Made by a program: the position numbers and the translations under genes
Origin: Methanosaeta sp. PtaB.Bin018
Lineage (GTDB): Archaea; Halobacteriota; Methanosarcinia; Methanotrichales; Methanotrichaceae
Reading direction: 5' to 3'
DNA: 37,751 nucleotides
NCBI GenBank assembly: GCA_002067755.1
Contig: MVQH01000081.1
Location: forward strand, 1 to 37,751
The notes under the pieces: generated by a model
Seen by the model: the letters and a program-made list of their open reading frames with translations, nothing else
Database searches by the model: none
Told to the model about the DNA's origin: nothing
Shown: positions 1-37,751 of the stretch, piece after piece
Numbering within the stretch: position 1 is the first letter of the stretch
How the letters are laid out: each line of letters starts with the position of its first letter

Positions 1-1
1 C

Positions 2-1447
2 TCTACAGGCGACTGGGGTTATCCTTCGCCATATGGCCATTACTCGAGGGGCCCTGGCTATATCAGAATGAGCCTGATCTTCGACACACTGATCTGGAAG
101 GACCAGAGCGGCTTCGTTCCCGCCCTGGCTGAGACGTGGGAGTACCTGCCTGATGAAAAAGCCTACGTATTTCACCTTCGCAAGGGTGTAACCTGGAATG
201 ACAAAGAGCGTTTCAGTGCAAAGGATGTGGCCTTCACCTTCCAGTATATCCAGGAACATCCATATTCATGGGTGGATTCGAGCATCGTTAGCAAGGTCGA
301 GGCTGTGAATGACGATACAGTCAAGATCACTTTAAAGAGAGATTATGTGCCTTTCCTTGACCAAGTGGCTGGAACGTTGCCCATTCTTCCCGAGCACATC
401 TATGCAGACGTGGCAGATCCCGCGAACTTCAAGGATCCCAAAGCTCTCGTGGGCACAGGACCATTCAAGTTGGTGAACTACGACAAAGCTCAAGGAACAT
501 ATCTTTATGAGGCCAACGAGAACTACTACCTTGGCTCGCCAAAGGTGAAACAGATCAAGTTCGTGAAGGTCAGCACAGAGATGTCAGCCGCTGCCTTGAA
601 GAAAGGCGATGTCGACGCTGCAGGCGTTCCGGGCGAGACCGTTGAGGATCTGAAAAAGGCCGGATTTACTGTGATCAAAGGCTCTCATGACTGGGTCGGC
701 AAGATCATGGTCAACTACCGGAAAGCGCCCTTCTCCGATGTTTTGTTCCGGCAAGCTCTCTATTATGCCATCGATCGCCAGGAGATCGTCGACACAGCCC
801 TCAGAGGATTCGGGCTGGCAGGCAGCGCAGGCCTCTACGCGTCAGACAACCCCTGGTACAATCCAAACCAGGAGCAGTATGCCTATGATCCTGCCAAGGC
901 AGGAGAGCTTCTAGAGGAGCTGGGATACGAGAAAAAAGAAGGAAGCCAGTATTACACGAAGGTCAGCAAGCCTGAAGAGATCGAACTGCTGGTCAGCGCT
1001 TCGAATGCGAACATCGGCGAGCTGATCAAAAAGCAGCTTGACAAGGCCGGGATCCGGATCACTTTGCGCAGCGTGGATGCAAAGACCCTGGACAGCCAGG
1101 TCAACGGTTGGAACTTCGATTTAGCTCTGAGCGGCCACGGCGGCTTGGGGGGCGATCCAGCTATCCTGAAGAGGACTGTCATTGGCACAGGATTCAACAG
1201 CGCAGGCTACAAGGAAGACTCTGAGCTGAATGAGCTGTTTGACAAGGCTGACGCTGAGACGGATCCTGAGAAGCGCAAAGAGCTGGTCTTCCAGATCCAG
1301 GAGGCTCTTGCACGCGACCTGCCAGCTCTGCCAATTTACTACACCGACTCCTTCTGGGCATCGAACGATAAGGTCAGCTTCTACTACACCTATGGAGGCG
1401 TGGGAAGCGGCGTGCCAATCGCTCTGAACAAAATGGCTTTCGTCTGA
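2..1447 (+). CDS. ABC transporter substrate-binding protein, family 5 (5' end cut by window)
   Basis: Extracellular solute-binding protein of the oligopeptide/nickel class (SBP_bac_5), which captures a ligand outside the membrane and hands it to the permeases encoded downstream. The reading frame is open from base 2, so the signal peptide and N-terminus lie outside the window. The first visible codons read GDWGYPSPY, then RGPGYIRMSLIFD, a typical early part of this fold. Further family marks are LAETWEY, the FHLRKGVTWND segment, GTGPFKL and FRQALYYAIDR. The visible part is about 481 residues, close to full mature length. A hairpin terminator follows directly, so this gene is probably transcribed apart from the permease genes. 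The ligand (peptide, nickel complex or other) cannot be read from sequence. Confidence 0.93.
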   Translation, partial: STGDWGYPSPYGHYSRGPGYIRMSLIFDTLIWKDQSGFVPALAETWEYLPDEKAYVFHLRKGVTWNDKERFSAKDVAFTFQYIQEHPYSWVDSSIVSKVEAVNDDTVKITLKRDYVPFLDQVAGTLPILPEHIYADVADPANFKDPKALVGTGPFKLVNYDKAQGTYLYEANENYYLGSPKVKQIKFVKVSTEMSAAALKKGDVDAAGVPGETVEDLKKAGFTVIKGSHDWVGKIMVNYRKAPFSDVLFRQALYYAIDRQEIVDTALRGFGLAGSAGLYASDNPWYNPNQEQYAYDPAKAGELLEELGYEKKEGSQYYTKVSKPEEIELLVSASNANIGELIKKQLDKAGIRITLRSVDAKTLDSQVNGWNFDLALSGHGGLGGDPAILKRTVIGTGFNSAGYKEDSELNELFDKADAETDPEKRKELVFQIQEALARDLPALPIYYTDSFWASNDKVSFYYTYGGVGSGVPIALNKMAFV

Positions 1448-1458
1448 AGGGTATGTCC

Positions 1459-1494
1459 GTCACCGCAGCTATTTTGGCAGCGGTGACTTTTTTT
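1459..1494 (+). terminator. Hairpin plus T-run terminator after the binding-protein gene
   Basis: GTCACCGC at 1459-1466 pairs with GCGGTGAC at 1480-1487, an 8-bp perfect stem with a 13-base loop, followed at once by seven T residues. It starts 11 bases after the stop codon. T-tracts alone can terminate archaeal transcription, so this is a strong 3' end. Confidence 0.75.
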
Positions 1495-1534
1495 CGCTCT
1501 GACGGAGTCGGATCTTGAAACCAATCTAACAAAG

Positions 1535-1542
1535 TATTAATA
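1535..1542 (+). promoter_or_regulatory. TATA-box-like element for trmO and the transporter genes
   Basis: TATTAATA lies about 34 bases before the proposed ATG at 1576, in an AT-rich stretch just after the terminator of the preceding gene. The spacing suits archaeal promoters. It would drive the methyltransferase gene and, through overlaps, the permease and ATPase genes. Confidence 0.45.
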
Positions 1543-1575
1543 ACATGTCTTAATCATCCAAGCGAATTAAACACA

Positions 1576-2091
1576 ATGGTGATGGCTAAATTGACAGAAG
1601 AAATACATCTTATGACTCTCGTCCCAATTGGGGTGATACATACTCCCTACAAGGAGCTTGAGGATATCCCTCGGCAGGGCAGGCTATCTTCCGAGGTCTG
1701 TGTGATTGAGGTCTTTTCTGAGTACCTCCCAGGCCTTTTGGACATCGAGCAGTGCACGCACTTATTCGTCCTCTTCTGGCTGCACCGGGGGGATAGAAGC
1801 AGGCTGACTGCTGTGCCTCCACACGATGGTCGAGAGCATGGGGTCTTTGCCACACGCTCCCCAAACAGGCCCAACCCCATTGCACTGGACATCGTCGAGC
1901 TCTTGGAGGTCGAGGGCAATAGGCTCAAGGTGAAGGGCATGGATGCCCTGGACGGCTCCATCCTGCTGGACATCAAGCCCTATTCGGCTGAAATGGACAG
2001 TCTGCCCCATGCTAGGATCGCCTGGCAAGACACCTGGGAGATGAATGACCGAAGAGTGCCCCTCGACAAAAGGAGCATAGTCGGCAGATGA
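1576..2091 (+). CDS. trmO: TrmO/TsaA-family SAM-dependent methyltransferase
   Basis: Member of the TsaA/UPF0066 family. The characterised bacterial member TrmO methylates N6 of threonylcarbamoyl-adenosine at position 37 of some tRNAs, using a beta-barrel SAM-binding fold. Family marks here are VPIGVIHTPYK near the N-terminus, the motif FATRSPNRPNPIALD in the middle, and LDGSILLDIKPY after it. At 171 residues it matches the single-domain form. ATG 1576 fits a nearly leaderless transcript from the TATA element at 1535; ATG 1612 is an alternative that still keeps the core. Its stop overlaps the start of the downstream permease gene (ATGA), so translation is coupled to an importer. This context makes a non-tRNA substrate possible, but that is only inference. 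Confidence 0.85.
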   Translation: MVMAKLTEEIHLMTLVPIGVIHTPYKELEDIPRQGRLSSEVCVIEVFSEYLPGLLDIEQCTHLFVLFWLHRGDRSRLTAVPPHDGREHGVFATRSPNRPNPIALDIVELLEVEGNRLKVKGMDALDGSILLDIKPYSAEMDSLPHARIAWQDTWEMNDRRVPLDKRSIVGR

Positions 2092-3071
2092 AGAGAGAGC
2101 AATTTGGCAGGGGCAGTATTCTCAACTATATCATAGCTCTGGCAGCGATCTTTGCCCTGAACTTCATCCTTCCCAGGCTCATGCCAGGCGATCCACTCCA
2201 TGCCATCTATGGAGATGAAGCTCTTGTGGCCATGACGCCTGAGATGGAGAGGTCTCTTATCAGGGAATTTGCCCTGGATCGCTCCTGGATCGATCAGCTT
2301 CAAGCCTATCTCATGGGCCTCTCGCACTTCGATCTTGGTTATTCTTATTATTATAAAGATCAAGTTTCAAGCGTTATCATGGGCGCCCTTCCTTGGACAC
2401 TGCTCCTGACAGGCCTTGCCCTTGTGATAGCCACAGCCCTGGGCATAATCCTGGGGATCGAATCAGGCTACAGGCGAGGAGAGCTTCTAGATCGCTGCAT
2501 CGTAGCGAGCCTGATGTTCTTAAGCGGCTTTCCTGACTTCTTCATCGGCATTCTCTTGCTTCTCCTCTTCGGAGTGGCCCTGGGAATTGCGCCACTATCC
2601 GGGGCGATCACACCTTATGCAGGGCTTGAGGGCTTTGGATATCTTGAGGATGTGATCGGACACTTGGCACTTCCGCTGTCCTCTTTGGTCCTGGTTCAGC
2701 TTGGAGGAATCTATCTTTTGACCAGAAACACGATTGTATCTCTTATGGGTGAGTCTTTCATCCTCACTGCCAAGGCAAAGGGCTGTTCGGAGTTCTCAAT
2801 TAAGTATTCTCATGCCGGCAGAAATTCCTTGCTCCCTGTGACCACGGCAACGGGCCTGCGCATACCTCATCTGCTGACCGGAGCGCTCTTCATCGAGATC
2901 ATCTTCTCTTATCCGGGCGTGGGATCTGTCCTGAACACAGCTCTAAATGCCCGGGACTATCCACTCATCCAGGGGATACTGCTTCTGATCACCGTTGCCG
3001 TCCTGACCGCCAATCTGATTGTGGATCTACTCTACAGCAGACTGGACCCGAGGGTGAGATATGCACATTAG
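2088..3071 (+). CDS. ABC transporter permease, DppB/NikB type
   Basis: First membrane subunit of a peptide/nickel-type importer. The 327-residue protein has an N-terminal hydrophobic segment followed by LPRLMPGDP, the DppB-type hallmark. A block of transmembrane helices follows and includes the ATPase-contacting loop near AKAKGCSEFSIKYSHAGRNSLLP. It ends with the family-typical LDPRVRYA. The start ATG overlaps the stop of the methyltransferase gene by four bases, and the 3' end overlaps the next permease gene by 11 bases. The tight overlaps show one translationally coupled unit with the other transporter genes. Confidence 0.93.
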   Translation: MKREQFGRGSILNYIIALAAIFALNFILPRLMPGDPLHAIYGDEALVAMTPEMERSLIREFALDRSWIDQLQAYLMGLSHFDLGYSYYYKDQVSSVIMGALPWTLLLTGLALVIATALGIILGIESGYRRGELLDRCIVASLMFLSGFPDFFIGILLLLLFGVALGIAPLSGAITPYAGLEGFGYLEDVIGHLALPLSSLVLVQLGGIYLLTRNTIVSLMGESFILTAKAKGCSEFSIKYSHAGRNSLLPVTTATGLRIPHLLTGALFIEIIFSYPGVGSVLNTALNARDYPLIQGILLLITVAVLTANLIVDLLYSRLDPRVRYAH

Positions 3072-3915
3072 ACCCTTTAGAGATCTCATCAATGATCGCA
3101 TAGCACTGTCGGGACTGAGCATGCTGGCATTGATCAGTTTTATGGCGATCTTCGCGCCAGTTCTCTCCGACTATTCGCCGTACGACTACACAGGCCAGAT
3201 CTTTAGCCCACCATCGGCGCATCACCCGCTTGGCACAGACTCCATGGGCCAGGACATATGGAGCAGGTTGCTCTACGGCGCCAGGACCTCTCTTTTTGTG
3301 GCATTCGCTGTAGCAATCCTCTCTTCAGCTCTGAGCCTTTTTATAGGGGCCACTTCTGCGCTCTTAGGAGGCATCTACGAGCGCTTCTGGATGAGAGTGG
3401 TAGACGCCATGATCTCCATTCCCACCATCATTGTGATGATCCTCGTTGCAGCATACCTTCGTCCCAGCATATTGCTTTTGATAATTTTAATGTCTTTATT
3501 TTCCTGGCCCGGGGGTGCGAGGATCGTTCGGTCGCAGGTCCTCTCCTTGAAAGAGAGGATGCACGTCTCAGCGGCTCGCACATTTGGAGCTGACTGGAAG
3601 CACATACTGATAAACCACATAACCCCTGACCTTGCGCCCATCATCATCGCAATGATGATCCAGGATGCCAGGAGGGCGGTCTTTATGGAAGCAGGCCTTG
3701 CCTTTCTTGGAGTGTCGGACCCAATGATGATAAGCTGGGGCAAGATGATGCAGCAGGCCCTCGCCTTCACCTACCTAAACGTTTGGGAGTGGTGGCTGGT
3801 ACCGACAGGCCTCGCCCTTTCTTTGACCCTGGTAGGCCTGAGCTTCATAGGGTTCGGTCTGGAGGCTGCTATGGACCCGAGGCTACAGAAATACAAGCAG
3901 CGGAGAGTAGATTGA
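3061..3915 (+). CDS. ABC transporter permease, DppC/NikC type
   Basis: Second membrane subunit of the importer, 284 residues. An N-terminal hydrophobic segment precedes the conserved stretch HPLGTDSMGQDIWSRLLYGAR, which is diagnostic for DppC-type permeases. Several membrane segments follow, the coupling-loop region is near AARTFGADWKHILINHI, and the C-terminus has MDPRLQK. It overlaps the upstream permease gene by 11 bases. Its TGA stop shares one base with the ATG of the ATPase gene. It should pair with the DppB-like subunit to form the channel. Confidence 0.93.
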   Translation: MHIRPFRDLINDRIALSGLSMLALISFMAIFAPVLSDYSPYDYTGQIFSPPSAHHPLGTDSMGQDIWSRLLYGARTSLFVAFAVAILSSALSLFIGATSALLGGIYERFWMRVVDAMISIPTIIVMILVAAYLRPSILLLIILMSLFSWPGGARIVRSQVLSLKERMHVSAARTFGADWKHILINHITPDLAPIIIAMMIQDARRAVFMEAGLAFLGVSDPMMISWGKMMQQALAFTYLNVWEWWLVPTGLALSLTLVGLSFIGFGLEAAMDPRLQKYKQRRVD

Positions 3916-5618
3916 TGCTGCAGATCAAGGATCTCAAGGTAGCCTTCGGAGAGGCTGAGGTCTTGAGGGGGATAGACCTTGACCTCGACGCTGGTGATTC
4001 TCTCTCCGTCGTGGGCGAGTCTGGTGCGGGAAAGACCACGCTAGGACTTTGTATCATGGGCTTGGCCACAGGAAGAGTCTCCGGAGAGGTTCGCTTTAAG
4101 GGAAAGGATCTCCTGAAGATCTCAGAGGAGGACTTCAGGCGCATGCGAGGCCGGGAGATCGCCATGGTCTTTCAGAATGTGGAAGATGCCCTGGATCCAG
4201 TACAGAGGATTCAGGATCAGATAGCAGAGGCCATACACATTCATAATAACGCTACTGCAACGGATGTGGAGCTGAGAGCAAAGAAGCTTCTTTTGTCCGT
4301 TGGATTGAATGGAGACAAAGCCAGGGCTTATCCCCATCAGCTCAGTGGAGGAGAACGGCAGAGGGTGCTCATCTCCATGGCTCTGGCCAATGATCCTGAT
4401 GTGCTGATACTGGATGAGCCCACTGCCTCCCTTGATGCTCTGACCAAGGCGGACATCTTGAAGCTATTCAGGTCTGCCATCGCCGGCAGGATTTCGCTGG
4501 TGATAACACACGACCTATCCCTGGCAGCAGGGCTCACAGAGCAAATGGCAGTGCTTTACGCGGGCAGGATCGTTGAGGTAGGCAGAACAGATGAGCTGTT
4601 GAGCGACCCACGACATCCTTACACTCGCGGCCTGATACGTTCCTATCCTGGTATGACCATGACCAAGGATCTTCAAGGAATACCAGGAAGAATGGATCAC
4701 TGCTTGGAAGGCTGTCCATTCCACAAGCGCTGCACACAACGAATTGAGATCTGCAGAATAAAAGTGCCACAATTGAGGAAGATCGATGGGCGGCTCATTG
4801 CCTGCCACCGTGGGGGCATAGTTCCCCTCCTCGAGATCAGACACCTTCACAAGTCCTTTGATTCGTGCTTTGCTCTTTGCGATATCAATCTGACGCTTTA
4901 CGAAGGAGAGACGCTAGCCCTAGTTGGAGAGAGCGGCTCGGGAAAATCCACGCTGTCCAGAGTGATCATGGGCCTCTATGATCAGGACAGAGGAGATATC
5001 ATCCTGGAAGGTCAAGAGGTTGGCAAAAGAGATGCAGCATTTTTCAGCCGGGTGCAGATGATCTTCCAGAACCCAAAGGAATCTGTCAGCCACCGCATGA
5101 ATGTCTTGGATGCTGTTTTAGAGCCACTTAATGTGCAAAAAAAAGGGGACAGGGAAGAGCGGCTCATCAGGGCAAAAGAGGTCCTTGATTGCGTTGAGCT
5201 GCCTTTCAGTGATGATTTTTTAGATAGGTATCCTCATCAGCTTAGCGGCGGCGAGGTTCAACGCGTAGCCATTGCCAGAGCTCTTGCCCTCGGCCCCAAG
5301 CTTTTGATTGCCGATGAGCCAACATCCGCCCTCGACCCGAGCGTTCAGGCCAAGATCTTGAAGCTCTTGATGGACCTGCAGGAGGAGATGGGCCTGGCCA
5401 TGCTCTTCGTCACACACGACATAGCCCTTGCGAGGAAGGTCAGCGATCGCATAGCTGTTATGCTAAAAGGCCAAATAGTGGAGATGGGAGCTACAAATGA
5501 GGTCCTCAGCCACCCAGAGCATTCCTACACAAGAAGGCTTGTGGATTGCGCAAAAAGCTATCAAAGGGATTCAAAAGAGATAAATCAGCGTCCCGACCGG
5601 GATTCGAACCCGGGTTGA
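3915..5618 (+). CDS. Fused double ABC ATPase (DppD-DppF type)
   Basis: Energy subunit of the importer with both nucleotide-binding domains in one 567-residue chain. Domain 1 has Walker A GESGAGKT (about 34-41), signature LSGGERQR (143-150) and Walker B VLILDEP (163-169). It ends in the oligopeptide-type tail HPYTRGL plus a cysteine group (C263, C267, C273, C280) resembling the DppD iron-sulfur site. Domain 2 has GESGSGKS (338-345), LSGGEVQR (443-450) and LLIADEP (463-469) and lacks the cysteine tail. ATG 3915 is chosen because it overlaps the permease stop and gives MLQIKDLKV, a normal ABC start. The last residues, RPDRDSNPG, come from reading through the antisense tRNA-Arg gene; the stop lies inside it. 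Confidence 0.92.
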   Translation: MLQIKDLKVAFGEAEVLRGIDLDLDAGDSLSVVGESGAGKTTLGLCIMGLATGRVSGEVRFKGKDLLKISEEDFRRMRGREIAMVFQNVEDALDPVQRIQDQIAEAIHIHNNATATDVELRAKKLLLSVGLNGDKARAYPHQLSGGERQRVLISMALANDPDVLILDEPTASLDALTKADILKLFRSAIAGRISLVITHDLSLAAGLTEQMAVLYAGRIVEVGRTDELLSDPRHPYTRGLIRSYPGMTMTKDLQGIPGRMDHCLEGCPFHKRCTQRIEICRIKVPQLRKIDGRLIACHRGGIVPLLEIRHLHKSFDSCFALCDINLTLYEGETLALVGESGSGKSTLSRVIMGLYDQDRGDIILEGQEVGKRDAAFFSRVQMIFQNPKESVSHRMNVLDAVLEPLNVQKKGDREERLIRAKEVLDCVELPFSDDFLDRYPHQLSGGEVQRVAIARALALGPKLLIADEPTSALDPSVQAKILKLLMDLQEEMGLAMLFVTHDIALARKVSDRIAVMLKGQIVEMGATNEVLSHPEHSYTRRLVDCAKSYQRDSKEINQRPDRDSNPG

Positions 5619-5677
5619 AGGCTGTCCGCGCAAGGGTGCTCCGCAGGCCTCCGGGATGTCCACTACCCCATCGGGAC
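5589..5677 (-). tRNA. tRNA-Arg(GCG) with a 17-nt intron
   Basis: On the minus strand GTCCCGA pairs with TCGGGAC to close the acceptor stem, and the discriminator base is G. There is a T arm CCGGG-TTCGAAT-CCCGG and an anticodon stem GAGGC/GCCTT. The unspliced loop region is too long. A canonical bulge-helix-bulge forms: CTGC pairs with GCGG, with 3-base bulges GGA and ACA on opposite sides and an inner GCA/TGC helix. Cutting in the bulges removes 17 nt between positions 37 and 38 and leaves the loop CTGCGGA, anticodon GCG, reading CGC. No CCA is encoded. The intron spans about 5624-5640. Confidence 0.88.
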
Positions 5678-5707
5678 AAAACATCCGTCATGGCATGCTT
5701 CAGGTTA

Positions 5708-6493
5708 TTAAGCCTGTTGGCCTGATCTCCTGGCCTGAGCGACCCTGATGGCGCGCAAGAAATCGATCTTGCGAAACTCTGGCCAGTAAGGCGCACAAAA
5801 GTATGCTGCACACTCGTTTCCATTCGCCTGCCAGGGCAAGAAGTTGGAGGTACGAATATCCCCGCCAGTTCTGATGATCAGGTCCACTTTTGGCACAGAG
5901 GTCCCATCCTGGGGATATAGGTGGCGTGCTATCAGCTCTTCGCACACATCCTCTGCCCTGATGATCCCCGCACGGACCTCCTGTGCGAGCGCCCTGGCAG
6001 CATCGATCAGCTCGCGCTGTCCGCCGTATGCAAGGGCGACATTGAGGTACAAATTATCGTAGCTTCGCGTTGAAGTCTCTGTGCGGCGTATCTCCTCTTG
6101 CAGATCCTTGGGAAGCATCTCCAGTCGGCCGATGGCCCGCACGCGGACTTTGTTGTCGTGTATCTTCTTGGAACGGCCCAGCTCTGCGAACTTGTCCTTG
6201 ATAAGATCAAATAGGTAGCGTTTCTCCGCTTCATCTCTCTTGAAGTTCTCTGTGGAGAACGCATAGAGCGTGAGGTGCTTGATTCCCAGCTCCAGGCACC
6301 ACTCAGAGACCATCTCAGAGGTCTTGGCACCGAGGCTATGCCCAACGACCTTGGAGAGGCCCTTTTGCTGGGCATATCTGCGGTTTCCATCCTGAATTAT
6401 TGCCACATGCCTCACAGCCTCTCCCCGAAGGATCTGGTCCTTTAAATGACGCTCATACAAGGCATAAACAAGTCTCGAAATGCTCAAACTCAT
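5708..6493 (-). CDS. uppS: cis-prenyltransferase (UppS family)
   Basis: Polyprenyl diphosphate synthase that adds isopentenyl units in cis to make the lipid carrier (dolichyl/undecaprenyl type) for glycan export. In archaea the allylic primer is often geranylgeranyl diphosphate. The 261-residue protein has the catalytic motif QDGNRRYA with Asp near residue 35, YAFSTENFKR, the late motif IRTGGDIRTSNFLPWQ, and PYWPEFRKIDFLRAI near the end. Bacterial enzymes usually have GGE where this one has GGD. ATG 6493 follows a TATA box by about 28 bases, indicating a leaderless or nearly leaderless message. It is convergent with the ABC ATPase gene, with tRNA-Arg between them. Confidence 0.94.
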   Translation of the reverse strand: MSLSISRLVYALYERHLKDQILRGEAVRHVAIIQDGNRRYAQQKGLSKVVGHSLGAKTSEMVSEWCLELGIKHLTLYAFSTENFKRDEAEKRYLFDLIKDKFAELGRSKKIHDNKVRVRAIGRLEMLPKDLQEEIRRTETSTRSYDNLYLNVALAYGGQRELIDAARALAQEVRAGIIRAEDVCEELIARHLYPQDGTSVPKVDLIIRTGGDIRTSNFLPWQANGNECAAYFCAPYWPEFRKIDFLRAIRVAQARRSGQQA

Positions 6494-6520
6494 TCATTTT
6501 ATTAACTTCGCGAATTAGTA

Positions 6521-6528
6521 TTTAAATA
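6521..6528 (-). promoter_or_regulatory. TATA box for uppS
   Basis: Read on the minus strand this is TATTTAAA, centred about 31 bases before the uppS ATG, with purine-rich sequence upstream that could serve as a BRE. This spacing predicts transcription starting at or just before the start codon. Confidence 0.6.
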
Positions 6529-6614
6529 ATTCTGCCTTTCCGAAGAGGAGGTACAAAAAAGCCAGGATACTAGGGTAAGATACTAATAGCAGAGAACTTC
6601 TTCCCATAATCCGA

Positions 6615-6688
6615 GGGCCCGTGGTCTAGCTGGTTATGACATCGCCTTCACACGGCGGGGATCACGCGTTCGAATCGCGTCGGGCCCA
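6615..6688 (+). tRNA. tRNA-Val(CAC)
   Basis: GGGCCCG pairs with CGGGCCC as the acceptor stem and A is the discriminator. The anticodon arm is TCGCC-TTCACAC-GGCGG with anticodon CAC, reading GTG. The variable loop is GGATC, and the T arm ACGCG-TTCGAAT-CGCGT is fully paired. It is 74 nt, has no intron and no encoded CCA. T-rich sequence at 6732-6740 may end the transcript. Confidence 0.95.
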
Positions 6689-6765
6689 TGATCACCTCGA
6701 TCGACACAAGCTTTAACTATTGAAGAGTGGCTTTTTAATTTTGAATCCCATAAATCTGTGGTTCA

Positions 6766-6798
6766 TTAAATATGTGGTTTATTATTATTTGAGGTGAT
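6766..6798 (+). promoter_or_regulatory. TATA box and ribosome site region for aIF1A
   Basis: TTAAATAT at 6766-6773 is a TATA-like element, and GAGGTGAT at 6791-6798 is complementary to the 3' end of archaeal 16S rRNA. If this TATA box is used, transcription would start at about 6796-6800, which would cut off much of the ribosome site. A farther T-rich element near 6731 could give a longer leader. Confidence 0.45.
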
Positions 6799-6819
6799 AC
6801 GCTGTATAACAGAAATCGT

Positions 6820-7125
6820 GTGAATGAGGAGGAAGGGGCAGTAATAACCAGGGTCCGCCTCCCCCGCAAACAGGATAGAGAGATCTTCGGTCATGTTGAA
6901 AGCTTGCTTGGGTCCAACCGCATAAAGGTCAGGGGGATCGACGGCGTAACCAGGATGGCTCGCATACCTGGCAAGATGAAGAAGAGGATATGGATAAGAG
7001 AGGGCGACGTAGTAATCATCATACCATGGGAATTCCAGAATGAGAAGGCAGATGTGGTCTGGAGATACACTGGCCCACAGGTGGACTGGCTTCAACGCAA
7101 GGGATTCTTGAAAGGCACTTCATGA
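6820..7125 (+). CDS. eif1A: Translation initiation factor aIF1A
   Basis: Archaeal homologue of eIF1A, an S1/OB-fold protein that binds the ribosomal A-site region and helps start-codon selection. The 101-residue sequence has ITRVRLPRKQDREIFG, RIKVRGIDGVTRMARIPGKMKKRIWIREGD and the C-terminal VVWRYTGPQVDWLQRKGFL, all typical of the family. GTG 6820 is the only ordinary start after the in-frame stop at 6790. However, the GAGGTGAT site lies 21 bases upstream and fits better to an in-frame CTG at 6802. The stop overlaps the RIO1 start (ATGA), so the two proteins are co-translated. Confidence 0.93.
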   Translation: MNEEEGAVITRVRLPRKQDREIFGHVESLLGSNRIKVRGIDGVTRMARIPGKMKKRIWIREGDVVIIIPWEFQNEKADVVWRYTGPQVDWLQRKGFLKGTS

Positions 7126-7943
7126 GTAAGCGCTCTAAGGCTGAGGATTTCGATACCAGACTCGACCTTCTTCGCACGAGGATAAAGGATTCAGATGACT
7201 TGAAAGTCCAAGAGGCGGTATTCGATAAGCGTACCCTCATGGACCTTTACAATCTTGCCAACAAGGGCGTAATAGACGCTCTGGGTGGCTCCATCTGCAC
7301 CGGAAAAGAGGCGAACATCTTCAAGGCGATCGTGGGCGAAAGAGAGCTTGTTTTAAAGATCTATAGGATATCCACAAGCAACTTCAAAGCGATGCAGGAT
7401 TATCTTCACGGCGATCCCAGATTCGGGAGCGTAAAGGGCACAAAGAGGGCCATCGTATCGGCTTGGACAAAGAAGGAATTTCGAAATTTGACGCGGGCCG
7501 AGGAGGCTGGCGTGCGTGTGCCTCATCCTGTTGCTATGCGGGGAAACATCCTGGTGATGGAGCTCGTGGGCAAGGGAGATAATGTTGCGCCTCAGTTGAG
7601 GGATGTTGAGATGGATGTTGAAGTGGCGAAACGGGTCTTCGACAAGCTAGTTGTGTACATCTCAATGCTCTACAATCGAGCGGGGCTGGTTCATGCCGAT
7701 CTAAGCGAGTTCAATATACTCTATGATGACGGGGAGCCGGTCATAATAGATATGGGGCAATCAGTGACCCTTGACCATCCCATGGCCCGAAGGTTCCTAG
7801 AGCGCGATATAGCCAACGTGGCCCGTTTCTTTAAAAAAAAGTATGCTTTTGGCTCTGTGGAAGATATCTGGGCAAGGCTTCGAGATGACGAAGAAGCAGA
7901 TAGACAAAAAAGAGGCAGATCAAATGGATATCAAGATTCCTGA
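7122..7943 (+). CDS. rio1: RIO1-type serine protein kinase
   Basis: Atypical kinase/ATPase that acts in late 40S/30S ribosomal subunit maturation. The 273-residue protein shows the RIO1 nucleotide loop STGKEAN in the form CTGKEANIF (about 59-67), ATP-binding lysine in VLKIYRIS (K79), catalytic HADLSEFNIL (D193, N198) and metal-binding IIDMGQSV (D210). An N-terminal basic helix region precedes the kinase fold. The ATG overlaps the aIF1A stop, and the 3' end overlaps the KH-protein gene. The trio aIF1A-RIO1-KH is a conserved archaeal ribosome-assembly neighbourhood, which supports the role. Confidence 0.96.
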   Translation: MSKRSKAEDFDTRLDLLRTRIKDSDDLKVQEAVFDKRTLMDLYNLANKGVIDALGGSICTGKEANIFKAIVGERELVLKIYRISTSNFKAMQDYLHGDPRFGSVKGTKRAIVSAWTKKEFRNLTRAEEAGVRVPHPVAMRGNILVMELVGKGDNVAPQLRDVEMDVEVAKRVFDKLVVYISMLYNRAGLVHADLSEFNILYDDGEPVIIDMGQSVTLDHPMARRFLERDIANVARFFKKKYAFGSVEDIWARLRDDEEADRQKRGRSNGYQDS

Positions 7944-8466
7944 GGAACGAGTTGGCGTGCTAGTGGGCCCCGGAGGGTCCATGAAGCGCCTCATCGAGGA
8001 GAAGACAAAGACCACCCTTGAGATAGACAGCGAGACTGGAACAGTCCGAGTGACATTTGCAGAGGACCCGCTGCAAGCATTGAGGGTCATGGATTTGGTA
8101 AAGGCCATAGGAAGGGGCTTCTCGCCTGAAAGGGCGCTCTCGATTCTTGATGATGATATGCTCATGCTCGATGTGCTCGACCTCTCCAAGATGGTGGGGA
8201 CCAAGAGCGATATGGCACGCATCAAGGGTCGCATCATCGGCAGAGATGGAAGGTCGCGTGAGATCATGGAGCAGCTCTCCGGCTCCAAAGTATCTGTATA
8301 TGGCAAGACAGTGGCCCTTTTGGGCTACCCAGAGCAGATCAGAGTTGCTCGCACTGCCATCGAGATGCTGCTGGATGGAGCACCACATGGTAACGTCTAC
8401 AGCTTCCTGGAGAAGAAACATCAGGAGCTGGCAAAGGAGGAGCTCAAGGATCAAGGTGTTTTGTAA
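7924..8466 (+). CDS. KH-domain RNA-binding protein (Dim2/Pno1-like)
   Basis: Archaeal relative of eukaryotic Pno1/Dim2, which binds the 3' end of small-subunit rRNA during assembly. Two KH modules are visible: the first with IPEERVGVLVGPGGSMKRL (GxxG loop GPGG), the second with IKGRIIGRDGRSREIME (GRDG). ATG 7924 gives the usual family start MDIKIP and has GAGG about nine bases upstream. An in-frame ATG at 7885 would add 13 charged residues and is the alternative. It overlaps the RIO1 gene by 20 bases, so expression is coupled. RIO1 and Dim2 proteins cooperate in eukaryotic 40S maturation; the same partnership here is inference. Confidence 0.9.
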   Translation: MDIKIPEERVGVLVGPGGSMKRLIEEKTKTTLEIDSETGTVRVTFAEDPLQALRVMDLVKAIGRGFSPERALSILDDDMLMLDVLDLSKMVGTKSDMARIKGRIIGRDGRSREIMEQLSGSKVSVYGKTVALLGYPEQIRVARTAIEMLLDGAPHGNVYSFLEKKHQELAKEELKDQGVL

Positions 8467-8515
8467 AACTCCTAAATGCCGCTCGATCCCATTGGGAGAG
8501 CAGAGCTCACATGAG

Positions 8516-8523
8516 CTTATATA
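8516..8523 (+). promoter_or_regulatory. TATA box for the site-2 protease gene
   Basis: CTTATATA lies about 37 bases before the TTG start at 8557, and CGAGG at 8546-8550 is a ribosome site 6 bases before that start. Together they mark a separate transcription unit after the ribosome-assembly genes. Confidence 0.55.
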
Positions 8524-8556
8524 CATGATATCTCAGATAAACAGTCGAGGATAAAA

Positions 8557-10203
8557 TTGGATTTGCAGCTGCAGCTCGATTTTGTTGATTGGGTGCTGAT
8601 AGCGGCGGCGCTGTTGGGTCTTTATTCCATACTACTGCTGCCCCTTAGGGACAGCGAGAGATGGAGGCAGCGAGGGGTTACAGTCTGGGGCCCTGTTCCC
8701 CTGGCGGTATTCTTGCGCACCACCAGGGGGCTGAAGCTGCTAGACAGACTGAGCCGTCCAAGGAGGTTTTGGAGAATTGTAGCATCTGCGGGCGTCCCTT
8801 TGGTCGTTCTGAGCATGGCCTATTTTCTGATACTCGTCCTGCTCATGGCCTACCTCATGATTCAAGAGCCTCCCCAGCCCAGCAACTACAATGCACCAAG
8901 GAACATACTGCTCATACCAGGCTTGAACGAGTACATACCCTTCGTCTGGGGCTGGATAGCCCTCTTCGTAACCATGGTCGTACATGAGTTCGCCCACGGC
9001 ATCCTGAGCCGTGTGGAGGGGGTGCGTGTCAAGTCCATGGGGATTGTCACAATACTCGTCGCTCCAATTGCTGCCTTCGTGGAGCCGGACGAAGAGGAGC
9101 TCTTTGGCACCAAGGAGAAACCGCCTGCAGTATCCAAAGGAGCCAGGATCAGGATATTGTCTGCTGGAGTCATATCCAACTTCATAGTAGCTGCAGTGGC
9201 CATGGCCCTCTTCTTCGGCCCGGTCATCGGCTCAATCACACCAGTGGACCGGTTGATTGTGGTTGATGTCCAGGATGGCTCAGCAGCTCAGATGGCTGGC
9301 ATCGAGGAAGGCATGGCGCTGGTGGCTGCGAATGGAAGGGAGGTTGGAAGCCTCGCGGAGTTCTACGGCAATATTGCCAGCGGGACGATGCAGATTAATG
9401 TGATCTACAACGATTTAGAAGAAAGCCTGAAAATTTTCGGCGAGCCAGAGCGCGGCATCATGGTGGCCTCGATATTCGAGGGCTCTCCTGCATTCGCTGC
9501 AGGGCTTCCTGCCCGAAGCGTCGTCACAAAAATAGACGGAGTTGAGATCGGCAATCTCGAAGGCTTCAGGAACAAAATGAATACAACTCATCCTGGCCAA
9601 ACCATAACCATAACCACGGGAGACGGCAAGACCTACCTGGTTAAACTCACACAAAATAGCAGAGTCGATAGCGTCAGCAGTAACTCAAATGCTGGGTTCA
9701 TCGGAATCGGCATCTCCGGAAATGCAGTCTACTTGGGAGGCGCAGTATTCCAGGAAGCCCCCTCAAAGCAGTTCTTGCAAGTTCTCAAAGCGATTCCCTA
9801 CAGCGGCCTGCAGGGCTTCACCTACATGCTCAGCCTGCCCTTCACAGGCATTCCAGGCTTCACTCAAAAAGGTTTTCCGGGCTTCAGCGGCTGGCTGACC
9901 ACGATCTTTGAGCCCAGTGGTTGGGCTGAGCCATTGGGTGGCAAGTTCTTCTGGATAGCAAATCTGCTTCTCTGGGTGGGTTGGATCAACCTCTATGCTG
10001 GCCTCTTCAACTGTCTTCCTGCGGTACCCCTCGACGGTGGCCACATCTTCAGGGACCTGGTACAGGCGAGCTTTGAGCTGATCGTCAAGCCAAGTGATGC
10101 TGAGAAGCTCACGAGGACCATCGTGGCGCTCCTGGCCTGGATGGTGCTGACCTCCCTGCTCATCACCTTGGTGGCTCCTTTCACCCACTGGCTCTCGCTT
10201 TAA
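8557..10203 (+). CDS. Membrane-embedded site-2 protease (M50) with two PDZ-like domains
   Basis: Intramembrane zinc metalloprotease, likely cutting membrane-anchored regulators or signal peptides. The 548-residue protein starts with two to three hydrophobic segments, then has the zinc motif HEFAHG (H143, E144, H147) within a membrane helix. Two PDZ-like stretches follow, around 232-290 (DGSAAQMAGIEEGMALV) and 300-365 (EGSPAFAAGLPARSVVTKIDG). The second metal/active-site motif NCLPAVPLDGGH (485-496) and terminal helices come last. The TTG start is chosen for the GAGG site six bases upstream and the absence of a better start. Its natural substrate cannot be told from this window. Confidence 0.93.
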   Translation: MDLQLQLDFVDWVLIAAALLGLYSILLLPLRDSERWRQRGVTVWGPVPLAVFLRTTRGLKLLDRLSRPRRFWRIVASAGVPLVVLSMAYFLILVLLMAYLMIQEPPQPSNYNAPRNILLIPGLNEYIPFVWGWIALFVTMVVHEFAHGILSRVEGVRVKSMGIVTILVAPIAAFVEPDEEELFGTKEKPPAVSKGARIRILSAGVISNFIVAAVAMALFFGPVIGSITPVDRLIVVDVQDGSAAQMAGIEEGMALVAANGREVGSLAEFYGNIASGTMQINVIYNDLEESLKIFGEPERGIMVASIFEGSPAFAAGLPARSVVTKIDGVEIGNLEGFRNKMNTTHPGQTITITTGDGKTYLVKLTQNSRVDSVSSNSNAGFIGIGISGNAVYLGGAVFQEAPSKQFLQVLKAIPYSGLQGFTYMLSLPFTGIPGFTQKGFPGFSGWLTTIFEPSGWAEPLGGKFFWIANLLLWVGWINLYAGLFNCLPAVPLDGGHIFRDLVQASFELIVKPSDAEKLTRTIVALLAWMVLTSLLITLVAPFTHWLSL

Positions 10204-10225
10204 TCTTTCACCTCCCTCGCGTTAG

Positions 10226-10233
10226 TTTTAAAC
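10226..10233 (+). promoter_or_regulatory. TATA box for the exported-protein gene at 10273
   Basis: TTTTAAAC sits about 43 bases before ATG 10273, in the 69-base gap after the protease gene. AAGGTAGGT just before the ATG could act as a ribosome site. Confidence 0.45.
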
Positions 10234-10272
10234 TCCTTAAGGAACGACGGCATATTCCCGAAGGTAGGTCCT

Positions 10273-11358
10273 ATGAGCATTTCCGCAATCGGGCTTTTGA
10301 TAGCCCTTGTGGCCCTGGTGGGCGCAGCCCAGTCTCAAGAGATTGCAGACCTTTATTCCAACATCGACTCTGCAGATATAACGATCGATGGCGATGCGGC
10401 CAGTCATGTTCTCCGAATGGAGCTGATATCGGACGGCAAGGTGCTTCAGACTAAGAATATGATGCTCGATGGCCCGGGCACCTGGATTGTCATGTGGTCG
10501 CCACTCGAAGCTAAAAAAGGCAACTACAATGCATGTGCCACTTTGCTGGATGGTGGAACTGAAGTCTGCAAAAAGTGCTACAGCTTCTTCTATGGCGGAG
10601 TTGAACCAATAAGGTTCGATGTGCGAGATTTCCGTGCAGACTCTCGCGGCATGCATCTTTCAATCAGCAGCAGCGACCCAACGATGGTGGATATCTATTA
10701 CATGCTCTTCACTGGAAATAAGTCGGTCTACATAACCAGAGAGCAAGGTGTGCCGATCGCAGGAGGTTTCTCCACACCAGTTCAGAAGGATTATGCCTGG
10801 AGGCAGATACTTGAAAATAACAAACATTATACGGGAAGGGTGAAGATTGTGGAGCTTAACCACAACCAGGTCAGGACCTTCATGAACTCATTCTTGGCCA
10901 ATGACGACGCCGCAATCACAGAGACCTACCAGGATGAAACGGGCGCCAGTGCCACTGTTGTGGGAAACTCTCGCGTTCCTTTTGAGGGAAAGCTTAGGTT
11001 CATATTATCCCAAAACGGCACAGTGCTGAGCACAACTGAGGAGAAGACCCCTGTTCTCCTTACAGGTGACGATGAGACTGTGGAGATCTCTTGGAATAAG
11101 ACCTTGGAGCCTGGCATCTACCAATTGCAAACGATCCTGCTGGGCCAGGGTGGTGATATCAAGGATATGGAGGAGAATATAATCGAGGCAAAGTCCATCG
11201 TCCGCGCAAGCAATATCACAGACACGCAAAAGACCTCGCCCCATCCGGCAGGCGCAGCTGCAGCGGCCTTGATTGCGATCGCCCTCATCAGGAGGAGAAG
11301 ACTTAGAGACAGTGCTATATCAGGAGATGGTATTAATGCAAAAAATCGCTATCAATAA
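10273..11358 (+). CDS. Exported, C-terminally anchored protein of unknown function
   Basis: I do not recognise the family. The 361-residue product begins with a clear signal peptide (MSISAIGLLIALVALVGAAQS). A beta-rich extracellular part follows, with several N-x-S/T sites (for example NKSV, NGTV, NKTL, NITD). It ends with a small-residue hydrophobic helix, PAGAAAAALIAIALI, and a basic RRRR tail, a layout typical of C-terminal membrane anchors of archaeal surface proteins. The middle holds a cysteine pair in NACATLLDGGTEVCKKC. The segment EGKLRFILSQNGTVLST looks like an Ig-like strand region. It overlaps the next small secreted gene by 23 bases. A cell-surface role is likely; anything more would be guesswork. 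Confidence 0.72.
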   Translation: MSISAIGLLIALVALVGAAQSQEIADLYSNIDSADITIDGDAASHVLRMELISDGKVLQTKNMMLDGPGTWIVMWSPLEAKKGNYNACATLLDGGTEVCKKCYSFFYGGVEPIRFDVRDFRADSRGMHLSISSSDPTMVDIYYMLFTGNKSVYITREQGVPIAGGFSTPVQKDYAWRQILENNKHYTGRVKIVELNHNQVRTFMNSFLANDDAAITETYQDETGASATVVGNSRVPFEGKLRFILSQNGTVLSTTEEKTPVLLTGDDETVEISWNKTLEPGIYQLQTILLGQGGDIKDMEENIIEAKSIVRASNITDTQKTSPHPAGAAAAALIAIALIRRRRLRDSAISGDGINAKNRYQ

Positions 11359-11731
11359 TATCTGCATTCTGGCACTGCTGGCACTTGTGATTCCAGTTGC
11401 CATAGCAGACGAAAATCAAAATGATACGCAAAAAGTATTGCGTGCAGGCTTCATGAACACCAAGCCCGTGAACGACCTGGATGTATACGGATCCAGGGCT
11501 TTGCAGAACATTGGCAATAACTCCAACACGACATCTGTTTTCAATGCAAGCCAGCGTTTGGGAATGGTAGGCAAAATCACCTATAATACAAGCATTTACA
11601 AACCACTCTACAGCATATCTGAATATTCCAGAACCAAACCTACATATCAAGTGCCAAGCACTCTATCCTCCAGGCCAGTTTACGACATAGAAAACTACTC
11701 TATTATAAAATCCCAAGCCAGCATACCTTAG
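11336..11731 (+). CDS. Small secreted protein of unknown function
   Basis: Product of 131 residues with a signal peptide (MQKIAINNICILALLALVIPVAIA). A short, Asn/Ser/Tyr-rich mature part without recognised domains carries several N-x-S/T sites (NDT, NNS, NTT, NAS, NTS, NYS). ATG 11336 is chosen because AGGAG at 11322-11326 lies nine bases upstream and the signal peptide starts exactly there; earlier in-frame starts would bury it. The start lies inside the 3' end of the preceding anchored-protein gene, so the pair is probably co-expressed. Repeated motifs such as KPLYSISEYS, RPVYDIENYS and KPVNDLDVYG suggest a short degenerate repeat ending in Y-(S/G). A hairpin terminator follows at once. Confidence 0.68.
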   Translation: MQKIAINNICILALLALVIPVAIADENQNDTQKVLRAGFMNTKPVNDLDVYGSRALQNIGNNSNTTSVFNASQRLGMVGKITYNTSIYKPLYSISEYSRTKPTYQVPSTLSSRPVYDIENYSIIKSQASIP

Positions 11732-11734
11732 GGC

Positions 11735-11762
11735 CCTCTGAGGATCTCCTCAGAGGTACTTT
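11735..11762 (+). terminator. Strong hairpin between convergent genes
   Basis: CCTCTGAGGA at 11735-11744 pairs with TCCTCAGAGG at 11747-11756, a ten-base perfect inverted repeat with at most a few unpaired bases at the tip. TACTTTTGAATTTTT follows on the plus strand. It starts four bases after the stop of the small secreted gene and overlaps the last codons of the opposing thioredoxin gene, whose own strand has no T-run after it. Confidence 0.7.
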
Positions 11763-12163
11763 TGAATTTTTGCTGCCAACGTGCCTTTGGGATAGGCGCC
11801 CACCAGTTTGTCCACCAGCTTTCCGTTCTTGAAGACCAGCAGAGTTGGAATCGCGGAGATCCTATGTTCGTTTGCGGTCTGCATATTCTGGTCGACGTTC
11901 AGCTTGCCAAAGACCACCTTCCCCTTCAGTTCTCTTGCGAGCTCTTCGATGATAGGTCCAAGCATCCGGCACGGCCCGCACCACTCTGCCCAGCAGTCCA
12001 AAATAAAGACGGGATACTGCCTTGCCGCTGAATCCAGCGTCTCGTCAGTGACGATGACTGGCTTGTCAGGAAGTTGCACCGATGGTGCCGGCGGCCTGTT
12101 CATCTCTTTCATCATCCTCTCCATTTTCTTCTTCCGAATTTCATCCAGATCGTCCAAGTTCAA
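11750..12163 (-). CDS. trxA: Thioredoxin with N-terminal extension
   Basis: Cytoplasmic dithiol-disulfide oxidoreductase. The thioredoxin domain covers about residues 37-137 with the active site WAEWCGPCRM, the cis-proline stretch ISAIPTLLVF, and GKLVDKLVGAYPK near the end. The 137-residue length exceeds the usual 105-110 because of an N-terminal charged helix (LDEIRKKKMERMMKEM) and a Pro-rich linker. This kind of extension occurs in some methanogen thioredoxins, and its role is unknown. The start overlaps the stop of the DUF1638 gene by four bases, so this is the last gene of a four-gene minus-strand operon. Its redox partner here is not evident. Confidence 0.94.
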   Translation of the reverse strand: MNLDDLDEIRKKKMERMMKEMNRPPAPSVQLPDKPVIVTDETLDSAARQYPVFILDCWAEWCGPCRMLGPIIEELARELKGKVVFGKLNVDQNMQTANEHRISAIPTLLVFKNGKLVDKLVGAYPKGTLAAKIQKYL

Positions 12164-12738
12164 CCCTCCAAGCTCTCCTGAGCCTTGATTATAAGTGATT
12201 TGAAGTGGCTCAGGTCTACTGGCATCACCTCAAATGGCAGATTGGTAAAATCGAAGAACTCCAGCAGCTCTTCTTCACGCTGATGAGCATCTGACAGCGT
12301 ATCAATATATACGGCGCCCCGGAAGGAGCCCATCTGCAACCTGGCCTCTGCCTGATCCCAGTTAAGGCGGGCGAAGATATCCTTCCAGGCATCCAGCCAG
12401 CCCGGAGAGAGGTAAAAGAAGAGACCCTCTCTGGCCTTCTCTTCCATTGCCTTGCGAGTGATGAAAGCATCCACGCAGCTCTGACAATCTATAAGGGCTG
12501 CATGATAAGGTTTTAAGATATCTTCCATCTTGGGATGGCACTGGCCATATATCACGATTATTCCCTCGCATCCCTTTTTTTGACAGTTCTCCAGCTCGCC
12601 TGTCAATGCCTCTCTCATATCATCGAAGTCCACGTGCAGACCTGAAGCAAGGTAATGCGCCTCAAAAGGAAACCCCAGCTCAGATTGCAGTCCTTCGATC
12701 TCCTTTTGAAAGACGCCACATGCAATGATAGCGTACAT
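12160..12738 (-). CDS. DUF1638-family protein
   Basis: Cytoplasmic protein of 192 residues resembling DUF1638. The family marks are IIACGVFQKEI at the start, ASGLHVDFDDMREAL, IIVIYGQCHPKME with a conserved Gly-Gln-Cys, ALIDCQSCVDAF, and FYLSPGWLDAW. The conserved cysteines and DC motif suggest metal or corrinoid/thiol chemistry. In methanogens such proteins often sit near methyltransferase or corrinoid-activation genes, but none is adjacent here. It lies six bases after the ACT-domain gene and overlaps the thioredoxin start, so its partner may be thioredoxin acting on its cysteines (inference). The exact biochemical activity is not known. Confidence 0.72.
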   Translation of the reverse strand: MYAIIACGVFQKEIEGLQSELGFPFEAHYLASGLHVDFDDMREALTGELENCQKKGCEGIIVIYGQCHPKMEDILKPYHAALIDCQSCVDAFITRKAMEEKAREGLFFYLSPGWLDAWKDIFARLNWDQAEARLQMGSFRGAVYIDTLSDAHQREEELLEFFDFTNLPFEVMPVDLSHFKSLIIKAQESLEG

Positions 12739-12744
12739 GTCTTC

Positions 12745-13266
12745 TCAATACACAGTGACTCTTCTTACGCCCTCTATCTCCATGAGCTGACGCACCAGGT
12801 CCCCTGGAATCTTACCCTCGGCAATGATAGTGAGCTTTGGGCTCTCCACGAAATAAGGATCATCTGAAACCGCCTGGCGGATGGAGAGGCCCATCTTGGC
12901 AACTGCGCTGGCCACATCACCAAGTATTCCCGTCTTGGCTGCATTTGTAGGAGTTATCTCAATTACCCCCAGGCCCAAAATAGGCGCGACATCGCCCAGA
13001 AATATTATGGAGCGAACATTCTTGAACACTTTCCAGAGCGTCTCGTCCTCGCGAATGGCCTGAGCTGTTGTGTCCACTACTCTGCGATCCACGTTCAGCT
13101 CCTTGGCAATCTGCGCATGAGGTATCTCTATCTCGCCCGAGACGACGCGACCCCTGTCGTTTACCTGAAAGCCCCTTTGCAGAATGAGGCGGATTACCTT
13201 CTCCTGGGCCGGATACCTCTTGAACTTGTTCAAAATCTCCTGCCACATGGTGCGTCCCGTCATCAT
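12745..13266 (-). CDS. HTH plus ACT-domain regulator of amino acid metabolism (COG2150-like)
   Basis: Predicted regulator with an N-terminal helix-turn-helix (IPHAQIAKELNVDRRVVDTTAQAI, about residues 48-71) and a C-terminal ACT-like ligand domain (GLGVIEITPTNAAKTGILGDVA, ISIRQAV-type sequence LSIRQAVSDDPYF, and SPKLTIIAEGKIPGDLV). ACT domains usually bind amino acids. The full open frame gives 173 residues from 13266; an internal ATG at 13248 yields MWQEILNKF, the common family start, and may be the true one. It lies 27 bases after the AAA ATPase gene and six bases before the DUF1638 gene. The controlled genes cannot be deduced from sequence. Confidence 0.82.
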   Translation of the reverse strand: MMTGRTMWQEILNKFKRYPAQEKVIRLILQRGFQVNDRGRVVSGEIEIPHAQIAKELNVDRRVVDTTAQAIREDETLWKVFKNVRSIIFLGDVAPILGLGVIEITPTNAAKTGILGDVASAVAKMGLSIRQAVSDDPYFVESPKLTIIAEGKIPGDLVRQLMEIEGVRRVTVY

Positions 13267-13293
13267 TTTACTTGAAAGTACAAAAGGCCTTCC

Positions 13294-14394
13294 TCAGGAG
13301 AACATCTCCTTTGGAGGCTGTCTGTACCCTTTTCTGGCCAGGCGAATGGTCTCCTCCAGATGCTTTTGCGTAATATCTCTCTCTTCCATTATGGCGTGAT
13401 GCAGCGAAGCTTTCAGCACCTTCTCTACCAGGTCTCTTCCGGAGAAGCCTTCAGTCATCCTTGCGATCCTTTGCAGATCTACGCTCTCAAGCTTCAGGGG
13501 CAAAGTTGCTGCATTCTTCTCCAACAGCTGCAACCTCTCATCAATGTTCGGCAGCTTGAACTCGATCTCCTCCTCAAACCTTGACCGCACCGAAGCATCG
13601 AGAACCTCAATTCGGTTTGTGGCAGCGATTGTGCAGACACCACTTCTACGCGAAATGCCGTCCATCTCAGTGAGCAGCGAGTTCACAATCTCTGAGACAT
13701 CGCCTCTTAGGTCCTGATACCTCCTGTCCAGGGCAATGGCATCAAGCTCATCGATGAACACAATGCAGGGGGCAATCTCTTCTGCCTTCTCGTAAAGGCT
13801 GTGGATCTGCCGGGCTCCCTCGCCCACAAATTCGCCAATCAAACTGGTGGCCTTCACAGGTAGCATGGGCACCTTTGCCTCTGTGCTGAGGGCCTTGGCT
13901 ACCATGGTCTTTCCCGTGCCTGAGACGCCAAAAAATAGGATATTGCGCGGAGCCCAGCGGCCGAACCTCTCCGGATCCTGCAGGAACCTCTCCACGATCC
14001 TCACCTTTCGCTTGGCGGTCTCCTGGCCTATGACGTCCTCGAAGTGCACGTCGAAATCCACAGTATTCTTTGGCTCTGCCTCTTTCTCAACCTTGATGGT
14101 GGTCCCAGAGCCCACGACTGAAACTCTAGGATATACCTTCACCACCTGGAATGCAAAGTCGGGATATAGTCTGCGGTCAAACAAATAGCATCCGGGCCTG
14201 ACAGCCTCTCCATACCACTGCTCTCGGGCATAAAGCTCGAAGAGCTTGGCGTCGGATACAACAGGATGCTCCTGAAAAAGGCTCTTCAGGGGATAGCCAG
14301 CCGGTCGAAGGAGCAAGAATCTAGCACCTGCCGCCTTTTTGCCTTCCAGCTTTTCACCTTGTGCCTTTATTCCGCCCTTCTGGATCGATCGCAC
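13294..14394 (-). CDS. AAA-family ATPase (COG1223-like)
   Basis: Archaeal AAA protein of 366 residues, related to the ATPase modules of proteasome-activating nucleotidase and FtsH but without a protease domain. After a roughly 110-residue N-terminal region come VHFEDVIGQETAK, Walker A GVSGTGKT (156-163), Walker B IVFIDELD (211-218), sensor 1 AATNR (258-262) and arginine-finger-like RSRFEEEIEF. A C-terminal helical lid has GFSGRDLVEKVLK. It may remodel or unfold proteins; the target is unknown. The GTG start at 14394 has only a weak ribosome site. First gene of the operon running through the ACT regulator, DUF1638 protein and thioredoxin. Confidence 0.88.
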   Translation of the reverse strand: MRSIQKGGIKAQGEKLEGKKAAGARFLLLRPAGYPLKSLFQEHPVVSDAKLFELYAREQWYGEAVRPGCYLFDRRLYPDFAFQVVKVYPRVSVVGSGTTIKVEKEAEPKNTVDFDVHFEDVIGQETAKRKVRIVERFLQDPERFGRWAPRNILFFGVSGTGKTMVAKALSTEAKVPMLPVKATSLIGEFVGEGARQIHSLYEKAEEIAPCIVFIDELDAIALDRRYQDLRGDVSEIVNSLLTEMDGISRRSGVCTIAATNRIEVLDASVRSRFEEEIEFKLPNIDERLQLLEKNAATLPLKLESVDLQRIARMTEGFSGRDLVEKVLKASLHHAIMEERDITQKHLEETIRLARKGYRQPPKEMFS

Positions 14395-14493
14395 AACCCA
14401 AGGTCATGAGGCCGAAGATAGTTAAACTTGCTGGCCAAGCGGCGCTAGGTCTTCTGGGCTAAGGTGCGCGAAGCATTCGATGGGCATCCGATA

Positions 14494-14505
14494 GTAATTA
14501 ATATT
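14494..14505 (+). promoter_or_regulatory. TATA-like element before the microprotein gene
   Basis: The AT-rich run TAATTAATATTA is the only such stretch in the gap between the divergent AAA gene and the microprotein. It lies about 50 bases before ATG 14554, which would give a leader of roughly 25 bases containing the AGGAGGT ribosome site. Confidence 0.4.
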
Positions 14506-14553
14506 ACCTCCTCCAAGCAGTAACCAAATACATGCAGTAGGAGGTTATTATTC

Positions 14554-14649
14554 ATGGCAGGTGGAAATGGGCTGGCAATTGGTATGATGGTTATCGGTTT
14601 TATAATCTTGTTCTTGGTGCCACTGGCTTTCTTGACAAGCCTGTTCTGA
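14554..14649 (+). CDS. 31-residue hydrophobic membrane microprotein
   Basis: Small gene with a near-perfect ribosome site, AGGAGGT at 14539-14545, eight bases before ATG. It encodes 31 residues: MAGGNGLAIG, then one continuous hydrophobic helix (MMVIGFIILFLVPLAFL), then TSLF and TGA. A TATA-like element lies upstream, and a 7-bp hairpin followed by a T-rich run begins at the stop codon, so the unit looks complete and independent. I do not recognise the family. A single-span regulator or accessory subunit of a membrane complex is a reasonable idea but is inference only. The strong ribosome site argues against chance. Confidence 0.66.
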   Translation: MAGGNGLAIGMMVIGFIILFLVPLAFLTSLF

Positions 14650-14690
14650 AGGCTTGATACATAGAGGGGATCTAAGCCTTTATTATTTTA
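14649..14690 (+). terminator. Hairpin terminator of the microprotein gene
   Basis: AAGGCTT at 14649-14655 pairs with AAGCCTT at 14674-14680, followed by TATTATTTTAATA. The left arm starts at the last base of the TGA stop codon. Confidence 0.55.
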
Positions 14691-14703
14691 ATATCTTTTG
14701 GCC

Positions 14704-14764
14704 CCCACAACCTCTTTTGCCTCCCACAACCTCTGCCCACACATAAGTCAATAAATCTTTATAG
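14704..14764 (+). promoter_or_regulatory. Promoter region with 12-bp direct repeats before the secreted-protein operon
   Basis: CTTTATAG at 14757-14764 is a good archaeal TATA box, about 75 bases before the TTG start at 14837. Upstream, the 12-mer CCCACAACCTCT occurs exactly at 14704-14715 and again at 14723-14734, a 19-base period, with CTCTGCCCAC after it. Spaced identical repeats just upstream of a TATA box suit a regulator site, but no regulator is known. Confidence 0.45.
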
Positions 14765-14836
14765 ATGGGCTCCAAACATAATTAAAGAAAATACGAAGTT
14801 GTTGCTCAGGGCGTAAGCTGACAACGGTGAAGCAGG

Positions 14837-15505
14837 TTGAGGCGAATTGTGACTGTTATGTTGTTGTCCTTGGTTTTATATCCTTCAGCTTGCCAGGCCA
14901 GCGAAGAGAACGATCTATGGCTGCTTTTATCAAGTTACGAGGATATCAGCATCACAGTGAATGATCTGGCTTTTTTTCTTGCGACGCATGGATACAATGC
15001 CAAGCCCGAAGGATCCTATGTAGTAGTAACCTTGAACGATGGCAAAGCTGTATATCTCACGCCCAATGGAGCTTCTCCAAGGCTTGCAGACCTGTGGATG
15101 ACCCCTCCCACCAGCCAGGCAGGACCAGTCCAGGTAATACCTAGCGATGCCATAAAGATCAATGCTACGTACAAAAAGACTGACGACTCCGAATTCATAA
15201 ATACCATCAGCAGGTATGTTATCTTTCCAGTGGCCCCTCTGGGAATGTGCTATGACGGTTCACAAAAACTGCAGAGCACTTACAAAAGTTTCGGCTACAG
15301 CGTGGTATATCTGTACGACCCCAGTGGATTTAACTCGCAAGGGCATATCTGGGTTGTGGTGGAGGACAAGGACAATCCAGGCACCTGGCAGGCTGTGGAT
15401 AGCTACTACGGGATTGTGAATGGCCCTGAGTACTATACTGCGCCCTACAGCTTCGCTGACTTCAAGTATCTCGACTCGATCAACCCCAAATGGAGGATGG
15501 CATGA
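14837..15505 (+). CDS. Secreted protein with transglutaminase-like Cys-His-Asp triad
   Basis: Product of 222 residues with a signal peptide (MRRIVTVMLLSLVLYPSACQA). The C-terminal half resembles a transglutaminase-like/papain-type fold. A Cys in PLGMCYDGSQKLQ (C138) starts a helix, a His in SQGHIWVVVED (H170) opens a strand, and an Asp in WQAVDSYYG (D188) opens the next. Order and spacing match the classical catalytic triad; the family call is inference. TTG 14837 is favoured by GGTGA six bases upstream and by basic residues in the signal peptide; GTG 14849 with GAGG upstream is an alternative. The stop overlaps the pentapeptide gene start, so the two are coupled. It may modify or cut surface proteins. 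Confidence 0.72.
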   Translation: MRRIVTVMLLSLVLYPSACQASEENDLWLLLSSYEDISITVNDLAFFLATHGYNAKPEGSYVVVTLNDGKAVYLTPNGASPRLADLWMTPPTSQAGPVQVIPSDAIKINATYKKTDDSEFINTISRYVIFPVAPLGMCYDGSQKLQSTYKSFGYSVVYLYDPSGFNSQGHIWVVVEDKDNPGTWQAVDSYYGIVNGPEYYTAPYSFADFKYLDSINPKWRMA

Positions 15506-16668
15506 TGAGACCTGAATTGTTGATGCAGCTTGTGCTGTGCCCACTGATTGCGGCAAGCTGCATAGCCGCGGCTGAGCAGTCGGATCTCGGCAGCATGATA
15601 GCTGATCGAGCCGATCTTGGCAGTATGAACATCTCGCACATGAATCTATGTGGTCGACATTTGAACCAATCGAATTTGACGGACGCCGACCTGAGCGGCT
15701 CTGATTTGAGCGGTGCTTTCCTGCAGTCGGCATGGCTGACAAATTCTCATCTGATAGGCGCGGTGATGGTCAAGGCCGATCTGACGGGGGCTGTTCTCAA
15801 AGGGGCGGATCTCCGCAGGGCCGATCTTACAGAGGCCACACTTGTAAGGTCTCAGATGTCAAATATAAATATGAATAGCGCTACTCTGAGGAATGCTGAC
15901 CTTACAGAAGCAGATCTCTCCGGTTCAGATCTCTCAGATGCTGACCTTTCTGATGCCAGGCTTTTCAGGACGGATCTGAGCGGTGCAAGAATGAAGGGCA
16001 TATATCTGGTCAGCGCAAACCTAATTGGAGCCCATTTGAGCTGGACGGATATGAGCATGGGCTATCTGTCAAGGGGACAGTTCTCCAGGGCTGAACTTTA
16101 CAATACCAACCTAAGTGGTTCGGATCTAAAGGATGCTGATTTTACAAGAGCGTATCTCATGGGCGCCGATCTTACTGGCGCTAACCTCGATTCGGCCAGC
16201 CTTGCTTATGCAGATTTGACCGGGGCAAAGCTCGTGGGTGCTAGCCTGAATTCGGCAAAGCTGCCTTACGCCGATCTGACCCGTGCCAACCTCACTGGGG
16301 CTGATTTGACTGATGCCGATTTGAGCTACGTCAGGCTTCAAGGAGCCGTCTTGAGCAAGGTCCGGCTTGGCCATGTCGATTTGCGTGATATCGATCTGAG
16401 AGGCGTTGATCTGAGCGGAGCATCTCTTAAAAACGCCAATTTGGCTTTGGTCTTCTTGACCAACGCCAACATGAGGGGCGTTGACCTGCGCGATGCCACT
16501 TTCGATCGCGTGGAGATGACGGGGGTCGATCTCTCTGATGCGAACCTGGTGGGAATAGAATACGACCAGTTTACACTCTATTCGCTATCTAATGCAAAGA
16601 TGGATGGTGCCATTATGTCCGAGGACCTCAAAGCTGACTTGGATGCCCTGTCAGGGAGATTGAAATGA
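15502..16668 (+). CDS. Exported pentapeptide-repeat protein
   Basis: About 388 residues: a signal peptide (MMRPELLMQLVLCPLIAASCIAAA) followed by a nearly unbroken run of pentapeptide repeats of A(D/N)LxG type, for example ADLSGSDLSG, ADLTGAVLKG and ADLTGANLDS. Such repeats fold into a right-handed square beta-helix rod. Most known family members are cytoplasmic or periplasmic binding scaffolds. ATG 15502 overlaps the stop of the triad protein (ATGA) and has GGAGG six bases upstream; an in-frame ATG at 15490 lies before that site. The gene ends with an ATGA overlap into a beta-helix pseudogene, so three secreted proteins were originally coupled. It is probably a surface or pseudomurein-free envelope component. 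Confidence 0.88.
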   Translation: MMRPELLMQLVLCPLIAASCIAAAEQSDLGSMIADRADLGSMNISHMNLCGRHLNQSNLTDADLSGSDLSGAFLQSAWLTNSHLIGAVMVKADLTGAVLKGADLRRADLTEATLVRSQMSNINMNSATLRNADLTEADLSGSDLSDADLSDARLFRTDLSGARMKGIYLVSANLIGAHLSWTDMSMGYLSRGQFSRAELYNTNLSGSDLKDADFTRAYLMGADLTGANLDSASLAYADLTGAKLVGASLNSAKLPYADLTRANLTGADLTDADLSYVRLQGAVLSKVRLGHVDLRDIDLRGVDLSGASLKNANLALVFLTNANMRGVDLRDATFDRVEMTGVDLSDANLVGIEYDQFTLYSLSNAKMDGAIMSEDLKADLDALSGRLK

Positions 16669-16942
16669 GTGCTTGTTCTCCCTTTCGGCTAATCTGCATG
16701 CCTTGTGCTCGCCATCCTTCTTTTATCGGCAGCTCAGGCCGCGACCATCACAGTCAAGCCAGGTGAGAGCATTCAAAAAGCCATCGATGGAGCCTCACAA
16801 GGAGATATCATCTAGATTTGGGCTGGGACCTACAACGAGAGCATCAATGTCACCAAGAGCCTCGTCTTGCGAGCTGCGCTCGGAGCCGAAAAGCCGCTCC
16901 TGAACTCCGGCGGTCACAGGGATGTTGTCAGTCTCCTGGCAA
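16665..16942 (+). pseudogene. Broken secreted beta-helix (NosD/PbH1-like) gene
   Basis: The start ATG overlaps the pentapeptide-gene stop. The first codons give MSACSPFRLICMP; after loss of about one base near 16702 the signal peptide continues as LVLAILLLSAAQA. Then come TITVKPGESIQKAIDGASQG and DII, an in-frame TAG at 16813-16815, and IWAGTYNESINVTKSLVLRA up to VVSLLAS. This is the N-terminal pattern of parallel beta-helix repeat proteins (GESIQKAID, GDII, GTYNESI). Homology stops at about 16942, where the IS right end begins. Three lesions are therefore visible: a frameshift, a nonsense codon and truncation. No C-terminal remainder is found beyond the transposon remnants. Confidence 0.75.
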
Positions 16943-17001
16943 GTCAACTACCACTGCCTGATGGCCGTGGCTTGCAGCTAGTGGTAAGCCCGCTACGATT
17001 G
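16943..17001 (-). mobile_element. Right end of an IS200/IS605-type (TnpB) element
   Basis: A 59-base stretch downstream of the TnpB stop contains an imperfect hairpin (ACTGCC-TGAT-GGCCGT, 16953-16968) and a nearby GGCTT/AAGCC pairing. It borders the broken beta-helix gene at GTCAAC. It matches a second copy at 25974-26032 in 51 of 59 positions. In this family the right end plus the tnpB 3' part is also the source of the omegaRNA guide scaffold, so this segment may be a decayed one. Confidence 0.6.
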
Positions 17002-17292
17002 TTGACAGGCAGCCTGGCAACGATCAGATCTACTGAAGGCAGCGATATCTCTGGAGGCATTCAAATCAGCATCGATCTGGAAGCCGCAACTCTTGCACTT
17101 GAAGGTTCTACCGTTGCGGTTCTCCTTCTTTTGGAAACCGCATCTTGAACAGGTACGAGAAGTATATCTTGGATCTACAGCAACTACCTTCTCTTTGATA
17201 GCTGTCGCTTTGTATTCCACGATGCTTCTTAGTTCCGCGAAGCTCCATTTACCAAGCTTCTTATTTTTTGGTCGTGAACCTCCTATAGGTTG
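16993..17292 (-). pseudogene. tnpB: C-terminal fragment of TnpB
   Basis: Reading from 17292 down to the TAG at 16993, the frame gives PIGGSRPKNKKLGKWSFAEL, then YKATAIKEKVVAVDPRYTS. The zinc ribbon CSRCGFQKKENRNG...FKCKSCGF follows, with two CxxC pairs. The last RuvC segment is DADLNASRDIA. These are the final roughly 95 residues of an RNA-guided TnpB nuclease, normally about 370-400 residues. The parts carrying the first two RuvC acidic residues are absent; stops lie just upstream at 17293-17295 and other transposase debris begins there. A GTG at 17220 could start a 75-residue remnant, but no function is expected. Confidence 0.8.
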
Positions 17293-17339
17293 CTATTAAT
17301 ACATCATGTGTGTGCATGTAATGCATGGGGAGTAGCAAT

Positions 17340-17490
17340 TGGGAAAGAGAGGTCCAAAATCACGATTCCTGGATGTAGCTTGTCCAAACGAGCAGCTTGT
17401 CCAAACGAGCAATGTACTCAATTTGGAATTGCTGGGAAGGGAAACGTTACCTGCTACGGCATTTATGAGAATAGTTCCGGCAAGGTAAGA
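17340..17490 (+). pseudogene. N-terminal remnant of a zinc-ribbon transposase, broken by a tandem duplication
   Basis: If one copy of a 17-bp tandem repeat is removed, a continuous frame reads GKRGPKSRFLDVACPNEQCT, then QFGIAGKGNVTCYGIYENSS and GKVRK. The pattern PxxRFLDVxCxNxxCxxxGxxGxGN is the N-terminus of IS1-like/ISNCY-type archaeal transposases that begin with a CxxxxC zinc ribbon. The duplication shifts the frame, and homology ends at GKVRK, where an IS256-type remnant begins. Only about 50 residues survive. The family name is tentative; the transposase nature is well supported by the motif. Confidence 0.55.
17377..17410 (+). repeat. 17-bp perfect tandem duplication
   Basis: AGCTTGTCCAAACGAGC occurs at 17377-17393 and again, adjoining and identical, at 17394-17410. 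It lies in a transposase remnant and shifts its frame. Perfect identity beside otherwise decayed sequence suggests a recent slippage event or an uncorrected assembly artefact. Confidence 0.9.
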
Positions 17491-17730
17491 AAAAGTTGGA
17501 TGAGGACGCCGAGAAGTCTCTGAAGAGACCAATTGAAGAGCCGGCGCCCTCTCTGTTCATAGATGCTAGCTACTTCAAAGTCAGGACAGATGGCAGATAC
17601 GTAAAACATGGCGCTGCTGATCGCCGCCGGCATCCATGAAGACTGCCATCGCGAGATTCTGGGTGCTGCGGTTGCCCATAGCGAAGATGGATCGTGCTGG
17701 GAAGACTTCCATCAAATCGTAGTCTTTTAA
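17487..17730 (+). pseudogene. IS256 (mutator)-family transposase fragment with frameshift
   Basis: One frame gives KLDEDAEKSLKRPIEEPAPS, then LFIDASYFKVRTDGRYV. After a shift near 17605 the next frame gives MALLIAAGIHEDCHREILGA, then AVAHSEDGSCWEDFHQ, ending at TAA 17728. This matches the core of IS256 transposases (LDAxYxKVRxxGRVV, then AxGxxxxGxREVLG, SExxxxW). The first catalytic Asp lies in FIDASY. The N-terminus, the rest of the DDE domain and both inverted repeats are missing. It abuts the zinc-ribbon remnant directly, so this is a mosaic of at least two elements. Confidence 0.72.
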
Positions 17731-17802
17731 TATGTAGGATACGCATAGCACATAATTGAGCAATAAATGAGCAGCGCGCGATGGTAAAGGGACGTGTGTT
17801 CA

Positions 17803-18282
17803 GTGCCCAGTGTCAGATACACTCGAATTGAGATTACTCCGGATGCCTACCGATCCTTAGAGGCCGAAGCCATCTTGCAGGGAAAGACCCTGAAGAAGCT
17901 AGCATCTGAGCTGATACTGAAGGGCGTATCCAAGAAGGCACTGGATTTTGTGAAGGACTCTTCCCCAGCCACTGAGCCCGTCACGCCTCGCATGAAGCAG
18001 GATGAAGAGACCGCCAAGGTGGTCAAGGAGATTGGGGCCACAGGCATACACATCAGCGCTCAAATTCTTGATACGGTAAGAAAGATCCTTCTGGAAGAGG
18101 GCTATCAAGGTGCAATGCTGCATGTTGCTCAGCATACTGCCTCTATGGAGAGGGACGAGCTTCACCGCGTGCTGGCCATCTTCCGACGCTACAGGCTATC
18201 GCCCACGGTCGCAGCAGACCTGATTGAGGATTTAAACATGATCGAATCGGGCAATTGGGAAAGGACGGTCACTTCATCATAG
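17803..18282 (+). CDS. Unknown protein with ribbon-helix-helix-like N-terminus
   Basis: About 159 residues from GTG 17803 (MPSVRYTRIEITPDAYRSLE); an earlier GTG at 17794 adds three residues. A purine-rich AAAGGGA lies about ten bases upstream of 17803. The first 45 residues (strand RYTRIEITPD, then helices AYRSLEAEAILQGKTLKKLA and SELILKG) resemble a ribbon-helix-helix DNA-binding fold, as in antitoxin-like regulators. A linker rich in Pro/Lys/Glu follows, then a helical C-terminal part (HISAQILDTVRKILLEEGYQ, then ATASMERDEL-like HTASMERDELHRVL). I do not recognise the family. The 3' end overlaps the antiporter gene by 14 bases in convergent orientation. No toxin partner is adjacent. Confidence 0.62.
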   Translation: MPSVRYTRIEITPDAYRSLEAEAILQGKTLKKLASELILKGVSKKALDFVKDSSPATEPVTPRMKQDEETAKVVKEIGATGIHISAQILDTVRKILLEEGYQGAMLHVAQHTASMERDELHRVLAIFRRYRLSPTVAADLIEDLNMIESGNWERTVTSS

Positions 18283-20251
18283 GAGAATGGAACAAATTTC
18301 CCAGCACTGACAGGCTCTCTTCAGGGCCCATGAGGATTGCCACGTCATCCACTTTCAGGATGAAGCTTTCGTCTGGGTTTGCTATGGTTTTCATATCCCT
18401 ATGGATCGCCAGCATTTTAGTAGCGTGCCGCTCCAGCTCTATGTCTGCCACAGGCCGACCGCAAATAGGCGAGCCGCTGCAAACTCGAAAAGTGCCTATC
18501 TCATCAGTGATCAAGTCTACGTTTGCATCGCAGTAAGGCTCAGGAGAGAGGCTGCGAAACATCTCGTAGCCGTCGGATCGCACCTCTTGAATGAAACTCT
18601 CGATCTGGTCTCTTGGCACATCGTACTGCTTCAAAACTCTGGAGAATATCTCCACAGATGTCTCATACTCCTCAGGAATGACCTCGTTGGCTCCCAGATT
18701 GTGCAGTGGCAACATCTCATCGAGGTAGCGAGTTCGGGCGATGATGAATAGATCAAAATTAAGCCTGCGGGCCACTTCCACGATCCTGCGAGTAGCCTCT
18801 GGGTCGGAGATGGCGATGACCATTACCCTCGCCTCCCGGACATTGACATGCTGAAGAACGTTTTCTTGAGTGGCATCGCCGTAGTAGATAGGCTCACCGA
18901 TCTTCCCTTCATACGAAACGATCTCAGGATCCATCTCGACGATCACAAATGGTATGCCCTTTGCTTTGGCAGATCTTGCAACGTTCCTGCCGTTGACTCC
19001 ATAGCCTACGATTATGAGATGGTCCCTCCACGACTTGGAGGGAGCTGCCGACAAGGCATGTGATCGATTCTTCAGCCTCTCTGGCAGCGGAAGGAGCAAT
19101 AAGCCGTCTGCCAACTTTTGTGAGGAGGCCATGAGGAACGATGTGGCGCCCATGGTCAGCACAGCAACGTCCAGAAAGAGCTGGTAGATCTCCTGGGACA
19201 CGAGGCCGCAGTCATAGCCCACCTTGGAGAGGATGAAAGAGAACTCGCCTATTTGACTTAAGGCTAAGCCTACAAGAACTGCCATACGTAGAGGCAGGCC
19301 CATAAAAGATATTGTAAATCCGGCAATAACTGCCTTGAGCAGCATGACGCCAATCGCTATGAGAATTATGTAGCCTGGATTTTGCATCAGATAATTCACA
19401 TCCAGCAGCATGCCAATTGAGATAAAGAAGAAGCTGGTAAATGCATCTCTCAGCGGCAGGATGTTTCCGAAGGCCTGGTGGCTGTAGGGCGATTCTGATA
19501 TTGTCAAGCCTGCTAAAAATGCACCGAGGCCCAGCGAGAGCCCTGCCTGTGAGCTCATCCAGGCCACAGCGAAACAGATTGCCACGATGCTCAGGAGGAA
19601 TAGCTCGCGATCTTGGGTCTTTGCGATCTGATATAGGAGCCTTGGCATGATCCATTTGGCGGAAATGATCACAAATACGATCAGGCCCAAAGCCTTAACC
19701 ACGACTGTCAGGGGATGATCCGTCTCCGCCTGCAAAGCTCCTGGCAGCAGGGGCACGACGAGCATCATGGGAACGATTGCAAGGTCCTGAAAAATCAGAA
19801 TTCCAAGGGTTGTCCGACCGTAAATGCTGTCGAACTGCTCTCTCCTTTGGATTATGCGCAGGACGATGGCTGTGCTGCTAAGTGAAATAAGAAATCCGAG
19901 CAACATTGCCTCTCCACTCGCATCTCCCCGAGCTGAGAGGATGAAAAATACGAGGAGAATTGTTAGCAAGACCTGGAGTGAGCCTCCGACGAGAACGTAC
20001 TTCTTGAGCTTCATCAGGTCCCTTAGCGAGACCTCAATGCCTACGGTGAACAAGAGCAAGACGACGCCAATCTCTGCAAGATCGGAGACCTGATCTGATG
20101 CTTGAATAAGGCCAAGGCCCTGGGGGCCCGCCAGAATGCCGGTGAGCAAAAAACCGACTATCGTCGGTGCCTTGATTCGATGGAAGATCAAGAGGACTGC
20201 CACCGAGAGTGCGAATACGACTACTATGTCTTTTAAAAGCTCTATCTCCAT
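18269..20251 (-). CDS. Kef-type cation:proton antiporter (CPA2) with RCK domains
   Basis: Monovalent cation/H+ antiporter, probably K+ efflux, in the cytoplasmic membrane. The 660-residue protein has about 12 hydrophobic segments over residues 1-385, with CPA2 marks VGFLLTGILAGPQGLG, IGVVLLLFTVGIEVSL and ISLSSTAIVLRI plus GILIFQDLAIVP. A TrkA-N/RCK Rossmann domain starts with LIIVGYGVNGRNVARSA, and a TrkA-C domain lies near VDLITDEIGTFRVCSGSPI. NAD(H) or nucleotides bound by RCK domains typically gate transport. It lies 37 bases after the RlmJ-like gene on the same strand, and its 3' end overlaps the unknown gene on the other strand. Confidence 0.94.
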   Translation of the reverse strand: MEIELLKDIVVVFALSVAVLLIFHRIKAPTIVGFLLTGILAGPQGLGLIQASDQVSDLAEIGVVLLLFTVGIEVSLRDLMKLKKYVLVGGSLQVLLTILLVFFILSARGDASGEAMLLGFLISLSSTAIVLRIIQRREQFDSIYGRTTLGILIFQDLAIVPMMLVVPLLPGALQAETDHPLTVVVKALGLIVFVIISAKWIMPRLLYQIAKTQDRELFLLSIVAICFAVAWMSSQAGLSLGLGAFLAGLTISESPYSHQAFGNILPLRDAFTSFFFISIGMLLDVNYLMQNPGYIILIAIGVMLLKAVIAGFTISFMGLPLRMAVLVGLALSQIGEFSFILSKVGYDCGLVSQEIYQLFLDVAVLTMGATSFLMASSQKLADGLLLLPLPERLKNRSHALSAAPSKSWRDHLIIVGYGVNGRNVARSAKAKGIPFVIVEMDPEIVSYEGKIGEPIYYGDATQENVLQHVNVREARVMVIAISDPEATRRIVEVARRLNFDLFIIARTRYLDEMLPLHNLGANEVIPEEYETSVEIFSRVLKQYDVPRDQIESFIQEVRSDGYEMFRSLSPEPYCDANVDLITDEIGTFRVCSGSPICGRPVADIELERHATKMLAIHRDMKTIANPDESFILKVDDVAILMGPEESLSVLGNLFHSPMMK

Positions 20252-20288
20252 CAGCAGACCTTTTAATCACAAGGCTTCGTTCATCAAT

Positions 20289-21029
20289 TTATTGGCTTGA
20301 GATGATCTCGATGAATCTATCTGACTGCACGCGGAAGTGGCAGAGCAGCTCATCATCTGCTCCGGCGACGGCCACAACGCAGCCCTTCCATCTTCCTCCA
20401 TCAAGCCCAATTTTTGCAAAGTCGAGCTCAAATTTTTCCAGGCGACCCTTTGGTGTTGTATCGGTATCCATCATGTACCACCATAAAACGACCCAGCCCA
20501 AATCTTTAGCCATGAAGAGCAGCTTTTCTGCCAATCTCTTGTCAGACTGATCAATGTAAGGCGGATCGATGAGCAATAAGCCTGGAGGCGAGCTGTCCAG
20601 CAAAGACCCAACGCCTGAAAAACCGTCTCCCAGGTGAAAGCGCACGCCGGAAAATCCCTGCCAGGCAGCAGCAACCTCTGGATCTGCATCCCAGATCTCA
20701 GTTTGTAGATCTGTTTTGTATCTTTTGGCAGCCTCCAAGACAAGGACTGCAGAGCCAGGATAGCGCTTTGGTCCTGTTGGATTCAGCTCAGCAAGGATGT
20801 CAAAATAGCAAAAATTTTTTAGTTTTGGCAGAATCGGCCATAGTTTGCCGATCCCGCCAACCCAATCACCGGGCGTGCAAAGGGCGTACTCGGGGCGTCC
20901 CACATGGCTTTCAGCATAAACGAAGCATCTATTGGGGATGAACAGACAGCTTGCCGCCTCCAGCAGAAGGAGATGCTTCCAGACGTCGCCCGCATTGCCC
21001 GCATGCCCTCTGTGATCGTAATGGTGCAT
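20289..21029 (-). CDS. rlmJ: RlmJ-like 23S rRNA adenine-N6 methyltransferase
   Basis: SAM-dependent N6-adenine methyltransferase resembling bacterial RlmJ, which methylates A2030 of 23S rRNA. The 246-residue sequence starts MHHYDHRGHAGNAGDVWKHL, matching the RlmJ insertion motif HxxHAGNxxDVxKH. It has RYPGSAVLVLEAAKR and the catalytic LLLIDPPYIDQ (DPPY). It is somewhat shorter than the E. coli protein (280), mainly at the C-terminus. RlmJ is chiefly bacterial, so acquisition by transfer is a fair inference. It lies 16 bases after the small membrane-protein gene and 37 before the antiporter gene, but no functional link to them is evident. Confidence 0.8.
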   Translation of the reverse strand: MHHYDHRGHAGNAGDVWKHLLLLEAASCLFIPNRCFVYAESHVGRPEYALCTPGDWVGGIGKLWPILPKLKNFCYFDILAELNPTGPKRYPGSAVLVLEAAKRYKTDLQTEIWDADPEVAAAWQGFSGVRFHLGDGFSGVGSLLDSSPPGLLLIDPPYIDQSDKRLAEKLLFMAKDLGWVVLWWYMMDTDTTPKGRLEKFELDFAKIGLDGGRWKGCVVAVAGADDELLCHFRVQSDRFIEIISSQ

Positions 21030-21045
21030 TGTTCAGGCTTATTTC

Positions 21046-21501
21046 CTACTCCTGGTACATCTCCTTGGCGATGTTGAAGGCCTGGGCAGGCGTCGCAACG
21101 GCAATCTTCTGAGAGTCATCGAAAGACGCCTTTGATGCGGCTGCTGCTGCGGCAGCTGTTCGGAGCAACTTCTTGTCCACTTCATTTGTCAGCCAGCGTG
21201 CTCCGCCGATTCCAACCAGCACAGCGCCGGCTATGGCTGAGATAGAAACAGATATCTCATCAGTTCCAAGTCCGCTAACAGCTCCATAAACTATTGCATT
21301 GCTGAATGCTCCATAAAGGCCCCAAGAGATGAAGGCCGCCGCGGCTCCAAGAAGGATGTTGCCCGCAAAGCCTGGTCTGATGATGGTCACATCCCCGGCG
21401 CTCTCCTCGCGAGGCTTGATGAAGCCATTATCGCTTACCAGGGCGTTGATAATCCCACCCACAGCTCCGCTCAATATGATCATGCCAATAGACACCAACA
21501 T
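21046..21501 (-). CDS. Small membrane protein of unknown function
   Basis: Product of 151 residues with three or four hydrophobic stretches rich in Gly and Ala: LVSIGMIILSGAVGGIINAL, IRPGFAGNILLGAAAAFISW, IVYGAVSGLG and ISAIAGAVLVGIGGARWL. An Ala-rich cytoplasmic-looking C-terminal tail follows (RTAAAAAAASKASF). The start ATG 21501 has AGGAGGAG about 11 bases upstream on the minus strand, a good ribosome site. I do not recognise the family. It heads a minus-strand group with the RlmJ-like and antiporter genes. Confidence 0.72.
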   Translation of the reverse strand: MLVSIGMIILSGAVGGIINALVSDNGFIKPREESAGDVTIIRPGFAGNILLGAAAAFISWGLYGAFSNAIVYGAVSGLGTDEISVSISAIAGAVLVGIGGARWLTNEVDKKLLRTAAAAAAASKASFDDSQKIAVATPAQAFNIAKEMYQE

Positions 21502-21873
21502 CGTCGTTTTTACTCCTCCTCAAACAACCCCTTCGATCCAGAAAGATTTTTGACCATCCCCTCAATGGTTACTGGGTCGGGTTAAATTATATCTTACTAA
21601 GTTTTTTTAAGTTTAAATTACTTTGATACTATTTGAACTTTGCGCTTAACTCTACACACTTAACTCTGCACCTATTACTATGTATTCGTCTACGTAAGTC
21701 GATCGAAAAATAATTAGTAGTATAAATATTAATAATTCTAGTTTATTGTCTTTCGTAGCAGAACCGATATGTGTTCTCCTGTGGCAGCGATAATAGTCGC
21801 AGCCCTAGATCCCTGCTGCAGAGTGCTCCAACGAAATCCTTATAGTTAGGTTGCCCTCAATTTCGGGCTGATT
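21502..21873. other. AT-rich divergent control region with direct repeats
   Basis: The 372-base gap between the small membrane-protein gene (minus) and dtxR-feoA (plus) contains no convincing gene. For the minus gene, TATAATTTAA-like sequence lies near 21580-21592. On the plus strand TATAAATATT lies near 21721. Two near-identical 13-mers, CTTAACTCTACAC (21645-21657) and CTTAACTCTGCAC (21659-21671), sit one base apart. They could be a regulator site between the two divergent promoters. Confidence 0.5.
21832..21860 (+). promoter_or_regulatory. BRE/TATA and DtxR-box-like promoter of the iron operon
   Basis: CGAAA (21832-21836) followed by CTTATAG (21839-21845) forms a BRE/TATA pair about 30 bases before ATG 21874, predicting a nearly leaderless message. 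TTAGGTTGCCCTCAA (21846-21860) overlaps the expected start site and resembles half of the TTAGGTTAGCCTAA-type boxes bound by DtxR-family repressors. Autoregulation by iron is a reasonable inference. Confidence 0.45.
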
Positions 21874-22590
21874 ATGCCCAAAGAACAGGTTGAAGAGTAC
21901 ATAGAGGCGATCTTCGACATCGCTGGTAAGAATGGCACTGCCAAGACCACTGATGTGGCCAAAAGGCTGCAAAATGCTCCGGCCAGCGTCACAGAAGTAT
22001 TTAGGAGTCTTGCAGATAGTGGTTTGGTGCGCTACGAGCCCTACAGAGGCGCAACACTTACCGAAAAAGGATTGAGCTCCGCTCGCAAGATCAAGAGGAA
22101 GCACAGGTTGCTAGAGGTATTTCTGGCAAAAATTTTAAGAATCGATCCACAAAAAATCCATGAGGAGGCATGCAAAATGGAGCACTCGCTCTCAGATGAG
22201 GTGGGAGATGCCATTTGCAAGATGCTGAACGCTCCTGCCAGATGTCCTGGCGGGAAGCTGATCTATCCCTGCGATAAGATGATTGCCACCTGCAATGAAT
22301 GCCTCAAAGCGAATGATGCTGCTGATAAGGCAGCGTCCGTCATGCAGAGAAAGATAGTTCCCATAACAGACCTGAAGCCGGGACAAAAGGGAATAATAGC
22401 TCTTCTCAGAGGGAGCAAAAAGGTCATACAGAGACTTTCAGACCTGGGCCTCACTCCGAGGACTGAAGTCATTTTGATGAGGAAGACGCCCCTTGGCGGG
22501 CCAATCGAGCTGTGTGTCAGGAGAACGACTCTGGCATTGGGATACGAGATTGCGGATAATATCTTCATAGAAGCCCAAAAGGATGCCTGA
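21874..22590 (+). CDS. DtxR-family iron regulator fused to FeoA
   Basis: Metal-dependent repressor of 238 residues. The N-terminal winged helix (VEEYIEAIFDIAGKNGTAKT, DVAKRLQNAPASVTEVFRSL) and the metal-binding/dimerisation domain (HRLLEVFLAKIL, then CKMEHSLSDEVGD) are followed by CPGGKLIYPC. From about residue 162 to the end lies an SH3-like FeoA domain (ITDLKPGQKGIIALLRG, RLSDLGLTPRTEVILM, ALGYEIADNIFIEA). FeoA normally supports FeoB, and here it is part of the regulator, so one protein may both sense iron and act on the transporter. The 3' end overlaps feoB by eight bases; no separate feoA is nearby. Confidence 0.93.
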   Translation: MPKEQVEEYIEAIFDIAGKNGTAKTTDVAKRLQNAPASVTEVFRSLADSGLVRYEPYRGATLTEKGLSSARKIKRKHRLLEVFLAKILRIDPQKIHEEACKMEHSLSDEVGDAICKMLNAPARCPGGKLIYPCDKMIATCNECLKANDAADKAASVMQRKIVPITDLKPGQKGIIALLRGSKKVIQRLSDLGLTPRTEVILMRKTPLGGPIELCVRRTTLALGYEIADNIFIEAQKDA

Positions 22591-24532
22591 GATAGTGCCT
22601 GTCAGCGACAACCTGGCCAGGCCAATGGTGATAGCCCTGGCCGGTAACGCCAACGTTGGAAAGAGTGCAGTCTTCAACCAGCTCACGGGCGTAGATCAGA
22701 TCCTGGGAAACTGGCCGGGCAAGACAGTGGAACGTGCAGAGGGCACATTGCAGTACAAAGGGCACAGGATCAGGGTAATAGACCTGCCTGGGATCTATTC
22801 GTTCTCCACCTACTCTATGGAGGAGATGGTCTCCAGGGACTTCATTGCTCTGGAAAAGCCAGACATCGTGGTCGATGTGGTTGACGCCTCGTCGCTGGAG
22901 AGAAATCTCTTCTTCACCCTTCAGCTCCTGGAGCTTGAGGCCCCTTTGATATTGGCTCTGAATCAGATCGATCTGATGGCGAAGAGGGGCATCTGCATAG
23001 ACTACGAGAAGCTAGAGAGGACACTGGGAGTTCCAGTAGTTCCCATGGTCGCAATCAGAGGAAAGGGCATATCAGAGTTGACTGAGCAGATCATGAGGCT
23101 TGCAGGCCAGAGAAGAAAGCCTCCTGAGATAAAATATGGAAGAGAGGTGGAGCAGAGGATCCAGGAGATCGCAGGGCGTCTTGGCAAAATCAAGATCGAT
23201 TATCCTTCCAGATGGGCAGCAATAAAGCTCCTTGAACGTGATGAGAGGATCACGAAGCTCGTGGCAGAGATCGACGACTCCATCGTCCAGGCAGCTGTCG
23301 CAATGGCAGAAGAGCTTGAAAAGATCCATGGCGAATCCAGCAGTGTGGTGATCAGCGCTGAGAGATACCATGTTGCTGAAGAGATTGCAAGAAGAGTGCA
23401 GAGCTTTGGCAATGCAGGAAGAAGCCCAACTGACCGACTGGATGAAATTGCCCTGCACCCTGTAATTGGATATTTTGCAATCCTTGGCGTTGTGGGCGGG
23501 CTATTGGTCTGGACGTTTATAATCGGAGACAGGATCTCCGAGCTTTTGATCGAGATCCTTAGCCCCATCGAGCAGCTAGAACCCATGGTCTCGGGCCCTC
23601 TGGAGGATATTCTCTGGAATGGAGCATTCGCGGGTTTCGTTGCAGGCTTGACTTTGGTTATACCCTACGTTGTGCCGTTTTACATAATCCTGGCAGTGAT
23701 CGAAGACTCGGGCTACTTGACTAGAATATCGGTCATGCTCGACCGGGGAATGCACAAGATTGGACTGCACGGCAAGGCCATCATCCCACTTATCCTGGGA
23801 TACGGATGCAACGTGCCTGCCTGCTTTGGCTGCCGCATTATGGAGACTCCAAAGCAAAAGGTTCTGGCTGCTTTTCTTGTAACTCTTGTGCCATGCACTG
23901 CCAGGACGGTCGTGATCCTCGGGCTGGTTGCAGCATTTGTCAGTATCTGGTGGGCCATGGCACTGTACGTCTTTGACATAGCCCTCATAATCCTTCTTGG
24001 AAGGATTGCCTTCAAGGTCGTCCCAGGCGAGTCTGTGGGACTTATAATGGAGATGCCCGATTATCATGTGCCTTCAGCCAAGGTTGTGCTGAAGCAGACC
24101 TGGGCCCGCACAAAGTCGCTGCTCTGGGTTGTATTCCCAGCATACATCATCGGAAGCGCTGTGCTTCAGGTGATTTACGCCGCAGGGTGGTTGGATCTTG
24201 CCAACGATGCGTTAAGGCCCATCACAGTGGGATGGCTGGGACTGCCATCTGCGGTTGGCATTCTGCTGATCTTCGGCCTTGTCAGAAAGGAGCTTACCAT
24301 ATTAATGCTCGCAGTCATATTCCAGACCACGAACTTCGCGTCGATCATGTCTCCTGTGCAGCTCATCGTCCTCGCGCTGGTGACAATGATATACGTCCCA
24401 TGCCTGGCAGTCATCCTCTGCCTTGCCAAGGAGTTCGGATGGAAAAAGACTGCAGCTATCACTATCTTCGAGGTCTCCTTCGCAATACTCCTTGGCGGAG
24501 TCGCATTCCGCTTGCTTTTGATATTTTTCTAG
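22583..24532 (+). CDS. feoB: Ferrous iron transporter FeoB
   Basis: Main Fe2+ uptake protein in the cytoplasmic membrane. The 649-residue sequence has an N-terminal G domain with G1 GNANVGKS (21-28), [13 protein letters not shown] (G2 region), G3 DLPGIYSF, and G4 NQID in ALNQIDLM. The spacer helical region follows (about residues 165-285), then a membrane core with the two gate/core segments, including [15 protein letters not shown] with conserved cysteines and [13 protein letters not shown]. It starts eight bases inside the DtxR-FeoA gene, so regulator and transporter are made together. No FeoC gene follows. Confidence 0.97.
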
Positions 24533-24638
24533 TGCTCTCGGGAATACTTTTGCCGTGAACGGATCAACTATATCTACCATCACGCCCGTGGAGAGGTCAA
24601 GGGTGTTCCATGAGGATACAGGCCATGAGGGGACAGGG

Positions 24639-25583
24639 ATGACCTACGCCGTTGAACTCATCTCCATGGAGGAAAAAGAAGATCTGGTCGAGCGCTATTC
24701 GGGCCGGATCCTCTACGAGGTAAAATCGGAGATCTACGGATGCTGCGTAAAGCTGCTCACAGAAATTGCGTCGGTCAAGGCCGCCTGGGAAGAGAGCTTC
24801 TATTTCGCATCCCAGAGCATACGTTCTCATGGACGCCTCTACGTCCTGAATGAGCCGGCTGAAGAGGAGAACAAGGTTTACTATGATCCCCAATCCAAGA
24901 CCTGCTTCCTTTTCAATGTGGATTACTACGGCTGGATAAAATCCCTGGCCCTGAGCGTTGCGGGCGACATTCTGGAGGACGATCACGGCATCTACTCAGT
25001 TCATGGCGCATGCCTTGATGCAAGAGGGCAGGGATTTTGTATCCTGGGAGGTTCGGGTGCTGGCAAGACCACGCACACTTACGGGCTCCTTCGCAATCCC
25101 AGGGTGCGCGTGGTCTCAGATGACTGGTTCTATGCACGAGTTTTTGGAGATGACATCCTGTCCTTCGGCTCGGAGAAGAACTTCTACATCCGTGCTGACC
25201 TGGCAGACATCTGGAGGGAGTTCTCGGGGCTGGTGGAAAAGGCGGTTCTGGACGAGAGAGGGCGCGCTGTGGTGGACCTGCGCTGGGTGATAGGAAAGGG
25301 GCGCATCCTTCCGCTTACAACTCTTGAGAATGTGATCATCCTTAAGAGGGATAGCAGCCAGAAGGAGACGGCTCGCGAGCTGGATGGCCAAGAGGCGCTG
25401 GCGATTTTAGAGAAGAGCGGCTATTATAATCCACATCTTCTGGTGCATAGCGATCTAAAGCACAGGATTCGCAGCCGCTTCTTCCGCTCGCTGCTAGCAC
25501 GGGCAAAAGTGTGTGAGGTCAACACAACTGGAACGCCCGAGGAGAGCCAGAGGGAGATCAGGAAGTTTTTAAAGATCGAGTAG
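24639..25583 (+). CDS. HPr-kinase-like ATPase of unknown role
   Basis: Protein with a P-loop module like HPr kinase/phosphorylase and the related PEP-carboxykinase fold. The key stretch is HGACLDARGQGFCILGGSGA, then GKTTHTYGLL, with Walker A GGSGAGKT (about 137-144), followed by VVSDDWFYAR containing the paired acidic residues expected for a metal site. The rest (N-terminal about 100 residues and C-terminal RKFLKIE region) has no motif I recognise. ATG 24639 is preferred because GAGGGG lies eight bases upstream; the frame is open further up, to a GTG at 24555 (342 residues). The gene follows feoB by about 100 bases and ends one base before the convergent regulator. No HPr or PTS gene is present here. 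Confidence 0.7.
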   Translation: MTYAVELISMEEKEDLVERYSGRILYEVKSEIYGCCVKLLTEIASVKAAWEESFYFASQSIRSHGRLYVLNEPAEEENKVYYDPQSKTCFLFNVDYYGWIKSLALSVAGDILEDDHGIYSVHGACLDARGQGFCILGGSGAGKTTHTYGLLRNPRVRVVSDDWFYARVFGDDILSFGSEKNFYIRADLADIWREFSGLVEKAVLDERGRAVVDLRWVIGKGRILPLTTLENVIILKRDSSQKETARELDGQEALAILEKSGYYNPHLLVHSDLKHRIRSRFFRSLLARAKVCEVNTTGTPEESQREIRKFLKIE

Positions 25584-25584
25584 C

Positions 25585-25866
25585 TCATGCGAATGCATTT
25601 TCGAGAATGTCGCACAGCTTTGAGATCTCGCTCTGATGGTGCTTGAAGCTGTTCATGAGTTCCAGGCCTCGCGCAGTTGTCTTATAAACCACGTGCCGCC
25701 CTTCGCTGGCTTCTATGAGGCCACGGTTGCTGAGAAGATCGAGGTATGGGTTGACTGTGGTGAAGTTCAGGTTGGACTGGTAGACGATCTTGGTCTTGTT
25801 GGCCCCACCAACGCATACCTCCAGAATTTGCGATATTATCACATCGCAGCTTCTTTTCCGGTTCAT
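25585..25866 (-). CDS. Winged-helix transcription regulator (HTH_45/ArnR1-like)
   Basis: Small archaeal DNA-binding protein of 93 residues. The sequence RKRSCDVIISQILEVCVGGA, then NKTKIVYQSNLNFTTVNPYL, then DLLSNRGLIEASEGRHVVYK and TTARGLELM matches the winged-helix form in which TKI.YxxNLN...YLxxLxxxGLI is the recognition segment and VYKTT is the wing. A short helical tail follows. A TATA box lies at 25901-25906, about 35 bases before the ATG, giving a short leader. The stop is one base from the stop of the HPrK-like gene, in convergent orientation. The target genes are unknown. Confidence 0.85.
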   Translation of the reverse strand: MNRKRSCDVIISQILEVCVGGANKTKIVYQSNLNFTTVNPYLDLLSNRGLIEASEGRHVVYKTTARGLELMNSFKHHQSEISKLCDILENAFA

Positions 25867-25900
25867 CGTCTTTCTTGCAGGCTGGAATGTCTCAAGTACT

Positions 25901-25906
25901 TATAAA
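25901..25906 (-). promoter_or_regulatory. TATA box of the winged-helix regulator gene
   Basis: On the minus strand AATATTTATAAG lies about 35 bases before the start codon at 25866, typical archaeal spacing. Confidence 0.6.
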
Positions 25907-25973
25907 TATTTCTTATCAAAGATAGGCCCATTCTCATCTGAGATCTCATAGTGAGATTGTGAGGTACAACGTC

Positions 25974-26032
25974 GTCAACTATCACGGCCTGAAGGCCGTA
26001 GCTTGTAGCTAGTGGTTAGCCCGACACGATTG
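25974..26032 (-). mobile_element. Orphan right end of the same IS200/IS605-type element
   Basis: This 59-base stretch aligns without gaps to 16943-17001 with eight mismatches (51 of 59). Its hairpin is perfect: ACGGCC-TGAA-GGCCGT at 25984-25999. No TnpB reading frame lies beside it, so only the end remains. It sits in the 275-base gap between the winged-helix regulator and the lamin-tail genes, where I see no gene. Confidence 0.65.
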
Positions 26033-26115
26033 GCTGGTCGACACCGGATGGCGAATCCTTGGATTACTCCGGCAGCCTGAAGGATGCGGTCTTCTTGGCC
26101 CCTTTACCACAGCGA

Positions 26116-26124
26116 GATAAAAAA
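26116..26124 (-). terminator. T-run after the second lamin-tail gene
   Basis: On the minus strand, T6 within CCCTTTTTTAT lies about 20 bases after the stop at 26142. No strong hairpin precedes it; a T-tract alone can end archaeal transcription. Confidence 0.35.
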
Positions 26125-26141
26125 GGGAATAAGCATGTGGT

Positions 26142-26612
26142 TCACACACTGTTGGATCTGCCCTTGCTTGCCCTCATGAAGAAGAAGTCCGCCCTCGTAT
26201 TCGTATTCCTGCCGTCAGGGAATCGCCCATATGTAAAGTCGTTATGTTCCAAGTCGCTCAGCTCAGGCGTCTTATCCACCACAGTGCCACTTATGTCGAT
26301 GAGATAAACAGTTCCGTTTCCGCTGGTGACCCAGCTCGACTGACCCTCGGCCACATTGAACCCCTTGGGATCGATGGTGCCGCTCAAGGCGATGGGGCCT
26401 GCCCAAGGCTCATCCTCGATCTTTATCATCCATCCGGCAAGATCAACTGCGCCATCACCTGTGTTATAAAGCTCCACCCATACAGTACCATTATCAGACG
26501 GGCCGAGCTCCACTTCGTTGATCACCACATCGCCAAGGCTCAAGCTGCAGATAGCAACGAGCCCGCAGAAGGCCAACAGAGCCGTTTTAACATCTCCAGA
26601 TACCAGACTCAT
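26142..26612 (-). CDS. Secreted lamin-tail-domain (LTD) protein, copy 2
   Basis: Product of 156 residues. The N-terminus (VKTALLAFCGLVAICSLSLG) is a signal peptide. The rest is a single lamin-tail Ig-like domain: VVINEVELGPSDNGTVWVEL, YNTGDGAVDLAGWMI, then QSSWVTSGNGTVYLIDISG, and the late motif HNDFTYGRFPDG. LTD domains occur on extracellular proteins and often accompany nucleases, though none is fused here. It is a paralogue of the upstream gene, with the shared YGRxPDGxxTN end. A ribosome-site-like TAGGAGTG lies about 11 bases before ATG 26612. It is probably co-transcribed with copy 1, 48 bases away. Confidence 0.83.
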   Translation of the reverse strand: MSLVSGDVKTALLAFCGLVAICSLSLGDVVINEVELGPSDNGTVWVELYNTGDGAVDLAGWMIKIEDEPWAGPIALSGTIDPKGFNVAEGQSSWVTSGNGTVYLIDISGTVVDKTPELSDLEHNDFTYGRFPDGRNTNTRADFFFMRASKGRSNSV

Positions 26613-26660
26613 TTCAGTTACACACTCCTAAAATCGATGGTCTCAATCTCTCTGATTGGC

Positions 26661-27128
26661 TCATCGGACATTGGATTTCCCTTTTGTGGCATAGCCGAGA
26701 CCCCAATCGCCGTCCGAATTTGTGTCATGTCCATCAGGATGCCTGCCGTAGGTAAAGTCATTGTTTTGAGTGTCCTGTCTGGTGGCAGTCTCGTCCACCT
26801 TTTCTCCGGCAGCATTGAATAGAGTTACGAACCCTCCATTGTCATGGTTCCAGGAAGACTGGCCGTTCAGAACATAAAATCCATTTGCTGCAATTATAGT
26901 TCCTGCGGGAACGGCTGGAAACTTGCCAATCCAGCTGCCATCGGTGATGGTTGCCGTCCATCCACTGATGTCAACGCTATCGTTTCCGGAGTTGTATAGC
27001 TCAACCCAATCGGCTCCGCCCTCAGGCGGGTTCAGCTCCATCTCATTTATGACCACAGATGCCGCGGACGCCATGGTTAGAACCAGGGCGGCTGCCGCAA
27101 AATAGAGCGTCGTTAATGCAAATTTCAA
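26661..27128 (-). CDS. Secreted lamin-tail-domain (LTD) protein, copy 1
   Basis: Product of 155 residues with a signal peptide (MKFALTTLYFAAAALVLTMA) and one LTD domain: VVINEMELNPPEGGADWVEL, YNSGNDSVDISGWTATITDG, FYVLNGQSSWNHDNGGFVTL, and TYGRHPDGHDTNSDGDW near the C-terminus. The start is TTG 27128, supported by GGAGG seven bases upstream on the minus strand. It forms a tandem pair with the similar gene at 26142-26612, from a local duplication. It may bind a surface partner or glycan; the function is not known. Confidence 0.83.
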   Translation of the reverse strand: MKFALTTLYFAAAALVLTMASAASVVINEMELNPPEGGADWVELYNSGNDSVDISGWTATITDGSWIGKFPAVPAGTIIAANGFYVLNGQSSWNHDNGGFVTLFNAAGEKVDETATRQDTQNNDFTYGRHPDGHDTNSDGDWGLGYATKGKSNVR

Positions 27129-27176
27129 GGCTTTTCCTCCACTCGTTGTCTCTTAATCAATGCACATTATACGGCC

Positions 27177-27206
27177 TTTATTCAGACATATTTTATTCAG
27201 ATATAT
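27177..27206. repeat. 15-bp tandem repeat in the lamin-tail promoter region
   Basis: TTTATTCAGACATAT (27177-27191) is followed directly by TTTATTCAGATATAT (27192-27206), 14 of 15 identical. It lies about 50-80 bases upstream of the first lamin-tail gene, in an AT-rich region, where it could be a regulator site or a chance slippage. Confidence 0.55.
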
Positions 27207-27283
27207 TATCATATCGGAGCGGGTGGCAGCCGGTCTGGGAGATCGATCGAGAAGAAGAATCTTGTAACAAATATGGAAAACGG

Positions 27284-27291
27284 ATTTATAG
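27284..27291 (+). promoter_or_regulatory. TATA box of the exported-protein gene at 27362
   Basis: ATTTATAG follows AAAACGG (BRE-like) and lies about 75 bases before ATG 27362; GAGGTGG six bases before that ATG is the ribosome site. Confidence 0.55.
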
Positions 27292-27361
27292 TTAAAGTGC
27301 TACACCGATGATTGGAAGTCAAAAGTGGAGAGAATATCAATTAAGCAATGAGGTGGATTGG

Positions 27362-28120
27362 ATGGCTTTAGCAATTTTGTCAAACAGATTGGTTTCGCCC
27401 TGTCTGATGATGTTTTTATGTTGTGTCCTGATAGGCCTTTTGAGCTCTTTTCCGGCAGCAGGAGACGGCGTAAAGCTCACAAACATATCTGCGCCACTGA
27501 AAGACTATGCAGAGCTGGGCTTTGCCTTGCCGGCAAATGTAGATGTAGAGACAGAAACATTGAGCGAGGAGAACTACACATCAGGAAGAGAGTTAATGGC
27601 ATCGCTGCTTCTTAACGGCAGCAGGGTCACATTGCATCTCCTCTACCCCTGCCAGGCCCCCCAGACGATGCTCGAGCCTGCAGCGATGAGATCCTTGCTC
27701 GAGGCCTATAATCCAGCATTGGCACAAGCGAACTACAGCAGCGAATTGCTGAGCGTCGGCGGCATGCCAGCAGTAGGTGGAATGGTCCAGAACCAGATAT
27801 TCGTTGCTTATCAGCCGACAAACCAAACCCCTGCATTGGTGGTGATGGATGGAGACATCGACGAGGAGATTTTCGTGGACTTCCTGCAATATTTGCGCAT
27901 AACTGTGAACGAGGGCGCATCACTGCTCACGCCCGGCTATTGCCCGGATACAACGACTGCTCCTTCTCAGATCGACACTGCTGCCAGTGGCAAGGTTACC
28001 ACCACCCCAGCGGAGGCAAGGAAGACGACATTTGAGTCCAATAAAGCGAAGATGGCGGCTGACATGCAGGCTGCCAAGGAGAAGCTGGCGGCTGCCAAGG
28101 AGAGGATGAGGGGATTTTGA
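27362..28120 (+). CDS. Exported protein of unknown function with C-terminal coiled coil
   Basis: About 252 residues from ATG 27362, preferred over ATG 27308 because GAGGTGG lies about six bases upstream and because the signal peptide (SPCLMMFLCCVLIGLLSSFP) then starts near the N-terminus. The mature part (VKLTNISAPLKDYAELGFAL, SGRELMASLLLNGSRVTLHL, PALVVMDGDIDEEIFVDFLQ) is alpha/beta, with glycosylation-type sites (NIS, NYT, NGS, NQT). After a Thr-rich linker it ends in a charged heptad-like helix (KMAADMQAAKEKLAAAKERM). I do not recognise the domain. It lies between the lamin-tail pair (divergent) and the FG-GAP-like gene, within a cluster of secreted proteins. Confidence 0.7.
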   Translation: MALAILSNRLVSPCLMMFLCCVLIGLLSSFPAAGDGVKLTNISAPLKDYAELGFALPANVDVETETLSEENYTSGRELMASLLLNGSRVTLHLLYPCQAPQTMLEPAAMRSLLEAYNPALAQANYSSELLSVGGMPAVGGMVQNQIFVAYQPTNQTPALVVMDGDIDEEIFVDFLQYLRITVNEGASLLTPGYCPDTTTAPSQIDTAASGKVTTTPAEARKTTFESNKAKMAADMQAAKEKLAAAKERMRGF

Positions 28121-28195
28121 TCAAATTTTTCTTGGAACAGTTAAATTCATATCTTTGAAACCCATCCTGAGCCGAAGATCTAAGGAGGAATTATC

Positions 28196-29263
28196 ATAAA
28201 AGCGGCGGCATTTTATTTGGTATTTTTGCTTTTGTTGCATGCCTTTGGGGCTGCACAGGAGGATGTCTTTACACCCATGCAGGGATCAATAAACATCGCA
28301 TTTCCTGTCTCAAATCTCAGCCGGGACAATGCTTCAGACCTTCTGGCTATGAACATCACCAGCGACCCAAAGGCCGATCTCCCTCAAACTGAGATATCTG
28401 CCCTGAGAGGTGATGATGGCAGCACATTATGGCAGATGGACTGTCCAGACTCTATTGCCTTTGCGTCTCCCGCAGGAGATCTAAACGGCGATGGGCGGAC
28501 GGACGTCATGGTGAATGTGCTCCTCGCAGGCATGCAGTCGGTCCCGTACAGCAGTGTCACAGCTCTGGACGGCAGCACAGGCATTGAGATCTGGAGCAGG
28601 CCCCAAATCCTGGCTGCGACCTTTGCCTACCCCATAAAAGACATCACGGGCGATGGCGCCTCTGATTTCCTGGTGCACATAATTGGCATCGATAGCCTGA
28701 ATGGTACTGTTATGACCAAGATCGTCCAAGTCGATGGCGCTGACGGCACAGAACTGAGCGCGAAGATCTTTACAGGCGCTGTTGCCATCGAATACCCTGC
28801 CGCTAACTTTACCGACGACGATATCCAGGATAGCATCGCTGCAGCATATGCACTGGACGAATCAATGCAGAACATCACCACTACAATCGCGGCAATCGAC
28901 GGACAGGGTCGCACGGAGCTGTGGAACAGGACCATTGAGAGCTTTGCCCTTGCAGTCCCTGTGCAGGATCTGACAGGAGACGAAAGGGACGAGCTGCTGG
29001 TCTACAAGATGAGCTTTGAAGAAAATAACACCAGCAATGAATTGGCCGTCCTTCAAGGGAGCGACGGAAAGCCGCTCTGGAAGAGGTCCTTTGGCGACAT
29101 CCCGCCCTTTGCTACAGCAGGGCCCGATCTGACTGGAGACGGAAAGAAGGACCTGATCGTATACATGCTTGGAGAATTTCAGGGCAGCGATGTCCTTGCG
29201 ATAAAAGGAGATGATGGCAAGCTGCTATGGAGCAAGGCGGGAATGGTAGTCCTGCCACAATGA
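28196..29263 (+). CDS. Secreted FG-GAP/VCBS-like beta-propeller protein, apparent AUA start
   Basis: Exported protein of about 355 residues made of repeated blocks with acidic Ca-binding-type loops: GDLNGDGRTDVMVNV, KDITGDGASDFLVHI, QDLTGDERDELLVYK and PDLTGDGKKDLIVYM. Each is followed by ALDGSTGIEIW- or GSDGKPLW-like PQQ/quinoprotein strands. This is typical of extracellular integrin-like or PQQ-like beta-propellers. At 28196 the codon ATA begins KAAAFYLVFLLLLHAFGAAQ, a complete signal peptide, and AAGGAGGA lies six bases upstream. TTG 28217 is the first ordinary start but would lose the basic n-region and stands 28 bases from that site. The call of AUA is inference. Confidence 0.78.
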   Translation: MKAAAFYLVFLLLLHAFGAAQEDVFTPMQGSINIAFPVSNLSRDNASDLLAMNITSDPKADLPQTEISALRGDDGSTLWQMDCPDSIAFASPAGDLNGDGRTDVMVNVLLAGMQSVPYSSVTALDGSTGIEIWSRPQILAATFAYPIKDITGDGASDFLVHIIGIDSLNGTVMTKIVQVDGADGTELSAKIFTGAVAIEYPAANFTDDDIQDSIAAAYALDESMQNITTTIAAIDGQGRTELWNRTIESFALAVPVQDLTGDERDELLVYKMSFEENNTSNELAVLQGSDGKPLWKRSFGDIPPFATAGPDLTGDGKKDLIVYMLGEFQGSDVLAIKGDDGKLLWSKAGMVVLPQ

Positions 29264-29380
29264 AGCCTGCAAAAGCCAGTGCTTCGATGCGTTCCACTGG
29301 AGCACCCCAAACCTTTTAACCAGGAGTACTCATAGTAAGTGAGTTATCAAGTGCTCAAACATTGACAGGAGGTGTATTTG

Positions 29381-29686
29381 ATGCCATACAAGAGCATAAG
29401 CGAGCTGCCCAAAAGCGTGCGAAACCTGCCCAGCCGTGCCAAGACCCTTTACATGAAGGCCTTCAACAGCTTCTGGGAAGACTATGATGTTACAGATGAC
29501 GCAGCACGCGAAAAGGCATCTCACGAAGCAGCCTGGTCGGCCGTGAAAGAGCAGTATGAGAAAGATGAAGAGACGGGCGAGTGGGTCAAGATCGGAGAGA
29601 TGATTGGAAAACGCTCGCGCCACGTCATGAGGCACCGCAAGAGCAGAATCGGCGGGCTCGCCTCGCAGGATAAGGCACATGCATGA
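29381..29686 (+). CDS. ChaB-family protein
   Basis: Protein of 101 residues. PYKSISELPKSVRNLPSRAK, then TLYMKAFNSFWEDY, then AREKASHEAAWSAVKEQYEK match the ChaB fold (PF06150 type), a small basic protein found beside Na+/K+ transport genes in E. coli but of unsettled role in archaea. The C-terminus is basic (KRSRHVMRHRKSR). ATG 29381 has AGGAGGTG six bases upstream; an ATG nine bases earlier overlaps that site and is unlikely. CCTTTTAACC at about 29310 may be the TATA box. It stands alone, with gene-poor sequence after it. Confidence 0.85.
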   Translation: MPYKSISELPKSVRNLPSRAKTLYMKAFNSFWEDYDVTDDAAREKASHEAAWSAVKEQYEKDEETGEWVKIGEMIGKRSRHVMRHRKSRIGGLASQDKAHA

Positions 29687-30215
29687 TGCCAACAAAGCAA
29701 TGCTGATGAGGATACGAACCTGATCCTTGGGTGCTCCTCCTCAGCTACCTTGTTGCTCTTCTCGTCTCATGAGCATTGTATGATCAGCCACTCGGGGCTG
29801 ACAGATCTGCTCCTTTCGCTTGTCGCCCTGCTCGTTGCATTCTCAATCCTTGGCGAGAGGACCATTTCTCGAAGTCAGGGCATTCCTAGATCACTGTCCT
29901 TGGGCGTTGACACTGGCTTTTTGCATCACGAGCAATCTCTTGACGTTCGTCCGCCTTTGAGCCGAGCAAAAGCCAGGCACCTCGTCAGCCTTGGCCCTTT
30001 CGGAGGAATGCTTTGAAGGACTTATCCGGCCTGCGAAGCACATCTTGAAGTGCTAAAGACGAGACGCCTTTGAGGTTGCCATCCTTGAGAGGATATAGCT
30101 AACGAGGGCAGAGCGAGTGTTATAGTTGATCTGGTGGTGTATGGCATTCATCCCCTAAAGAGGGCGGGGTCTTCTGCCTACATTTCTTTGGGCGCTTGCA
30201 GCGAGGCAACAAAGG
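29687..30215 (+). other. Gene-poor gap, possible IS relic
   Basis: I see no convincing gene in these roughly 530 bases. Reading frames break often. A part near 30085-30190 reads EDIANEGRASVIVDLVVYGI, then HPLKRAGSSAYISL across a stop-free piece, which loosely recalls the C-terminus of TnpB proteins. The bases GCATTCATCCCC...GGGG at 30142-30168 form a short CCCC/GGGG hairpin, as found at IS605-type ends. Evidence is weak and the upstream part shows no recognisable transposase. Confidence 0.25.
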
Positions 30216-30225
30216 CTAAATATAG
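30216..30225 (+). promoter_or_regulatory. TATA box of ileS
   Basis: CTAAATATAG lies about 46 bases before TTG 30267, so transcription should begin near 30245, after GTG 30237. This supports the downstream TTG start. Confidence 0.55.
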
Positions 30226-30266
30226 ATGTATCATAGGTGGAAGATCGTTTTTCGGAGGAACTGCAA

Positions 30267-33200
30267 TTGATCACCGAGGTGGCTGGACAGTACAATGCGA
30301 AAGATCTGGAGAATCGGATCAGACAGATGTGGGAAGAGGCACAAACCTATCGAAAGGTGCGAGAGAACAGAATCGGTGGAGAGAAGTTCTTCTTCGTCGA
30401 CGGACCGCCCTACACCACAGGCAGGATCCACCTCGGCACCGCCTGGAACAAGGTGATCAAAGACGCTGTTTTGCGCTACAAGTCCATGAACTGCTTCGAG
30501 GTCAAGGACAGACCCGGCTGGGATATGCATGGCCTTCCAATCGAGGTCAAGGTTGAGGAGTCCTTTGGCTTTCGCAGCAAGAGGGATATCGAGGCCTACG
30601 GCGTAGACAAGTTCATCCAGAGGTGCAAGGAGTTCGCGCTCCGCCAAAAGGACGACATGACAGCCCAGTTCAAGATGCTGGGCGCCTGGATGGACTGGGA
30701 CGATCCCTACATGACATTGAAGAATGAGTACCTTGAGGCTGCATGGTGGACGCTGAAAAAAGCTCACGAGCACAACCTCCTGGAGAGGGGCTTGCGCGTG
30801 GTCAACTGGTGTCCGCGCTGCCAGACAGCCATCGCTGACTCCGAGGTTGAGTACTGGGACGAGACCGACTACTCCATCTACGTCAAGTTCCCAGTTGAGG
30901 GCGAGGAGAACACATACATCGTCATCTGGACCACGACTCCCTGGACCATCCCTGCCAATGTAGCCGTCGCCGTGAACCCCACCTTCCGGTACTCGAAGGT
31001 CAGAGCCTGGAAAGATGGCTCAGCAGAGGAGCTGATCATCGCCTCGGATCTCGTCGAGCCGGTCTTGAAAGAAGGGCGCTACAAGGATTACGAGCTGCTC
31101 GGAACGCTAAGCGCAAAAGAGATGCAGGAGCTGAAATACACCCATCCCTTGCAAGATCTTGTGCCAGGACAGAAAAGCATCAAGCATGGAGTCTATGCTG
31201 CAGACTTCGTCACTGCGGAGAACACCGGCTGCGTGCACATTGCACCAGGCCACGGTCTGGAGGATTACGAGCTTGGATTGGAGAAGGGCCTGGAGATCTT
31301 CTGCCCAGTGGGGGAGGACGGAAGGTATACAGCCGATGCCGGAGAGAGATACATCGGCAAGTACGTCAAAGAAGCTGATGGCGATGTGATCCTGGATCTG
31401 GAGGAGCGCGGAAAACTCCTGGCACAGGGCAGGCTCACTCACCGCTACGGTCACTGCTGGCGCTGCAAGACTCCTATCATCTTCATCGCCACAAGCCAGT
31501 GGTTCCTCAGGATCTCAGATCTGAGGGACAAGATGCTTGACGAGGTCTCCAAAGTGACCTGGTATCCGGAATGGGCAGGCTCTGCGCGCTTCTCTGACTG
31601 GATCAACAACGCCCGCGACTGGTGCATCTCACGGCAAAGATACTGGGGAATACCGCTGCCCATTTGGACCTGCCCTGCCTGTGGCCATATCGAGGTGATC
31701 GGCACAGCAGCAGAGCTGGAGGAGAAAAGCGGCCAAAAGCTCGCAGACTTGCACAGGCCTGATGTGGACGCCGTCATTCTGGACTGCCCGTGTGGCGGGA
31801 AGATGAAGCGCTCGCCCGATGTCTTCGATGTCTGGTTTGACAGCGCTGTAGCCTCCTGGGCCACGCTTCACTTTCCGTCTGACGAAAAGCAATTCGAAGG
31901 GTGGTGGCCGGCCGACTTCATCACCGAAGGGCACGACCAGACGCGTGGCTGGTTCTACTCGCAGCTCGGAGCATCCATGGTCTCCTTTGGAAGAGCGCCC
32001 TACAAGAGCGTGCTGATGCACGGCTTCACATTGGACGATCAGGGCCGCAAGATGTCCAAGAGCATCGGCAATGTCGTTCAGCCTGAGGAGGTCGTTCAGA
32101 AGTACGGGGCCGATATCTTGAGGTTCTACGTCCTGGGAGCAAATGCACCCTGGGAGGACCTGCACTTCTCCTGGGATGCTGTGGAGAACACCAGCCGCAT
32201 GCTCAACATCTTCTGGAATGCCTACAGATTCGCCCTTCCGTACATGATACTGGACAAGTTCGATGCCAGCAAAGCCGACCTGTCCAAATACCAAAGCAGC
32301 CTGAGGGCAGAGGATCGCTGGATCTTATCAAGGGTCAACAGCCTGATCGAAGAGGTCACCCGGAGCATGGAGCAGTACCAGTTGCACCGCATTGTTCGCT
32401 CCCTATCGGATTTCATCTTGGAGGATCTATCCCGCTGGTATATCCAGCTCATCAGGCCGCGCACGTGGATTGAGCAGGACGATCCCGATAAGCTGGCGGC
32501 CTACGCGACCATCTACGAGGTGCTCGTCACCCTCAGCAAAATCATGGCGCCATTCACGCCATTCCTCTCCGAGTCCATCTATCAAAACCTGGTAAGAGGG
32601 CTGGACCCGAATGCCCCCCAGTCTGTGCATATGTGCAAATGGCCAGATGCCAAAAAAGAGCTGATAGACAAGCGCCTGGAGGCCAGCATGGCCCTGGTGA
32701 GGGAGGTTTCAGAGGCTGCTTCCAATGCCCGCCAGAAAGGAGCTCGCAAGCTGCGCTGGCCGGTATCTGAGATAGTAATAGCACCTTGCAAAGATGTCGT
32801 AGACCTCGACAACCTGGAGCCTGTGCTCAAGGGCCAGACCAACTCCAAGAAGGTCACAGTGCTCTCTCCGGGCGAGAAGCCAAAGATGAAGCTTGAGATG
32901 GCTCCGGTGCACAGGAAGATTGGCCCTGTTCATAAAGGAGATGCGAAGCTGGTTGTCGAGGCCCTGAGGCTCGCAGACGCCTCAAAGGTCAAGAGGCAGC
33001 TTGATGAAGAAGGAGAGGCGCATCTTAGCATTGGAGGCAAGAGCTACACAATCACAAGCGAGATGGTACAGTTCAGTGAACTGCCACCGGAGAACCTCTC
33101 CGCAGCCGAGTTTTCCAAGGGCTTCGTCTATGTGGATGTCACCCTCACGCCGGAGCTCGAGTCTGAAGGCTACTCTCGCGAGATAATAAGAAGGATTCAG

Positions 33201-33428
33201 GACATGCGAAAGGAGCTGGATCTGCGTGTGGAGGATCGGATAATTGCCGTGGTGGACATCGAAAGCAAGCCGATCCTGGATATGGCCATGAGGCAAAAGG
33301 AGCACATCGCCAACGAGGTTAGAGCAGCAAGGTTCGAGCTGGGTCTCGGCCTGGAGCTGAAAGGAAAGCTTGTTAAGGACTGGGAGATCGAGGGAGTATG
33401 CGTCCGGATAGGAATAGATCTGATTTAG
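30267..33428 (+). CDS. ileS: Isoleucyl-tRNA synthetase
   Basis: Charges tRNA-Ile with isoleucine. The roughly 1053-residue class I enzyme has the HIGH-type motif GRIHLGTAW (about 53-61), the CP1 editing domain with TTTPWTIPANVAVAV and GCVHIAPGHGLEDYE, a zinc-type cluster PIWTCPACGH, and the KMSKS motif GRKMSKSIGN near residue 594. The C-terminal anticodon-binding region follows. TTG 30267 (MITEVAGQYNAKDLE) is preferred over GTG 30237 because GGAGG lies nine bases upstream and the TATA box implies a start site after 30237. The gene has its own promoter. Its stop is followed closely by a bifunctional-nuclease-family gene. Confidence 0.97.
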   Translation: MITEVAGQYNAKDLENRIRQMWEEAQTYRKVRENRIGGEKFFFVDGPPYTTGRIHLGTAWNKVIKDAVLRYKSMNCFEVKDRPGWDMHGLPIEVKVEESFGFRSKRDIEAYGVDKFIQRCKEFALRQKDDMTAQFKMLGAWMDWDDPYMTLKNEYLEAAWWTLKKAHEHNLLERGLRVVNWCPRCQTAIADSEVEYWDETDYSIYVKFPVEGEENTYIVIWTTTPWTIPANVAVAVNPTFRYSKVRAWKDGSAEELIIASDLVEPVLKEGRYKDYELLGTLSAKEMQELKYTHPLQDLVPGQKSIKHGVYAADFVTAENTGCVHIAPGHGLEDYELGLEKGLEIFCPVGEDGRYTADAGERYIGKYVKEADGDVILDLEERGKLLAQGRLTHRYGHCWRCKTPIIFIATSQWFLRISDLRDKMLDEVSKVTWYPEWAGSARFSDWINNARDWCISRQRYWGIPLPIWTCPACGHIEVIGTAAELEEKSGQKLADLHRPDVDAVILDCPCGGKMKRSPDVFDVWFDSAVASWATLHFPSDEKQFEGWWPADFITEGHDQTRGWFYSQLGASMVSFGRAPYKSVLMHGFTLDDQGRKMSKSIGNVVQPEEVVQKYGADILRFYVLGANAPWEDLHFSWDAVENTSRMLNIFWNAYRFALPYMILDKFDASKADLSKYQSSLRAEDRWILSRVNSLIEEVTRSMEQYQLHRIVRSLSDFILEDLSRWYIQLIRPRTWIEQDDPDKLAAYATIYEVLVTLSKIMAPFTPFLSESIYQNLVRGLDPNAPQSVHMCKWPDAKKELIDKRLEASMALVREVSEAASNARQKGARKLRWPVSEIVIAPCKDVVDLDNLEPVLKGQTNSKKVTVLSPGEKPKMKLEMAPVHRKIGPVHKGDAKLVVEALRLADASKVKRQLDEEGEAHLSIGGKSYTITSEMVQFSELPPENLSAAEFSKGFVYVDVTLTPELESEGYSREIIRRIQDMRKELDLRVEDRIIAVVDIESKPILDMAMRQKEHIANEVRAARFELGLGLELKGKLVKDWEIEGVCVRIGIDLI

Positions 33429-33480
33429 GATGGACCCAGGGCCGATCCTCGCCAATTCATTTGTAGGAGGGGTCACATCG

Positions 33481-33972
33481 GTGGAGTTTTATAAGATGAG
33501 CGCAGAAGATGACGTTATGGAGGCCCCAGTTCCTGTCAGGGTAAAAGGCGTTTATATCGCCGATTCGCAGGGCAATTCTCCTGCTCCTGTCGTGCTACTG
33601 GAGGATGAAAGGGCGAGGATTGTGCCCATCTTCGTGGGACTATCCGAGGCCATCTCCATTCATCACGCCCTTTCCGGGGAGCTTGCGCCCCGCCCCATGA
33701 CCCATGACCTCTTCATCTCAGTTCTGGAGAGCCTCTGCGCCAGCATCACCAATGTGCTCATAGACGATCTGGACGGCGGGATCTATTATGCTCGCCTGAC
33801 GATCAAAAGTGACTCCAAGCAATGTGAGATCGATGCCCGCCCAAGCGACTGTTTAGCACTGGCCTTGAGGGCAAAAGCTCCCATAGAGATCCAGGAGAAG
33901 GTGGTTTCGGAGGCTGGCATAAGCAAAAGCGATGTGGAGAAGCTTATCAGCATAGATAACTATTTGCAGTGA
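33481..33972 (+). CDS. Bifunctional nuclease (BFN/DUF151) family protein
   Basis: Cytoplasmic protein of about 163 residues. VRVKGVYIADSQG, VVLLEDERARIVPIFVGLSE, AISIHHALSGE, and DARPSDCLALALRAKAPIEI are the hallmarks of the DUF151/BFN fold, known from plants and bacteria as a possible nuclease; its role in archaea is not established. An earlier in-frame ATG at 33430 lies two bases after the ileS stop, but GTG 33481 has AGGAGGGGT seven bases upstream and starts MEFYKMSAE, so it is chosen. It is probably co-transcribed with ileS. Confidence 0.85.
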   Translation: MEFYKMSAEDDVMEAPVPVRVKGVYIADSQGNSPAPVVLLEDERARIVPIFVGLSEAISIHHALSGELAPRPMTHDLFISVLESLCASITNVLIDDLDGGIYYARLTIKSDSKQCEIDARPSDCLALALRAKAPIEIQEKVVSEAGISKSDVEKLISIDNYLQ

Positions 33973-34117
33973 GCTTGCCATCTCATGCATGTGTCGCCTT
34001 TTGCAAGCAAAGCTCGTCTGCCTTTAATTCTTATGAAAATAAATTGAGATGAATGGCAGGGTGAAGCGTTGATCAGCGCTCATTTTCATCATTTGGTCAT
34101 AAACTCATAAACATAAT

Positions 34118-34125
34118 CTTTATAT
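34118..34125 (+). promoter_or_regulatory. TATA box of the radical SAM gene
   Basis: CTTTATAT lies about 37 bases before ATG 34159 in an AT-rich gap with no other features. Transcription should start about 15 bases before the start codon. Confidence 0.6.
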
Positions 34126-34158
34126 GTCTCTCCTTTAAGAGAATATATCGACGAAAAA

Positions 34159-35649
34159 ATGCTGCAAACTGCCCTTGATAAGTCTGTCTCATCCCTCTGT
34201 CCTGTTTGTCTCAAGGTAGTATCGGCTCGACTCTTTTCGGAGGACGGCCAGGTCTTTATGGAGAAGAGATGCGATGAGCATGGCAGTTTTAGGGAGCTTT
34301 ATTGGTCGGATCTCTCCCTGTTTAATAGATTCAATAAATACCTGTGTGATGGCCAGGGGCTGGAGAGGCATGACGCTTCAGCCTCAACTAAGGGCTGTCC
34401 ATTTGATTGCGGCCTGTGCCAGAACCATCTTACACCAACGCTTCTGGGAAACATCGACCTGACCAACAGATGCGACATGCACTGCCCCATCTGCTTTGCA
34501 GACGCAGGAGGGCGCGTCTTTGAGCCTGACATGGATCAGATCAGAGCCATGATGCAAAACCTTCGCAATGAATTGCCCATCCCATGTCCGGCTATACAAT
34601 TTTCAGGCGGCGAGCCTACGGTGCGAGATGATCTGCCAGAGATCGTGGCTATGGCAAGGGAGATGGGCTTTGCGCAGATCCAGATTGCAACTAACGGCCT
34701 GCGCCTTGCAGCCAGCGTCGATCTATGCCGGTCGCTGGAGAGGAGCGGGCTGAACACAGTCTACCTGCAGTTTGACGGAGTCACTGCAGAGCCATATCAG
34801 GTTGCTCGTGGGCGTGATCTGTTTCCAATCAAGCTCAAGGCTCTGGAGAACTTCCGCAAGTCCGGTCTGACCAGCGTCGTGCTGGTGCCGACTTTGGCCA
34901 AAGGTGTAAACGATCATCAGGTCGGCGACATCGTGCGCTTCGCATCGAAGAGACTTGACATCGTCAAGGGCATCAACTTCCAACCCATCTCCTTTGCGGG
35001 AAGGACTGAAGCGGCGATGAGGGAAGCAAAGCGTATCACCATTCCCGATCTCCTCGCCCTTCTGGAGGAGCAGACGGACGGCGAGATCACCAAAGATGAT
35101 TTCTATCCCGTTCCATTCGTAGTTCCTGTGTCCCGGCTCCTTGCAGCAAAGCTGGGCTCCCCAAAGCCTGCCTTTACCGTCCATCCATGTTGCGGGGCTG
35201 CGACTTATGTTTATAGCTTGGACGGACGTCTGATTCCCATCACAAGGTTCATCGATGTTGAGGGCCTAATGGAGATGGTAAACGACGAGGTTGAGAATTA
35301 CGATGGGTCCAGGCTTGGGGGGCTGAAGTTGACTGGAAAGATCCTGCGAGAGTTGCCCAAGTTCGTGGATGAGGCAAGGATTCCTGGCGATCTGAACGTC
35401 ACACGCATGCTTTTCGGAGTTTTTCGAAATGGTACTCACGATGCGCTCACTGAGTTCCACAGCAAGTCTCTCTTTTTGGGGGCCATGCACTTTCAGGATC
35501 TGTATAACATGGACCTGGAGCGGCTGAAAAGGTGCGGCATTCACTATGCCACACCGGATGGACGCATAATTCCATTCTGCTCTTACAACACCCTTCACAG
35601 AAAAGGCGTGGAGGATAAATTCTCAGTGTCGCTGCACCGACACGTTTAA
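34159..35649 (+). CDS. Radical SAM enzyme of the Tes/MJ0619 family
   Basis: Iron-sulfur radical SAM enzyme of 496 residues. The N-terminus has a cysteine-rich segment (SLCPVC, then EKRCDEHGSF and YWSD). A second group follows, KGCPFDCGLCQNH (C80, C84, C87), then the SAM-binding cluster NIDLTNRCDMHCPICFADAG (C105, C109, C112) and SGGEPTVRDDLPE. A later FxxxPCCG segment (TVHPCCGAATYVYS) and the C-terminal IIPFCSYNTLH carry more cysteines. Two proven functions exist in this family: tetraether lipid synthase (Tes) and the MJ0619-type pterin methyltransferase. Sequence alone does not decide between them. It has its own promoter and stands alone. Confidence 0.9.
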   Translation: MLQTALDKSVSSLCPVCLKVVSARLFSEDGQVFMEKRCDEHGSFRELYWSDLSLFNRFNKYLCDGQGLERHDASASTKGCPFDCGLCQNHLTPTLLGNIDLTNRCDMHCPICFADAGGRVFEPDMDQIRAMMQNLRNELPIPCPAIQFSGGEPTVRDDLPEIVAMAREMGFAQIQIATNGLRLAASVDLCRSLERSGLNTVYLQFDGVTAEPYQVARGRDLFPIKLKALENFRKSGLTSVVLVPTLAKGVNDHQVGDIVRFASKRLDIVKGINFQPISFAGRTEAAMREAKRITIPDLLALLEEQTDGEITKDDFYPVPFVVPVSRLLAAKLGSPKPAFTVHPCCGAATYVYSLDGRLIPITRFIDVEGLMEMVNDEVENYDGSRLGGLKLTGKILRELPKFVDEARIPGDLNVTRMLFGVFRNGTHDALTEFHSKSLFLGAMHFQDLYNMDLERLKRCGIHYATPDGRIIPFCSYNTLHRKGVEDKFSVSLHRHV

Positions 35650-35652
35650 ATG
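35645..35652 (+). promoter_or_regulatory. TATA box of tRNA-Ala overlapping the previous stop codon
   Basis: TTTAAATG at 35645-35652 overlaps the TAA stop (35647-35649) of the radical SAM gene and lies about 30 bases before the first tRNA base, the usual spacing. Confidence 0.55.
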
Positions 35653-35677
35653 TGGTAGGGCTTACTCTCAAGGTCGA

Positions 35678-35750
35678 GGGCAGGTAGATCAGCTGGAAGA
35701 TCGCTACCTTGGCATGGTAGAGGCCTCGGGTTCAAATCCCGACCTGTCCA
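35678..35750 (+). tRNA. tRNA-Ala(GGC)
   Basis: GGGCAGG pairs with CCTGTCC and contains the G3-U70 pair that identifies alanine tRNA. The D arm is GATC...GATC and the anticodon arm CTACC-TTGGCAT-GGTAG, anticodon GGC. The T arm TCGGG-TTCAAAT-CCCGA is well paired. The discriminator is A, with no intron and no encoded CCA. Confidence 0.95.
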
Positions 35751-35821
35751 TTTTGCCGGTCTGCTCTTTAGTATGTTTGCTCTTTAGTATTTTTCATGTA
35801 TCTGATAGAGGCCTGCACAGT

Positions 35822-36436
35822 ATGTACGAGATGATCGAGATGCTTGCCATGTCCTTTACAATTGGGCTGACTGGCGCTCTGGCACCAGGGCCCACGCTAG
35901 TCGCTACCATCAACTCATCCCTTGAGTGCGGCTGGACTGCAGGCCCGAAGGTGGCAGCAGGTCATGCTCTGGTGGAGGCTGCGATATTCTCGCTCATAGT
36001 GTGCGGCTTGGCCCTGGCGATGCAGCAGTATTCTCGTTTTGTTTGCTTGCTTGGCGGGCTGGCTCTGATCGCCTTTGGAGTCCTTACGATGAATGCCAGC
36101 CGCAACGCCCGCATATCGTCTCAAGAAGATCGGGCTGCCACTAATCCCTATCTGGCAGGGATGCTCACTAGCGTCGCAAATCCATATTTTTGGATCTGGT
36201 GGCTCTCGGTCGGAAGCGCTCTTGTGATAGACGGCCTGCGCGGAGGAATGATGATGGCAGGCCTCTTCATGATCGGCCACTGGGGTGCGGACTTTGGATG
36301 GTACATGCTCGTCTCCTTGAGCATGTCCAAAGGGCGGGATATCCTCTCACAGGCCAATTATCGAAGGATTTTGGCCCTCTGTGGAGGCTTCCTGGTCAGC
36401 TTTGGGATCTACTATCTGGTGCTGGGCATTGATTGA
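35822..36436 (+). CDS. LysE-family exporter
   Basis: Membrane protein of 204 residues of the LysE/RhtB amino-acid exporter class. The motif ALAPGPTLVATINSSLECGW near the start and VAAGHALVEAAIFSLIVCGL are typical, followed by hydrophobic helices. NPYLAGMLTSVANPYFWIWW matches the LysE NP-type motif, and GRDILSQANYRRILALCGGF lies near the end. ATG 35822 is used because upstream codons in this frame lie inside the tRNA-Ala gene; ATG 35831 is a close alternative. The exported molecule is unknown. Confidence 0.85.
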   Translation: MYEMIEMLAMSFTIGLTGALAPGPTLVATINSSLECGWTAGPKVAAGHALVEAAIFSLIVCGLALAMQQYSRFVCLLGGLALIAFGVLTMNASRNARISSQEDRAATNPYLAGMLTSVANPYFWIWWLSVGSALVIDGLRGGMMMAGLFMIGHWGADFGWYMLVSLSMSKGRDILSQANYRRILALCGGFLVSFGIYYLVLGID

Positions 36437-36446
36437 TCGCGCCAGC

Positions 36447-36455
36447 CTTAAATAA
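36447..36455 (+). promoter_or_regulatory. TATA box of the SpoIIM-like gene
   Basis: CTTAAATAA lies about 42 bases before ATG 36493, and the TTG at 36433 would precede it, so ATG 36493 is taken as the start. Confidence 0.55.
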
Positions 36456-36492
36456 AGGCCGGGCATGGTTGTATGGGCGATGCTATTTGTCG

Positions 36493-37071
36493 ATGAAGGA
36501 TGATGTGACATATCTGAACTCGATTCGCATTTTCATCTGGCTCTCTGTCTGTCTTTTTGCGTCAGCTGCGATCATGGGCTATTTTGCAGCAGCCTTCGAC
36601 CCTGAGATTGCGGCCAACTGGACGAAGGAGCTGGAGATGCTAAAATGGATAATGGATCTTCCGCCCGTCCTCATAATGATGATAATATTCCTCAAGAATC
36701 TCCTGGCCTGCGCAATGTCTATCCTTCTGGGCATTGGCCTGGGTTTGGTCCCCCTGTTGGTTGCGACCAGCAATGGATTTCTGCTTGGAATCGTATCCTA
36801 TGGTGCAATTCAAAAAACAGGCACGCTCTATCTGCTCGCAGGAATCCTGCCCCACGGCATCATCGAGCTGCCTGTAGTTCTTTTGAGCATTGCCTTAGGC
36901 TTTAGGCTCGGATATCTCCTGGCACTCTCAATTGCTAAAGACAAGGCGGACCTGACATGCGAGACCCGGAGGGCCACTCACATCCTACTAAGCTGGATCA
37001 TGCCGCTGCTCTTCGTTGCCGCGGCCATTGAAACTTTTATCACCCCAATTGTCATATCGGTGGTTGCATGA
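36493..37071 (+). CDS. SpoIIM/DUF95-family membrane protein
   Basis: Integral membrane protein of about 192 residues. Family signs are [40 protein letters not shown], and the conserved [20 protein letters not shown]. Five to six hydrophobic segments are visible. SpoIIM helps membrane and peptidoglycan remodelling in sporulating bacteria; archaeal members have no known role and do not imply sporulation. The TATA box at 36447 supports ATG 36493. Its stop overlaps the ProRS start (ATGA), so the two genes are co-translated. Confidence 0.87.
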
Positions 37072-37751
37072 CCGATTCAAAGGCTAAACCCAAGGCTTCT
37101 TCCAAGGCCAGTTCCAAGGTGCAAGGCAGCGCTCAAAATAAGTTGCCTCCTAAGGAGAACTTCAGCGAGTGGTATCACGAGCTGCTCATGATGGCAGAGA
37201 TCATCGATAACCGCTATCCCGTCAAGGGCATGTGCGTCTGGTTCCCCTTCGGCTTTGCCATTCGCAAGAATGTCTACGGAATGATCCGGGAGCTCCTCGA
37301 TCCCGATCACCAGGAGACCCAGTTTCCTCTCATGATCCCCGAGAACGAGTTCATGAAGGAAGCACAGCACATCAAAGGCTTTGAGGACGAGGTCTATTGG
37401 GTGACCTGTGGCGGAACAACGCCGCTGGATGTGAAGCTAGCCCTGAGGCCAACGAGCGAGACTGCGATTTATCCGATGTTCAAGCTCTGGATAAGGTCGC
37501 ATGCAGATCTGCCCTTGAGGATCTATCAGATCGTCAATACCTTCCGCTATGAGACCAAGCACACAAGGCCCCTCATCCGTCTGCGCGAGATCACATCCTT
37601 CAAGGAGGCTCATACTGTGCACGCTACATGGGAAGAGGCGGCAGAGCAGGTGGAGGTGGCCATTCAAAGGTATTCTGAGTTCTACAGGCGTCTTGCCATT
37701 CCATTCCTAGTAAGCAGGCGCCCCAGTTGGGACAAGTTCCCAGGTGCAGAT
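37068..37751 (+). CDS. proS: Prolyl-tRNA synthetase, archaeal type (3' end cut by window)
   Basis: Charges tRNA-Pro. The visible 228 residues start with a basic, Ser/Lys/Ala-rich tail ([20 protein letters not shown]), followed by the archaeal/eukaryotic ProRS core: [39 protein letters not shown], then the class II motif region [19 protein letters not shown], and [20 protein letters not shown], ending [13 protein letters not shown]. The frame stays open to the last base. ATG 37068 overlaps the SpoIIM-like stop by four bases. The rest, including the C-terminal zinc domain, lies beyond the window. Confidence 0.95.

Follow-up and report, generated by a model that had tools for sequence, protein, structure and literature searches.

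Members of the Methanotrichaceae are major acetate-using methane makers and grow enclosed in protein tubes of exceptional resistance. How the envelope of these archaea is processed, and how viruses pass through it, are open questions on which a locus of Methanosaeta sp. PtaB.Bin018 may bear. The window, which is the whole stretch of DNA analyzed here (37,751 nucleotides of contig MVQH01000081.1), contains a three-gene set at positions 14837–16942. The genes code for a secreted enzyme-like protein of 222 residues, a secreted pentapeptide-repeat protein of 388 residues, and a NosD-type β-helix protein whose gene is broken. The export signals of these proteins were assigned by inspection of the sequences. 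The locus raises the question of whether the enzyme and the rod-like proteins form a module that acts on the envelope, and of what the enzyme would do there.

Gene order in the window and in related genomes

The first gene (ORF1, 14837..15505, + strand) begins with a TTG codon and encodes a transglutaminase-like protein that consists of a signal peptide, a new N-terminal domain, and a C-H-D catalytic domain, an assignment based on homologs, profile comparison, a structural model, and dN/dS. The signal peptide (residues ~1–22, 14837..14902, + strand) was recognized by inspection and from the hydrophobic N terminus of the homologs. The second gene (ORF2, 15502..16668, + strand) codes for the pentapeptide-repeat protein, a predicted square β-helix rod. 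The third (ORF3, 16665..16942, + strand) is a 5′ remnant of ~90 of 688 codons, as revealed by comparison with a sister genome (G023). The first-pass annotation described the genes as joined by ATGA overlaps, and this is the case: the start codon of ORF2 (ATG 15502) sits within the stop of ORF1, and that of ORF3 (ATG 16665) within the stop of ORF2. A purine-rich, ribosome-binding-like stretch lies ahead of each start. The ATGA coupling of ORF1 and ORF2 is not universal among relatives, where gaps of up to 318 bp occur; the junction between the pentapeptide and β-helix genes is often the identical 4-base overlap. When compared with G023, the enzyme and the rod are under purifying selection (dN/dS of 0.12 and 0.14, respectively), and the β-helix remnant gives a value of 0.20 from few sites. 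Upstream of the enzyme gene is a hydrophobic ORF of 31 residues (14555–14650, + strand; MAGGNGLAIGMMVIGFIILFLVPLAFLTSLF), which is found with 80–100% identity at the equivalent position in many Methanothrix loci.

Full-length relatives of ORF1 are present in 28 of the 37 Methanotrichaceae genomes that are at least 85% complete, and one of these 28 has only the form without the cysteine and histidine. No relative was found in any other family among a phylum sample of 393 genomes; one weak match (G379) was not member-like on inspection and was dropped. A scan of an 84,980-species collection gave 69 loci, nearly all titled Methanothrix or Methanotrichaceae, the exceptions being one UBP9 and a few broader archaeal names.

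Among the full-length loci, 41 extend far enough downstream to show the next gene, and 33 of these have a pentapeptide gene immediately after the enzyme on the same strand. Such pairs of enzyme and pentapeptide genes are found in eight genera of the Methanotrichaceae and in none outside; enzyme loci without an adjacent pentapeptide gene include L095, L107, L117, and L120. Unrelated genes that are merely adjacent, through chance or an assembly artifact, would be another explanation for the locus. The genome of the window has only ~4 pentapeptide loci, however, and together with the conserved order this indicates that the adjacency is not due to chance, although the chance calculation ignores phylogenetic dependence. 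The conserved downstream gene refutes this explanation, whose probability we regard as negligible. A same-strand β-helix gene follows at 16 loci besides the window, and directly after the enzyme gene in two of these, so that the ordered trio expected in other Methanothrix genomes does occur there with an intact third gene. Of the two-scaffold module proposed at first, the enzyme-pentapeptide pair stands as the core, whereas the β-helix protein is accessory, its gene having been lost or broken repeatedly. At many other loci it is absent, convergent, or broken, and in G130 (L203) a DDE transposase lies ahead of a shortened β-helix gene.

Several further features accompany these loci. Tandem pairs of pentapeptide genes are found at many of them. 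In a subgroup, two small exported proteins (240 and ~195 residues; L082:14559-15962 and equivalents) follow the β-helix gene, and a Pfam scan of one of the two gave no family. In another branch of the enzyme-pentapeptide loci (L112–L115), genes for BMP-family and Peripla_BP_6 binding proteins are neighbors. In G004 the enzyme gene is preceded, at a distance of a few kb, by repeats resembling a CRISPR array, with recurrent FNSLFIGIGSAI/FQFPFHRDRLCN in translation (L056:1200-4000).

The loss of the third gene can be followed at the nucleotide level. ORF3 is a remnant of a NosD/parallel β-helix gene with a frameshift near its start and in-frame stops, whereas G023 has an intact gene of 688 residues. 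DNA identity with G023 (89.2%) spans 14470 to 16942 and ends exactly there. The break is abutted by a 77-bp repeat (16943..17019), likely the end of an IS605-type element, and two further contigs of the genome carry this repeat at their ends. This repeat overlaps a C-terminal fragment of tnpB (16993..17220, − strand; Cas12f1-like TNB domain, PF07282, E = 7.4e-21), and next comes a weakly matching piece of a Mutator-type transposase (PF00872, below cut-off), which makes 16943–17740 a graveyard of insertion-sequence remnants. The window retains no later part of the β-helix gene, and elsewhere in the genome the matches are distant paralogs. The end of identity at 16942, the adjoining repeat and tnpB fragment, and the absence of any later gene part indicate that loss of the third gene came with an IS605-type element situated at the break, in addition to the frameshift and stops. 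The gene had been called broken from the window alone, and the sister genome confirms this.

The predicted catalytic domain and its viral copy

The catalytic domain comprises residues ~128–219 of the enzyme (15218..15493, + strand), as delimited by the model, Foldseek, hhalign, and a viral copy. The three residues that the first-pass annotation had named as a triad in a secreted protein are found at the claimed positions of ORF1, all encoded on the + strand: Cys-138, the putative nucleophile (15248..15250), His-170 (15344..15346), and Asp-188 (15398..15400). Among 36 homologs they are conserved in 33, 34, and 36, respectively. The other cysteine of ORF1, Cys-19, falls in the signal peptide, which leaves Cys-138 as the sole cysteine of the mature protein, and exactly one cysteine is present in the mature part of 29 of the 36 homologs. 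Both sequences without His-170 (L064/L065, loci L111/L110) are also without Cys-138, and their pentapeptide neighbor is absent.

The AlphaFold model of the enzyme has a mean pLDDT of 80.8. Cys-138 starts a helix (residues 138–151), His-170 starts a strand (residues 170–176), and Asp-188 ends another (residues 183–188), so that the order of secondary-structure elements in the model is that of clan CA, and at this level there is no sign of residues that lie far apart. The top Foldseek matches in the Protein Data Bank are mostly papain-fold enzymes (best E = 1.4e-3, probability 0.99), with low whole-chain TM-scores and no E-value below 1e-3. They include the MOA/PSL1a protease lectins, BpJOS, USPs, GtgE, Tae4, and PCAT1.

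A comparison of residues 98–222 with Transglut_core sequences using hhalign gave a probability of 89.7 and a score of 43.0, with the cysteine, histidine, and aspartate all aligned. As controls, 60 column shuffles reached a maximum of 22.6 and the reversed profile 8.5, and the N-terminal part of the enzyme gave a probability of 1.3. Comparison with a second Methanotrichaceae family yielded a probability of 93.5 and a score of 47.7, against a shuffle maximum of 21.9. Narrow subfamily profiles scored weakly, so the superfamily claim is carried by the pooled profile. The second family (L189:1064-2521), found through a weak match in G035, is a separate one with a C-H-E transglutaminase-like domain; in a simple alignment of 21 rows, each of its triad positions is conserved in 12. 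The enzyme scored above cut-off for no family in Pfam or NCBIfam. The gathering cut-off of Transglut_core (PF01841) was reached by none of the 36 members, that of Peptidase_C93/LapG (BTLCP) was not reached by the enzyme, and profile searches of Protein Data Bank sequences gave nothing credible. On the profile evidence, we accept the catalytic domain as a member of the transglutaminase-like/papain (clan CA) superfamily, in agreement with the transglutaminase-like nature noted at the outset, but of no named Pfam family, because none reached its cut-off.

The same domain was found in a viral contig of 61.5 kb from IMG/VR (IMGVR_UViG_3300002171_000009). This contig encodes a protein of 103 residues (L259:4950-5261; FPVAPLGMCYDG ... 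GQGHVW ... IIDSYWG) in which a signal peptide is followed by the catalytic domain and nothing else; its identity to the enzyme over the triad region is 42% (E = 4e-12). The gene lies opposite tail genes, a tape-measure protein among them. An exported β-helix (tail-spike-like) protein is encoded on the same contig. A host look-up with two tail-region proteins gave no match in the relatives; the contig has no nucleotide match to the collected loci, and no related viral contig was found. In sheathed hosts, a possible means of viral exit that has been suggested is the action of virus-encoded proteases (PMC11576556).

These results bear on the chemistry of the enzyme. If it were a secreted peptidase similar to LapG or PeiW, the C-H-D domain would cut a surface protein or an isopeptide and so release or remodel the rods or the tubular sheath. 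The exported or wall-active precedents with the same triad do cut: LapG (Cys-135) cleaves the adhesin LapA (PMC3032545), and the C-H-D domain of PeiW and PeiP, two enzymes of methanogen viruses, cuts pseudomurein (PMC2989375). The structural neighbors are mostly proteases and amidases, and a lone catalytic domain with a signal peptide in a tailed virus fits the breaching of a wall. Nevertheless, hydrolases and transferases of this superfamily are inseparable by sequence alone. Cleavage is one chemistry within the explanation that we prefer, and it is held only tentatively, at well below an even chance.

The pentapeptide rod and the N-terminal domain

The ORF2 protein was claimed to be an exported square β-helix, and its tandem A(D/N)LXX repeats place it in the pentapeptide-repeat family well enough to sustain this (PF00805, E = 3.9e-84; 276 bits against a cut-off of 20.2). 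Besides the repeats, the orthologs share a non-repeat signature at residues ~178–226 (16021..16167, + strand), with a pattern like GAHxSWxDxxxxxLxxGQFSRAELYxTxLSxxDLxxxDFTRAYLM; residue numbers of the rod count from ATG 15490. Of the 67 distinct pentapeptide-like proteins encoded at these loci, 55 contain the core of this signature, in several settings; all 30 pentapeptide sequences examined from Methanosarcina, a few of which are repeats of one locus, lack it.

Three residues of the rod orthologs, Gln-60 (96%), Gln-197 (93%), and Lys-257 (89%), are kept as a cross-linking transglutaminase might demand. Such an enzyme would join glutamine and lysine (or equivalent) residues among the rods, the sheath, and the β-helix proteins. 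True transglutaminases belong to the superfamily, and the Methanothrix sheath is reported to be remarkably resistant (PMC11576556). However, the exported precedents LapG and PeiW/PeiP are hydrolases, and the signature that contains Gln-197 is also kept in rods whose neighbor is the N-terminal domain only, with no enzyme, and may serve binding or structure. Cross-linking, which the first-pass annotation raised as one possibility and which is the other chemistry within our preferred explanation, is unlikely in our estimate, and cleavage is ranked above it because the exported precedents cut. The signature persists in rods that have no enzyme neighbor; for this reason we interpret it not as the target of the enzyme but as a putative site of binding, which the N-terminal domain may occupy.

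The N-terminal domain, which the first-pass annotation did not recognize, is previously undescribed and is the better clue to the partner of the enzyme. It covers residues 23–92 (14903..15112, + strand), a separate domain modeled with a pLDDT of 90.6 as two helices followed by four strands. In ~30 small secreted proteins of the Methanotrichaceae it is present without the rest of the enzyme. Pfam and NCBIfam scans of the domain gave no family, and Foldseek gave only weak matches, the best being TA0095 (E = 0.4), on which basis no fold is assigned to it. A pentapeptide gene adjoins the stand-alone domain at 12 of 29 loci, mostly on the same strand and within 160 bp. At these sites the pentapeptide proteins are larger for the most part; two were scanned, and each has an ABC substrate-binding domain (PF04392). 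A small winged-helix gene (PF14947) comes after another five of the stand-alone copies. Genes for BMP proteins also lie near stand-alone loci.

Thus, the domain pairs with pentapeptide proteins in separate settings, with and without the enzyme, and docking on these proteins would be the simplest interpretation. Because the four enzyme loci listed above and 17 of the 29 stand-alone domains are not beside a pentapeptide gene, docking on a rod may not be its only role. The substrate-binding domains suggest an alternative in which an extracellular assembly for ligand sensing or recognition is built from the pentapeptide rods together with the N-terminal domain, with the enzyme domain playing a minor part. 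It would account for PF04392 in the large pentapeptide proteins and for the BMP and Peripla_BP_6 binding proteins that neighbor several loci, but it sits poorly with a triad that is conserved across the family and with the linkage of enzyme to rod at most loci, and we consider it quite unlikely.

Proposed role and comparison with known systems

The explanation that we prefer, to which we give about an even chance, is that the genes form an envelope-modification module specific to the Methanotrichaceae lineage, in which a thiol enzyme, bound to rods that are exported with it, trims or links surface polypeptides. The ORF1 product would be a secreted thiol enzyme using the Cys-138–His-170–Asp-188 triad, and its N-terminal domain would dock it onto the co-exported pentapeptide rod, through or near the signature patch. 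The enzyme would then form an acyl-enzyme with a surface polypeptide, either the rod itself or a neighbor held by it. Resolution of this intermediate by cleavage or by transfer to an amine would mature or anchor the rod layer, and the NosD-type β-helix protein would be an accessory partner or a substrate. The data establish the genes, their export signals by inspection, the superfamily of the catalytic domain, the conserved linkage, purifying selection, and the loss of the β-helix gene here, whereas catalysis, docking, and a role of the rod as substrate or platform are inferred.

A broader and unlikely reading is that of an undescribed envelope-maturation system, in which exported rods share a docking site for the ~70-residue domain. 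One branch would deliver a linking or trimming thiol enzyme and another would couple the rods to ligand-binding domains, and a tailed virus would have acquired the catalytic domain on its own and would use it to breach the wall of sheathed hosts. The gene set supplies a specific exported enzyme, likely partners, and a viral copy with which processing and viral passage of the envelope can be approached, and it would assign a role to a family of exported archaeal rods built of pentapeptide repeats.

No description of this gene system was found in the literature searched, and it appears to be undescribed, although it combines a known catalytic superfamily with known types of repeat. ORF2 is clearly a pentapeptide-repeat protein (PF00805) by its repeats, but unlike plain members it is exported and carries the non-repeat signature absent from the 30 Methanosarcina examples. 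Intact homologs of ORF3 match the NosD/parallel β-helix families above cut-off (PF05048, E = 3e-83; PF13229, E = 7.5e-58), but differ from true NosD copper-site maturation proteins in that the homolog at L039 scores 205 bits against the TIGR04247 cut-off of 300. The enzyme shares with Transglut_core (PF01841; Pfam clan Peptidase_CA) the order and spacing of a cysteine at a helix start, a histidine on a strand, and an aspartate on the next strand, the motifs GxC, HxW, and WxxxD, and the profile match with the triad aligned. In contrast to Transglut_core, it stays below the Pfam and NCBIfam cut-offs, is fused to an undescribed N-terminal domain, and has been found only in the Methanotrichaceae and one virus. 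The Methanotrichaceae are not known to have pseudomurein. The pseudomurein endoisopeptidases PeiW and PeiP (PF12386) likewise combine a C-H-D domain with an N-terminal substrate-binding part in methanogen viruses (PMC2989375), and a viral form of the enzyme domain exists as well, but the binding domain of the enzyme is a different one and it has no Pfam match to them. LapG and the BTLCP family (Peptidase_C93, PF06035) are, like the enzyme, C-H-D thiol enzymes that work outside the cytoplasm, and the target of LapG is a large surface adhesin (PMC3032545); the enzyme differs in having no Pfam match to that family and in its linked partner, which is a pentapeptide rod.
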